A stretch of 64,000 nucleotides of DNA from Pomacea canaliculata (taxonomy: Eukaryota > Mollusca > Gastropoda > Architaenioglossa > Ampullariidae). The stretch is from contig NC_037590.1 of NCBI RefSeq assembly GCF_003073045.1, forward strand, positions 17,576,778-17,640,777, given 5' to 3'. The notes under the pieces were generated by a model. That model was not told where the DNA came from, did no database searches, and saw only the letters and a program-made list of their open reading frames with translations. Below are positions 1 through 64,000 of the stretch, piece by piece. A program made the position numbers and the translations under genes. The first letter of the stretch is position 1; each line of letters begins with the position of its first letter.

Positions 1-1935
1 TGCTTGTCTAGAAGGGTTAATGTTGATAATGGCCACCCATCCGCCAGGCCGTACCGCTATATTAACCTAACAAAGACAATATTTCTAGAAACTCGAGCGC
101 TTGTGAAGAAAATATTGCAGTCTGGAACCAGAGCCAGTTCCTTGAGGAATACTCCATCATTTCTTTTTTTTTTAAATGAAGTGATGCTCGTTATAGAGTT
201 TCTTGAAGAACTCGACTAACTGACAGCTACCCATGCAAAGAATTTGCAGTTTGTAATAAGATTCATTTGACCACTGTTACAAAAACTCACACATGGAAAT
301 ATATGTATATACACTGATGGATATATATATATACTGAAAAAAAAACAGAGAGAAGAAGAAATGTGTCAGCGAGAGACAAGAGAGTCTAGGTGAGTGGGGT
401 GGAAAAACAGATATGAAAAGAAAATAAACATCAAAGCAGCTGATAGACACAACGATAGAAACCATCAAAGCCGAATGTCCTTTGCCAGTCTGAACTCTGA
501 CCTGCATTGAATGGAGACGTCTGGTCTTATATTCGCTTGCTGCCACCAATCCGTTTTTCTAGACAATCTGCGCGCGTTTCCTTTCTTTGTAAAGCAGCTT
601 CAGCTCTCTCATGGGGAAAAATATTCTATTTTAAACTGTCGAAACTCTCCAGATAATAAAAAAGTTTTTGACATGCTTGGTTTTAGCCGTTTATGCTTTT
701 CATATCTTTAGTTTAATATTTGAATGCATACAGTGTCTTTAGACATCCATGTTAAGAAACAGTCTAATTTTTATACCGAGAATAATGATTTATAATCGAA
801 AAACACTTGAAAATAATACAACTGTCGAGTGTAAACCTAAGGGACATGATCGGGGAGGGCGGATTGGTGTTTTACGCCGTGGGACATAAATGGACACGAA
901 GATCACAAGGTTCGAACCTTCTAGGCCATGGAGGGACATGGAAGGGATGTCTTTGCTGGAACATATTTTCCCTGTTGATCAAAGGGTGCTTTATATTAAA
1001 GGTGGATTTTAAAACACATGCATGGATTCGCATATTCAACATTAAACATTAAACAATTTTTATGGGTAGTTGAAGGCAGTCACTAACACTGACCTGTTCC
1101 TCGTGTTTGGCTTACAGTTTCGAACAGATCAGTCCAGACCGCGAAGGAACAGCCATGAAGGCTATGAAAGATAACTCTTTCCTTGCATGAGTCGTCCACG
1201 ATGTTTTCAGGACACCTTGTCTGACGAAACATTGTCAAAGCTCTCGACATTGCTATTTCCGTTCCTTCGCACGAGGGGTACGTGTCTGGTGTCACGTGAT
1301 TTCTCGAGGTAGGAGGCGCTGTCTCTTTTGTGAAATGGCGACTGATGGAAAGTAAACAGTGAAGCTTTGACGTGGTGAAGCATCTTCTTCCGTGAGTACA
1401 GGGATAAAGCAGCCATTCTTTTTCGTCTTGTCGAAATACCTTGGGTATACACGAGCTACGGTAAGTAATCCTGGCTCCTCCTTTTTTTTATACCTCTCGA
1501 ACGAAGTATGATGGATTGGATTTTGTTTGCCTTCAGGTTCATCAACCAAATCCACTCATTGCTCCTCTGGACATTCCGGTGACTGTTGATCGGCCGTTTC
1601 AGGTCCCATGCTGCAACTTTGTCTGTTTGAATGTTCAAAATGTTGCCCACTTTACAGCGAGTTTGATTTGAAGGAAAATGTATAAAGTTCAGAAAACGCA
1701 GCAGAGCGCCAGCTAAAAAAGCACCAAGGGACATAATATCATCGTTTTTATCCGTCTCACAATCAGCGGCATTCACTCTTGCTGACTTGTTCAAATCAGC
1801 TGTTTCTGACCTGGTTAGTTCTGGAAAGTTCTTCTAAAGCATTAATCCGCAATCATTATTGCAATTTTTTTAACTTTTATTTTTAACTTTTATTTTAACT
1901 TTTATTTTTATTTTTTAATTATTTTTTCTTATTTT

Positions 1936-2047
1936 TTGGTTGGTTGGTTGGTTGGTTGGTTGGTTGGTTGGTTGGTTGGTTGGTTGGTTGGTTGGGTTGT
2001 TGGTTGGTTGGTTGGTTGGTTATTGGTTGGTTGGGTTGGTTGTTGGG
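1936..2047 (+). repeat. GGTT microsatellite
   Basis: About 110 bases of nearly perfect TTGG repeats with a few interruptions (GGGTTGTTGG). It is non-coding. Confidence 0.9.
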
Positions 2048-4659
2048 TGCGTCCGCTCATATTTGTTATAATTTAATCTAATTTATTTAGTCATCTTCCT
2101 TTTACAAAATGCCGACGTTGCCACACAACACCGAACTTGGCTTTTTTAGAACAAAATAGTTTATTAGTCCACGTTTATTACCTGCACATCTTCATGTAGC
2201 ATAGCTAGTGACATTTAAGACCAATGCTATCCCACCTTTATAATCTAGATATTGCCAGACAACATTTGTTCTGACAATGACAGCGAGCTCAGTAGTCCAC
2301 CTTGCAGCCTGCACAGTGTCCTGCAGCATTGGCACTGACATTTATGTACAAAGGATTTGACCACATGAACTTCCACACTGTCACAGCACTGGCACCGACA
2401 TTCAAAAAGGTCTGATATTGGGCCATGTCCTTCACAGGATCGACTGGACTGGCTGATCGTTGGCCTTTCTCTACCCACTCTCACTGCCCTTCCATTGCAG
2501 CCACCAAATCCAAAGCTTAAAGGACCCCCCTAGAGGCTCGGCTATTGAATGCGTGGCTGCAAGCAATATCTTTAAGTGAGTCTCTTCGTCGCCAAACCCA
2601 GCCTGCACGACTTTTGTTGAGTAATGAATACACTGGCGCATTGTGGTGGCTGGCAGCGCAATATTTACTGCATGTCACGACTGTTGTTCATCGATAGAAA
2701 AACCTTTGCTTAACCCTTTACTTTTGCGCTGCGGCAATGACATTTGTCTTCCACTACCATTTCAAAAGCAAACGAAAAAGAGGGTGACCAAAAAAAATCA
2801 ACAAAAGAATGAAGAGTGCGGTGGTAAGATGGTGGTGTAGGTCTTCAGGATTCAAAATGTTCAAACTCTCTCCTTCCCACGTCTGTTCTTTCTCTCCTTT
2901 TCCTTCTCGCTCTTTCTCATAAAGCATGTCTACGAAAGATTGCTCTGGAGCTGAATGAATAGCTGACAAGAGTTGCAGGACACTACTGGCACTCTTACCC
3001 AATATTTCGGAGGACAGTAAAACATACACCAATATTCAAACGACAGTAAATCCCAGCAACCACTGCGCATTGAGCATGGGTACACCACACTTCCATCTCT
3101 CATAACCATCGCGGCATTGAACGAAGAAGCATCATCAAGACAAGCTTGCAGGCAACATGGGGGTCAGTCAACCTTGCGACCAACATTAATAACACGAGTA
3201 CATACATTTATATCGTGTCAAGGCTCCACGCCTTCCAACCAACCGCTCGGCGCGATGGTTGGGTGAGCACACGTTTCGCAAGCAATTACTTCTGTTAACG
3301 CGGGGAGACCAATGGAGCAATTGCCTTGCATCGTCTGACCGTAAAGACTCAATACGGATGTGTTCATCCGGAAGTGATGACAGATTCTGTAATAATCGAA
3401 TAATGAAAATGAAAATTTTCTTATCGGTACGCGTGGGGCGGTGTCAACTGACGCGAACTTGCTGAACGACTGCGAAATGGTTAAAGAAGCAGGAATAAAT
3501 TAATAACTAAACGACAAGGAACGGAGAGAAATGTGTATAGAAAAAAATAAGAGACAGGAGAATAGAGAAGGGAAGAAAGAAACAAGCAAACATGAAAAGA
3601 ACAAATATATCTGTTACTCAAATGAAAATTACTAAATCAACGGATTATAAATATGTCTTTTTTTCTTTCCTTCTGTTTGTGGGTGTTGCGGGTGAGATAG
3701 GCAGACAATGAGAGAGTGAGTTGAATATTGTAGTCTGAAGATCTTACACCTTTGTGTGTAGATTCATAAGTACAGGTGAGAGGATTGTTTTGTGTGTTGT
3801 GTCACCACCACCCTACAACAAACTGATTTGTCGCCGAGTGCGGTGCAGACCCCAGGTCCTCGTGTCCGCTCGATACCGCTTGCTTGAGAGTTCCCCCCTG
3901 TGATTGATTCTTCGTGTTTCCAATCTCCAAAGATTTGGTGTCCCGGTGCCGGCCGATGAAATGCGAAAACTCTGAAAGTCACTTCGATTTTAGGGATCGG
4001 GACGCCGGCTGCCCTCCCTTGCAGAAGCCCGCCGCCATCCTCCCCCATCTAGTTTTTGTTTAAATACCTGCTACCTGGGCTACAGTGCTGATTCTTCAAA
4101 GTCTTGTTTAATGTATTTAACGAACTGTCACAGAATGAATGCGCTTGCTTTTTGTTGCAAAGACATCTGCCATGTAAACAGGGAAAAAAATTGTGACCAA
4201 CACGAGATTTGAACCAAGGAACATCCCGACCCTTTGCTGCACTTGCTGGATGGTTCTCATACGTTGAGCCTCCCTAAGTCAGCGAGTGACTTTGTTGGGG
4301 TAAGTGTAGCTCGAGATCGAGGTTTGCTTTTTTTTCATGCACAATATTGAGCGTGCAGGGCATTGCAGTCAGAGTTGCTTCCCTCTCCTACTTGATCACA
4401 ATTCACACCGATCTCTCCTCTCGTCTGGCGGCTGGAAGTCGGCCCAGATATCCTGGGCAAGATTGTGCGTGTGATACAGACTTGCTGTTCGCCATCAATC
4501 ACTGGGAGGACGGCGTGCCACCATCAGCATCCACGCAGTGGTGCAGCTGTACATCCTCCCTAAACTTTGCAGGATCACACACACACACACACCTGTGAAG
4601 CTGGGTGAAGGTTCTGTGTTTGTATTATCCTGTTATATTGATGAGGTTCTTCATTTCGG

Positions 4660-4979
4660 TTAGGTTGGTTTATTTTGGTTTGGTTTGTTTGGTTTGGTTT
4701 TGGTTTTGGTTTTGGTTTGGTTTGGTTCTGGTTCTGGTTCTGGTTCTGGTTTTTTGCTTTTGGTTTTGGTTTGGTTTTGGTTTCGTTTCGTTTGGTCTTG
4801 GTCTTGGTTTTGGTTTTGGTTTGGCTTTGGTTTTGATTTGGTTTGGTTTGGTTTGGTTTTGGTTTGGTTTTGGTTCTGGTTCTGGTTTGGTTTGGTTTTG
4901 GTTTGGGGTTTGGTTTGGGTTGGGTTGGTTTGGTTTAGTTTAGTTTGGTTTGGTTTGGTTTGGTTTGGTTTGGTTTGGC
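4660..4979 (+). repeat. TTTGG/TTTTGG satellite block
   Basis: A 320-base block of interspersed TTTGG, TTTTGG and TTCTGG units. It is strongly strand-asymmetric (G+T on the + strand) and gives long spurious open frames on both strands (Phe/Trp/Gly/Leu-rich on +, Lys/Gln/Thr/Pro-rich on -). Confidence 0.92.
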
Positions 4980-6344
4980 TTGCCCAGTGCTTACCGCACT
5001 CGTGTCTACACCAAATCCATTTCCCTTCGTGGATTCGTAGACTCTTCCACTTACTAGTTTTCAGGATATTCACCAGACACTTCACAGACGCACGGTGATA
5101 CAATCTCTACTTTATTTCCTCGCCTGCCGTACATCATATCTGTTATGTAATAACCTATTACCTGCGAAATGATGGCATAGATTCAGTCTTCACAAGCCAA
5201 CAGACAGGTGGAATATCTTACGCAGTAGTTAGACCAATTTTTTTATTTCAAAAGCTGTGTTAGGTGGAGACTTCCTCCCTCCTCGTGAAGACCTTGGCTG
5301 CGTGTTTTACGAGCTTTGATTATTCCGTTAAAGACAACAACAAACACGCAGCAGCCAAAATGAAAAGACGTTTCTCGCGTTATTGCGCTGGGAGCAACAG
5401 CTGAGAAAAGTGTGTCTAGCCCCCGCCATTTTTATCGCCTGCTGCAAGCAAAATGATTGGCTGCAGGAAACAGCAACGACAATGGCCGGTCGCCGTGGTG
5501 CCGACTCTGGGTGTGATTTTTTTTCAGTCACGCTGCTGACGATCGCTTTAACAGACGAGTACAGGTGTACTGCGGGGTGGCATTGGACGCTTCGAGTAGT
5601 TCCTCCCTTCCCACCACCCCATCCACCCTTATTTTATCTACCCGAGCTTATGTCTTCCGTGTCGTGTCATGTCCCATTTGCTGTCTTCAGACTTCTCGGT
5701 TTTCTGCATTTAACTCGCGAACAACAGGCGAGGCAATGCGAGCTCTGGCTCTCGACGGGGAGGACGGATAAGACAACATGATGAAAAGGTTTGCGAGGGA
5801 ACACTTGTTGGTGTTCTGCACAGCTCCTCGTGTGGAGCCCTATTGTCGGCAAGCTGATGTGCATAATGAAGTTTTAATCTGGGCCTTTTCACAAAACTCT
5901 GAATTACCAATAACTGCACCATCTGTAAGATCTGCTATGCAAATGTCATGGTCAATGCAAATCCTTGGAAACAAAAGTAGCCTACTGTTCAGAACAACAA
6001 TCCCTCACAAACTCGGCTTCAATCTTCAGGAAAGAGAATTTTTATCCTCCTCATCTCCTCCTCCTTCTCTGCCTCCGCCTCTGTGTTTCACTTTAATCAA
6101 TTTTCTGTAATTACTGTTATTACAGTTTACATAGAGATCCTCATAACAACACCCCTTGTCTTCTACTTCACATCGCCTTTCTCCTCCTTTTCAAATCATT
6201 CCTTGTCCGTTTTCCCTTCCCTTCTTTCCTCTTTTCACATTCTTATTTCCTCTTCTTTTTCCATCATCAGTTTCAGCATCATCAACATCACCACTCCATC
6301 TTCATTCATCATCATCATCATCATCATCGTCCTCATCATCATCA

Positions 6345-6381
6345 ATGTTGTTAGTATTACCGATTCACTATCTGTTGGCAG
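6345..6381 (+). other. Possible in-frame start and signal-peptide-like stretch ahead of receptor exon 6382
   Basis: An ATG at 6345 is in frame with the receptor exon and would add a short hydrophobic leader (MLLVLPIHYLLAG) directly before EKKDVHLSW. It follows an ATC/TCA microsatellite (about 6307-6343). The bases just before 6382 also read as a splice acceptor (CTGTTGGCAG), and receptors of this family usually encode most of the signal peptide in a separate upstream exon. I favour the acceptor, with the leader exon upstream, but the sequence does not decide it. Confidence 0.3.
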
Positions 6382-9300
6382 GAGAGAAGAAGGATGTTCA
6401 CCTGTCGTGGGAGGACAAGCTGATCAAACACCTACTAGGCCGGTACCGCATCCGCGGCAAGTATGGGCGACCTGTCCTGCACTACAACGAGTCCATCCTC
6501 ATCCGGTTCAACATGCAGCTCATTCAGATCATGGACCTGGACGAAAAGAACCAGATCCTGACCCTGAACGTCTGGGACAGATACGTAAGTCCCTGGCACC
6601 CATACTTTCATGTGACAGTAGCCGTTCATTCAGTAAACATCTTGTGATCTTCATGTAAACATTGTTTCACAGGGGAGATTGGCTGGAAGCTTCAACTTCA
6701 CATCAGTCATCCGTGATGAAAGTATGCATCCTTCAGACAATTTCTTCCGCTTGACATTGTTTTCATAATATTTCTTACTTGGTTATCAGAGATTGTCAGC
6801 AAATAGAGATTGGTTGCGCTGAGAAAGAGGAGCTAGGGAACCCTAAAAGTCTAAAGAAATCTCAAGCCACTGTTGACCAAGTTGCTTGCAAGCATTTGAT
6901 CCTAGAAAGGTTCACGAAGTACAGCGACTTCGATTCCCTGCACTCATGATAATATTGAAAGCACAAGTTCACAAAGTAAAACTACTTCAATTCCATGGAC
7001 TCGTGAAACTTCCATCAATATCTGACTATCAATAATAATATAAAAGTGTCTGAAAAATAGCAAGACTGGTGTCACAAACAATTTATTTCAATTTCAAACA
7101 ACAAACTACATGGTTTCACTTTGGGAAAAGTAATCCCCGAAATGCACTTGACCATCCTTCTCTGCCATGCTTCTCTGCACTGCTGGAAGGATTCTTGTGG
7201 GATGTCCCTCAGCTCCGTCGTCACGCCCTCTTGATGGCCTCCACGCCTTCAAAACAGCTTCCCTTGAAGATCCCCTTGAGCATGGGGAAAAGAAAAAAGT
7301 CACGTGGAGCAAGATCAGGTGAACAGGGAGGTTGTTGCAGTCCCGCGATGTGCTTCTCGCCCATCAACTGCCGGATGCTCGGGCGATTGTGAGCAGGTGT
7401 CGGGGTCTGTTGTTTGCAATTAAAATAAGTTGTTTGTGGCACTAATCTTGTTAATTTTGAGACACACCTAGTGTAAGTCCGTCCACTGTGATGTGTAAAA
7501 GAGAGACTGGCCAGCACTTATGAAATCCGACAGTTCTGCAAGCAGACACACCTGTACACGAATACTTACACGTCGCATATACATTACTTTATACGTAGTT
7601 GAGAGTTATTTTCCTTTAATACAGAAAAAAGCATCGCAGCACTTAGTAATCCACTAAGAAATATAATCCACACTGCAAATAGAAAGATCTCCCACTGACT
7701 ATGTCTAAGGGGGGAGCGCTCGGGGTCCTCCATGCTGGCCGCAAGGTTGATTGATCAGCCGACTACCAGGGGGAGAGACATCCACTCACTCAAGAGTTTA
7801 CTTTCCAATCAGATCCAGGGTACTCACGAGGAGAGTACGTGCTACCCACTGCTGCACTCAGAGTATTCTTTACAGCAAACTGAGGCGATGTATGTCTCCC
7901 CCACGAAATTCCTGAGAAACTAGTATTTTAGTCAGCACCAAGTGCGTGTGAAGATACGCAAAAATCTTTGCTGGACAAAAAGAATTACTTGACCATCTGT
8001 CATCTGGCATTGACACTCACTGACATACACGTGCACAGCTGTGTGTTTGAGACTGTACACATCGAATATAGACTATTTTATTGTTTAGGCCAAAGGTACG
8101 GATTTTATTAAAGAGACACCTACTCTAAATCTGATTAAAGTACTTCTAAGTAGTACAGATGATGACTATCAGTAAAAGAGGATTTAAACAAATTATAGAA
8201 ATGATATTGTTTATTGGAAGATATAGTAAAAGGTCATTCTTGTTAATAACATAACGGTCTTGGGGTCTCTTTAATTGTAACAAATAGTTCAGGGTTTCCA
8301 AGGCTTTGATCTTGCCCGACATACCCGAAGACAGAGATACAACACAGAACATGTAGAAGACGCCCATGTTATCTTATTTTGGTCATGTATGTTTGACAAC
8401 ATGTTGTAAACTTTATGTGGATGGCTGCTTGCAGTCCTGCTCAAAATATGTAGCCAATATTTAATACTTTTTTACAAATACAGTCACAGGTAAGGGGTAC
8501 CTTAATGCTTCTCCATAAACTGGGCATTAGGGGTTTGTCGTGGGACACTCAGAAATCTTTGTGTGTGTGTGTGTGTGTCTAAGTGTTTTGATAACAATTC
8601 TCTGTGTGTATGCATAGTATCTCCTGTCTGGAGTATCACTTTTCCTTTGATCCTTTAAGGCTCGGAAAATTGTTGATACTGTGCTTATAAAACTCTAATG
8701 CTTGCTTGCTTTTCATGCTTTCACCACATCGCGGCCATGATTTTGATTTCTTTTCGCTTGCTGATCATTAAAGCAACCATTGTTTCTTTCTTTCATATAT
8801 TTTTTAATAGTTTTAATATCAAGGAGTTTATTTCACCTCTCCACACATTTTATTCATTTTTGTTGACAGTAGGGAGCCGTTTGGTCTGTGTAGGCATTGC
8901 TGTCCTCACTTTTCCTCTGACTCCTCTACAGGATACCCACAGGGTCACGTGATGTAGAATGCGACTGCGTGGAAGCAGTGTTTCGAGAAAGAGTGTCGCA
9001 TATTTTTGTCTCGAAAAGACGAATTCTTTCATTTAAACTTTTTTTATGAATTGAAGTGAATATTTGCAAAGTCTGAAAAGATATCCCTGTTTGCAAAATC
9101 CTGAAGAGTTTGAATTTACAGTCCCTGGAATCTGTTTGTTGACATTAAGTGAAGTTTTCCAGTTCACGTTTCTGGTGAAAACTTTGTGCAACATGTTTAT
9201 AGTTTTTAGCTGATGAAAAAAAGGGATGATGGGAACTGAAAACCATGGATCCGTGTGCAAAAATCACAAACACAGTTCCTAGTGACAATAACAATGTCTC

Positions 9301-12300
9301 TTTTATTTCCTGCCGACGTGTGATATGTTATTTATCATCACCTTTACTGTATTTGTAAGTATTTCTATCTAAGATGTATTTATGCTGTTTGTAGGTTTCT
9401 CGTAGAGTATCATGTACCTCTTTCATCTTTTCGTCAGCTGTAGCACAAAATTCTGTCTTCATTGCAGAAGTGGACTGACATTCACATGCAGTGGGACCCT
9501 AAAGACTGGGGCGATGTTGATACCATCAGACTGCCATCTAAAAAACTCTGGGTCCCAGATTTAAAGTTGTACAACTAGTAAGTACTTTTATTTAAGGGGT
9601 GATTGCTGTTCAGTCTGTCAAAGTCTTTTTTGATGGTTGCATTCTGTCTGATGATCATCGTCACCTCGATGCAACAGGATCCACTCTCTTTATCTATCCT
9701 TTACCCATCTTTTCAAAACAAAAGTTAATTTTCTATTTTTAAGATCCTTACCTTTGTATTTCTCTACCAGGTAACACTGTCTAAGTAATTGGGTGACTGG
9801 TGTATCTTTATATAAACAGAATTATCCTCGATGTTTAGAATGGATGTTACTACCACCTGTTATTTTTTAATCAGTCTTTGCTTCCGTTCTTCATTCTCTG
9901 CCAAATAAAAAGTGTTTTTAATTCATTCTTGCAACGAAAACTTTAATTAGCGTCTGCCCATTTTCACTGCCTATTACTTTGATGATTTCCCTTTGCCGTT
10001 TAACCCTTCCAGTGCTGACAGCCGACTGCAAGAACATCGGGACGCCCTGTTGGTCATCATGTACAACGGGGAGATCCTGTGGATGCCTCAAGCCATCTAC
10101 AGAAGCTCTTGCGTGCTGGACGTGTCCACCTTCCCCTTCGACAAGCAGCAGTGCGAGCTCAAGTTCGGGTCGTGGACCTACGATGGCAACAAGCTGGACC
10201 TTGCTGTTCTGGCCGACAACGAGGTCGCCGGGGACCAGATCGACCTCTCCGAGTATGTCAAGAGCAACTCGTGGCAGATCATGGCGGCGCCCGCTCGTAG
10301 AAATATTCAGTACTACACCTGCTGCCCGGAGCCGTACGTTGACCTCAAGTTCACGCTCATCTTCCAGCGCCGATCCACCTTGTACAACTACATCCTCATC
10401 CTGCCTTGCATCCTGCTCACCTCCATCACCCTCGTTCTCTTTTGGATTCCGCCTGAGTCCCCGGCCAAGCTGATGCTGGGTAAGTAGGTTTTTGAATGAA
10501 GATGGCTTGGATTTCCGCAAAACTGGGGTGACACTCTCTCCCCTCCCCCCAGAAACACCAGTTTTGTTTATATACAGCGTGTGTTGCGCGCAGAGTGTTT
10601 ACACATTTGAACACCATGTTGTTCCGGTGCTTGTTTGTCTGCAGTGTTAAATGTTTATATGATTCATTGGTGTCTTGGGAAGGATTCTCTCGGCTGCATA
10701 GTTAGTTTCTGAACTCTCCCGCCTCCACTTAACGAATGAAGGATAAGGATAGTCTGAAAGACAAAGGTCTGTTAACTTATTCAGTTGGTCAAAGCTGAGT
10801 TGATAATTATTCCAAATACAAAGTACGATTGGTGTAGTGTTAGGATTTTTATTTTTATAAAAAAAGAGGAAAGACATTCGTCATGGACAATCGGTGGATG
10901 AAGAGAGAATCGCTGGCAAAGCTCCCGTTACAAGCGGCTCTAAGATGTGACATTTATTTCCGGTTTTCTCCAGACGCCATTTCTCATCGGTCTGTTGGCT
11001 GCTTATTAGTTCCAGCTCATCGCTTCGTCTGTCTTATCAGTAGAGAAAAGCAAACGTCAGTCTCAGACAAAACAAAACAAAACATCATTACTCTGAGCAA
11101 AAGAAAAAAATTCTGAAAGGTATGGAGTCTTTGACACTAGAGAAACTTTCAATCTGACAATCTGTGGTGCTATATGAGAAGTTGCTATGTTGGCAGAGAA
11201 AGTGTTGTTACATTATTTCACAGCCTTGCCAGTCACGTGGTACCGCGAAAGCTTCTTCACACTTTGGTTTTTCTCTCAGACATTTTTCAAATTAAACTTC
11301 TTCAAGGTATAAGGGAGGCAAGAAGCACTGCTGATTATGAAAGAAGCCCACTGTATCTAGTGTGACCATAGAAACATCAACATGTCAAGATGTGCTTAGG
11401 GACTAGTTTGGGGGTGGATGGGTTCGATGTTAATGTTTCTGAAAATAAATACTATTGGCCATTAAGTCGTTAAAGATTAGCATTCTAGTAGTTTTGTGTT
11501 TCTCTGGTGTTGACTTTATTTGGATGAAACCATTTCTACAGAAAGTGAATTTACTTCTTTCGTCTAGTTTCAATTACTCACTTCAAAATGTCACCTTCTA
11601 CTGTCTGCTTCTCTTTTTTTTCAAATGTATCGGCTGTCATGCATTCTTCCCAGTCAGAAAAAAATCCAGTATATTAAAACCTTAATTTACCCATGTTTTA
11701 TTTATTTTTTGCCTAAAGAGAGAAATTAATTCTTTTACAGCCGATTTCACCTTCGTTTTCTTTCACTTAATATCCCTCTATCTTCTTTTCTATTTTCGTT
11801 CTTCTCTCAGTCCGAATCTTAGGAGAATTGAAGCATTACTGGATCTTATTGGAATAGGAGAAACTGCTTGAACTGTGAAACAGAAGCTTCCCTTTAGGAT
11901 GGTCGAAATTAGATTCTTGCCAATCATTATCGCAGTACGGCAAAACATAAAGAAAAAAGTCTGAAACATTAGGAACAAAATTGGTGTGAAGTGAACCCCT
12001 ACTCCCCTCCCCGACCCCTTTGATTATTGAGTTGGGTGTACTTCTTGACCTCGTCCGACTGCTCCATTCTGTCACTTTGAAACTCATAAAATAAGCATTT
12101 ATAAAACTGTTATTTTAAGGCTATACTTATAGATATATTTTTCCTAAAGTATGGCTGTAAAATTCGTATTTCAAAGCTCTACCACAAGCTGTTTGGCCAG
12201 AAACCTTTGCGTCTATTCAGAAAATACAGACTCACCCCGTTTACTCTCCACCCGTCATCCTTGCCATACTCCTTTCTCAGGCAGAACGAATTCCCTCAAA

Positions 12301-15300
12301 GTTACAATCAGTTCTGCATCATCTGACTTCTTTGTGCCGCCATCTTCACCTCTCTCCCAAAAGAAAAAGATCAACATCAATGACATCAGGATTTGTTTAC
12401 TTTGTGAGGACCTCAACCAATGGGAGAGCTGGAAACATAATTTTAACATATCGTGATGACACAATTTCGACCGCTTTCTGTTTGTAAACATTTTTTGTAT
12501 ATCTCGAGAACTAAGAGGGGTATTAATCTACATTTGGGGAAACAGTAAGTAGCGCAAAGCTTGACCAAATCATTAGAAACAAAAAGCTTGCACTCCATTA
12601 GTACCTTCACGAAGACTTTAGTGCGAAGTCGACCCTCCTTCGTCACAGGAAGTCCGTTAGACGCCGATGGTTGAAAGTCCTAACGCCTGTGTAACAAGGG
12701 AATGGCAATTAGTCTGACCCAGTAGTTTAAAAATAACATTGAATCACGGGAAACCAGAATGGGGGATACTTCAATGTTCAGGAACAGTTCAGAGTTGCGT
12801 GAGCGCGTGTGCTGCTTGTGTGTGTGTGTCTTTTTCAAAAATACCTATCAAGCAGTTCAAAAATGTTTTCTACAAAAAATTAATTAATTAAACTCTCTAT
12901 GCTCGAAAATTTCTCTCAACACATCTGTGTACACGCTACGAAAGAATTGCTTAGACAGTCATTAAATTTATTTTCTATCCAACAGGGGATCACTTTACAG
13001 TTCGTCTTCAGCATCGCTTAAGTCACATATACTTAGCTTTCCATCCTCATAAAATTTCAGAAGCACGTCCAAATATCTTAAAACATATTAAACACAATAA
13101 TAGCAAAACAAACTAGTTCGCGTGTTTGTTACTGCCAACCGTTTGTCATTAACTGGGACTTCTTGAGTATTCCTTGTGGCAGTCCATCTGTAGCAGCCCG
13201 GGGACTGCCTGTGTTCCTGTCTCTGTCCTCCATTGCTGACATTGTCAACAATGCGTGACGACCAGAGGTTTTCTCTTACTGCCAGACTTATAGTCTCTTT
13301 GACATTTCGATGGGTGACGACCTAATTAGCGATGATGTTGGAGACTGTGAAGATGGACGACCCAGACCCGGAAGCCAGGCTGTGCTGGTCTAGTCGGGTC
13401 ACGTGATTAGAAGGGCTCGCACAGACAAATTTGCGGGCCACGTGCCAGAGGAAAGGGTAAGGGGAGAGACGGCAGAGACTCGGTTCGATTTTCGGCATGT
13501 ACGCATTACAAACATGTGTTTATGCAAGACTAACTGAGGAACTCGGCCTCCTCCGTGCTAATGTCTGTCTCTGACCCTCCCAGCTGTTATGTTATTGTCC
13601 ATTCTCAGCTTCCTTTGAGTCTCGGGTATTTATACCCGGCTTTCAATGAAGCAAATTAGTGAAACACTTGTGCTCTTGGGTCCCTTACCTAATTTGAAAG
13701 CTTAGGTTCGGCAATGGATGCACATTTTGAGTGAAGTTTTGCAAGATAATCGCTAGCATGCTCTCTTCCCCCAAAACAAATCCCTCCAACTCTTGTATAA
13801 GTACCATGTAAGTATTATATGTCGTAATTTCTTCTTCGTAGTATTGTTTCTTCTAGAGTCCGCCCACCGGGAAAATTACGGAAAAACATTCACACACAAA
13901 ATAAACATGCTCCTGAGCAAGGTAACAACCATCAAACAAACAACACGAGACATCATCAAAACTAAGGTTCCTGCCAAGTTAGTGTGGATCAGATAAGCGG
14001 TGTGAGTTTACATTGTGTGGCCTCCCGCTACAAACAAGCCTCGTCACACCTCCAATACAAACCTGTGTTTATGTAAAATAAACCTGTGTTTATTATGCAA
14101 GGTAAACGCAAGATTCTGTCTAACGGAAAATGAAATACAAGAGAGAATAAAAGACGATATGTTACTTTAGAGGAGATATTGGGACGGCCAGGTAGTGCAG
14201 TGGTTAAAACACTTCGCTTGTCGCCACTGCAGTGAGAATCTCGGGGTTCAAATCTCGTCTCAGGACCATCTCTGTATGTGACACCTGTCCGCAAACCTGG
14301 GGAAAATCGGGGATTTTCTCGTGGTACTACGGTTTCCTCACAACCATCTCTCCCCAATACCACGAAATCACCTGAAGGTGGAAGCACTTTCCTCCTAAAT
14401 AAACCAACCAAACATTTAGTAGATATAGTTGTACTATACGGTTTCCACATCTACCTCCATTAGACAAGGAAGAATCAACAAGGAGGAAAAGAAATGGGGT
14501 TGAGATCCTCTACAGCGGTGACATTACATTCTGAAAGGGATGCGTCTTGACACCGACGACGATGACGAGATCATGATGATGAGGAGAAGAAAAAGATGGT
14601 GGATTTATCCCTGGCTGCCTGCATATCTACACCGACTACATGAACGATTTCGAGCTTCTGGCTGCTTAGGACACGTCTGCATTAATAAGCGGAGTAATCT
14701 AGCCACTGACATGGTGATATCTAGAGACAAAGGTCAATATATATTTGAACTCTTCACCTCAGCCACCCACAGACAGACACACCCACACACAGGTTGAACA
14801 AATTGCAACCTTTCTCCTGTTGCTGGCACATCCATGTACAAAGACCCGATAAAGCTGTTGTGGATTTGGAGAATCTTTTGTTATACCTGGCACTTCATGG
14901 GGTTCAAGTGTTTTTGTTGTTGAAAGCTTGGAAACACTCGGACCAGGTAGTGAAAGAACTAGTTTAACAACATCAGTTTATCCTTTACATCAACACATCG
15001 TTAGATCTTTCTTTCGTGACATCGACCTTAAATGGGATTACAGTTCGAATGCTTTGAAAACTATTGACGCCTTAGCCTTTTCATCACAATCCAGTGCTCC
15101 TACCTACACCCCTACCCCATCCCAAACACTGTCCATGGTCTTTGTCCCATTAATATTCCCATTAAATTAACTTGTCCCAAGCCACACCAAACCATGACTA
15201 GACATCGAATCCTCTGAAAGGGGGAGGACAGCGGGTAGGAGACCGGACTCTGTCGGTTCACGGCTGAGCGATGGAAGGATTGAGGGATGGAGGGACAGGA

Positions 15301-18300
15301 TGCTGGGAAGAAGCTGCTTGCCAGAAGCTGGAAGCCGACCGTCCTGCGAGTAGCAAAGCGCGTTGCCTAATCACCAATAATGGCGCCATTCACGCCACGT
15401 CGGGCACCTTGCTCGCTTAGCCGCTCGTCACCGGGTCACTTCCAGCAGAGTGCGCGCGCATTGACCACTTTCTGTGACGACCACGGGTGGGGGGTATGGG
15501 TGGATGGGTGGGAGTCTGTGACGTTATAAGAAACAGGAGCGCGTGCGTGGCGATCTCAGCGCTGGAAGAAGTGGAGCGTGGCCGGGGGAGAGAGGGTCTT
15601 GTTGCTATGTTGCAAACGCACACCATTCCCCCCCAGCTCTCTCCTTTCCCCTTCCCCCTCTCCATCCTTCCTCCCTCCAGCGTGCTCAGGGTCCCGGGGC
15701 GGAATAAAGAAGTGGGTGAGAAAAAAAAAAAAGTGGGGGAGACAAGTAGCCTGCACCGGGCGACCGCCCATGACAGCGAGCTGCACTTAGGGGAGGGATT
15801 CACAGTCACAATGCGTCCTCGTAGTGGGCCCGTGTCAGTGCTCACGGTCACGCGCGTTGGGCAACAACAACAACACAAAATAAAATAATAATAAAAACTG
15901 TTTTCCCATTACTGCATGTTCGGTTCTGATAGATTCGCTTCATGTGTTATCAGGAATGTGTGAGCGTTGGGGCTGAAGTTATAGCCAAGTAGTCGTTTCG
16001 TCTTTTATATATTTGGTTTTGTAGTAGGCAATGCCAGTGAAACGACAGCGACCGACTTTCATCTTATCAGATTTATTTAGTTTTTTTTTTTTGGAATCAG
16101 TGCTGCCAGAAAAGTGGCCAAAGATTGACATTTGTCATCAATCAGTAAGACTGTATCAGAACGTCACCCTCAACTTCATCGTCATTGTCATCAGCAACAG
16201 CTGCTGCAACATCTTCTGTGCCTCGAGGCAGGATCTTGATTCAGAGAGGACTTCATGACCGTCATTGCAGTGCGACAACCGAGACCACCACTGCGCTATC
16301 TGGACACCCTGGTCTCCATGACATCATACCTCCATCGGTCAAAGTCTTCTTCAGACTTTCAAACGCCGTTCATTTCCTAGCAATTTTGTTATGTAATGCC
16401 AACGTTGTTTGGAATGTTGTGCTCCATCAAAGAACTTCCATAAGTACTTGAAGTTGATGCAGTACCTCCTGTGAGGACATAAGCATGCTTGTATAGATCA
16501 GTATGCCAGATATGTCTGCAGCAGGTAGCCCTCACAACATGGAGAACTCAAGGATGGAGATAAAGACAGGGGAAGGGAGTTTTAGACGGTGGGAAACAGG
16601 CGTCTGGGAGTGTATCCAGTTTTGAGGAATCTAGACATCATCCTTCATCTTGCTCAGTGGCCAAATCCCTATCAGCGTCGGGTTCAAAGAGCAGGCGGTT
16701 TAAAAGTGGCTTCTGGCGTATTCGTTTAGAAATCTCATTTAACTGCTGACAGAATGAATATCTTCACGAATGTTTGGCGTGTCTACAGAGGCCTAGGGCC
16801 GGGTGAACAGTCGCTTAGAAGTCAGCTAAATTCTAAAATGTTAAAAGTTAGCACCCAGCTACTTTGAACCTATGACCCCAAGCCAAAGTCCCGTAGTACA
16901 ACCAGTCCTCTTTGTTCCTCTCTGAGCTGCGACTCGTCTCATCAAATTTATGTACGCTTCTATTAGTCATGACAATAAACATGTAGGTAGAAACAATACT
17001 ATTAAGAGTTCCCTGTTAGTCTCTGGTCGTTACTGTAGAGGGTGGTAGAAGTGGAAGAAGAAAAAAAAATACCCACAGCACAGGGGAGGTAAGGACGGCA
17101 AACTCGACCTTTGCCCTGTTTCTCTTTTCAGCCACTTAGCCTCAACTGAAGCAATGCAGCACATACTGGCAAAGCCTGTATTCCCAGGCGCTGGCATTAT
17201 CGCCATAAAAGTCGGGCCCTATAATAATCCCCCGTAACTTCCAAATTTAGTTCCGTCTGTGCCCGCGCTCACCCTCCCGTCGATTGTAGCGGAGCGAGTG
17301 TGCATGGTGCACTCAAGCCTGATGGCCGTCCTCACCAGATGGTCTCCACAATGTTGTGTGTGTTTGTGTTTAGCTAAATTTTATACTACGATCATTAGAA
17401 GATTATAATTATAATCCAGTTGTGGACCATTTGTCTCTCTGGATAGAGAGGTCCAAAGTATAAAATCCCATTTCCTTTACAAGAGCTTTGGTTGTCTGCT
17501 CTTGACCGGTATTTCTCTGAATAATCAAGTACCACAAAGGAGTTGTTTTACACAAGAGATTAAACATTGTACAGTTTCTGTAGGAATTTCTTTCTAAAAA
17601 ATGATCTCATTTACAAGTTTGGACTGTGACTTGTTCGAAAAACTATAAACAAAAGGAACTAAATTACTTGAAGCAAAAGAGGACACAAGCCTTTTTTTTT
17701 TTGCGAATGCACTTTTTAGTTAACTATTGCTATAAAATAATTCATTCTTCTCTTGTCTCAATCTGTTTTCGGTGGCTCATTCATCTTCAACTTTTAAAAT
17801 GCCCAGAGAAACCAGAAAAAAAATTTGCTTATGAGTTGTGTGACAAGATGCAAAGAAAAAGATTTCATCTGCTTCATACTTTAAGTTTAGAAAGTACAGA
17901 ATGGTCTTTGCAAACACAATTTTTATTTTGGGAAAACTAAGGAATGGGAGACATTAAGTTGTTCTTTCGAGTTTGCAAAGAAAGATTAGTCGGACTTTGT
18001 TTCCGCAGAACTTTCTTCATTAAATTAACGAAGAGAAACATTTTTTAAATGGGAGATAGCGCTTGATATCTTCTTCAATGGTCTTCCTGAGAAACACTTA
18101 CAAAGAAATGCTCATTCATTTCAGAAATAATGCTTCTGAAATTCGATCACATACACTGAGATATTCTGCTTCCAATGTCCAGCTGCTCCGATGTCCCTTT
18201 GAGGAGTGGCTAATCTCGGGATCCAAATACACTTTCTCTTCATGTGCATGGGCCTGAATTATTTTATCTGAAAAATATAGTAATACTTGCCAAAATTTAA

Positions 18301-20293
18301 ATTGCGAAGAAGATTGAAGAAAAGTGAAAATCCAACAAAACATCATATATACGTGTGTGTGTTGGCGAATACAAAATAAAAACCCTAACACAAAATAGTT
18401 TCTGAAAGATGTGTAGGTGTGGGCATGTGTGTGTGTGTGTTTGTGCTATCAGCTTGATTATTTTTGTGTTCACGGCTATCAACTATCACAATGCCTGGCC
18501 CTCGATCCCTCTATCCTCCGTCATGTGCCTGTAAGTGATTGCATGTGTATTCATGCGCAGCTGCCGGGATGGTTCGTGCGCCTGCCATTTGATACTTCCG
18601 GAAATAAATCCCTGCTCCCTTAATTGGTTACCGTGTAGACCCTCTGCTCATTGAGTCAAGCAAACACCCTTCCGATATTTATTTACCTTACCAGCCAGAT
18701 AGCCTCCCTTGAATTTCCATCCTATCCTGAGCAACTCACGATGGACGTCTAGGGAGAAAGGCGAAGAAAAAAGGGGACGAACTCCCAACCAAGGGGGTTG
18801 TGGTAGTCTCACCCTCTCGCCTTCTCGTCGGACCACAAATGCCCGTCCTACGCTTGGTCAGAAACGGTCCCCCATCGTCCCACCCCACCGTTCACTGATT
18901 TCCAATTCAAGAAGCATTGTGGTCCAGGGCGGCTGTCGGCCAGAGAACGCGTTCTTCATGCATACAGAAACAGGCTGTCGCAGCCATGACAGTTCGTAAA
19001 AGGCCTCGCGGTCAGATTAGGGAGGTTGGCGACCGCGCAAGGATAATGCCCTAAGCCCAGAAGGACAGATTTCAATTCCACTCTCTTGTCGCCGATTGTC
19101 GAGGGTTGGACGCTGCGCGAATCTTTAGCAGTTGTCACGGGGCTGAACTGGGATTCCAATGGCAAGATGGCGTGCCGGATACCTTGGCGGTCTTTCCAGC
19201 TTTGGCCAGGGGCAGGAAGGGAGCCAGCGTCTGTAGGTTGATGGTGGAAACGAGCGAAGATTTCCTGATGTTGTGGAATGGTGTTGTGTTTGGCAAAGTT
19301 AGTTGCCACTACACGATCAGAAAACGGTTTCACACATGGTTGCCCTTTCTACTCCCTCTCTCTCGCTCTCTCCCTCACACACACGCACACACACCAAAGC
19401 AAACAAAATAAGTGTACGTTTTTTTTAAAGTAGAAACTCCCTTGATGAGTTCCTTAATCTACAAACAACTCGTGCAAAAGCATCCCGCCTTGATATTGCA
19501 GAAGTACCGAATGCCATCAACCTTTTCGCAGGTAAGATGACGGCAATTTCATAAACCTCCTAAACAAGTTTGTATCTATATTTCACGACTCATTTCTTTA
19601 TCTTATGAGTTGTACTGTTGTCAATGCAGTCTATCAGTTTAGTCAACTTTACCCTCTGTAGGACGAAGGTTACTAAAATAAACACACTTTATTGCTTATT
19701 CTATCAATCAGATAAATTAATAATTGTTATTGTTATTCTTACATCATTGCTGCTGACATCTCCATTCTCTTTGTCTGTCTGTCTGCCTGCTATGAATTAG
19801 CCTTAGGTACGGCGTAAACTCAAACAAACATCTCTCTCTATTTCTGCTTAGGGGGGGAGTGAATTCAAAGGAACTTTGACCTTACTAAACAGCTATTACC
19901 GGATTAAAAGAAGATGGCTTAAGACCCTCTAACCACAGTGTCATTAAAACATTTTATGTGCGAAACGTGACATGAGCCAGGGTCGACTCCTCACTCGCGC
20001 ACTCCTCACCGTAAACCTCGGGCACGAGACGGCGAGTTCGTTTCCCTAAACGCCTCGACATTATCTTTTGACTGCCTGAACTGCTGTGGGCCGGCGCACG
20101 AGCATCACACGCAAACAGCTCTCGGTGCTGTCGTGTCCTGGGGAAAATATGGCCCCCACCATCCCGACTGCCAGCAACGCCGGTTACCTGTACAGGTGGA
20201 AGCCGTCTGATGGAAAAACTTGGGAAGGTCTGGCCACAAGATGTGCTTTTCAAAGGCGTGCTGATATCCCCTTCCTTTCTCATTTTTTCTTCT

Positions 20294-20340
<47 letters not shown>

Positions 20341-23300
20341 TCAATGGTGTGCCATTAGCTGAAGAAATACTTTCAGGCGCAGTAGCAGAATGAATTTTAA
20401 AAAATTGCAAATCCATGGTATTATAAACATTTACAGTAAACTAGAAAATGTCCTCTTGAGTTTACATCATCTCTTCACCTTTTTCTTCTTCATTTCATTC
20501 CGTTTTTTTTTTTTTTTTTCCTAAATAACCTTTTGAAGATTAACATCGATAAGTACTCATCTATTGCTATCAGACATCGCATCCCACCATGGCCACGGAG
20601 TTTAACTGTTGACCGTCTTAGTAACTGTTGTTCGCAGAACAGGAATATCCACTTGCATCGTCGCGGACTTCACAAAATGATTGCCGAGGGTGGAGAACGG
20701 GGATCAATGTGTTTGGCATTGGATAGGCATTTGAAATGCGGAGTTCAGAAAAAAAAATACTTTGCGTTGACGGAGGCAATCGAGGAGATGCAGACCTTCA
20801 ATTATTAGAATTAGTTTTTCCACGCACCACCCACGCGTGACACCTTCCCCATCCTCTCAGAGAGCCAGCGCTTGTTGTCTGAAAGAGAATTGTGGAGATG
20901 TACCTGGCTGTTTCTGTCTCAGTTACAGGACATTATCTGGTACTGAAAATAATTTCGTCTGTGTGTTTGTTTTGAATAAGCGCGAATTTTTTAAGCTTAT
21001 TTTAAATTTTGTTCATTTGATTGGTTGCCTGGGATTGCCATTTTTTGTTGGTTTACAATGTCACTTCCCATATTATACAATCTTCTGCTTCTCCCTTCAT
21101 TAACAAATAGTCATGTGACCACTTCAGTACCACATTTGAAAGAATTGTTAGAAGAATATTGTGGGTGGCAGCAGTCTCGGCCAGCCTCATGTACCCCGGT
21201 GTACCTAACCCTAACATGTCTGTGTTGCAGGTATCAGCATCTTCGTTGCATTTTTCCTCCTCCTGCTCCTCATGGAGGCAAACCTGCCCCCTGCCGCGGC
21301 TAACGTCCCCCTTCTTGGTGAGTTGTCTGCTCACTTAAGATGCTCTAGTTGTCTGCTCGTTAAGGTTATTCTACAGAGGAAAATTAAAATAAAAACTGGG
21401 TGTTTGTAACTGCCAATAGGAACTTTCTTTTAAATAGCATTTATTGTACACAACTATTATATATCTCTTATAATTATATATTCCATGCCCTTCTCTTTAA
21501 CTGCTCTTTTTTATCTTTATTTCTTCATTTTCTCCTGTCATTTTTCCTTTCCTTCTTTTTCTTACTTTTATTGTCTTTCTTTCTTTGTTCCTTTCAATGT
21601 TCTTTCCTTTCAATTTCTTTCTTTCTATCTTTCCTTTATCTTTTTTTGTAATTCTGTTACCACGGTTTATCCTGCTTCCTTTTTTTCTTTTTCTTTTTTT
21701 ATTTATTTTTTTATTTTTAATTTTATTTATTTTATTTCTTTTTTTTTCAATGGCGACTTTAATGCTGCTAAGAAGATCTTGAATTAAAGTTGTAGATATT
21801 GAATTAAAAGTGCAGGTGATTGATTGACTATCTATCAAAAGCCGAAAGACTTGGACATCGCCAGGAGTGCACTCAGTCCTCTAACCCTGATCCGTGTGCT
21901 GACTGCCAATATGTTCACCTTAAAGAATTCTGCTTCTTTCTCCCGAGTCCTCCAAGCCCTGTGAGAGTGAGTCAGCAGGCCCGACACACGAGTTTTAACT
22001 GACCATGACGAGCCCTGGACTAAAGTGGATTGCCTCTCTCCTCCACGGAACTTTCGAGAATGTAGGATGGACTAAGTGGCATCCATCGTAGGTGGTAAAG
22101 TGCCAGCACCTACATCTGTCGCTCCTTCTTGCGGTCATCTTGGACTCTCCGGCGATGGATGCGACCCCATCGTAGGGAGCTGCTTGGGCTGCTGTCCTCA
22201 TAAAGCAGCATATACGGGCAAGAAGATCCGATGGAACGGCTCCCCAGATCCTAGAATACGAGGAAAAACCATCATGGGGCTAGAATTATGGTCTTACTGT
22301 GTCGATTTGGCCATTGATTTCGTTCACATCCAAGGGTTGTAGACACACGAGAGAAAATATACTGCATTCATAGCGCTGGAGAAAGTTGGTAGAGGTGGTG
22401 GTGGTGGTGTGGGGCGTGGGGTCGGAAAGAGAGAGAGAAGAACAGAAGAACTAAATCTGTGGCCTCTTGGCCATCAACCAATCCAGCCTTGACTGCACAG
22501 CAAAGACATTTTCACTTCTAATCTCTGCTCCCCGTTTCCCGAAGACCTCTCTCGTTGAGCTGCAGATCGTTTCAAGCTCCCTGTAGTGGTCCACCTTCTG
22601 TCAATAAGACTGTTGGAGCCCACGATCCTGGGTTCAATCCTATTGTGACGTCACAAACCCCTGGCCAAAGATGAGAATCTTGCAAGAATCCGTTCCCCTG
22701 CTTGAGCATAGGACTGAGCGTCGATGGTTGAGTGATCGGATGGGTAACACAGACCTTGACGGAAGTCGGAAAGGCCATGATTTCGACTCGTGGTTGCGCA
22801 TGCGTAAATAAGATACTGTTAACTGTCCTTTTGCTTTCCTCGTCCACCCAGCCCCTTTCCCCTTCACCATCCTCTTGTCCTCCTGGGTCCTTTCATTCGA
22901 CTTTGTTCTGTTTTGTGACTTCTATCCCTTCTCGACTTTCAGCCTCGCGGGAACAAAAAAAAAAATAAATAAAAATAAAATAAATGGAAGAAAAAAGTGA
23001 AAAATGCTTCAACTGCAAAACATCTTTTTCATTCAGTCTGATAAGCGTAATATCATGGTCGCAGTTAATGCGGAAATGACGTCAGATCATTTGGCCAAAG
23101 AGAGGGCTAGCTGTTTCAAAGCCTCGGCTATTAAATTTAATGTGGCATCAACTGCTTTCATAACAGTAGCCGGCGGACAAGAGACTGCTGCGCTGAGACC
23201 CTGAGCCCTACATTTTGTGCCATTCTACCTTTGAAGGGAAAATAAACCCCACACATCTGACGGCGCGGCGCATTAAGGGCACCACGTGATCTTTGTGCTC

Positions 23301-26116
23301 TCGTCATTACGCGAGATTAAGGGAAAAGGTTTTTTTTTATACTTCATGAGAACCACTATGAAAAGCGTGACTGGAGGGGAAAAGTCTCATTCAAAGCTAA
23401 ATGCTGTGCTACGTTGGGGCCTTTCATGTTTTTCTAAAGCATGTCCGAAAAATCTGAAACAAATGGGATTTACATTAGGTAAGCTTTACTCTCGTTAACA
23501 AAATGCTCTTCACTTCCTTCATGGTCCTTTGCTGACGAAACATCATCTCCACCAAGCCCAACCCTTTTATTTCTACCCCCCTTTGCCTTGTTTGACAGAC
23601 CGAGTACAGTGTTCTACTGGGTGGGCAGGGCGAATGTTCAGCCCACAGGACCAGGTGGACCTCAGACAGGCAACAGGGTGTGTCCTACAGTAACCACTCT
23701 CTTCTGCCACCTGTTTATTTTTCGGATGCTTTGTATATTAAAAATCATGCCAACGTGTTACAGTGAACCACTTTTATTGTCTTCTCTCGTTGATGAAGAC
23801 TAATGATGTATTTCAATCTGAGTTTAAAGTGGATCCATGGACTTCACAAGGATTAAAGTCCCATGAGGTTACTTTGTAATTATACCTTTGTATTAGTTTT
23901 TGATAAACAGCAGCAAACCATTAAAAACAGGACGAAATTAAATCAACTATTTCGTGCTTGAAGTTCCCAAGGTACCTCTTTACCACAAAAGTTTCAATTT
24001 GTGGAATTGGCAAATTCAACAATACTAATATTATTTGGTCGGTTATACGAAATGTTATATCAGGTCAGTGAAATAAATTCTGTTCTTTTAACTGGGTCAG
24101 TAAAACAAATTGTATTCGGTCAATTACACAAATGTCTTCGGATCAGTCATTCAAAGGTTATTAGGTCATTAAACGAGTTCATTACTTCAGTCGTACGAAT
24201 GTCAGAGGTCAGGTCACGTCCCCCTTGATTCCAGCCGACACCTGCGACAGAGCTGATGGTGTCCTCAGGTCGTTACCTCGGGAAGATGGTTGTACTATCC
24301 AGATGTGGCTGGGGAATAGGACAGCATCACATTCTGGCATCTCTGTTTATTTAAGTTTAACTCTCTCACTCTCTCTGTCTGTCTCTCACTCTTTCTTCCT
24401 CCACTTGCTTAAGTCCCTTTGGTTTCTTCCTTCTCTTCGCTTTCTTTGTGAAGATGCTAAAATTTCTCATACATAGTCTCACCACGAGCATAGTACATTA
24501 CACCACACACACACACATATAATAAATATTGTACATGATTTCAAGAATGTTTTTGTAAAAGTTGATAGTGACCTCTTTCACGTGACCTTTTGACATTTGG
24601 ATGTATTTTTGATCAATGAACTAATGAGGGGAGTAGGGATGCGGGTAGATGCGCTATTAAACACCTTTCTCTTCTTTCCTCAGGTACATACTACTGCCTC
24701 AACATGATCCTCATCACCTTGTCCTCATTCCTCAATGCGTTCGTGGTGTACATGTCTTTCTACGGTGCTCGTCGCCCAGTGCCCAGGATAATGAAAAAGG
24801 TTAACAGTGCGCATGACTTCTTTCACTTCCTCTTTGGAAGCAATGGAAATAATAATTCTCAGCATTCTCCTTCTCTCGTACATTTTAATGCATTATTTGC
24901 TATAATTAGTTTTTCTTTCTTTCATTCATTTGTTCTTTCATTCTTTTTTTTTTCTTTCTTCAAATTTTAAATTTTATTGACCATTGCTTTTTTTCTTTGT
25001 TTATTTATATTAATTTTATATATATATATATATCTCAAAGGTTTACACTAATTGTTCAATATGTTTCTTTCTGATTTGCACCAAGTCTGCTGCTTAGCCG
25101 TGATATGACCTTAGTAGCTGGGTCGGCATAAAACATCATCTGTCCTCCTCCTTTTGTTTTCCCAGTACCTGTCACAACTAAGATGCATTGTGGGAAGGGA
25201 ATATTTTTTTAGAATGTCTAAATATAATAAAATTGAATGATCTGAGTTAAAATGCATTAAGACAGTGAAATAAGAACCCACACATTTATTTCCGACAGTT
25301 TCTTAGAAGATGCATGCTCTCCTGTGGGAGCAACTAATTGTTTACCCTAGTTCTGCAATCGATAACAAGGATGTATTTGTCAATACAAAGAAATAACTGT
25401 CTACGAAAGCACTTTTGCACAGAACGAATCGCTTTAACGCATTTTTTTAAGAAAAAAAAGGAAACATGTCTTCAAGCTCCGGCGCACAGAAGTGACAAAT
25501 CGTGTGTGCTTGTGTAGCTCTGTAGGAGATAAAGCATTGCATAACAAACATGGACGAATCTCTGATTCAACACTGTCTCGCTCATCCCACCTTTCACACC
25601 ATCTACCCTGTTGCAGATTTTGTTCGAGTTTTTCGGGCGCATCTTGTGTATGGACAACCTCGTTCGCCCGCACATCGAGCAGCAAAACCAGCAGCAGCAG
25701 CAGCAGCACAACAACAACAACAGCCACCATACGGAAGCCCTCCCGGTGGAGGACTTGCTGGGGGTCGCCCTCCGACCACGGACCACACCCGCATGCTGGG
25801 GGTCAATGGGGAGAGCGGGAGCAAGTGGGCCACCACGGACTCTCGCTCCTCCAACGAGATTCTCGTGCACGTCAACCGTGGGACAGACGACCAGACGAGC
25901 CAGCTAGCGCTCATCAACTACCACCTGTCGGAGCTGATGGACTTCATCAAGCGCTACCGAGAGCGCATCGCGGAGAAGGACCGCAAGGAAAAAACGGCCA
26001 AAGAGTGGAAGGCTGCCGGCCTCATCTTCGACCGCATCTTCTTCCTCATCTACTTGACGGCCATTGTGACGTCACTGTGCGTGGTCATGCCCATCATCAC
26101 CACTGGCCGCGAATAG
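6382..26116 (+). CDS. Nicotinic acetylcholine receptor alpha-type subunit, predicted anion-selective (5' end not resolved)
   Basis: A pentameric Cys-loop ligand-gated channel subunit of the plasma membrane. Exons: 6382-6584, 9468-9577, 10013-10479, 21231-21317, 24684-24799, 25617-26116. All have AG/GT borders and compatible phases. Landmarks seen: loop-D tryptophan (MQWDP), loop A (WVPD), the Cys-loop with 13 residues between cysteines (CVLDVSTFPFDKQQC), loop B (SWTYDG), and the vicinal cysteines YTCCPEPY that define alpha subunits. M1 follows (LILPCILLTSITLVLF), then M2 (from GISIFVAFF), M3 (from YYCLNMILITL), a cytoplasmic loop with a Gln/Asn tract, the amphipathic MA helix and M4, ending ITTGRE at TAG 26114. 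The M1-M2 linker reads PESPAK where cation channels have GEK; this Pro-Ala is the anion-channel signature. The last exon needs a frame change between about 25681 and 25845. The signal peptide lies upstream or at ATG 6345. The family is certain; ion selectivity is inferred. Confidence 0.93.
7043..7468 (-). mobile_element. Internally deleted mariner-family transposon
   Basis: A 426-bp element bounded by TA dinucleotides (7041-7042 and 7469-7470), with imperfect terminal inverted repeats of about 58 bp (for example GTGTCACAAACAATTTATTT against GTGCCACAAACAACTTATTT). The minus strand between them keeps the C-terminal part of a mariner transposase, including PPCSPDLAPRDFFLFP, which carries the last catalytic Asp of the DD34D triad, and the helical EGVEAIKRA segment. 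A frameshift follows at KRA (about 7220), and the ELRDIPQESFQQC part continues in another frame. The N-terminal half is absent, so the copy is dead. It lies in the first intron of the receptor gene. Confidence 0.88.
14181..14414 (+). mobile_element. tRNA-derived SINE in the receptor intron
   Basis: The 5' head carries RNA polymerase III promoter boxes: A-box TAGTGCAGTGG (14193-14203) and B-box GGTTCAAATC (14244-14253), about 40 bases apart as in tRNA-type SINEs. The body contains GGGATTTTCTCGTGGTACTA and CGGTTTCCTCACAACC, a segment that looks like a conserved SINE core. The 3' end is an AAACCAACCAAAC tail. Family not assigned. Confidence 0.7.
20294..20340 (+). repeat. GAT trinucleotide microsatellite
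   Basis: About 15 GAT repeats in the long receptor intron. No coding role seen. Confidence 0.9.
24037..24190 (+). repeat. Degenerate minisatellite with GGTCAGT units
   Basis: GGTC-type unit starts occur at 24037, 24063, 24095, 24118, 24140 and 24164, spaced 22-32 bases apart. Units read roughly GGTCAGTnAnACAAATTnTnTTC. The array lies in the receptor intron, about 0.5 kb upstream of the M3 exon. Confidence 0.65.
25689..25722 (+). repeat. CAG/CAA microsatellite inside the receptor M3-M4 loop
   Basis: A run of CAG repeats followed by AAC/CAA repeats encodes poly-Gln then poly-Asn in the frame that continues from M3. It lies in the variable cytoplasmic loop, where length changes are tolerated. 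It sits just upstream of the place where the reading frame must change to reach M4, so a repeat-length change or a sequencing slip here is an obvious suspect. Confidence 0.85.
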
Positions 26117-26167
26117 TAGAGCCAGTTAGGGACGGTTTGTGATGCACTCGGAAGGATGCTTTCTCCA

Positions 26168-26173
26168 AATAAA
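26168..26173 (+). terminator. Poly(A) signal of the receptor gene
   Basis: AATAAA about 50 bases after the stop codon, followed by an A-rich run. It is the first canonical hexamer downstream of TAG 26114 on the + strand and implies a very short 3' UTR. The A-run could also be genomic, so usage is inferred. Confidence 0.5.
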
Positions 26174-27997
26174 AAAAAAAACTACCAAACTAACGTTCAA
26201 ACCCTTTGAAATCTCAGAGTTAACCCATCTTTGGTGCTGGCAAGGTATATAAACATCGAGGCCTCTGACTAATGTTTGTCACGTGGTTGGGGGGGATTTC
26301 ATCTGCTTGGCTCATTTTTTGAACAATTCTGAGTCTCGCAACATTATCAGAAATCGCCGATGACCATGCTTGAATGATATTGTGCTTCTTTCTCTCTGTG
26401 ACTCACGGGTTCAAATTCCCGGCAAGCGATTGAGATCGAAAAAGGTTCGTTTGGCTTTAATGATCCTCCCACCATCCTCCATTGAATCCCTTAGGAAAAA
26501 ATAACCTTCAAGAAATGATGGTTATTTTTACTTCACAACGATTTCAGCTGCTTGCAAGTTTGTGAGTGTACATCGATGAGGGAGGGGAGGATGGTAGCAA
26601 GGACGATGCTAAAAAAACACAGAATGATGTTATCGGCGAAGGTTGATAAATTCTTAGCAGACACCTCGCAGACGGAGAAACCTGACCAGTCGTGGGTCCA
26701 CAACAGCAACCACCGAGGCTGACCAAGTTCAAAACGAGGCGCGACGCCTTCTTCCATTTCCGCTGTCGACAGTAATGTTTGTGCTGGTCAAGACAATGCG
26801 TCCGGAGGGCAAGTCGCAGACGATGTTTTTCCCTTCTCGGCAATTCCTGGCTCTGCCATATATCTCGCCGCCTGGCGGGCAGATGTCAGCCAAGCTTTTC
26901 TTCCCTGAGAAAGGACCGGCGTGATAACGCTGTCTACAGAAGCTGTCCAGCCAGCGAGCCAGCCAACAAGACATCGTCGAAGGCGTGAAGAAGAACCAAG
27001 CTGCCTCGTTTCTTCCTCTCACATCCATCTTGTTCCGAAGAATGAAAGCCTTAGGGAAACTGCCTGTCCTTGGCATCGGGACAGAGTCTCGAACCGTCTG
27101 CACATCCCCTCCACACATAAAAATGTCCGTACAGAGTTCGCAGAGTGTGCAAACATCTCCAGGAGATAACACACCAATGTTTGTGCAACCCACCTCAAGA
27201 GTGTAAAATCGAGGGTGGAGGTCGGACGCCACAGCTTGAAATGTTCTCTCAATCTCTCGCGAACATCTGCCAGGAAAACAAGAAGACCAAACAAGATTCT
27301 CCCGAGAAAAAAAAAATCGGTTAGAAAGAAGGTAACAAAGGTGTAGCGTCAGCAGTGTGGTAAGTTATCAGGTACATTCACAGACTCCTCTCCTGATTCC
27401 GGCGAGGTGATTTTTCTTTTTTTTTTTTTTTCTTTCTTTCTTTTTTTTCAGCCGATGCATGGAAAATCGATGGCAAAATGACAGGAGGAACGTCCAGTTT
27501 TGCATATGTCACATTCTTTGAGCCAGTTATTCAGAGGCACAGGAACGTGTAATCATCCAGCAGCCCCATGCGCAGAAATCTTGAATTCCTGACACCAATT
27601 TACATAACTAAAACATTTTTTGTGGTCAGTCAAAGGCACTGAAGCTTTTGAAAATGTTAACTCCTTCTTGTGTACGGCAAACAAAACAGCATCAAGCCCG
27701 GCATAACTGCCACGGGACATTCGAGAACAATAAGGATGCGTTGAAACCGAAAATCTAAACACGACTCCCTTTTTTTCCTAAAAACCAACAAGAGCAGGGT
27801 TATTACAGAGACCTTGCCCTTGCAGAAAGCTACCTCCCTGAACCGGAGCAACATCATTTAGAATAGCACTTTGTCTTGAAATGAACACACTACAACCAGA
27901 ATAGGAAGACTGAGCAAAAAAAAAGGAGGGAAAAAAAACCCACTGCTAAAACAAGAGGAAAATGCAAAATGAGAAAATCCTCGCATTTTATGCAAGA

Positions 27998-27998
<1 letters not shown>

Positions 27999-28070
<72 letters not shown>

Positions 28071-28082
28071 ATTATTATTATT
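27999..28082 (+). repeat. TTA trinucleotide microsatellite
   Basis: About 27 TTA repeats with one interruption (TTAATATTA) near the 3' end. The poly-Asn open frame on the - strand is an artefact of this repeat. Confidence 0.92.
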
Positions 28083-28740
28083 CTTCGTCAAGAAAAGAAA
28101 AAACACGAGCTGAGATGAGATAATTCCCGTCTTTGGAGGAAGCTTCCCCTGTTCTGTGGCACTCCAGCAGACAGGAGTGAGGGTTGTTCTACAAGGTTCA
28201 CTTCAGGGAGATGAGGGTGGCTGCCTGGCCGGCCCTTTGTCACGTTCCTGGGGGAAATGTGTTGGAATTTGTCAGTGTTGCAGCCCGGAACACTGACCAG
28301 TGCTGGCGGAATGATATGTTAGCAACGCCGTCTGGGTTTCCCTTGGAAAATCAACCGTTATATATCGTCGTGACCTTTGCATCAGTTCACTGCACACCTT
28401 TGCTGCCACTCCAACTTGTTTGTTTGTTTGTGACTCAGCGTTGTTCCTTCAACATTATTGTCTTTTTTTTTAAACTTGTCGGAAAACACTTTAAAATTAT
28501 TTTTGTTATTCACTAAAGGAAGGGTTCTCTAGACTCGCAGGATACACGCGTGGTCACGTGATTGTGTCTTGGTACTAGTGTTGTATTCTCACTGCGTGTC
28601 TCATCCTGTCCACATTGTACATTTGTTTATATACTTTTCGGTCTGTTTAATATTACTCCTATATCTTTTAGTTCATATCACGGCCCGTGCAATACAGTTA
28701 AACCTGATCACTCGGCAGTATACATCCCTTGTTACGTGTG

Positions 28741-28838
28741 CGGACGTTTCACCGACGGACGTTTCGGAGCCGGACGTTTTGTCGACTGGACGTTTCGCCG
28801 CTGGACAGTCACGTTTTGCCGACCGGCGTTTCGCCGCA
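28741..28838 (+). repeat. 15-bp degenerate tandem repeat, GGACGTTTCnCCGAC
   Basis: GGACGTTT-like units start at 28742, 28757, 28772, 28788 and 28803, then decay through CACGTTTTGCC and GGCGTTTCGCC. The 15-base period equals five codons, so all forward frames stay open and give repetitive peptides (GRFTDGRFGAGRF in one, DVSPTDVSEPDV in another). It is non-coding as far as visible. Confidence 0.75.
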
Positions 28839-31800
28839 TTATGTCAGAGAGATGACTACTAGAATTTCAAACAAATTTTACACACAGACTTCACAGACAG
28901 TTCACTTTGATTGTCACAGATTATGAGCAACAGCTTTGAGAAAAACATTGATACGTGTGATCGGGGCGTTTTCCGTCCGAAAACTAGTCACACTAAAAAA
29001 GCAAAAATCCTAGAAGTCGAAGCCTGAAGTTTAAACTATTGACAAATAACACATTGTTATCCATATTGACATGCTCTTGTTCATTTTTATGATGTATCAC
29101 TTGTACAGGTTAGAGACGTGAGTCACATCCTTTTCTGTTCTGTCAATCCACATTGCACATACAGATGTTCATCCGAGATTTATGTCACATCTTCTGTATT
29201 CGGATTACCATTTCGGAAAATGCTGGTTCAATGGAGAGAATGAGAGTGTGTGTGTTGGGGGGTGGGCAGTCAGTGTTGTTTGTTCCATTAATGAAACTTT
29301 TGATTAACTTCTCCTCTACACTTAGACATCATAGTGGTCGGTTGTCAGTCCTGGAAATCGGAGGATCTGAAGTACATAACCTCTGTGAATACAACAGGAG
29401 GGATTCTGCGATGTTCGACATGCTCTGTCTATCTGTCTATTAATCGTGTGTTTGTTCTGCTCATTTTCGTGCGTTAATCATTCTGTAAGGTTTCCATGAC
29501 CGCTGATGTGGGAGCCTCCTTCGGGAACTGGCATGAACTGGTGTACCCAAACATTTTGCCACGTCAACCACAAACAACGGCGTCTCCGGAACGGCTTCAA
29601 TGTGCAGCATCATTAAACTATCGAGAGTTGACGAATTCATAACCACGGTCAAAGCCCTTACTTTCAAATTACGAGTAGAAGCCACGTTCTTAAAAACTGT
29701 TCCTGTCCAATCTGCGTTGCTTTTAAACCCTCGGCGAAAGCGTCCTTTCTTGTGGACTGCGCGAGACACCTGAGGGAACTGGCACTCGACTCGTGTTCCA
29801 CGTCTCTTCTTTGCTTCCATATTGTTCCAGAGGTGGCTTAAGTTTACACAAACCCATCGCCGTGTTGAAAGAGGTAAAAAAATGTAGTGTGCTTAACCGA
29901 CTGGAACAAACACTTTATTCTTTCCGGAGCCTCTTGAGATGCTGTTGCATAATCACCATCGATCTTTGGACCCGATCTCTTGGAGGTTGCATACGGTCCG
30001 TTTCTCGCAGGTGAGAAAGAGGGACACTCAGCATGGTCGTTGCTAACCAGGATGGACAGAGCAGGAGAGATGGTGAGCAAGGAGAGCGCTAGCCAAGAGG
30101 AACGATGAGCAGGAAGGATGGCGAAGACGAGCAGAATGGATGCTGATGATGGAGAAGGTGGACACGGAGACAAACAAGGCAAACACGGGTGTTTTCTGGT
30201 TCATCGTTTTCTTCTGTAAATTGTCTTTGTTGCTGTCCTTAGAAAGAGCAGTTATCTCTTTGACGATTCTTCACTTTCGTGTTTCTGTTGGACTTCTTGG
30301 GTTTTGGTCACTTTCTGCCTTTCATGCGACTTGCGCTCTGGTCTCGTGTTACTTGTTTGTTTTTGTTTATTAAAGATTGTTCATTCAGCGTAATATGGTA
30401 AGTGGTGTGTGATATTTTAATGAGATCAATTTCGTAGTGATGTCAATTTTCTTGTCGCTACTTTTGCTTTTGTCCTTCCTGTAAACTTTTACTTAAACGA
30501 GTCCTGAAGTTCACTCGACTAACCAGCACTCGTACGCATGTATTCATGGATGTGTGAATGTGTGAATGTCTGTACCTATGGATGGGTTTATGTCTTGCAT
30601 AGGTAAACATTAAAGTTGCTGCAATATTACATTGTATTTGCTCCACTTTCACGATACTTATCTTTGGGGGTGCCATAGTCGCCGTGATAAAAATGTGTCA
30701 GGTATGTGATTGGGCAATTTTTATTTTGATAATTAAATGAAATGGTGTCACAGTCAGTCAACATGACCTAACTGTAAAAGAAAGAAAGGAAAAAGGGGTG
30801 GGGAGAAAATAAAACGGAGATGGGAAGATGGAGCAGAAGAGGAAGGGAGACAGAGAGACAATACACATTTAGTCTATGGTATTAAAGCAGATTTCCTCCC
30901 ATGGGATCTGGACCAGACATCCTCGGGGGACTTGGTTTCTCGTCCAGCCATCGGCAGTATCCTCCCCTCCCAGCCTCTTACCCCTTCAGATTCCCAGAGC
31001 TTAGAGTCACTGATTGAAATATCTGCGGGTCGTCCTTATTAAGGTCTTCGTGCTGTTAACCTTTCGCCGACTGCTCACGTGACTGCACCTGATTGTCTTC
31101 TTGTGAAGTTTATTTCTGGATGTTACAGAGCAGTCCTGGCGAGGCCTGTATCAACTGTGTTACAACAATATGTCTGACTTGTGATTTTGTTGTTATGTTG
31201 TTCATCAGCCGGCCCCCCAAAGTCAGACAAACCTTCATCAGCGAGATGAATGAATGTTTGATGTATTTATAGAGTTTCTTACATTACAAGGCAATTTGTA
31301 AAAAGTAAAATCAAATTTGTGTATATAGCCCGAATCACAATTGCAAGACTGCAGTTATTTCGTGTAGTGAAGTAATAACTCAAACTTTGTATATATCTAG
31401 TAGTGTACTCGCATCTTGTGCATGGAAGAGTGAGTTGATTGTGTAAGTGTGTGTTCATGCCTATGTGTGTGTGTTTGCGAGCTTGCGACTGTGTGCATGT
31501 ATTTTCTGTGTCTGAGTGTGTGTTTGTGTTGGTGGATCTTGTTTTGTTTTAGGAGACACATTGAATATTTAAGCAATAAGAAAGTTATTTTGTTTACAAA
31601 ACATTTCACCGCCAAAATAGGTGAAAAAATTAGTACAACAAGTTCATGATGTTTTTCTTCAGTGAACAGAGGAATTGACCAAAACATTTTTGGCTTGTTA
31701 TTTCCCAGACACGATCGAATGTCAGAACAGGAAATCTTTATTTGGTTTCGTTTTCTGCCGAACCCGACAAAACAGTTTTCCACAAATTCGAATCAAGTAG

Positions 31801-34800
31801 AAGTTGTTTTTTACTGTCTGATACAAGCGAGTCTCTCTGAGTTCAATATGGTTTCAAAGAAGGAAGTTAAGAAGAAAGAGAATATCAAGGTCTCAAAGAA
31901 AAAAAGTCCATTTCCTAGTTAATTGTCTACAAAATAATGAGGTGTGTGAACAGATGTGTTTGTGCATATCTGTGTGGTGTTATTTATATATATGAACATG
32001 TTTTGCATTATTATTGTTGTTTTTATTACAAATATTACAGATATTCATTCTGATGTCAATGTAAGATGAACAACTTATTATTTTTGTTATAGTCGTGCGC
32101 ATCTGTGTGTGCTTGTGTTTGTACTAATTTATGGAATATCTCCCATCAGTGTACTCAACCAGTTTCCTTCTTTCCCTTATCGTTGTACTCACGGGACACC
32201 GCCATTGCAAACGATCATGTGTGTGTTTGTTATCGTCGATGATGAAAGTGTGAACATGGGCCGGCGACTGTAAGGTGTGTGTGTGGGAAGTACAGAGATA
32301 GAGAGAAAGAATGAATGAGAGAGGAAAAAAAGAAAAGAAAAAGAGAGCGCGTGCGTGTGTACTTGCGTTTGTGTGTGAGAGAGAGACAGAAAGAAAGCAT
32401 CTGTGTATGCTAGTTATATTTCGTTCTTCTTGTGTTAATCACTGTCTTTCTTTACCCTAAGGATCAAAGAAATTTATAATGCACTCTACAAGGACTGTTC
32501 CTAAAATACCGGGAGGTATCCTCGCTTGAAGACCTCTCGTGGCCACCTTTATTTTACTTAACTAACGCATCCAGCCACCCCAACCCCTCCCCAGACTCCC
32601 CCTTTGTTTCTTTTTCCTCTTCATTTTTTCTTCCTTTCTCTATTCAGTTTTTACCATTCTTCTGATGAGTATTGCGCTGAACCTGTGTCGGATTAGCGGA
32701 GTGCCTTGAGCAATTGATTTTTCTCCTATTACACTCAAAAAAACAGAAAAAAATTATGTGAAAGTTTGTTCTTTCTGTGAAGACATTTTATTTCTTTTTC
32801 TAGCTATTTTTCTAGATTTTTTCAGCGGGGATGGGAGGTAATGGCTAGAAGAGTATTAACAGAGAATGCACAATATTCTTAATGTGAATGTCGGCATGTT
32901 TACATGACTGTTGATGATTAAACTGTCATGTCAAACAATGTCTGCAATAGCTAAACCCGTTTCTAGTCACTAATCAACCATTTTGGCACACTGAGCGATT
33001 GTCACCGAATTCACGACTTGAATGTTCACTTTTGTCTCTACATCTAGGGAAGCGGGTGGACTGCTGAATGCACGATGAATTTGCCACAAATCATTTAATA
33101 ATTAATCAGAATAATTTTGTATTTTGCAAGAAAAATGTAAATTTCTTGTTATCGAAAAAAAATGCGAAAGGTCGACAAGGGGCAAAGGTCATGCTACAAT
33201 CTCCATGGTATCCCCGTCTACTGTATTCAAACATGACATCGAATATCACCACGAGTAAGAACTGAACTAACGAAACCTAACAAAACAACCAACGATAGTC
33301 TACTACCTGTTCCTTTATCAAAGTCATGTTTGGTGAAATTGTAGACTGGTCTATTGTAGTTGACTACAGTGTTGGTGTGACCGTGTGATTGTCGTGGTGT
33401 AGACACTGCTGTATAGAGAAATGATGCTGATGTGCACACTGCACTTTGACAATATAAATACTGAGAATTTTTGAATCACTAAATGTATTATTCCCTTGAA
33501 ATAATTGTATCCATGATAATAAATATCAAGGCAATGTGCACCATCAAATACTTTATGGATCCCATTTTTTTCCAGTTTTCATCTTGAAAAGAAAGTTTTT
33601 GTTTCTCTTTTCTTTCACTCGTTCTCCCTATCTCTATCTTTATTTATTTTATGCATGTGTGTGTTTGTTTATCTGTATGCATGGATGGATGTAAAGCTAC
33701 ATTTAGTATATCTCGACTGGTTGAATACTGGTTCTTCGCTGTCTTACGTTCAGTAAATGAAGGTCTGTGGATTGTCATCAACAATACACATGTGTGTAAA
33801 TGTGTGACACAGTTTGCACTAAATGCCGGAACACACCAAAACCTTTGACCCTTTTATAAATAGGAAATACAACTCACCTGTGATCACACACACACACATA
33901 TACACACATGATGACACTCACGCACGTATACTTAGTTAGCTCCGCAACTCTTTATGGTCTATGCACACTGGTGTGGTCTGCACATCCTGCAAGAAATAGT
34001 TCGCCATCATTGCGGAGGCTGACGCCCACACTGGGCTTCAGGTCAGAGTTCGTTCCCATCATGCCTCGGTCAGCTATCATTATTATAACCTCCACCAGTC
34101 CGTCGTTGTGTTGACGGTTGATATCAATGTGACTTCAAATCAAACCAATCGACACTGTATCAGTAGATGTACCACTTGTTGTTAAAATCTGCAAGCATTT
34201 TGTAATAAAAATATCAATTTCGTTCGCATCGAGTCAGCTTCGTCCGGACGTGAGAACACGTGTGTGACAATTAAGTCACTCGTGTGATTGATGCATGTGT
34301 GTGTATATGTGTCCACGTGTTTTTGTGTACACATCTGTGTACGCGTGTGGATGGGTAGGCATGTACATTCTTTTGTCTGTTTGTATATGTGTGTGCATTT
34401 GCGCGCGGTTTAGAATTGTGCGTGTGAGAGAGAGATATACTGCAACGGATTAGTTTTCCTAACACACTCGGTGTCTATCAATAAACTAGTATTTTTTAAC
34501 CCTTTCTTAACCTCTGTTTCTCTTTCTGTTTCTCTTTCTCTCTCTCTCTATTGCATGTGTAATGTAAATATGTAAATATAAATACAGATATAAAAAGCCT
34601 CTCCGTGTGCTTCGCAAATATTAAGCAAACTTCAAAACAAACTTTCCAATATTCTTTTTTCTCTCATTTAAAAAAAATTTTGATTTTTTTTAGGGTTTTC
34701 TTTTTTTTTTTTTTTTTTTTTCTTTTTCGCCCTTATGTACCGAAACTGGACGCTGAATGGATTTGCCGGAGCAAAACAGATCCCGCTAATGACAAGGAGT

Positions 34801-36171
34801 GGAAGAAACACTGTTTGCATCATCCTCAGAAGAAGTGGTCATCGTGTATATACTCTCCTTCCCAGCTCTTTCTCAAGCAACGAATTCTCATAGAACACAT
34901 GGTCTCATTGGACACGCTTCGTTTCTTGAGAGTGAACATACGGTGAAGTTAAAATTACTTAACATGGCAAATGAAAAAAAAAAAGAATCTGAAGCATTAA
35001 ATACCAAGGGGAGTGGTATCTTAATCTTGAATAACAGTTTTTCTTTAAAACTTATTTTTAATAGTTGAGTTTATAAATTTCGTTGATTGAATGGCAGCGC
35101 TAGTCAGGGCTTATTTTACTTGTCGATCGGTAATTTGAATATAAGTGCATACATATGAATATACTTAAACCTGTACCATAGTATCCTTATTAAGACATAT
35201 TTCAACACCCTGGAATACATTCAGACACGTAAAATGATGTGGAGTTTTAGTAACCAAAAAGTTTACAGAGCCAGAACTCTGCGGTACCGAGTAAATTGCA
35301 GTATAAGCAGAGTAGCATTCAATCAAAATTAAATTTGCATCAGAAAGGATGGAGGAGCTGAGGGAGGAGGATGATATGATGAAATCCAATCCACACAAGC
35401 GGCGCCAGTCACTGGACAACGGAAACAGGTGAAAGCATCGTTCATTTTCTGTCAGGCGAAGAGCAGGCGGGCTGAGGACGGGAGCGCGTGCGTTGTTATC
35501 ATGAGAATCGTCAGTCACACCTTCCCCCCGGTCCTGAAGTGTGATTAGGACCACAGGAAACCCGAAGGTACCGCCTGCTTTAAGCGGTGCGATTGCCCCC
35601 CTGTGGGTTATAAATAAACCATGATTGGAGTTGATGATCAGAAAGTGAGATATAAAGAACCCTGCACGTCACCACCATGGCCTCGGTCCACGGCTGCTGG
35701 AGTCCAAGTCTGATGTACGAGGAGGACCTTCTGTTTCATAAGCTTCCACGCGCGCGAGCACACACACACAAACCGTAAATAGTGGGCACACTTCAGAGAA
35801 ATCCTGATCTCCAGCTTAAGAAAACCAAACACCGAGACACATATTTCATTCACAAACTGTTCGATACTTCAAACACAGCGACGGAGATGCGCAGCCCACT
35901 GCCCGGAAGTCTGTGGAGCCGATCATCTCCGCGACTTCGCTGCCTTTCCTGCATGCATTCCAGTTGGCCTGGTGAGCAAGAAATAGTTATGTTGACATTA
36001 AATCCAAACGGATGAGATTCACCATCACGGCCTTCAAAATAAAAAAAAATGGGGAACACTCATTATTAATCTTTCTTATTAATTCAATTCAACTGAATGA
36101 ATGTTTGCTTTGAAGACTTTTGCTCTCATGATAATGCGAATGAAATATTTCACTGACAATTAGAGTTTTGT

Positions 36172-36435
36172 TTGTTTTTGTTTTGTTTTTGTTGTTTTTT
36201 GTTTTTTTTTTTTTTTTTTTCTTTGGTTTGTTTGTTTGTTTGTTTGTTTTGTTTGTTTGTTTTTTTGGTTGGTTGTTTTTTTGTAACCTACACCATGTGC
36301 TTTACAGAGCCTACACAACATAGCCATGTAATTAGCTCAACCTTTGTAATGTTGTAGCCTGCATAGCCTACACACATTGTAACTAACTCAACCTACATGA
36401 CTTTGAAACCTATACAATCATGTAACCTACACCTG
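36172..36435 (+). repeat. T-rich/TTTG tract followed by degenerate CCTACA minisatellite
   Basis: TTTTG and poly-T runs (36172-36275) lead into imperfect repeats of about 45-50 bases at 36283-36435. These are built on AACCTACACnATG, GCCTACACAnCATnG and TAACTnACTCAACCT. Confidence 0.6.
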
Positions 36436-38728
36436 CACACACACACAAACACAAATACACACTGAGAGAGACTTTTACTCGTTCGTCTACAAACACTCCG
36501 CCAACATGATTGATATGGCGCACAGTGGAGATATTTCCCGACATCCTTCACATCGGAGGCAAAGAGAAGAAAGTATGTTTGTTTGCGAGGATGGGTTTGT
36601 GTTTTCCTTTCTTAATATCCTCTCTCTCTCTCTCTGACCTTTTCTTCTTCTCACCCCCTCTCTCTCTCTTTCTCTCTCACTCGCTCTCTTTCTTTCGCTT
36701 GCTCGCTCTGTGAATTAACTGCGTTAAAAGATGAATGTGACAACAAAGCAGAGAATCATACAAAAAGAGGACTGTGACGGAGCCGATGAATAAACAGAAG
36801 AAATGAGTGCAATAAAAGCTTGGCTCTGCTCCTAATTTTCAGACTTTTTTCATTCCAAACGCGGTTCTGAAACAAATGTTTTCAACTGCGTTTTCATCAG
36901 ACATTTACTGAAAATGTGTATCAACAAATTGTTTGATCAGAAAAATCCAACGGGACTCACTATATTACAGACGACCATAATAAACTTATAATTCAGGTTA
37001 TTGTACATTTTTAAGAGAAGGAAAGCTTTTGAAGGGAGAACCAGTAGTTGACTATATGTATCAAGTGTGTACATGTGTATGTGTGCTTGTGTGGGCGCGC
37101 GCGTGCTTTACCATCCTATGGAGCAACAAACAACCTTTTCACTAAAATTAGATTACCAACTTTTACAAAGAATCAACATCAAGAATTATCCCACTAAACA
37201 CTGTAGTATTTAAAATATTTTTTTTTGTAACTTTAAATTCGGATCTGCGGTCTCCTAAGGCTAACCTCGAAAAATAAAGAAAGGAGTAAAAACTTCAGCA
37301 GACCTCATTTATTCTAATCATTGATATGTAGGACACGGAGATGTTTACACTGTGCAATGTTTGCGGCTCATCAGACCAGGTCACGTGTTGTCATGTTTTG
37401 TCAACCCGCTTTTTCGGATGGAGGCGTTTTCGCAAATTTACGCATGACAAACGCACATTCGGTGTTTACGAACAGCGGGTATTTGAGGGCGATGCTGGGT
37501 TCTTCATCGCCAACATTTCCATAGCATGCTCGTCTGATGATGACTTTTTTTCTGGAAATAAATCAACCTAATTTTTTTCAGCATTTTTAAAACCTATTTT
37601 ATGGCAGTAGTTTTCATAAACGACACCCGCTCGAGTAATAAATGAACAAAATGAGATATGACATGGAATAGTTTCAGTTTTTTTAACTTTATGTAAATCA
37701 AGAATATGTGTGTGTGTGTGTGATTTTGACTGAACAATATCCTAAAATGTAGAGTTTCAACTGAAAGAAAAAAGTCCGGAAGTAAATAGAGGGTTGCCTT
37801 CCCTGAACGCGTGCGACCTGTGATATTTTAGTAACCGGAGGTCGAATCCGACGGATTCTGTGAAGCAAAGAAAAGTCTGTGTACTACAAGGCTGACATTA
37901 AAGTCTTCCTAACACCTGATCAGATCGGCCACCCGTGTTAGACTTGCATTAATCTACTGCATGCTCTAGTCAGATCGTCATACATGTTTTTGCTTCTGCG
38001 TACAAGGAGCACACAGGTCGTCTCGTCTGTCGGAGGTCGAGTCGTCTTTTACTACTTGCTGGTGGCGAGATAGTACTCCATTAAAAACTGCATCAACGAT
38101 CTGATAGGTATGCTGCGATGAATAAAGTGGTTGTCGGACGGCCAGCTAACGAAATTCCACTAATTAACGGCAGTGAGTTGCGGATGACCGCGGTGCTACC
38201 TCTGTACGCAAAATGTTCGGCGCTGAAGTGGTTAATGAAACGAAAGAGCTCCGCTTGATGACGAATTTCGGAAAGGGGTGCACTTAGCTGCACGTGAGAA
38301 AAACGACTGGCCGAGAGCTTTCTGGAATCTATTATTCATGGAAGCCGAAGATAGAAGCATGACTCGGTGCTGGTATTGAACCCTGATCTTTATACACGTG
38401 GTGGGTCCTGGCAGCCACTGCCAGCCTCTCTGTCACCATCCGAGCTGTCAACAAATTACAGGGCAAGCTACTCTCTCCTCTCGTGCGTGCTGCATCTCTC
38501 GGCATGTTCATACGGTGGTAAGAAAATTATTTCTGGATGTACTGTCTCTTTTTTTTTTTTTCTTCTATGTGTTCCTTGTTTCTTTTACTTCATTGTTTCG
38601 CTCCTTTCTTTATTTTTCGCTATCTTATTAACTTGGGCGCATAATCTTATTGTAACACGTCTCTCCCTTTGTAAATAATAATAATAATCTTTACACAAAG
38701 CTTACGTCACTACATCACTTTACTGCTG

Positions 38729-38893
38729 TTGGATATTCCATACACACACAGACACACAAACACACACACACAGCATAGATTGCATTTTAACACGCACGTG
38801 CATTTCAATTTCTATCCACTGTTCCGTGTGCAGGGAACCTTACATCTTCACCCCCGCTATCGAACATCAACACACACACACACACACACACAC
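38729..38893 (+). repeat. CA dinucleotide tracts
   Basis: Two CA-rich runs (about 38743-38772 and 38870-38893) separated by unique sequence. They give spurious His/Thr-rich frames. Confidence 0.85.
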
Positions 38894-40442
38894 GAACGAG
38901 GTAATTTTAAAGGTGCACTCAAGGAACACATTTCCCGAGAGGATGGAATTTGCAGGGTCAATACGTGGAAAATTCATTCTCGCCCCGTGGTCAAAATTCG
39001 TAGAGGACTTGATTTTGTTCATAATGCATGCATTAGGCGGGCCTAATACTTCACATCCGTGTGACCGCCATTCGAGTCGTGGTCTCGTCATCGGACGTGC
39101 AGAAATGTGCAGAATTATTTCTGATTCATGATTTTTGTAATACAGCAAATTTTGCGAGTAAACAGACAGTTGGTTGTAAAGCAATTGTTTGCTTTTTTTA
39201 ATATTAATGCCATCATGTGCGGTGTAAACAGTCATGTCGGAAAGAAAGAAAGAAGGAAAGACTAATTGGACGGTTCGTGTGGAAGTAATCAAGAATGCCG
39301 GGTTTCAAGCATCAAGCATTTTGCACGCAGTCTTGAGGACAGAAGTACTATCAGAAGGGAGAGATAGAGACACGATAGAGACGGTCTTTTAGTTTTCACA
39401 TGCGTCATATAAAATGTTTTGATTGCAGGAGAAATAATTTTCATCTTCACACGGGTCTCTCGGGTGGGTGTGATGCCTTCAGCATAAAATGGGGTTCGTA
39501 AAATGTTATGTACCACCCACTCGCTCATCTCCCGGGTTTGTAACATCCGGGGACTCTGGCCCACAAACATAGCTTCGCCAAGTGAGCATGCGCAAAATGA
39601 AAGAGAGAAAAGGGAGAATCAAGGAATCACAGACAGTACAAGACAAATGTAAATAGAAAACAGAGAGGAAGGGGAAGATGGACAAAGAGAAGGAACACAA
39701 AAAGGTGAAAGAAAAGGGGGAAGAGGAAGGCAAGAAGGGAGAAAAACCTCCACTCAGTCTGAAGAGTATGAGAGAGTTTGTCGTTGACCATTGACGAGCC
39801 AGAGGACAGCTAGCTGCTTACAGCAGATGCAAGATGGGAAGGGACATCGAAAAGTGCCTATAAATGATTTCCTCAGAGAGAGGAACAAAATGCTGGGGAA
39901 GTAGAGAGAGGGAAGGATTGGGGAAATATAAAGAGGAAGAGAGAGAGATGGGGAGTGTGGAGAGAAGGCCAGGGGGTCGGTAATGCAGTTCTAAAAGCTT
40001 ATATAGAGTCTTGCGGCAGGACGTTTACTTGCACAGCAGATATAATAAAATGTCATTTGTTATCCTCTTCGGATTTAATAAAAGACACCGGCCGCGCGCA
40101 TCATGGCAGGACTCCGCCAGCCGGCATGAAATTGCCATAACAGCGGGCAATAAACTGTAAGACGTGTTAGGGTGCAGCAACCTTTGACCTCTACAGTTTG
40201 CAGCATCAGATGACAGTACATATTCTCGCTGCTGGACATGGCAGTCTGAGTCAGTGCACACCACGTGACTGTGACCACACGTTTACGACGGCTGCGTCAT
40301 GACCTACAGAGTGCTTGACCACAAGTCCTCACGTTTTGTCTATGCTTCGCAGTGTTTGCATTCAAACTCGTGCAATCCACACTTTAATGCACTACGTGAG
40401 CTTACGTGATGAAGAGGGATCAAGAGGTCAGGCTGCCTTAAG

Positions 40443-40502
40443 TCCGTAAGCTCAGTGGTAAAGCGCGCCGGGAAAAGAATGAAGATCACGGGGTTCGAAC
40501 AC
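40443..40502 (+). mobile_element. tRNA-like SINE head or tRNA pseudogene
   Basis: TAAGCTCAGTGGTAAAGCGC (near 40448) resembles a tRNA D-arm/A-box and GGGTTCGAAC (near 40491) a T-arm/B-box at correct spacing. The acceptor stem does not pair well and no SINE body follows, so it is a degenerate tRNA-derived fragment rather than a functional tRNA. Confidence 0.4.
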
Positions 40503-42288
40503 GGTAGTATTTATTTTTTAAACTAAGCTCTAATTCGTATGATTACGCACCTTTTACACATCTTAAGAATTAGGGGTAGTGTTTTGAAGAAATGTTGAGA
40601 CCCGAACACCAAACCTTGGGATACTGTTAATCCTCTGCAGCTTGACCTAAGCTTTTCGGCGCAAAATTACAGTGAAAATGCCATAAGTTTTTTCCAAGTG
40701 TTTTCACAGTGAAAACATCAAGAAAGACGCATTGACAAAGAAAGTGCGAGCACGCACTTCCGGCATTCCAGGATGACAAACGAGGTTTTTCTTTCCTGGA
40801 AGTTTCCTGGGGCTGGTAATAACAGTCCCAGTTTATCGGCACTTTAAAAGCATTGTCGAACTACAGAGCAGACAGGGTAGGAGTAGCAGGGATGGGAAAG
40901 AAAGGAACACCGGCCCACAGTAACCTTTCTAAAAACTTTTGACCTCGCGTTAAGCGAAAAGCTGCATCAGCATCGTGCTCCAGACACACGAGTGGCGGTA
41001 GTTGACACCGTGCATAATGATGAGTGCTGCTACATTTGCATGCGTTCGTTGAAAGGAAGCTTTTATGGAAGCATTGAAGGGGTGAGAGAGGAAAAAATAA
41101 TTGAGATAAACGTTCCTACAGTTTATGTTTAACGAGTCGGTTAAGGCAGCGATGGTGAGATGGGCACTCTCGTGAAGCTGGCCCAGAGTAAATTAAGTGA
41201 GGTTTTTATCATCTCACTCTCTAACGACCTTAAAAAGGTCATGAGACGACCTTTGTCTTTAAACTTTGTTCTTGCTGTTCCACTCTCTCTCTCCCTCTCT
41301 CACACACACGCGTAAAATCAATCACAAACACCAACATTGAAATAACACACATACACAGAGCGAGACGCATGCCGTGTCAAGAGACGCAACTGGTTTTTGA
41401 TAGTACTTGCAAAATCAGAGTTGCTTCCCATGAGTCTGTTCCCTCACTATTCCCTCTTCCCCTATTTCACTCTCAAACATAGAGCTTCTGCAATTCTTCT
41501 AGCATTATCTGTGTACTTGAAAATTATTTTTAACAAATTATGTTTAAACGCTAAGCAGTTCTTTCTTGTTGTTCTACAGATGAAAACAAAACTCATGTAT
41601 TTTTTTTTTAGAAAAGTTTTTGTAGCAGATTCTTATTGCTTGATTACTCTTAGGGGAAAATCTCTGACAACTCTTCTTTTTTTTAAATGATGCCATCATA
41701 TTCATTAATGAAAAAAATGATTTCAAAAGTATATATTATTCATTTACAACAATTTTTACTTTCTGAGCATATTAATCAGAAACAGCAGGAAAAATTGTCT
41801 TCATGAAACTTACAAATGCATCAAGATTTTCCAATGACTAGAGTTCATGACAAAAACTATTAAAAACAAACAGTGAAATTTCAAATCTGAACAAATAACT
41901 AGAAGGAATGTATGAGTTTTACATCAAACAAATGTTTTTAACTTAGTTTATGAAAAGCTATCTGTCATGTTAAAAAGTCAGATGTACTCTCCAACACATC
42001 CACGTTCATTCACCCACCCAGGCACCACAAACTCTGTCAACCATTTTATGAAGTATAACAACTAAGTACTCAAACCAGAAGATGTAATTAGCAAGTCTTT
42101 TATGGACGGATTTCAGTGGTTTCTTAGAAGAAAAATAAACATGTGCTAAGGTAAACCCAAGCATTGGTGGTTCTCCCACTCCCTTCTAAATATATTTTTC
42201 CTTAAAGTTTAATGTTGAGAACAACACAAATTACTCCCTCACACATAATAAAATCTGTTGCAGAACAAAAAAAAATTACTTTCGTAGA

Positions 42289-45200
42289 TCAGGGAACAGG
42301 TACAAGATTATCCTTGGCCCATTTTTTCATGGTGCGGATAATGTATTCCACCTGTGGACTACTTGTGTTCCGAAGCATGTTGATTACATCTCGCAGTGTC
42401 TCCCTAAACAGAGTAAAATTTAACACATTACTTCCTTTCTGTGATTTACACTTATACATTAATATATGAGATGAGAATAGAACAAAGGTGATTACATGTA
42501 TTTAAAAATCTTAATTATAAGACATCCAAGTATAATCAGTTATACTGATCTTGATGAGTTTGTAATGGCCTTTCATTTAAATCAATGAGTAATCTCAGGA
42601 AAAATATCCAATAAATCTGTGAAATTTTAAGTACATTGGTCACAGGCACACACACATTCACTTTTCAACACATTTAATGATGGCAAAGAACCATTAAGAA
42701 AAACATATATGAGATGGAGTCTGTTGCAAGAATTCTTCAAAAGCTATGTAAAAATATCATGCAAAAGAATAAACTGCTGAAAAGTATCATGGTGCTGATA
42801 TCTTTGCAAGCCCAGCACAGTGATCACAAAAAAGCTCTGCAACATTGCTGGTGCAGAGTGAGGGCAGAACAGACAACCTCTTTGGTTTTACCAGCAAGGT
42901 ATGTCAGGAGATCACATTCCACTTATTATTCCTCAAAAATGCACAGTGTCATAGAACAAAGCAAAAATCAACTGTTTTTCAACCTTTCAAGTGCCCATGC
43001 AGTGATTATGAAAGCAATATTACTGCACAGTCTCTGTACATTTCTTTGAAGGTTTAGTCCATTTCTAAGAAATGAAACTTCTTGTTTTACTTTCACACAA
43101 TTCATTTACTTGCTCAGCAATAATTAATCTTGATCCAAATGTTTCTGCCACCTTATTTTACCTTCATATATTCATCTACTTTCTTAGCAATGATTAATCT
43201 TGATATAAATGTTTCTGCCTACACCACCCTCTCAGGCTTCCTTTAAAATCACTTGAAAAATGAGATAAAGAGATGTAAACAGTAAGCACATCAAAGAGTA
43301 AGGAAGAAAAAAACCAGAGAATTTATTCCACAAATGTTGTGATTTTGGTTAACAGCAAGTTTACAAATAAATGTGCTTACCTTAGCATACATTAACAAAA
43401 ACACAACACCAAAAGAAACTACAGGGAAAAGTGCAAAATTATAAATCCATGACAAGTCTGCAGACATGACAGCGATTTATATGCTTGCCAATATAAGCAT
43501 GCACTCCTGTAAAAGGACCTGCTGGTTACACAAAAGTATGCGTCAAGTGCTGATTTTTCCAGACGACAAAGAACAGTACAGCAGCAGATCTGAAGAAGAC
43601 CTTACTGTTTGGAAGATGCCCTTTCATAATTGAACTTTGTTGTCACGGCCCCATTTTAAGAGTTCGAACAATGTACTCGACTTGTGGGTTGCTAGTGTTA
43701 CGAAGCAGATGAAGGATCTCTTTGAGTTGGTCCCTTTGTAGGATAAGGAAAAACAGAAAACACACCTATTCCATTCTTTCAAAGATTCCAGAAATATTTG
43801 TAAATAAAATAACAATACAATGGCTGTGTTTAGTACCGGTTTAGGGCAACAGTTAAATGTAAATCGAAAGAAAAGCTGGAAAATAACAGACATCAGTCAC
43901 TAACTTAACTACTAGTACATTTTACAACAAACAGTTTTTAAACTTAAACAGCATTATTTAATAAATAAAGTAGTAATGGATCTTGCTCATGTACATGCAC
44001 AAATGCACGTGCATACCCGTGCATGTGTGGACAAACACACACACACAAAAGCAGGGGTACATGGTGGCCACAGGCTGGGATTTGGCAATAATTGAACATC
44101 CTTAATATTATTTCTGTTAGATTCCAGTGAGTTGTCGCTATGCATCTATTTCCAATGAATTTAAACAGAATTTATGAACATATGCCTGCATGCATATGGT
44201 GATAGGGAAGGAAATAATAGATGGGGAAGAGACAAAAAGAACTAAATGCTGGAACGTGGAAATCAGTCATAAAATTTATCATCTAACATAACCAACACAA
44301 AATCTGCTCCTTGCAGCATCTATGATGCTAAACCATGAAAAAAAAGTAAAACTAAAGCTCCAAAACCAAACTATGGATATTGTTGGGGACTGTATTGATT
44401 ACAAAGTGGTTGCATCTATTTTCATTATCTACACCAGAACAGTTTTTCAAATCATCTAATATTATTCACTCATGTAGAACATACAATGAGATCTCAGAAT
44501 AACTTTCAACTTGTACAACCAAAGTAATCCTTGTAAACTATTGCAAATGATCATCGGCAGTATTTGGGTCAACGGATGAGGAGTGGGCAGAACCGTACTC
44601 CTCATTATGCAAGATATTTCTTAAAGAGACAGATTTTGAGGCTGGATTCAAATGTAGACAGTTTGAAAAGAAAGGGGAACAAAATTCCAAACAGTGAGCC
44701 CTGAAAAGGTAAAGGATAGTCTGCCAAATTTCTCTTATCTGATGCATGGCACCTAGAGAAGGGCAACACAAGCAGACCTAGGAGACCAACTGATGGTAAG
44801 GCATCAGTAGCTAAGACAGGTACGACAAAAAAAGAGACACTGGATGTTGCTCGAAGTAATGTCTTTCTCTCATACCTTACAATAAGAACTTTATACCTCA
44901 CAACCATCTTTCTTTTACTATCATTTGATTCTAGTGTTAGTTATGGTTTATTTCATTATTGATGATGTTAGCACTGAGAGCAATCCTTTGGCTTAAAAAA
45001 AACACAGTAGAATTATTATAACTGTATAATACTCTAATAGTTATAATTATTATATTATTTTTAAAAACACCCACGCATGAGGGGAAACAAAATTCACAAT
45101 AGAAAATTTTGGAACATTTTCAAAGATAGGGTGACAAAAACATAACGTATCTAAATTTCAGTAAACTGTGATGAAAATGTGAGTGTCACAGGTTTCAAAC

Positions 45201-48200
45201 ATATGTTGAAACATAAAGACAAGCATAGGGGCAGAAGTTCAAGGCTGTGAGGTGAGAGGAACTTCCTGCTTACAAACCTCTGTTCATGTCCTGCAATGAT
45301 TAGCTGGAAGACCCCGACACAGGCGCCACGCTTGCCTTCCCAGTATTCAGGATTTGGATCGAGGCGCTCCAACACATCAAATGCTTTGGCAGCATAGTAA
45401 AAGTGACCCATCTATTTAAAGACAAAAGTAAATTTAAAAGGTAAATTAAATGCATATTTGAATCTATTTCATTACAGAAAGAAGACGGAATATCATGATT
45501 ATAAATTATCACCATATTATATGAAAGGATGCAAGAAAACGGAAACATTAATGAAAAATATAAAATAGCTATACCTTGTAGCAATCATTGGCAATAAGCT
45601 GTAGCAAGCTGAAAGACTCGCCAGAAGTCTCCATTTTCAGGTAAAGCTCCCAGGCTAGCCGGGCTTTGCGGTTCATGATATCTATAAGCAAACAGTTACC
45701 CTTTCTAAACTTCATATTATGCATATTTTAATTGCCTTAGCATTTTACACAAATGTATGCAGAAAAAATATGCAACAAAGAAATCTTTGTGTTTCAATTT
45801 TCAAGTTATGTCTTCTATATATCCCCAAGTCTCATGCAAATGTTTGCTTATTTTATCCGTCATTTAAATCCATGAATACATATCATACATATCCATGAAT
45901 ACATATCCATAATAATACTGACAGCACCGAGCCAGCCAACTAAGGTAGGTATAGTCACTCTTCAGTTTGTCACTTTGTATCAACAGAAACACCTGAAACA
46001 CCAGCAACAAAAACATGTAGTTGACTCCATGCCAGGACATCAAACAATGTCAAGCATATGCATTTATGTTACTAACTGCCATAGTCCAACACAATCATTC
46101 AATGTCAAATATTCAACAAATTTTCCTTTCATTTTTAACACTCACTAAAAATTATTACAACTGCAAAATAACTGTACACTAAGATATCCTGCTATTGGTT
46201 ATATTACTATTAAAGGAAAATTGACTGGCACAAACTATAACATTGCTCAGTTCAAACAATGACATAATCTCACAAAATGAGTATTGCTATCATCTATGTA
46301 GTTATTTTTTTTATAAATAAAGCACAGCAGTCAAACCTCTTCAGCTTCTTTGAAATTGCCAACTGCTGCTTTTGCCTGAGCATAGTTGAAGTTGAAAAGG
46401 TCATCATTGTAGAAATAGCTCTGCAAATATAAAAATAAAAATTACGATAAATATAGCAATAATAAAAAATTAACAATGATCTCTCCACTTTCTCTATTTA
46501 CAAAGACCTAGCTCCACCAAGACGTTCTGGTAAATTTATAACAAATATATGCATACAAAAAGCAGTTATTGGTCTGCTCCACTGAAGCTCAAAGCAGATC
46601 TTTCCAAGTATCACTCTCACTCTGCTGACACTTCTGGCCAAGATAAAGGCTAAGATAGCAGCACAAAGTGAGTGTAATTATTGTTTCCTACCTTGATAGA
46701 GTTGAGATAAATAAGTACATCCTCAAACTGCTTCAGCAAAAAAAAGCAGGACCCCATGCACTGACGCCCAGGAATTGTGTCTGAAAATGACAATAATGCA
46801 GTCCATCAAAATTATGAAATGACAATAAAGCATTCCATCAGTGTAATAAAATGTCTTGGAAGTAAATGTAGCTGTCAATGAAGCTTAATATTCTAAAGAT
46901 CAGAAACTAAATTTTTATCAGTAAACAATGGCAAACTCTCTAAATAACTGAATACAAGTTATTCTAATAAACTGGTTACCACATACCACATTCACTGGCT
47001 GAGCCACCAACAAGCTGGAAATACTGCTGAGCAATTTTCAGATGCTCTCTCTAAAAGACAAATTACAAAAAAGGATTAAAATTTCTTACACTTGAATATT
47101 TCAAATGAAATATAGTAATCTCCCTTATGCCACCTACCGACCATCATATGAGAGCATTACCAAAATTGTCTGAGGTGGGCAATTAATTTCCAAGGGGCTT
47201 TGGATTCCATGGTATTGTTTATTAACAAATTAAAAAAAACACAGTACAAAACCTAGCATTGAGAAGCAAATGTAACTTCTATGTAGCAACATACAAGCTT
47301 TCTTTTTGCAACACTTTACTTAAAAATAACTCTAAACCACTTTAGTCCTTCTGCAAGGACACAGGCAAAGTTCTACAATTACGGAAAAGGGGTTCATGCC
47401 GAAAGACCATTCTCAAGTTTTTCAGGACCTCAACAACTGTCAGAGAAATGCTTTATTTCCTTTGTGTGTAGTTCGCAAGAGTGTGCGAGTGTGTGTACCG
47501 CGTAAGAATGAAAAAAAAGGGTCTAATTCGTAAATCCCTGCAGGAGCATAACTGACGACACTAGTAACAAGAGGTCACCTCTAGGTTTTTCGCTTAATGA
47601 ACAGTGTGTGCGATTCCTAATGCACCCGCTGAGACAGTTGGTTATACCTGTAAACGTTTGAATACAGACAGGGGAATCTGTGCATTTAGTTTCTTTCTGA
47701 GTCAAGATAAACAAAAATGTTTTTGTATTGTCCTGAATTCTCAACATTTTGAAAACTTTTAGGAAATGGCAACAGGGTATTTGAAGTTGGAGATTTAGCA
47801 AGAAAAGGAGAAAACAAGACAAGACGAAACACAGCCACTTACAGATCCCTGCTCCTGCCCTAGGGCAGCATTCACAACTCCCTTCAAGATGTACTCCTGA
47901 GGTGTGGTGGGTTCCAAGTCCTTGATCAAATTGTAAGCTTCTGTAATGTCATCTGTCATTATAAGCAAAAAAGTAAAGATTGGCTAAGCCTATTGCCTTT
48001 CCTCACTCTCCTCTCCACTAATGAAAAAATAAATCAAATATCTTTGACCCATTGAGCATGACTTTCTTCCACCTAATGCACTTCAAGTGAAAAATAACTG
48101 ACCCTGCTTCAAGTAGTAGATAACAAGGTTGAGTCTGGCTTCAGGCAAAACATCAATCAATGGTGGTAACACCTGCAGAGCCCCTTCTCCATTGCGAAAT

Positions 48201-51200
48201 ACACACTGTTGAATAAATTGAAACCCCTGGTTGTCACATTCTGATTATAACAAATAAATAATATTCAATAATCATAAGAACTGAACCACCCACTATCAAA
48301 ACTGTTTACATGCTAACTTTTTTCTAATCACATATCATATATCAGAAAGGAATAACTACCCAAGTCTACAACATCTAACAATCATCACCAACTTATTAAC
48401 ATTGTACATTTAAATGACAACTTTAAACAGTAAAACCTGAGTAGAAAATATCAATTAAAAAAAACCTACTCTCTTCTACATCTCAAACTTTAAGAGAAAA
48501 GAAATTTCTGTACAAAATTATGAAAAGTTAAGCCATTACAATAACACAGTCAACATTTGTAATGGATCTTCTTTGAACAACTTCTTTCCCACTTACCAGA
48601 TTATGTCTAATGAGATCCTGAGCATACTGGAATGATTGTGAAGACATTTCCTGAAGGGCTTTTAACTCTGCCTAAGAAATTTTTAAAATGTATATGAAGA
48701 TTCAAATAATGTTTCAAATAGGGTTTATAACAAATCAGAAATTGTCTCTGCAATGTCATTTAAGCTTATTACAGTAGCTCAAGCTGTTGCAAGATAGAAA
48801 TAAGTTTTTTCCTAGCCTCATGGGGTCAGATTGTATGAATTCATTCTTCTTAAAATATCTCTCTACCTGTTGTTGCAAATTAGTTTATTATTTGACAAGA
48901 ATATGTTAGTGGCTGGCGTTTCTCCTTTTGAAATGAGTAATCTGGGTATCATCTAATAGCCTGCTGAGTGAACTTAGGGTTTAGAAAGATGGATCAGGTA
49001 AAGAAAGAAATAACTATACAAGCAATTTCTTGCCATGCCTTGCTAACCTGTTTCAGATACAGCCTAAATGTATCCTATGGCCAGCAAAAATTAATTATAC
49101 CTCAGCGGCTTTGCCATTGTAAAGCCTGAAATGGTTGCAGGCTTTCAAATTCAAAGCAATTGCACTGTCAGGAAAATGCTGCAGGTAGATTGCTAAGACC
49201 TCCTGCAAATGAAAGATTTTTCTGCATGACTGTCACTGTTTCATTATGTGGAAATTATTATTCTACAGCAACATTATTCATTTTTATTATCTTCCTTTTT
49301 CTGAAGGATTCATCTTAGCACAGTTATGATACACAAAATGATCCATGTAAAATTATGTATATTAATTTCAGTTTTAAAAAATGAATTAAATGAATCATCA
49401 TGGAGCTGAAAGTGGTAAACAAGCAGACAACACATTCGCAGAACTAGCCAAGCTCTTCTATTAAAGGTAACTATATTGGTTTATCAGCATACTCTTTGTG
49501 GTGCCAAAGTAATTCCAAACTGCACTCACTTGTGAAACATCATAGTAGTCTAGCTTGTAGTAACACAGAGCCACATAAACATTCAAAGCCAAATAATCTC
49601 TGAAAGAAAAATAAGAACACTTACAGCTACATCAGGTTTACAATTTTAAGAACAGAAATAGGTCCTCATAAAGCATTTCTCAATTTCACTTAATAATACT
49701 TAAAATCAAATATTAATAATTTCACCACATTTTTTATTCTACAGCCAATGTAATCTCAACCATTTTAACAAAGTTTTATAATGCAACTCTTCAGACTAAC
49801 CTGTTGTCAAGAAGAATCCTCTTGTAAATATCAATAGCTTCCTGATAGTGACTGCGAAGATAATGAATGGAGGCCAAAGTTAGCTGATCCTCTATTACAT
49901 CTTGCAGGTGTTGGTGGTAACCCATCAATCGGCGTTCATCTCCAAACTTATGGGAAAGGTGAAACAGCAGTCGATTTTGCAGTCTACCCTTGGGAGCTAC
50001 AAATTTAATTGCAAGCAAACCACCTTTTAAATCTCGTTGATTGCAACTTTTTCAGTCACCAACAATATTCTGCTAAACAATGACAAGTTTTATTTCTTTT
50101 TGTTTCTTAATCAGACTCATATCACCAGGCCATAGTAGTCACAGATGACACTACACAAAGACACAGTAGTACTAGTGTCCTTAAATTTCTTGATTTTGTA
50201 ATAATGGTTGCAGCTACTTATCCTACACTTATTTCTTATTTTATAATTAATAAAAAAAAATTAAGCAAATTTAACATTAAGATACTGCAATTGAATGTTG
50301 TCTTGAGTCCTCCCACAGACCAAGGTAGTTTGATTCAAATTATGTGGATCTTAATATATGCAGGGCTTCTGCTAAGGCTAAATTCTTTGGGGTCCCAGAG
50401 ACCAATTCTTCAGATTTTTAAGAGGTCCCTGTTCTTCGCCCAAATTTGACCTGGGACCCCATGACGAAAATTGAAGGGGTCCTCCAAACTTTTAATGCGT
50501 ACTGTATGCAATTTTTCGCGTAAGCAGAAGCCCTGATATGCATCACTTTTCTCTCCCTACTCCTGATCACTCATTTGTTCCTAAAAAGCACCAGTTACTT
50601 ATAGTCTTTTTCTATTTGTAGCATCTTCAAAGCCTTTTTTTTACCTTTTTGACAAGATTCATCAGCTTCTGGATACATGCCCAGAAAAAAGTAGCAACAG
50701 GCTAAGTACAGACATAATTCTGGATTGGATCCATCTTTCTTACAGAGCCTCTCATACTCCTAGATGAAAGAAAAACAAGTGTTTTTATGTAGCATTGTGT
50801 ATGTGTATCTGTATGCTTTACTGAAGGTCTCAATGAAAAGACTGATCCAAATACAATAATTTACTATCAATGTGAATCTGTGTCACAAAATAACAAAGCA
50901 GCGTTACATTTATGCACATGGCACAACACTGGTCATATCTCAGATAATATAACAAAGTGTGATGATGTTTGTGAGTGTGTGTTTGTGGAAGCAGCTGAAA
51001 CCTAAGCCAATCCACATTTATCTGATCCTTACCAAATTTTGAAGGAATATTCCTGTCATCTTTGGCTTTGTCACAGGCTATGTTTAGTTTAAATGCATGT
51101 TGCCTCAGACCATTTCTCATTGAAAATAATACTTCTGCTAAGAAAGTTATTTCCTGGACAAAATATTAATCTCTCAGAGGATTGTATATACTGACAGCAA

Positions 51201-52722
51201 ACAAATTATATCTACATGCATTATGCAATTTTCATTAACCATGCCCAAACATGCACTGAAACAGCCTCTGTGTATCCCGTGTATTTTTTACCCACAAAAT
51301 GCAAAAAAAAAAAAAAATTGACCTCCATAGCTCTTTTGTGATCACCAAGATGAAATGCGCAGTAAGCAATCCACATGTCTGTATCAGTGTTGCCTTTACC
51401 ACTAGCACGGCTAAACTGCAAAAACAAGCTATAAAAGTAGCGATCCAAAAACATCATTAGAATGCAAAACAACAGCTACAAACATCTAATGAATTGTAGG
51501 CAGACCTTGTAATGGTAGGCTTAATGCAATGTTAAATAAGAAGTTAATTTAAACTTATGAACCGAAATAAAATTTATCAAATATTCAACTTTTAAAAATA
51601 AATACCTCTGGCTAATGTATTACAGGATATGATTTAAAGTCCCAAGTGATGCTGGTTCTTCTTGATTCACTCACTCCCTCTGCACTATCTTCTATCTCTT
51701 CTATTCTTCTGTTAGAATACTTACAGGGTTGTTGGTGTGGTTTTTTTTAAGACTACCAAGCATTTTGCTCTTTTTTCGGCTATATTTTTATATCTTTTTA
51801 TAGCAATAATTTATGTCCTATATTTTACCTGTAGTCTCTAGATAGCTGTTCTAAACCACTCAAAGATCAATCATAAAACCAAAAACATAAAACAGTCAAT
51901 CATACCTCCAAAAGTGTGATAGCTCCCGTGTAGTCTCTGGCATCCAAGAAGTCTTCGACCTTTGGCAGTGACTTCTTTTTCTTTGGATCTTTTGCTTGCT
52001 GACCTGCGCCTAGCCCAATGGCTGGCTTGGTCCTTGAGAGCATCTTGTAACCACAAGACAAAAATGCAACTATTGTCAGTTTGTGACATGACTTTGCTTA
52101 CACTTAAGCAATCTGATAAATAATTAGTTACTCTTAGATGACAACTTCACACAATGTCTGGCTGATTATTGAAACGTTTTAAGGTATAGTTTTCTAAGGA
52201 AAAGCATGATAAGACATTAGTTTCTTTATATCATAGAGCAATTATAGTAGCAGCTCTGTGTGGAAGCAAGGGTTAAAGCCACACAGTAATCGACAACAAC
52301 AATCAACAATACCATAACACATTCATACTCGCTCCCCGAGACAGACCCTCATACAATCATATGATTTTGACTCGCAAATAATCTACATTCATTCGAGCAC
52401 AGTAGCATATACAGACTAAGGAAATCTTCAGTTTATTTCCCATACATGCTGGTACACAAAATCGCCGGCCCAATGACAATACAACTGTTTTTATATGAAT
52501 TCCCTACTATATAAACTAAATTATAGATATGAAAATGAAACAAATGACACGTATACGTTCGGACAAAACAAGGGAGCGGGATATGATGCGCTCTCTTCAC
52601 AGCAGTGACAACTAAGAACGAGAAAAATTCGTATACAACCTATGCAATCGCTACAACAGAATTTAACAGACAATTTGCGTAAAAACACAATGATAGTTTA
52701 ACTGTAAAAAGATATTTACCAT
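42289..52722 (-). CDS. IFT56: Intraflagellar transport protein 56 (tetratricopeptide repeat protein 26)
   Basis: A TPR protein of IFT complex B, which carries motility-related cargo into cilia. Coding exons in transcript order: 52722-52720 (ATG only), 52043-51906, 51415-51323, 50759-50645, 49996-49801, 49599-49530, 49202-49101, 48671-48597, 48205-48103, 47952-47843, 47050-46987, 46780-46692, 46420-46337, 45992-45923, 45681-45575, 45411-45278, 42403-42289. Phases agree throughout and give 555 residues, matching the usual length of about 554. Recognised blocks include [10 protein letters not shown] at the start, [80 protein letters not shown] and the C terminus [12 protein letters not shown]. 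Exon 1 carries only the first ATG, and exon 2 begins with a second in-frame ATG. An alternative last exon lies at 43643-43733. The gene is divergent from INTS15. The family call is very secure. Confidence 0.96.
43085..43220. repeat. Two-copy 71-bp tandem duplication in the IFT56 terminal intron
   Basis: Two adjacent imperfect copies start at 43085 and 43156. Both run from TTTTAC through AATTAATCTTGAT to AAATGTTTCTGCC. It lies between the two alternative IFT56 last exons and has no coding potential. Confidence 0.75.
43643..43733 (-). CDS. IFT56: Duplicated alternative terminal exon of IFT56 with altered C terminus
   Basis: A second copy of the last IFT56 exon lies between the 45278 donor and the 42403 exon. 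It has its own pyrimidine-rich acceptor (ending CTACAAAG) in the same phase, and continues [17 protein letters not shown] then VEYIVRTLK. This parallels the distal exon ([26 protein letters not shown]), with many synonymous differences between the two. After TLK the frame reads MGP and stops at 43643. Two more bases in the A-run would instead give a KW-containing end like the distal exon, stopping at 43624. It may be a real alternative 3' exon, a recently disabled exon copy, or an assembly slip. As written, the last ten or so residues of the conserved tail are lost. Confidence 0.75.
50361..50535 (+). mobile_element. MITE copy 1 (CAGGGCTTCTGCT family) in an IFT56 intron
   Basis: A 175-bp element starting CAGGGCTTCTGCT and ending AGCAGAAGCCCTG, flanked by ATATG on both sides (5-bp target duplication). 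It has no coding capacity. A second copy in inverse orientation lies at 59537-59710, with shared internal blocks such as AAATTCTTTGGGGTCCCAG. Confidence 0.88.
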
Positions 52723-53152
52723 CTTTTGTATTTAAGCCTGGTGAAGAATCAGATCGAAACAAACATAACTGCACAGACATCTACTGCAGAAGTATGTAGC
52801 TTCTGCGCAGACGCATAAGTGTATTTCCTTCGAATGTAACTAACATTTTATTGGATATTGAAAATATTACCCAATGAAAATAACGCATACAAATCCTTCT
52901 AGCCTCAGTGGTTTACATTGGTAACCAGATGCAGTAACTGCTTCCAAAGAAAATTTGTTTTTAATATTTATTAATTTAATTGACCATAAATTTTCAAGCT
53001 TCTTTTCATGACATCTTATTATTTTATGTGTTATAATATTAAAAATTAATATTTTGTATGGAAGAGCGTAAAGGGAGGCAATGATGTCAAACCGGAAATG
53101 ATAAAGTTAAGACCCCACAGACTTCTATGAATTCTGTAAATACACGTTCATG
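52723..53152. promoter_or_regulatory. Divergent IFT56/INTS15 promoter region
   Basis: The two genes are transcribed away from this segment. Seen: an X-box-like site GTTTACATTGGTAAC (52911-52925) with a perfect right half GGTAAC and an imperfect left half; CCAAT elements (CCAAT at about 52871 and its complement at about 52851); and an ETS-like ACCGGAAAT (53091-53099). RFX factors acting on X-boxes control many ciliary genes, including IFT genes, and ETS sites are common in housekeeping promoters. A likely INTS15 5' exon ends at 53152 with donor GTAAGT. Transcription start sites are not visible. Confidence 0.5.
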
Positions 53153-53501
53153 GTAAGTCTGTGTAAGGATCATTTTCAACATTGCAGAAGTTTCCGTTGA
53201 GAGTGAACCCGGTTTTATTTTGTGTCGCATTCAATAGTTGTATGAATTTACGGTATTTAGGTCAGAAAACTATTGTTTGCAATATTTCCATGATACTTAA
53301 TGTTCTTTCACTTGTACTAGGCAAAGTTTCTAGCACACTGATGTGTGTACCTTGATTGAGAGAGAGTTGTATTTTATAAACCAAATGTATTTTATTTAAT
53401 TGCAGCTGGCATCCGAGTAGTAATATGTTTCACTCTTTGTAATTACTGCTTCATTTATCTGATTAATACCTTTGTGATTGACTTGCTGCAGATTCTATAG
53501 G

Positions 53502-53507
53502 ATGTGA
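53502..53507 (+). promoter_or_regulatory. Start-stop upstream ORF in the INTS15 5' UTR
   Basis: ATGTGA lies 10 bases inside the 53492 exon and is out of frame with the main start at 53562. If the 5' exon ending at 53152 (ending in ATG) is joined to this exon, a second mini-ORF of three codons (ATG ATT CTA TAG) spans the junction. Such elements can reduce initiation at the main start. The effect is inferred. Confidence 0.4.
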
Positions 53508-53561
53508 CAGAACCAAGATTTGTGCACAGAAGGATTAAATGTGGAGAAAGTTGAAAATAAA

Positions 53562-56500
53562 ATGTCTTATGGAAGTATAATGAAACGTTTGCAAAGACTA
53601 GAATTTCCAGACTGCACCAGAGAAGCTCTAGAGTTTATCACGGAAACATTTTCCTCACAAGAAGGAGCAGCAATACCAGGTCTTGGGGGAGATAAAGAAC
53701 CAATTTTAGCAGAAGTATGCCAGGCCTTTGTCCTGTTTGGATCTAAACGAAGCACAAAGGTGAAATTTGTTAAAATAAATTTTAAGATTATTAATTTGTA
53801 AAAGCGAGGCTGTGGTTGTGCAACTAGAAAGGGAATGACTTTGATAAGGAGGAAGGTGGGCTTTCTGTCATGGATGTGGTTAAGCAGGCAGTGGATTTAG
53901 GGAGATCATGCGACAGTGTTGTCTGCCTTGTCATCACCACCTTAACCCTAAACCTTTGGTCCTTCATTTTAATAGCACCACTGTTACTACTGCAGATGTT
54001 GGCTGAGGTGTGTAACAAGCCAGGCTGCAAAGTACCTCTACCCTCTTATATTGAGGTTGATCCCCATGAAGTACTCCATGGGCAGCTGAAAAAGACGTAA
54101 TTCCATGGAATATCAACTAATGAGTGCTTTGGAATTGTGTAGATTCATGTGCTTCCTTTACTGCTTAAGAATAACCCTTAATTTCGCTTTCTAAAACTTA
54201 CAGATAATATGTATTATTCTTGATGCCAAAAGTTTCACTTGTATTACTCATGTTTTGTTGGCACCATTGCAAATTTCAGGAATGCTTTTGGAATCATTTG
54301 TTTAGTTATTGTCCAATCTTGCAGCGTTTGCTATAACATGCCAACATATCAATTTTAAGATTTTTGTCCTCACAGAAACTAAGTGCTCTCCAAGAGCTTC
54401 AGCTACTGCAGCTCCTGTGTGAACATTTCAGGACAGCTTTGGAAAAGACCAAGTATCAGATCTTCAACTTAATGTTTGGTGCTAGAGGTGATGAACAAGC
54501 CAACACACTGCTTACCAAATTGGTTTCTATGGCACTCTCAGTCAGCTGTACATCAGTACTGGACTGTGCAGCAATCTGGATGCAGGTACCACAATGGCAT
54601 CTTCACCGTGTTGGGTGAAGCATATTGAGAAAATCTTGAGGGAGGGGATGCCTATTACTGACAGACATCTGAATTAACCTTGGAGAAGAAATTGGAGTGA
54701 TGGAATAGAAGCTGATTATGGTGTCATGTGAAAATACTCATGCCAGTCATAGACAGTTCTTAAGTCTATCTTGCCCTCTTCTCTCTCTTGCACACACACA
54801 CACACACAGGTGTATCATATAAGATGACTTATGAACATGGTCTAAATGGAACAATTTCTAGATTCTATGTGCAGTAGAATTTACTGACCGAAAAGAGAAA
54901 CAATATATTTCCTTCCTCCCCTTTTTTAACAACTGATTTGCAATTGCTCAGATTACTCATGATTGCATCAGGTATTAATACATCCACACTTTGTAAATAG
55001 CTAACAAATATTCTAATGCTGAACATTGTGAGCAGTGATAAAATGGGAATATTTTTTATTCATTTTAATGGTACTGCGTTTTTGAAGGGTTTCTTGTATG
55101 AATTTTTCCTTACAGGATCGGAACAGCCATAGTTCAGACTCTCTCCAGTTGACTAAACAGTTGGTTGAAGACTACTGCCTACTTTTTCCAGATCCATCGA
55201 ATATGTTTCAGAAGTTGCCATCCATCTCTCCATTATTTGTCTGTAACTTTACCACATCTGTTACGTCTGTTTTCCCTTTTCATGGTGAGTTTTCTTAATG
55301 CCATCTAACATGTACCCATAGCTTCTACACTTATTGCCTCTTGTTTCATGGCAATTACACATTTAATTTGCATATAAATCTGCTGCAGATGTCGAGTCAA
55401 TCCCACCAGCAAGTTTATTGGAACATGTGACAACATGGATTACTTCAGATTGCACTTTGTGTTGCGAGTCTGTCCGTCAGGTTGCTATTCATGGCACCTG
55501 TTCATCACCTGTACCAGGCCTACTTGGCTGGTGTGTTCTTGGACCCATCATCTGTTCACACCTGATGAAACCAGGTTCTTCAGCAGCTTCAGCTTCCAAC
55601 AAACCCCACAGCCAAATGTATAAACCATCAGTAACAAAAACTATGACAACATTATCAAAATTGCATCTTGGTTTGCTCCAGAGCTTGGACTTCTGTCAGT
55701 CGAGCTCGTTATCACATTGCCTTCTCAGTGTGACAGATGCTATGTGTCTAGTAAAACAGCTTTCAACGCTCTTAGACAGGGTGAGGGAAAGTCAGAGTGA
55801 CTCTGGTGTAAAGGTTGAAGAAGATGAAGTAACTCATATAACTTTGGAGAGGTTGGCACAAGTGCTGCAGGTAGCAAAGATGGCTGGGTGCCTAAGGGCA
55901 CAGCTAGGCAAGTGCTACTTTTCAACTTTGTTTATTGTTGCTTCCAATAAATTAGCAATTCTAATGCACTTATTCTGATAAAAGATTGTACAATGGTATT
56001 TCGGTCTACATCTTTTAAATGTATAAAAATTGGAGTGGGCAAAGTGTGGATATGTGGAAAGTTCAGTTCTCCTTCCTCTTTTTCCTGTGGAAATTTACTC
56101 TGAAGTATTGTTATCAAATGATATCATCAGTTCTATGAGCTCAGAGATGATTAAATTCTTCATCTACAGAGATAGTATGCTAGATCTGTTGCCGAGTCTC
56201 AAATGTATCACCATCATCACTTCTATTACTAGAAGAGTATTACCGATAATGTGGGGTGATCAAAAGCAATCTGATAAGCAATTCTGAAGATGTCCAGAGT
56301 TTAGAGCAATAAAGTTTTTTTTCTTTCTCCTTCAGGTCAGCTTCCAGAACTAGGAAAGGTAGTCAAAAAGCACTTGCCTCACAACAGGTAAATAATAAAC
56401 ACTTGGCTTTATTATTTCATCACTATTATTATTAATAATGGCAACATCTTCTAACGTTCCAGTTTCTTCAACAAGTTCACTTAAGAGTAAATGGTTATTG

Positions 56501-56736
56501 CACTTAATTTTGTTCTAGGTGAATTTTTTTTACTCTTCAACATTTGAATCACAAAGAACCTCCCTGGACATAGAGTGGCAAATTTTAAGAAATAAACTTC
56601 ATTGTACGTCTGTCAGAATAAATGCTCTTTGTCACACTATTGTATATGCGTATCCTCCCTTTTCAGGCTTCTAAGCATGGTTATAGCTCAGCATTCTGAA
56701 AGATCATCTCGACACACACCTATGGATATCAGCTAA
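53562..56736 (+). CDS. INTS15: Integrator complex subunit 15 (C7orf26 family)
   Basis: A nuclear subunit of Integrator, the RNA polymerase II-associated complex that processes snRNAs and attenuates transcription. Coding exons: 53562-53759 (within exon 53492-53759), 54376-54585, 55116-55284, 55389-55907, 56336-56387, 56667-56736; total 405 residues. Family blocks seen: the N-terminal MSYGSIMKRL helix, SALQELQLLQLLCEHF, TKLVSMALSV, VLDCAAIWMQ, LVEDYCLLFP, FVCNFTTSVTSV, IPPASLLEHVTTWI, LERLAQVLQVAKMAGCL and LPHNRLLSMVI. The protein is shorter than the vertebrate form (about 450) because the Pro/His-rich tail is replaced by a short QHSERSSRHTPMDIS end. ATG 53562 is the first in-frame ATG after the 53492 acceptor. 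The exon ending at 55907 uses a GC donor (GCAAGT). A probable non-coding first exon ends at 53152. No other family fits. Confidence 0.92.
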
Positions 56737-57225
56737 TCTTACAGACTGTAAATTAAACTGAAATGCTGCTAAGAGAGAAGTCTTGTTTGTAAATATGTTA
56801 ACCTGTGCGGATAAATGTTGGATGTGTCAGTCTCACAGTTGATAAGAGCCTTTGTGAAGAACACTACAAGTTTGTTTTGTTTTTTTATTATTATTTCGCT
56901 TTGCAGCACATCATATCACAGGCAGCAGTTTCTCAAATTGACAACTTCTACAGTTTTGCTGCAACAGGCATTTGATTTTTGTACTGCCAATTAGTGAAAA
57001 CAAAAGGATTATCTTTCCATCGTTTTCAAATATTTCACAGGAACAAAAATTACACTCAATTTTTAAAAAAAATTACATTAAACAATATTTTCTACGTGGG
57101 TAGTTGCATGCTCAGTCTTTTCTGGGTTGTTTTTGTCTGCCATACTTCTCAGTTGTAAAATATGTTAGATATGATTGACACAGCCATCTCTTTTGACACT
57201 TTTACATGAAAACACAACAATGAGA

Positions 57226-60200
57226 TCAGTATGGTCTAAATTTACGTGCAGCTTTCATCAGTGCAATCTTCTGCTTGTCTTCTTCAAATTTTCTTCGAAG
57301 CTCCATGATTTCTGAATCAAAAATAAATGCAGTAAGGCAAAATTATCAAACTGATCAATATTTGCATTTCACCTAATTCCTTCATCATGTAACCTTTTGG
57401 GTGGGTGGGGTGGGGGTGCCGTATCATGTGAAGCTTATACCTTCTAACCAGATGCAGGAATGTGCTCAGAAATCCGCCTCTATAATATGCATGTGTCATA
57501 AGATCTAAGGGCGGAGTCCTGTGCCTCGAAATTTACCTTGCACACATTAAAATTGCGTGTATTTAGATGTAGACTTTGACAAAGGTGTCTTCCCCCAAGA
57601 AATTGGGCCCAAAAGCCCTAATATTTCTCTGAACTTCTCGTCCCCTAAATCCCGGCCAGAAAACTACACTCTTCATCTGATGACTGTATCCTAACTATTC
57701 CTATTACCAGAACAACATGTAGTCACAGAATGTTTAATGACTATGCAACAAAACAATGAAACTCTCCCCCTTTCCATATCCACCACCTATCCACCATTGA
57801 ATCCTTTAAATGTGCAGTGAAAATGCACCTCTTCCTTGAGCATTACTCCTAACAGTACAAATAATGCTAGTCCTTTTTCTGCTCATTGCTACTTCCCTCA
57901 GTTCTTGTTACTTGGTTCCTCTTTGCATTTACTATATTTGTCTTTTGCTAGCCATCACTACTGTTGTTTATTATTCCATCAATCATATGTTATTTGTCCT
58001 TCCTATGCTATCCATGTCTCCTTGTCTCAAGCACTAAGAGCACACTCCTTACAAGTGTGAGTATGCGCTATATAAAGCTTGCATTTATTATAATACATCT
58101 CGCAGGGCTAAACTTTTCACAATGCTCCTTTAGGCTCGCTTTAATTAGCGCCGATAGCCCTAACCAGTCACCACCGGGCTACTGCCTGCCCCTCTACAAT
58201 TATTCCCTTTACTTATGACAGTTTAGAAACTGATGATAGAATGGTCATATTTCAAATTCCTTTAACATATCTATGGTCAATGACATGTTGCCAATGAGGT
58301 AAATTAATTTTTTTTTTTTTTTAATGTTTGTTCTGCAGCATACTTTGTATTTTCACAAGGTGTAAATGTCTTCAACTGACATAGTAAATGAAGTGAAATG
58401 GAAAATGTTTACCATAAAACTGAACAAGCAAATGGAAGACACAAGTGTACATGCATACCTTGCTTCTTGGATTCTCGAACTTGAAAAGAATAGAAATTTA
58501 TCAGCTCCTGTTGAAGAAAAATATTAAGTGTAAGCAAATGGAAATGTATATGTCTTTAAACGGGTAAATACTACAGTATTAATTTTTGTTCTCCTTTAGC
58601 AGAGGAATGATTTCTTAATGTGAAATATTTTCTTTTAGTAATGAATCAACGACGTGATCCTGACCTACCATCACTGCAATCAAAGCTACGACTCTTAAAG
58701 CATTTCACAAGCATCAATAAATGCTAGTTATGACATTATTTACAGATATGTGGAGGTGTAAAACAATTCTTCTAAGCAAACAAAATTTATTTTTCTCTTG
58801 CATGGTCTTTGCTAGAAACTTTCTATATATTCTGTCATAAGGTAATAACAAAACAAAAAAAAGGCATTCCAACCTTTTCTTTCCTTCTTTTTTTGTCTTT
58901 ACTTGTGACTCGTTTAGCTTCTGCTTCTGTGCGAGGAGCTCCTTTGTTTTTACCAACACGTGTCACTGTGATCCATCCTTCATCATCAGCTTGTCCTTCC
59001 ATCTCCTTAGCCTTTTTCTCTTTCTTTAAAAAAAAAAAAAAATGGGTAAAAGTGTATGCCTAAAATGCCATAAATTCTTATAACTACAACCTACCCAACA
59101 TTTTTAATAGCCTGCCTCAAAACCTACACACTTCAAAAAGTGTCTAAGCTAAAGTGTTCTCTATAATCATTAATCATATTTCTCTCTTATACTCTTCTTT
59201 CATTTTTTCCCCATTGTCTGTACAATATACTGGTGCTGCATGTGTACGCATGCAAGACACTAGGCACAGTTTAAATGGTCACCGCTTAACAGTTTAACAA
59301 GACTCCTTGCATGCAAGGATTTTTTAACAGAAAGCTTACCATCTGAATTTGCTTACCTCTGCAGTTAATTTATCAAAGTCACTCATGAATTCATCAATTT
59401 CTCTCTTCATCTCTGATATGTCAATAGATGTTCGATCCACGTATTCTCTTTTCCATTCTATAAAAAAGAAAAGAAAAGATATTTTCAGAAAGATCTCACA
59501 AATTTGTATATGCTTAAAATAAGTTAGAAATCTATGCAGGGCTTCTGCTTACACAAAAAATTGCATACACTGCGCATTAAAAGTTCGGAGGACCCCTTCA
59601 ATTTTCGTCAATGGGGTCCCCTTCAAATTTGGGCAAAGAACAGTGACCCCTTAAAATGTGAAGAAGGGGTCCCTGGGACCCCAAAGAATTTACCCTTAGC
59701 AGAAGCCCTGATATGTGATGCATCCAGTAAATCAGTAATTCTGTTCTCAGGAAATTCAAATATTTATCAACAAATAAGCTATAAAGAGATAAAATACCAA
59801 ATATTCTTTTCTATTTGTCGTCAGTACAGTTGTTTATTTTCTGTCCCTCGTATGTTGCCCATCTCATTCCTGTTGTAAGCGTTAAGAGTATGCTCCGTAG
59901 GAGTGTGAATATGCACTATTTAAATCTTCATTTATTATTATTAATATAATTGCCAAAGTCACTCTTCTAATCTGATGAAGGAAAAGAAAAGCACTTATAT
60001 TTGTGTATTTCTCAGTGATTGCAAGACAGTTTGTCTCTAACTAAATTATAGGTATTCAGGAGTTAAAAGTGATAGCAAGTTGACTGAGTGGCAACACAGG
60101 CTTAAGTATCTCGTAATACTTCTATTGAGCACTAATTTAAATTATATAATTATGCATTTCAATGCCCAGTCTAGCTAATTTTTCTGTAACATGCAAATTA

Positions 60201-63200
60201 TCATAAAATTCAGCATACAGAAAGCACATCTACACAATCTTAATATTTACAAAACTAATTTTCACAATCATTACTGATAAAAAAGATCAATGAGTGTTTT
60301 CTCATGACTACCCATTTTGTGAAAAAATGAGCCTACTTGCAATGCCAGTGACAATTGGTGCATCTGATGTTGACAGGATTAACGGTTTGCTGTAGGGCAG
60401 ATTCAAAGCCTTGTCTACAGAATTTGATTGCTTGAAAACAATGTAAGCCACTTTGAATCCCTGCAAAAGAATTAATCTTCTTTCACCCTTTGTGAGTTAA
60501 GATTTTCTTTAAGTAACCATATACAAAAAAAAAGTCAGGCAAAAAAAAATACTTAATAGCTTTAACTGGAATTTTCAATTCATTAAAAATGGTGAGAATA
60601 ATTATGCTTATCATAGAATTGTATCTTAGTGACAGAAATGAGATGTCTGTTCATGTTTTATAGTGTTTTTCTTATAAACTTAATTGCTAATTACAAAAAT
60701 TTCTTACTTTAAATTAAACTGGACCATGTTTAAAAAGCATTTTAAAACAGTTGTTGTTATGTGCCAATGAATAATTTGAGAACATCAATCACTTAAGATG
60801 ATGATGTTTTTTCAGAAAATAAAATACTAATAGAACATATTTAGAGGACTTTTTTGTTATCTTCATAAGATCCAGCACATGCAAATTAGCAATAGTATTG
60901 CATTAACAGTAGAAAGTAAAATTTCTTTTTTAAAAAAGAGACAGGAGGAGATTGTTAGTGTCACAAAATATCAATATAAAAGATTCTAGCTTGTACCTGT
61001 GGAGGCCTGTGAACAGGAAAAAACTTTGATTTTTCTTGAGGTGGTTCACCTTTTGTGGGTTTTTCATGAAGAAACACCTTAAGCACTTTTCCACAGCTGC
61101 TGAACACTCGTCTGAGACTTTCCTTATAAATAACATGCATAAGCATACTGAATAATAATCTGTCATTTAGAAATTGCAAAATGGTTAAATCTTATTGAAA
61201 AAATGAAAAAGATGCAAATATGTTGTTTCTCTTCAGCACATGTGTATGTATATATACAATCTCTCTTTCACCTCAAGGTATCTTTCTTCTTTTAACCCAA
61301 AGTGGGGGATGGGAGCAAAAAAGATGAACAATCAGTTTTTAAACTGTACATTAAAAGAACTGAATCTGGATGTAGGAAGATTTCACTCAGCATCATATAA
61401 AATCAGAAATACCTCTGTTGCATAGGGTGGTACATTGACAATGAAAAGTGTTCTGTCTTTTGGTTTTGCCTCATCATTCTCTCGCGTCACATGCTTCTTC
61501 AGATAGAGGTAATGCGGATGATTACATCTGGTGTCGAATTGGACAGGTATCACTGAAAAATAAACCACATACAAAAGCCTTTGCATTTAGGAGTATTAAA
61601 TTGTTGGCTAATTTCAGATGTAGCTCTTACCAATAAAATTGTATTTTTACATACAAACTGTCACATTTCATAAGCGCTGAACATTATATTTCATACTTCA
61701 TCAATCTGCATGCATTTAATATACAATACTGGCTCAAACGATAACAAATAAGCATGTCCTGTCACAAGAGCTCTGTCAGTCCACTCCTTGTCGCCAATTC
61801 TGTGTAAAGGAAGCTGTCTTTTATCGTTCAAATCATACAACTTCTGAAATATGAAAAATGTTATGGTATGCGGGTCAGAATTGTGACTGTACGAGGGTCT
61901 AGCTGGTGTTTATCTGAGTGCAGAGTATGCAGTGGTGTATTGATATTCGCTATACTTGTGTAAGCTGATTCCTATAATCACCCTCTGGGACAAATAAAGA
62001 GAGGGTAGTTTGTATCAATACCAGGGCATAGCATTGGAAAACTTGAGTTCCGCTTACAGGGTCGGGGTCCAGGGGCCGACGTACCCCTGGTGGGGTGTAG
62101 GGGCAAAACCCCTACTGGGGGGTCAGCTGAAAGATTTTCAGTTTTTGAAGCATTAATTTCACCCTTTTCCTGCAACGTTTTGCAAATATTTTCATTCACA
62201 ATAACATTAACAAGACACACACACACATGTATACCAAACATAATCCATTGGACCAATGAAACACACACACACAAATTATACTTATATAATTATTTACTTG
62301 GCTGTCAATAAAACTAGCAGGAATTGTCACAATATCAGCTTGCGTTGGTTTTTTTTTCTATGCACTGTCAAAACTAAAGAATGAAGACAGCTTTGTTTGC
62401 TTCTTTGGTTTGTCTGCGACAACTGTCACAATGTTCAACTACTTGGTCAGCGTTTTGAATATCCTCCCCAGCACCCTTCTGGCTGCTGACAACATTCACT
62501 CCTTGGTTAGCATCTTCATTATCCTTGACACTTTACTAGGCTGTCAATAAAACTAGCAGGAATTGTCACAATATCAGTTTGCATTGTTTTCTTTTCTATG
62601 CACAGTCAAATCTAAAGAATGAAGACAGCTTTGCTTGCTTCTTTGGTTTGTCTGCGACAACTGCCACATCAACTAATTGGTCAGATATATCCTCCCCAGC
62701 ATCCTCCTGGCTGTTGACAACATTATCCTTGACAGCATCTGCTTTCTGGCCGTTGACAACCCTTTCTTGGTCAGGATTGTCATTCTGGCTGTTTGTTTTC
62801 TGCTTCTTGCTAGATTTTCTTTCGAGCACTGCTTCATCCAGTATTTTCCTTTTTTCTTTTGCTTTAGACGGCAGTTTCTGATCACATCACAATATGCCTT
62901 GCCCACTGCTGCGAGTTTTTTAATGCAATGATCGTAGCACAAGATCATAATCTTGGTCTGTTTTCCTTTCTTCCCCTCCTTTTCCGACACGGTAACACTG
63001 TATTCTTTTTCAAGCCATTCCCAATTCCACGAATAACGGGAACCCTTATCGCTGAATAGCTCACCGCGCCGTACGATGTCAGATCTTGCCATCGTCGAAC
63101 GTACCACAAGCTTTTTTCTTTGTACTCGCAAATGCCGCGCAGCGTAAGAACTGACTAAAGCCAACACGTGTGGCGCGCAAAGGAAGTAACACAAAATGCA

Positions 63201-63692
63201 AGAATCGGAGACCGTTTGGGAACCGGAGACCGTTTGAGTACAAAATGTGCTACTGACGAGGCGAGCGCGATCGGCGTACGCTACTTCGAAATCGGCGTAA
63301 GTCAGAAGTCAAGTCGGCGTAAATGCGCCGAACGGCGTACAATGCTATGCCCTGCAATACCAATCAAGAATCAAACAAGTTAACACTACATGATATTAAT
63401 ATTATCAAGCGATTATTGTAAAAACTGGTGATAATCTGCCTGGCTAAAGAGATGTCAACAATGCAATGTACTAGCTGTGGACTTTCAAAATGCAAACCCT
63501 AATCCAAACAAAACTGCATATTTCGCAATCTACTACGCATGCATTGCTAGTAAATACGTATACTATGCATGCGTATTTCAAAAAATGGTCTAATTGTGCA
63601 TACGTGGGGTTAGAAAGGGTACATTAGTGCGTTTATTTGAGCCTACCGTAAAAATCTTCCACAACCATGCGGTCTTCTGTTATCGTCGCCAT
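57226..63692 (-). CDS. RRP7A: Ribosomal RNA-processing protein 7 homolog A
   Basis: A nucleolar factor of the small-subunit processome, needed for 18S rRNA maturation. Exons in transcript order: 63692-63647, 61552-61413, 61122-60997, 60460-60337, 59457-59357, 59023-58874, 58507-58459, 57311-57226; total 273 residues, near the usual 280. Seen: MATITEDRMVVEDFY joining to VIPVQFD; an RRM-like region with TLFIVNVPPYATE (RNP2 position) and GFKVAYIVFK (RNP1 position); a charged linker with DDEGWITVTRVGK; and the family C terminus ELINFYSFQVRESKKQ...RRKFEEDKQKIALMKAARKFRPY, split over the last two exons. Exon 1 joins exon 2 in phase across a 2.1-kb intron that holds a TIR transposon. The start codon sits in a YY1-like AAAATGGCGAC. 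It converges on INTS15, with 489 bases between the stop codons. Confidence 0.95.
57664..58100 (+). mobile_element. 3' end of a non-LTR retrotransposon (L2/CR1-like)
   Basis: The + strand encodes the typical C-terminal tail of LINE reverse-transcriptase proteins: a SSDD segment near 57680, then NSPPFHIHHLSTIESF and KCAVKMHLFLEHY before a stop near 57850. The expected Trp before NSPP is a TGA, so it is dead. A 3' UTR follows, ending in AAGAGCACACTCC...GCGCTATATAAAGC and a TTATTA-type tail, as in L2-like elements. It lies in the last intron of RRP7A, antisense to the gene. Confidence 0.65.
59537..59710 (-). mobile_element. MITE copy 2 (CAGGGCTTCTGCT family) in an RRP7A intron
   Basis: A 174-bp element with the same terminal inverted repeats as the 50361 copy, inserted in the opposite orientation. 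Flanks read CTATG and ATATG, so the target duplication is slightly decayed. It lies in the intron upstream of the 59357-59457 exon in + coordinates. Confidence 0.88.
59815..59945 (+). mobile_element. Second LINE 3' tail, 5'-truncated
   Basis: This shares the end of the 57664-58100 element: AAGAGTATGCTCC, GGAGTGTGAATATGCACTAT and a terminal TTATTATTATTA run. Only the 3' UTR part is present, as expected for a 5'-truncated insertion. It is in an RRP7A intron, next to MITE copy 2. Confidence 0.65.
61691..61843 (-). other. Exon-like open frame of unknown identity in RRP7A intron 1
   Basis: On the - strand a good acceptor (TTTTTCATATTTCAG) precedes 50 open codons starting KLYDLNDKRQLPLHRIGDKE and ending MQIDEV at TGA 61691. 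It has no start codon at its 5' end and, joined to RRP7A exon 1 in phase, would hit a stop at once, so it is not a cassette of RRP7A. The composition looks protein-like, but I recognise no family. It could be a remnant of a nested gene or mobile element. Confidence 0.25.
62300..62760. repeat. 239-bp tandem duplication inside the TIR element
   Basis: Copy 1 starts at 62300 and copy 2 at 62539, both with GGCTGTCAATAAAACTAGC. They share about 130 bp of close identity (through TTTGTCTGCGACAACTG) and weaker similarity after that. Copy 2 encodes the C-terminal tail of the element ORF; copy 1 is a decayed repeat of the same tail. Confidence 0.8.
62597..63092 (-). pseudogene. Small transposon-borne ORF, frameshifted, with C-terminal PIP-box-like motif
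   Basis: ATG 63092 opens MARSDIVRRGELFSDKG, then YSWNWEWLEKEY, a Lys-rich stretch, a Cys/His-bearing segment (LCYDHCIKKL) and GKAYCDVIRNC. A jump to the neighbouring frame near 62870 then gives a charged, Gln/Asn/Asp-rich tail ending KKQAKLSSFFRFDCA. QAKLSSFF fits the PCNA-binding PIP-box pattern QxxLxxFF. The N-terminal WxWL...GKAYC layout vaguely recalls zinc-finger segments of hAT or ZMYM-type proteins, but I cannot assign it. It is fully inside the TIR element and is probably its cargo or a decayed transposase N terminus. Confidence 0.4.
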
Positions 63693-63695
63693 TTT
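63684..63695 (-). promoter_or_regulatory. YY1-like motif overlapping the RRP7A start codon
   Basis: The minus strand reads CAAAATGGCGAC around the initiator ATG, matching the core of the YY1 site (AAnATGGCG). This motif overlaps start codons in many housekeeping genes. Function is inferred from the motif and its position. Confidence 0.4.
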
Positions 63696-64000
63696 GAAAG
63701 GTTATAAGGAAGTTCTTAGTACACTCAGGGTCAAGGTCGCTCAAAAGTCCATCACAAGGGAGCTTCAAGCGTTATATTACATTCAAACTTAGTAATTTTT
63801 TGTTTAAAATTTTACTATTTTAAAAATCTTAACATGTATGGATCACCTACATTGGGGTTACTAGTATAAACAGAAGAGCAAGCCGCAATCTGATGACGTC
63901 ATTGCTTCTCGTTTACTTTTTGTGGACTATTTTTTATCATATGACGCAAGATAACCAGTTGGAGATGTTTATATTTTTCTTCCGGTGGAAGACACACCAT
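63693..64000. promoter_or_regulatory. RRP7A upstream region with CRE and ETS sites
   Basis: The region upstream of RRP7A contains a palindromic CRE, TGACGTCA (63894-63901), and an ETS-like CTTCCGG near 63979. No ORF is recognised before the window ends. It may be a shared promoter with a gene beyond the right edge. Confidence 0.35.

Follow-up and report, generated by a model that had tools for sequence, protein, structure and literature searches.

Tandem last exons in the IFT56 gene of Pomacea canaliculata, one of them probably a former alternative C-terminus

The IFT56 (TTC26/DYF-13) gene of the snail Pomacea canaliculata, which lies complete on the minus strand of a 64-kb window (the whole stretch of DNA analysed, 64,000 nucleotides in length), has two related last exons arranged one after the other. 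These had been noticed in an earlier, sequence-only reading of the same DNA, and the observation is confirmed here as real. The copy nearer to the shared exons, termed proximal, is likely to be an old alternative last exon that was once kept as protein and is now dying, truncated, polymorphic or misread. This explanation rests on the existence of two copies, their common phase, the strong pyrimidine tract of the proximal acceptor and a divergence that fits selection on both proteins. Either IFT56 is made with two different tails, or one tail is being lost.

Exons 1-15 (52043-45278, minus strand) are common to both possible IFT56 transcripts, and form a single open frame through every join, with GT donors and AG acceptors. 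Their bounds were set by hand, giving the following hand-placed features:

52043-51906, minus strand, IFT56 exon 1
51415-51323, minus strand, IFT56 exon 2
50759-50645, minus strand, IFT56 exon 3
49996-49801, minus strand, IFT56 exon 4
49599-49530, minus strand, IFT56 exon 5
49202-49101, minus strand, IFT56 exon 6
48671-48597, minus strand, IFT56 exon 7
48205-48103, minus strand, IFT56 exon 8
47952-47843, minus strand, IFT56 exon 9
47050-46987, minus strand, IFT56 exon 10
46780-46692, minus strand, IFT56 exon 11
46420-46337, minus strand, IFT56 exon 12
45992-45923, minus strand, IFT56 exon 13
45681-45575, minus strand, IFT56 exon 14
45411-45278, minus strand, IFT56 exon 15, ending in phase 2

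When joined to the distal last exon, these encode an intact IFT56 of 554 aa. The product matches the IFT56 chain 8bd7_E in the PDB, which we take to be from Chlamydomonas, with an E value of 6.2e-224 (query residues 13-551 against 8bd7_E residues 16-553); the remaining 12 PDB matches, none of them stronger than 2e-9, are to other TPR proteins, and the Pfam matches are to TPR families. The protein is therefore similar over its full length to a characterised IFT56, and the gene was assigned as its orthologue. Upstream of IFT56, on the opposite strand and head to head with it, lie exons of INTS15 (Integrator subunit 15; 54337-55978, plus strand). Were an open frame at 53508-53801, which has no Pfam match, to be the first exon of INTS15, the starts of the two genes would be ~1.5 kb apart.

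The region containing the two last exons comprises the following features:

43643-43733, minus strand, coding part of the proximal last-exon copy as read, a 30-residue peptide followed by a stop, with the acceptor TTTTTCCTTATCCTACAAAG
43657-43654, minus strand, A4 run at which the proximal copy departs from the distal frame
43645-43643, minus strand, proximal stop codon as read
43653-43624, minus strand, shifted-frame continuation WGRDNKVQL and stop (stop at 43626-43624), homologous to the distal end
42403-42289, minus strand, intact distal last exon, a 38-residue peptide and stop, which together with exon 15 aligns to 8bd7_E residues 474-553
42327-42322, minus strand, distal A6 run
42291-42289, minus strand, distal stop codon

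The coordinates, phases and peptides previously given for both exons all held. Exon 15 leaves two bases (AG), to which each acceptor adds a G to make Arg, such that it can join either 43733 or 42403 in the same phase, as had been proposed; equally, at the Lys-Lys position the run is indeed A6 in the distal copy and A4 in the proximal one, and the proximal tail ends in MGP. Being homologous, and lying in the same phase and order on the same strand of one gene, the two constitute a tandem-duplicated exon pair. Up to the A run, 26 residues align without gaps, and no other translation from the window, in any of the six frames, comes near the proximal copy as a match to the distal tail (ungapped BLOSUM62 score of 94, the runner-up scoring 31). 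The two tails had been described as related despite differing at third codon positions, and this is borne out by the 15/26 residues that are the same over these codons and by the 8, 3 and 17 differences at the first, second and third positions, respectively.

Past the run, the three frames of the proximal copy score -8, 27 and -7 against the distal tail (BLOSUM), the score of 27 belonging to the shifted frame. Two of the 127,948 nine-residue words in the window reach this value, namely the shifted proximal tail and the distal copy itself. Counted from the Trp, the shifted frame reaches its stop one codon earlier than the distal exon. A proximal run shorter by one base would also bring the shifted frame into register, with one Lys fewer, and the proximal frame is consequently one or two bases from being open. 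Since tail sequence can still be made out beyond the break, the break appears to be late. An open tail similar in length to that of the distal exon is found only in the shifted frame and, because the frame breaks at A4 as assembled, the pair is classed as a duplicated exon pair resembling former alternative last exons, rather than as a proven working pair. Between the last exons, at 43100-43219, are two 50-base direct repeats, 88% alike, with a spacing of 70.

The duplication appears to extend little beyond the exon. Nucleotide identity between the copies is 51/79 in the exon and 11/40 in the intron from 60 to 20 bases upstream, dropping to background outside the exon, and blastn between the flanks gave only the exon itself and short low-grade matches, with no larger duplicated unit. 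When the window was searched with the 554-aa protein using tblastn, the proximal copy (E 3.8e-7) was the sole strong match outside the protein's own exons, the next being at E 0.27. As no other convincing exon remnant was evident, the visible duplicated unit is the last exon with its acceptor, and not the whole gene. The same result argues against the proximal copy being the remnant of a whole-gene tandem duplication in which all other exons have been lost, as does its position in the right order between the exons of an intact gene, and this origin is the least probable of those considered here, to the point of being scarcely credible. A search of the snail's own genome (440,159,624 bases in 24 contigs) with the proximal 19-residue peptide gave one match at E <=0.001, which was the peptide itself; this search was insensitive, having missed the distal copy, and may have overlooked further relatives. 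Copies of the tail were additionally sought, by means of a three-row alignment, in viral and genome contig collections, both non-animal, where none of the 97 and 5 pattern matches, respectively, was confirmed by tblastn. Within intron 15, an open stretch at 44605-44760 (minus strand) resembles, by eye, a motif with which we take the reverse transcriptase proteins of non-LTR retrotransposons to end; at E 0.01, Pfam gave no match for the open frame at 44605-44940.

The manner in which the two copies have diverged suggests that the proximal one was probably long held by protein-level selection. Only 6 of the 15 residues retained before the run are encoded by identical codons, and in the nine codons after the run there are 3, 4 and 7 differences at the three codon positions; over all 35 codons, pS is 0.86, and so saturated, and pN is 0.27. 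Replacements with a positive BLOSUM62 score make up 10/11 of those before the run, which was matched in 162/20,000 neutral runs, and 2/5 of those after it, which was matched in 8173/20,000, making this measure uninformative past the run.

Neutral decay was simulated initially with all change placed on one copy, from its birth. Residue differences as few as those observed then arose in 1/10,000 runs over the 35 codons, 21/10,000 before the run and 297/10,000 after it, and third-position differences as many in 0, 2 and 687 of 10,000 runs, respectively. A BLOSUM score as high was attained in 0/20,000 runs before the A run and 4/20,000 after it, or in 0/20,000 and 2/20,000 when decay started from the proximal copy. 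Simulations of this kind overstate the case, and they were therefore repeated with the change shared between the copies, the partner accepting synonymous or positive-scoring changes only (2000 runs each). With 70%, 50%, 30% and 10% of the change on the dead copy, the observed BLOSUM score was reached before the run in 0, 0, 1 and 13 of the 2000 runs, and after the run, in a nine-codon test that hinges on one retained Trp, in 3, 10, 56 and 282. Residue differences, the count of which is a cruder and weaker measure than the BLOSUM score, were this few in 28, 41, 97 and 194 runs before the A run and in 92, 137, 206 and 372 after it. In reading these values, a dead copy is expected to take at least half of the change.

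A neutral substitution pattern, which the sequence-only reading had held would speak against selection on both copies, thus rarely yields the similarity seen, arguing that the proximal copy was probably long held as protein and that its frame change is late. The claim that both copies were under protein-level selection for a long time is supported by simulation on this one sequence pair within one genome, including the control with shared change, strongly for the part before the A run and moderately for the part after it. A duplicate that had been non-functional and drifting since birth would account for the broken frame, as well as for the low matrix score of the proximal acceptor and its base at -3, both described below, but simulated decay rarely retains such similarity. 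The proximal exon as an old dead copy is disfavoured, and we consider it highly improbable.

From -20 to -5, the proximal acceptor is 0.88 pyrimidine, a content reached by 0/263 intronic AGs and by 2/14 real acceptors, and the 30 bases upstream are free of AG. Its -3 base is an A, found at 0/14 of the real acceptors here. On a matrix built from the gene's own 14 sites, which separates real from intronic AGs poorly, the proximal acceptor scores -1.8, below the lowest of the 14 real sites when each is left out (-1.2), and 152/288 intronic AGs score as high; the distal acceptor scores 0.7, a value reached by 103/288. It is on account of this poor discrimination that pyrimidine content and AG-free distance were also used. 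Each last exon is followed by a candidate poly(A) signal:

43327-43322, minus strand, AATAAA, candidate poly(A) signal at which a transcript with the proximal exon could end, with a T-rich stretch downstream
42213-42208, minus strand, ATTAAA, candidate poly(A) signal for the distal exon, weak alone

Taken alone, neither is beyond chance; for the AATAAA, itself weak alone, the chance of one such motif in 330 bases is ~0.3 by a hand estimate from base composition. The suggestion that the two are mutually exclusive last exons is hence favoured by the phase and the pyrimidine tract and agrees with the presence of a candidate poly(A) signal, while one measure of the acceptor speaks against it.

Splicing of the proximal copy as an internal exon is another conceivable use, in which it would act as a poison exon, its early stop causing message decay and so reducing IFT56. 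Nine GTs between the copies score >4 on a donor matrix made from the gene itself, the best donor-like site being AAG/GTAAAA at 43161, reached by 1/249 intronic GTs, with AAG/GTAAGC at 43380 reached by 7/249. However, the best donors are 263 and 482 bases past the proximal stop, and such a role would leave the protein-level conservation of the proximal copy unexplained; we judge it to be less probable even than drift from birth.

If the proximal copy is indeed an old alternative last exon, its present state is most readily, albeit tentatively, described as that of a recently dying exon. Next in likelihood is a truncated isoform ending in MGP, and then an allele or assembly error, the small remainder falling to states other than these three. 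A functional truncated isoform, with the MGP ending as the working product of the proximal exon, would fit with the strong conservation of the 26 residues before the run, and a stop codon within the last exon normally escapes nonsense-mediated decay. By contrast, the truncation takes away the final part of the last predicted helix. A single-sequence model of the distal tail (mean pLDDT 82.3, pTM 0.41), used solely to place its two helices, predicts these at residues 3-11 and 16-32, and a tail cut off at the proximal stop would lack the final part of the second along with the last residues. Furthermore, KWAKxN is common to the distal tail and 8bd7_E, the latter retaining RKWAKNN at the tail position lost from the proximal copy, and the sequence after the stop is still tail-like in the old frame, indicating that the change is late. 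On this evidence a working truncated product is a minority possibility.

Slightly less likely again is that the A4 run represents an assembly error or a heterozygous allele, in which case most chromosomes would be open-framed and the second tail (about WGRDNKVQL) would be intact and used. The shifted frame runs on through homologous residues to a stop placed almost where the distal one is, and the likely source assembly was generated from PacBio reads corrected with Pilon, from an animal described as highly heterozygous (PMC6129957), making an allele or a residual indel realistic. Nevertheless, the intact IFT56 frame spans 1665 bases, contains 20 runs that are at least four bases long, five of them being of five or more and the longest of eight, and is free of any frame break. 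Moreover, A4 is a short run, and indel errors are uncommon in runs of this length.

The IFT56 pair belongs to a known class, that of tandem-duplicated 3' exons, being an ordinary kind of duplication in an unusual gene. Swaps of human tandem-duplicated exons are reported to be C-terminal in 77/236 instances, and the 3' exons of TPM1, Tm1 and lev-11 to be duplicated in tandem (PMC9741552); for CAPZB, alternative 3' homologous exons are reported to be in use (PMC4465641). As in CAPZB and the tropomyosins TPM1/Tm1/lev-11, where related last exons in the same phase are swapped as C-terminal variants, the two IFT56 exons share a phase and would alter only the C-terminus. Unlike these, the gene concerned encodes an IFT-B subunit, one copy is frame-disrupted and the splicing of the pair is only putative. 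The terms 'IFT' and 'TTC26' are absent from the main text of both PMC9741552 and PMC4465641. Relative to IFT56/TTC26/DYF-13 as known, the gene is the same with a second last exon in addition, and the titles and abstract openings of the IFT56 literature, among the matches listed, contain no report of such an exon. The mouse hop allele of Ttc26 provides a case of C-terminal shortening of the same protein, as in the proximal tail, and is reported to lose the last 125 residues and to impair the interaction with Ift46 (PMC4207615). In hop, however, a nonsense mutation lies in a shared exon, whereas in the snail just one of two possible tails is shorter, by ~ten residues.

The most probable history would begin with an ancient event in which a second copy of the IFT56 last exon arose in tandem, together with its 3' splice site. 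The two copies would have served as alternative last exons, probably using separate poly(A) sites, and exon 15 could have been spliced to either, yielding forms of IFT56 that are alike except for the last pair of helices. The proximal copy would thus have been spliced and translated, and exchange of the tails may have tuned the binding of IFT56 on the outer face of IFT-B1. Lastly, the A run would have been altered by one or two bases at a late stage, cutting the proximal tail ~ten residues short, within the last helix.

To our knowledge, IFT56 is generally treated as having a single form. If a second, long-conserved tail did exist, the composition of trains would be tunable by splicing between cilium types, and if the change of frame is real, the locus would show the loss of an old isoform as it happens, which is rarely seen. 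IFT56 is described as a peripheral subunit of IFT-B1, connected there with inner dynein arm cargo by way of an adapter (PMC10191852). More speculatively, some gastropods may make two IFT56 tails from old alternative last exons, one of the two being now polymorphic or in the process of being lost in this snail. We hold this to be doubtful; were it true, the IFT trains of different cilium types would carry differently tailed cargo subunits.

Elsewhere in the window, ARAGORN found no tRNA. An exon at 9951-10487 (plus strand) encodes a neurotransmitter-gated ion-channel ligand-binding domain (Pfam PF02931, E 1.7e-34), and 4575-5106 is a long tract of low complexity in which several frames are open on each strand, those of the minus strand being rich in Asn, Gln, Thr, Lys and Pro.
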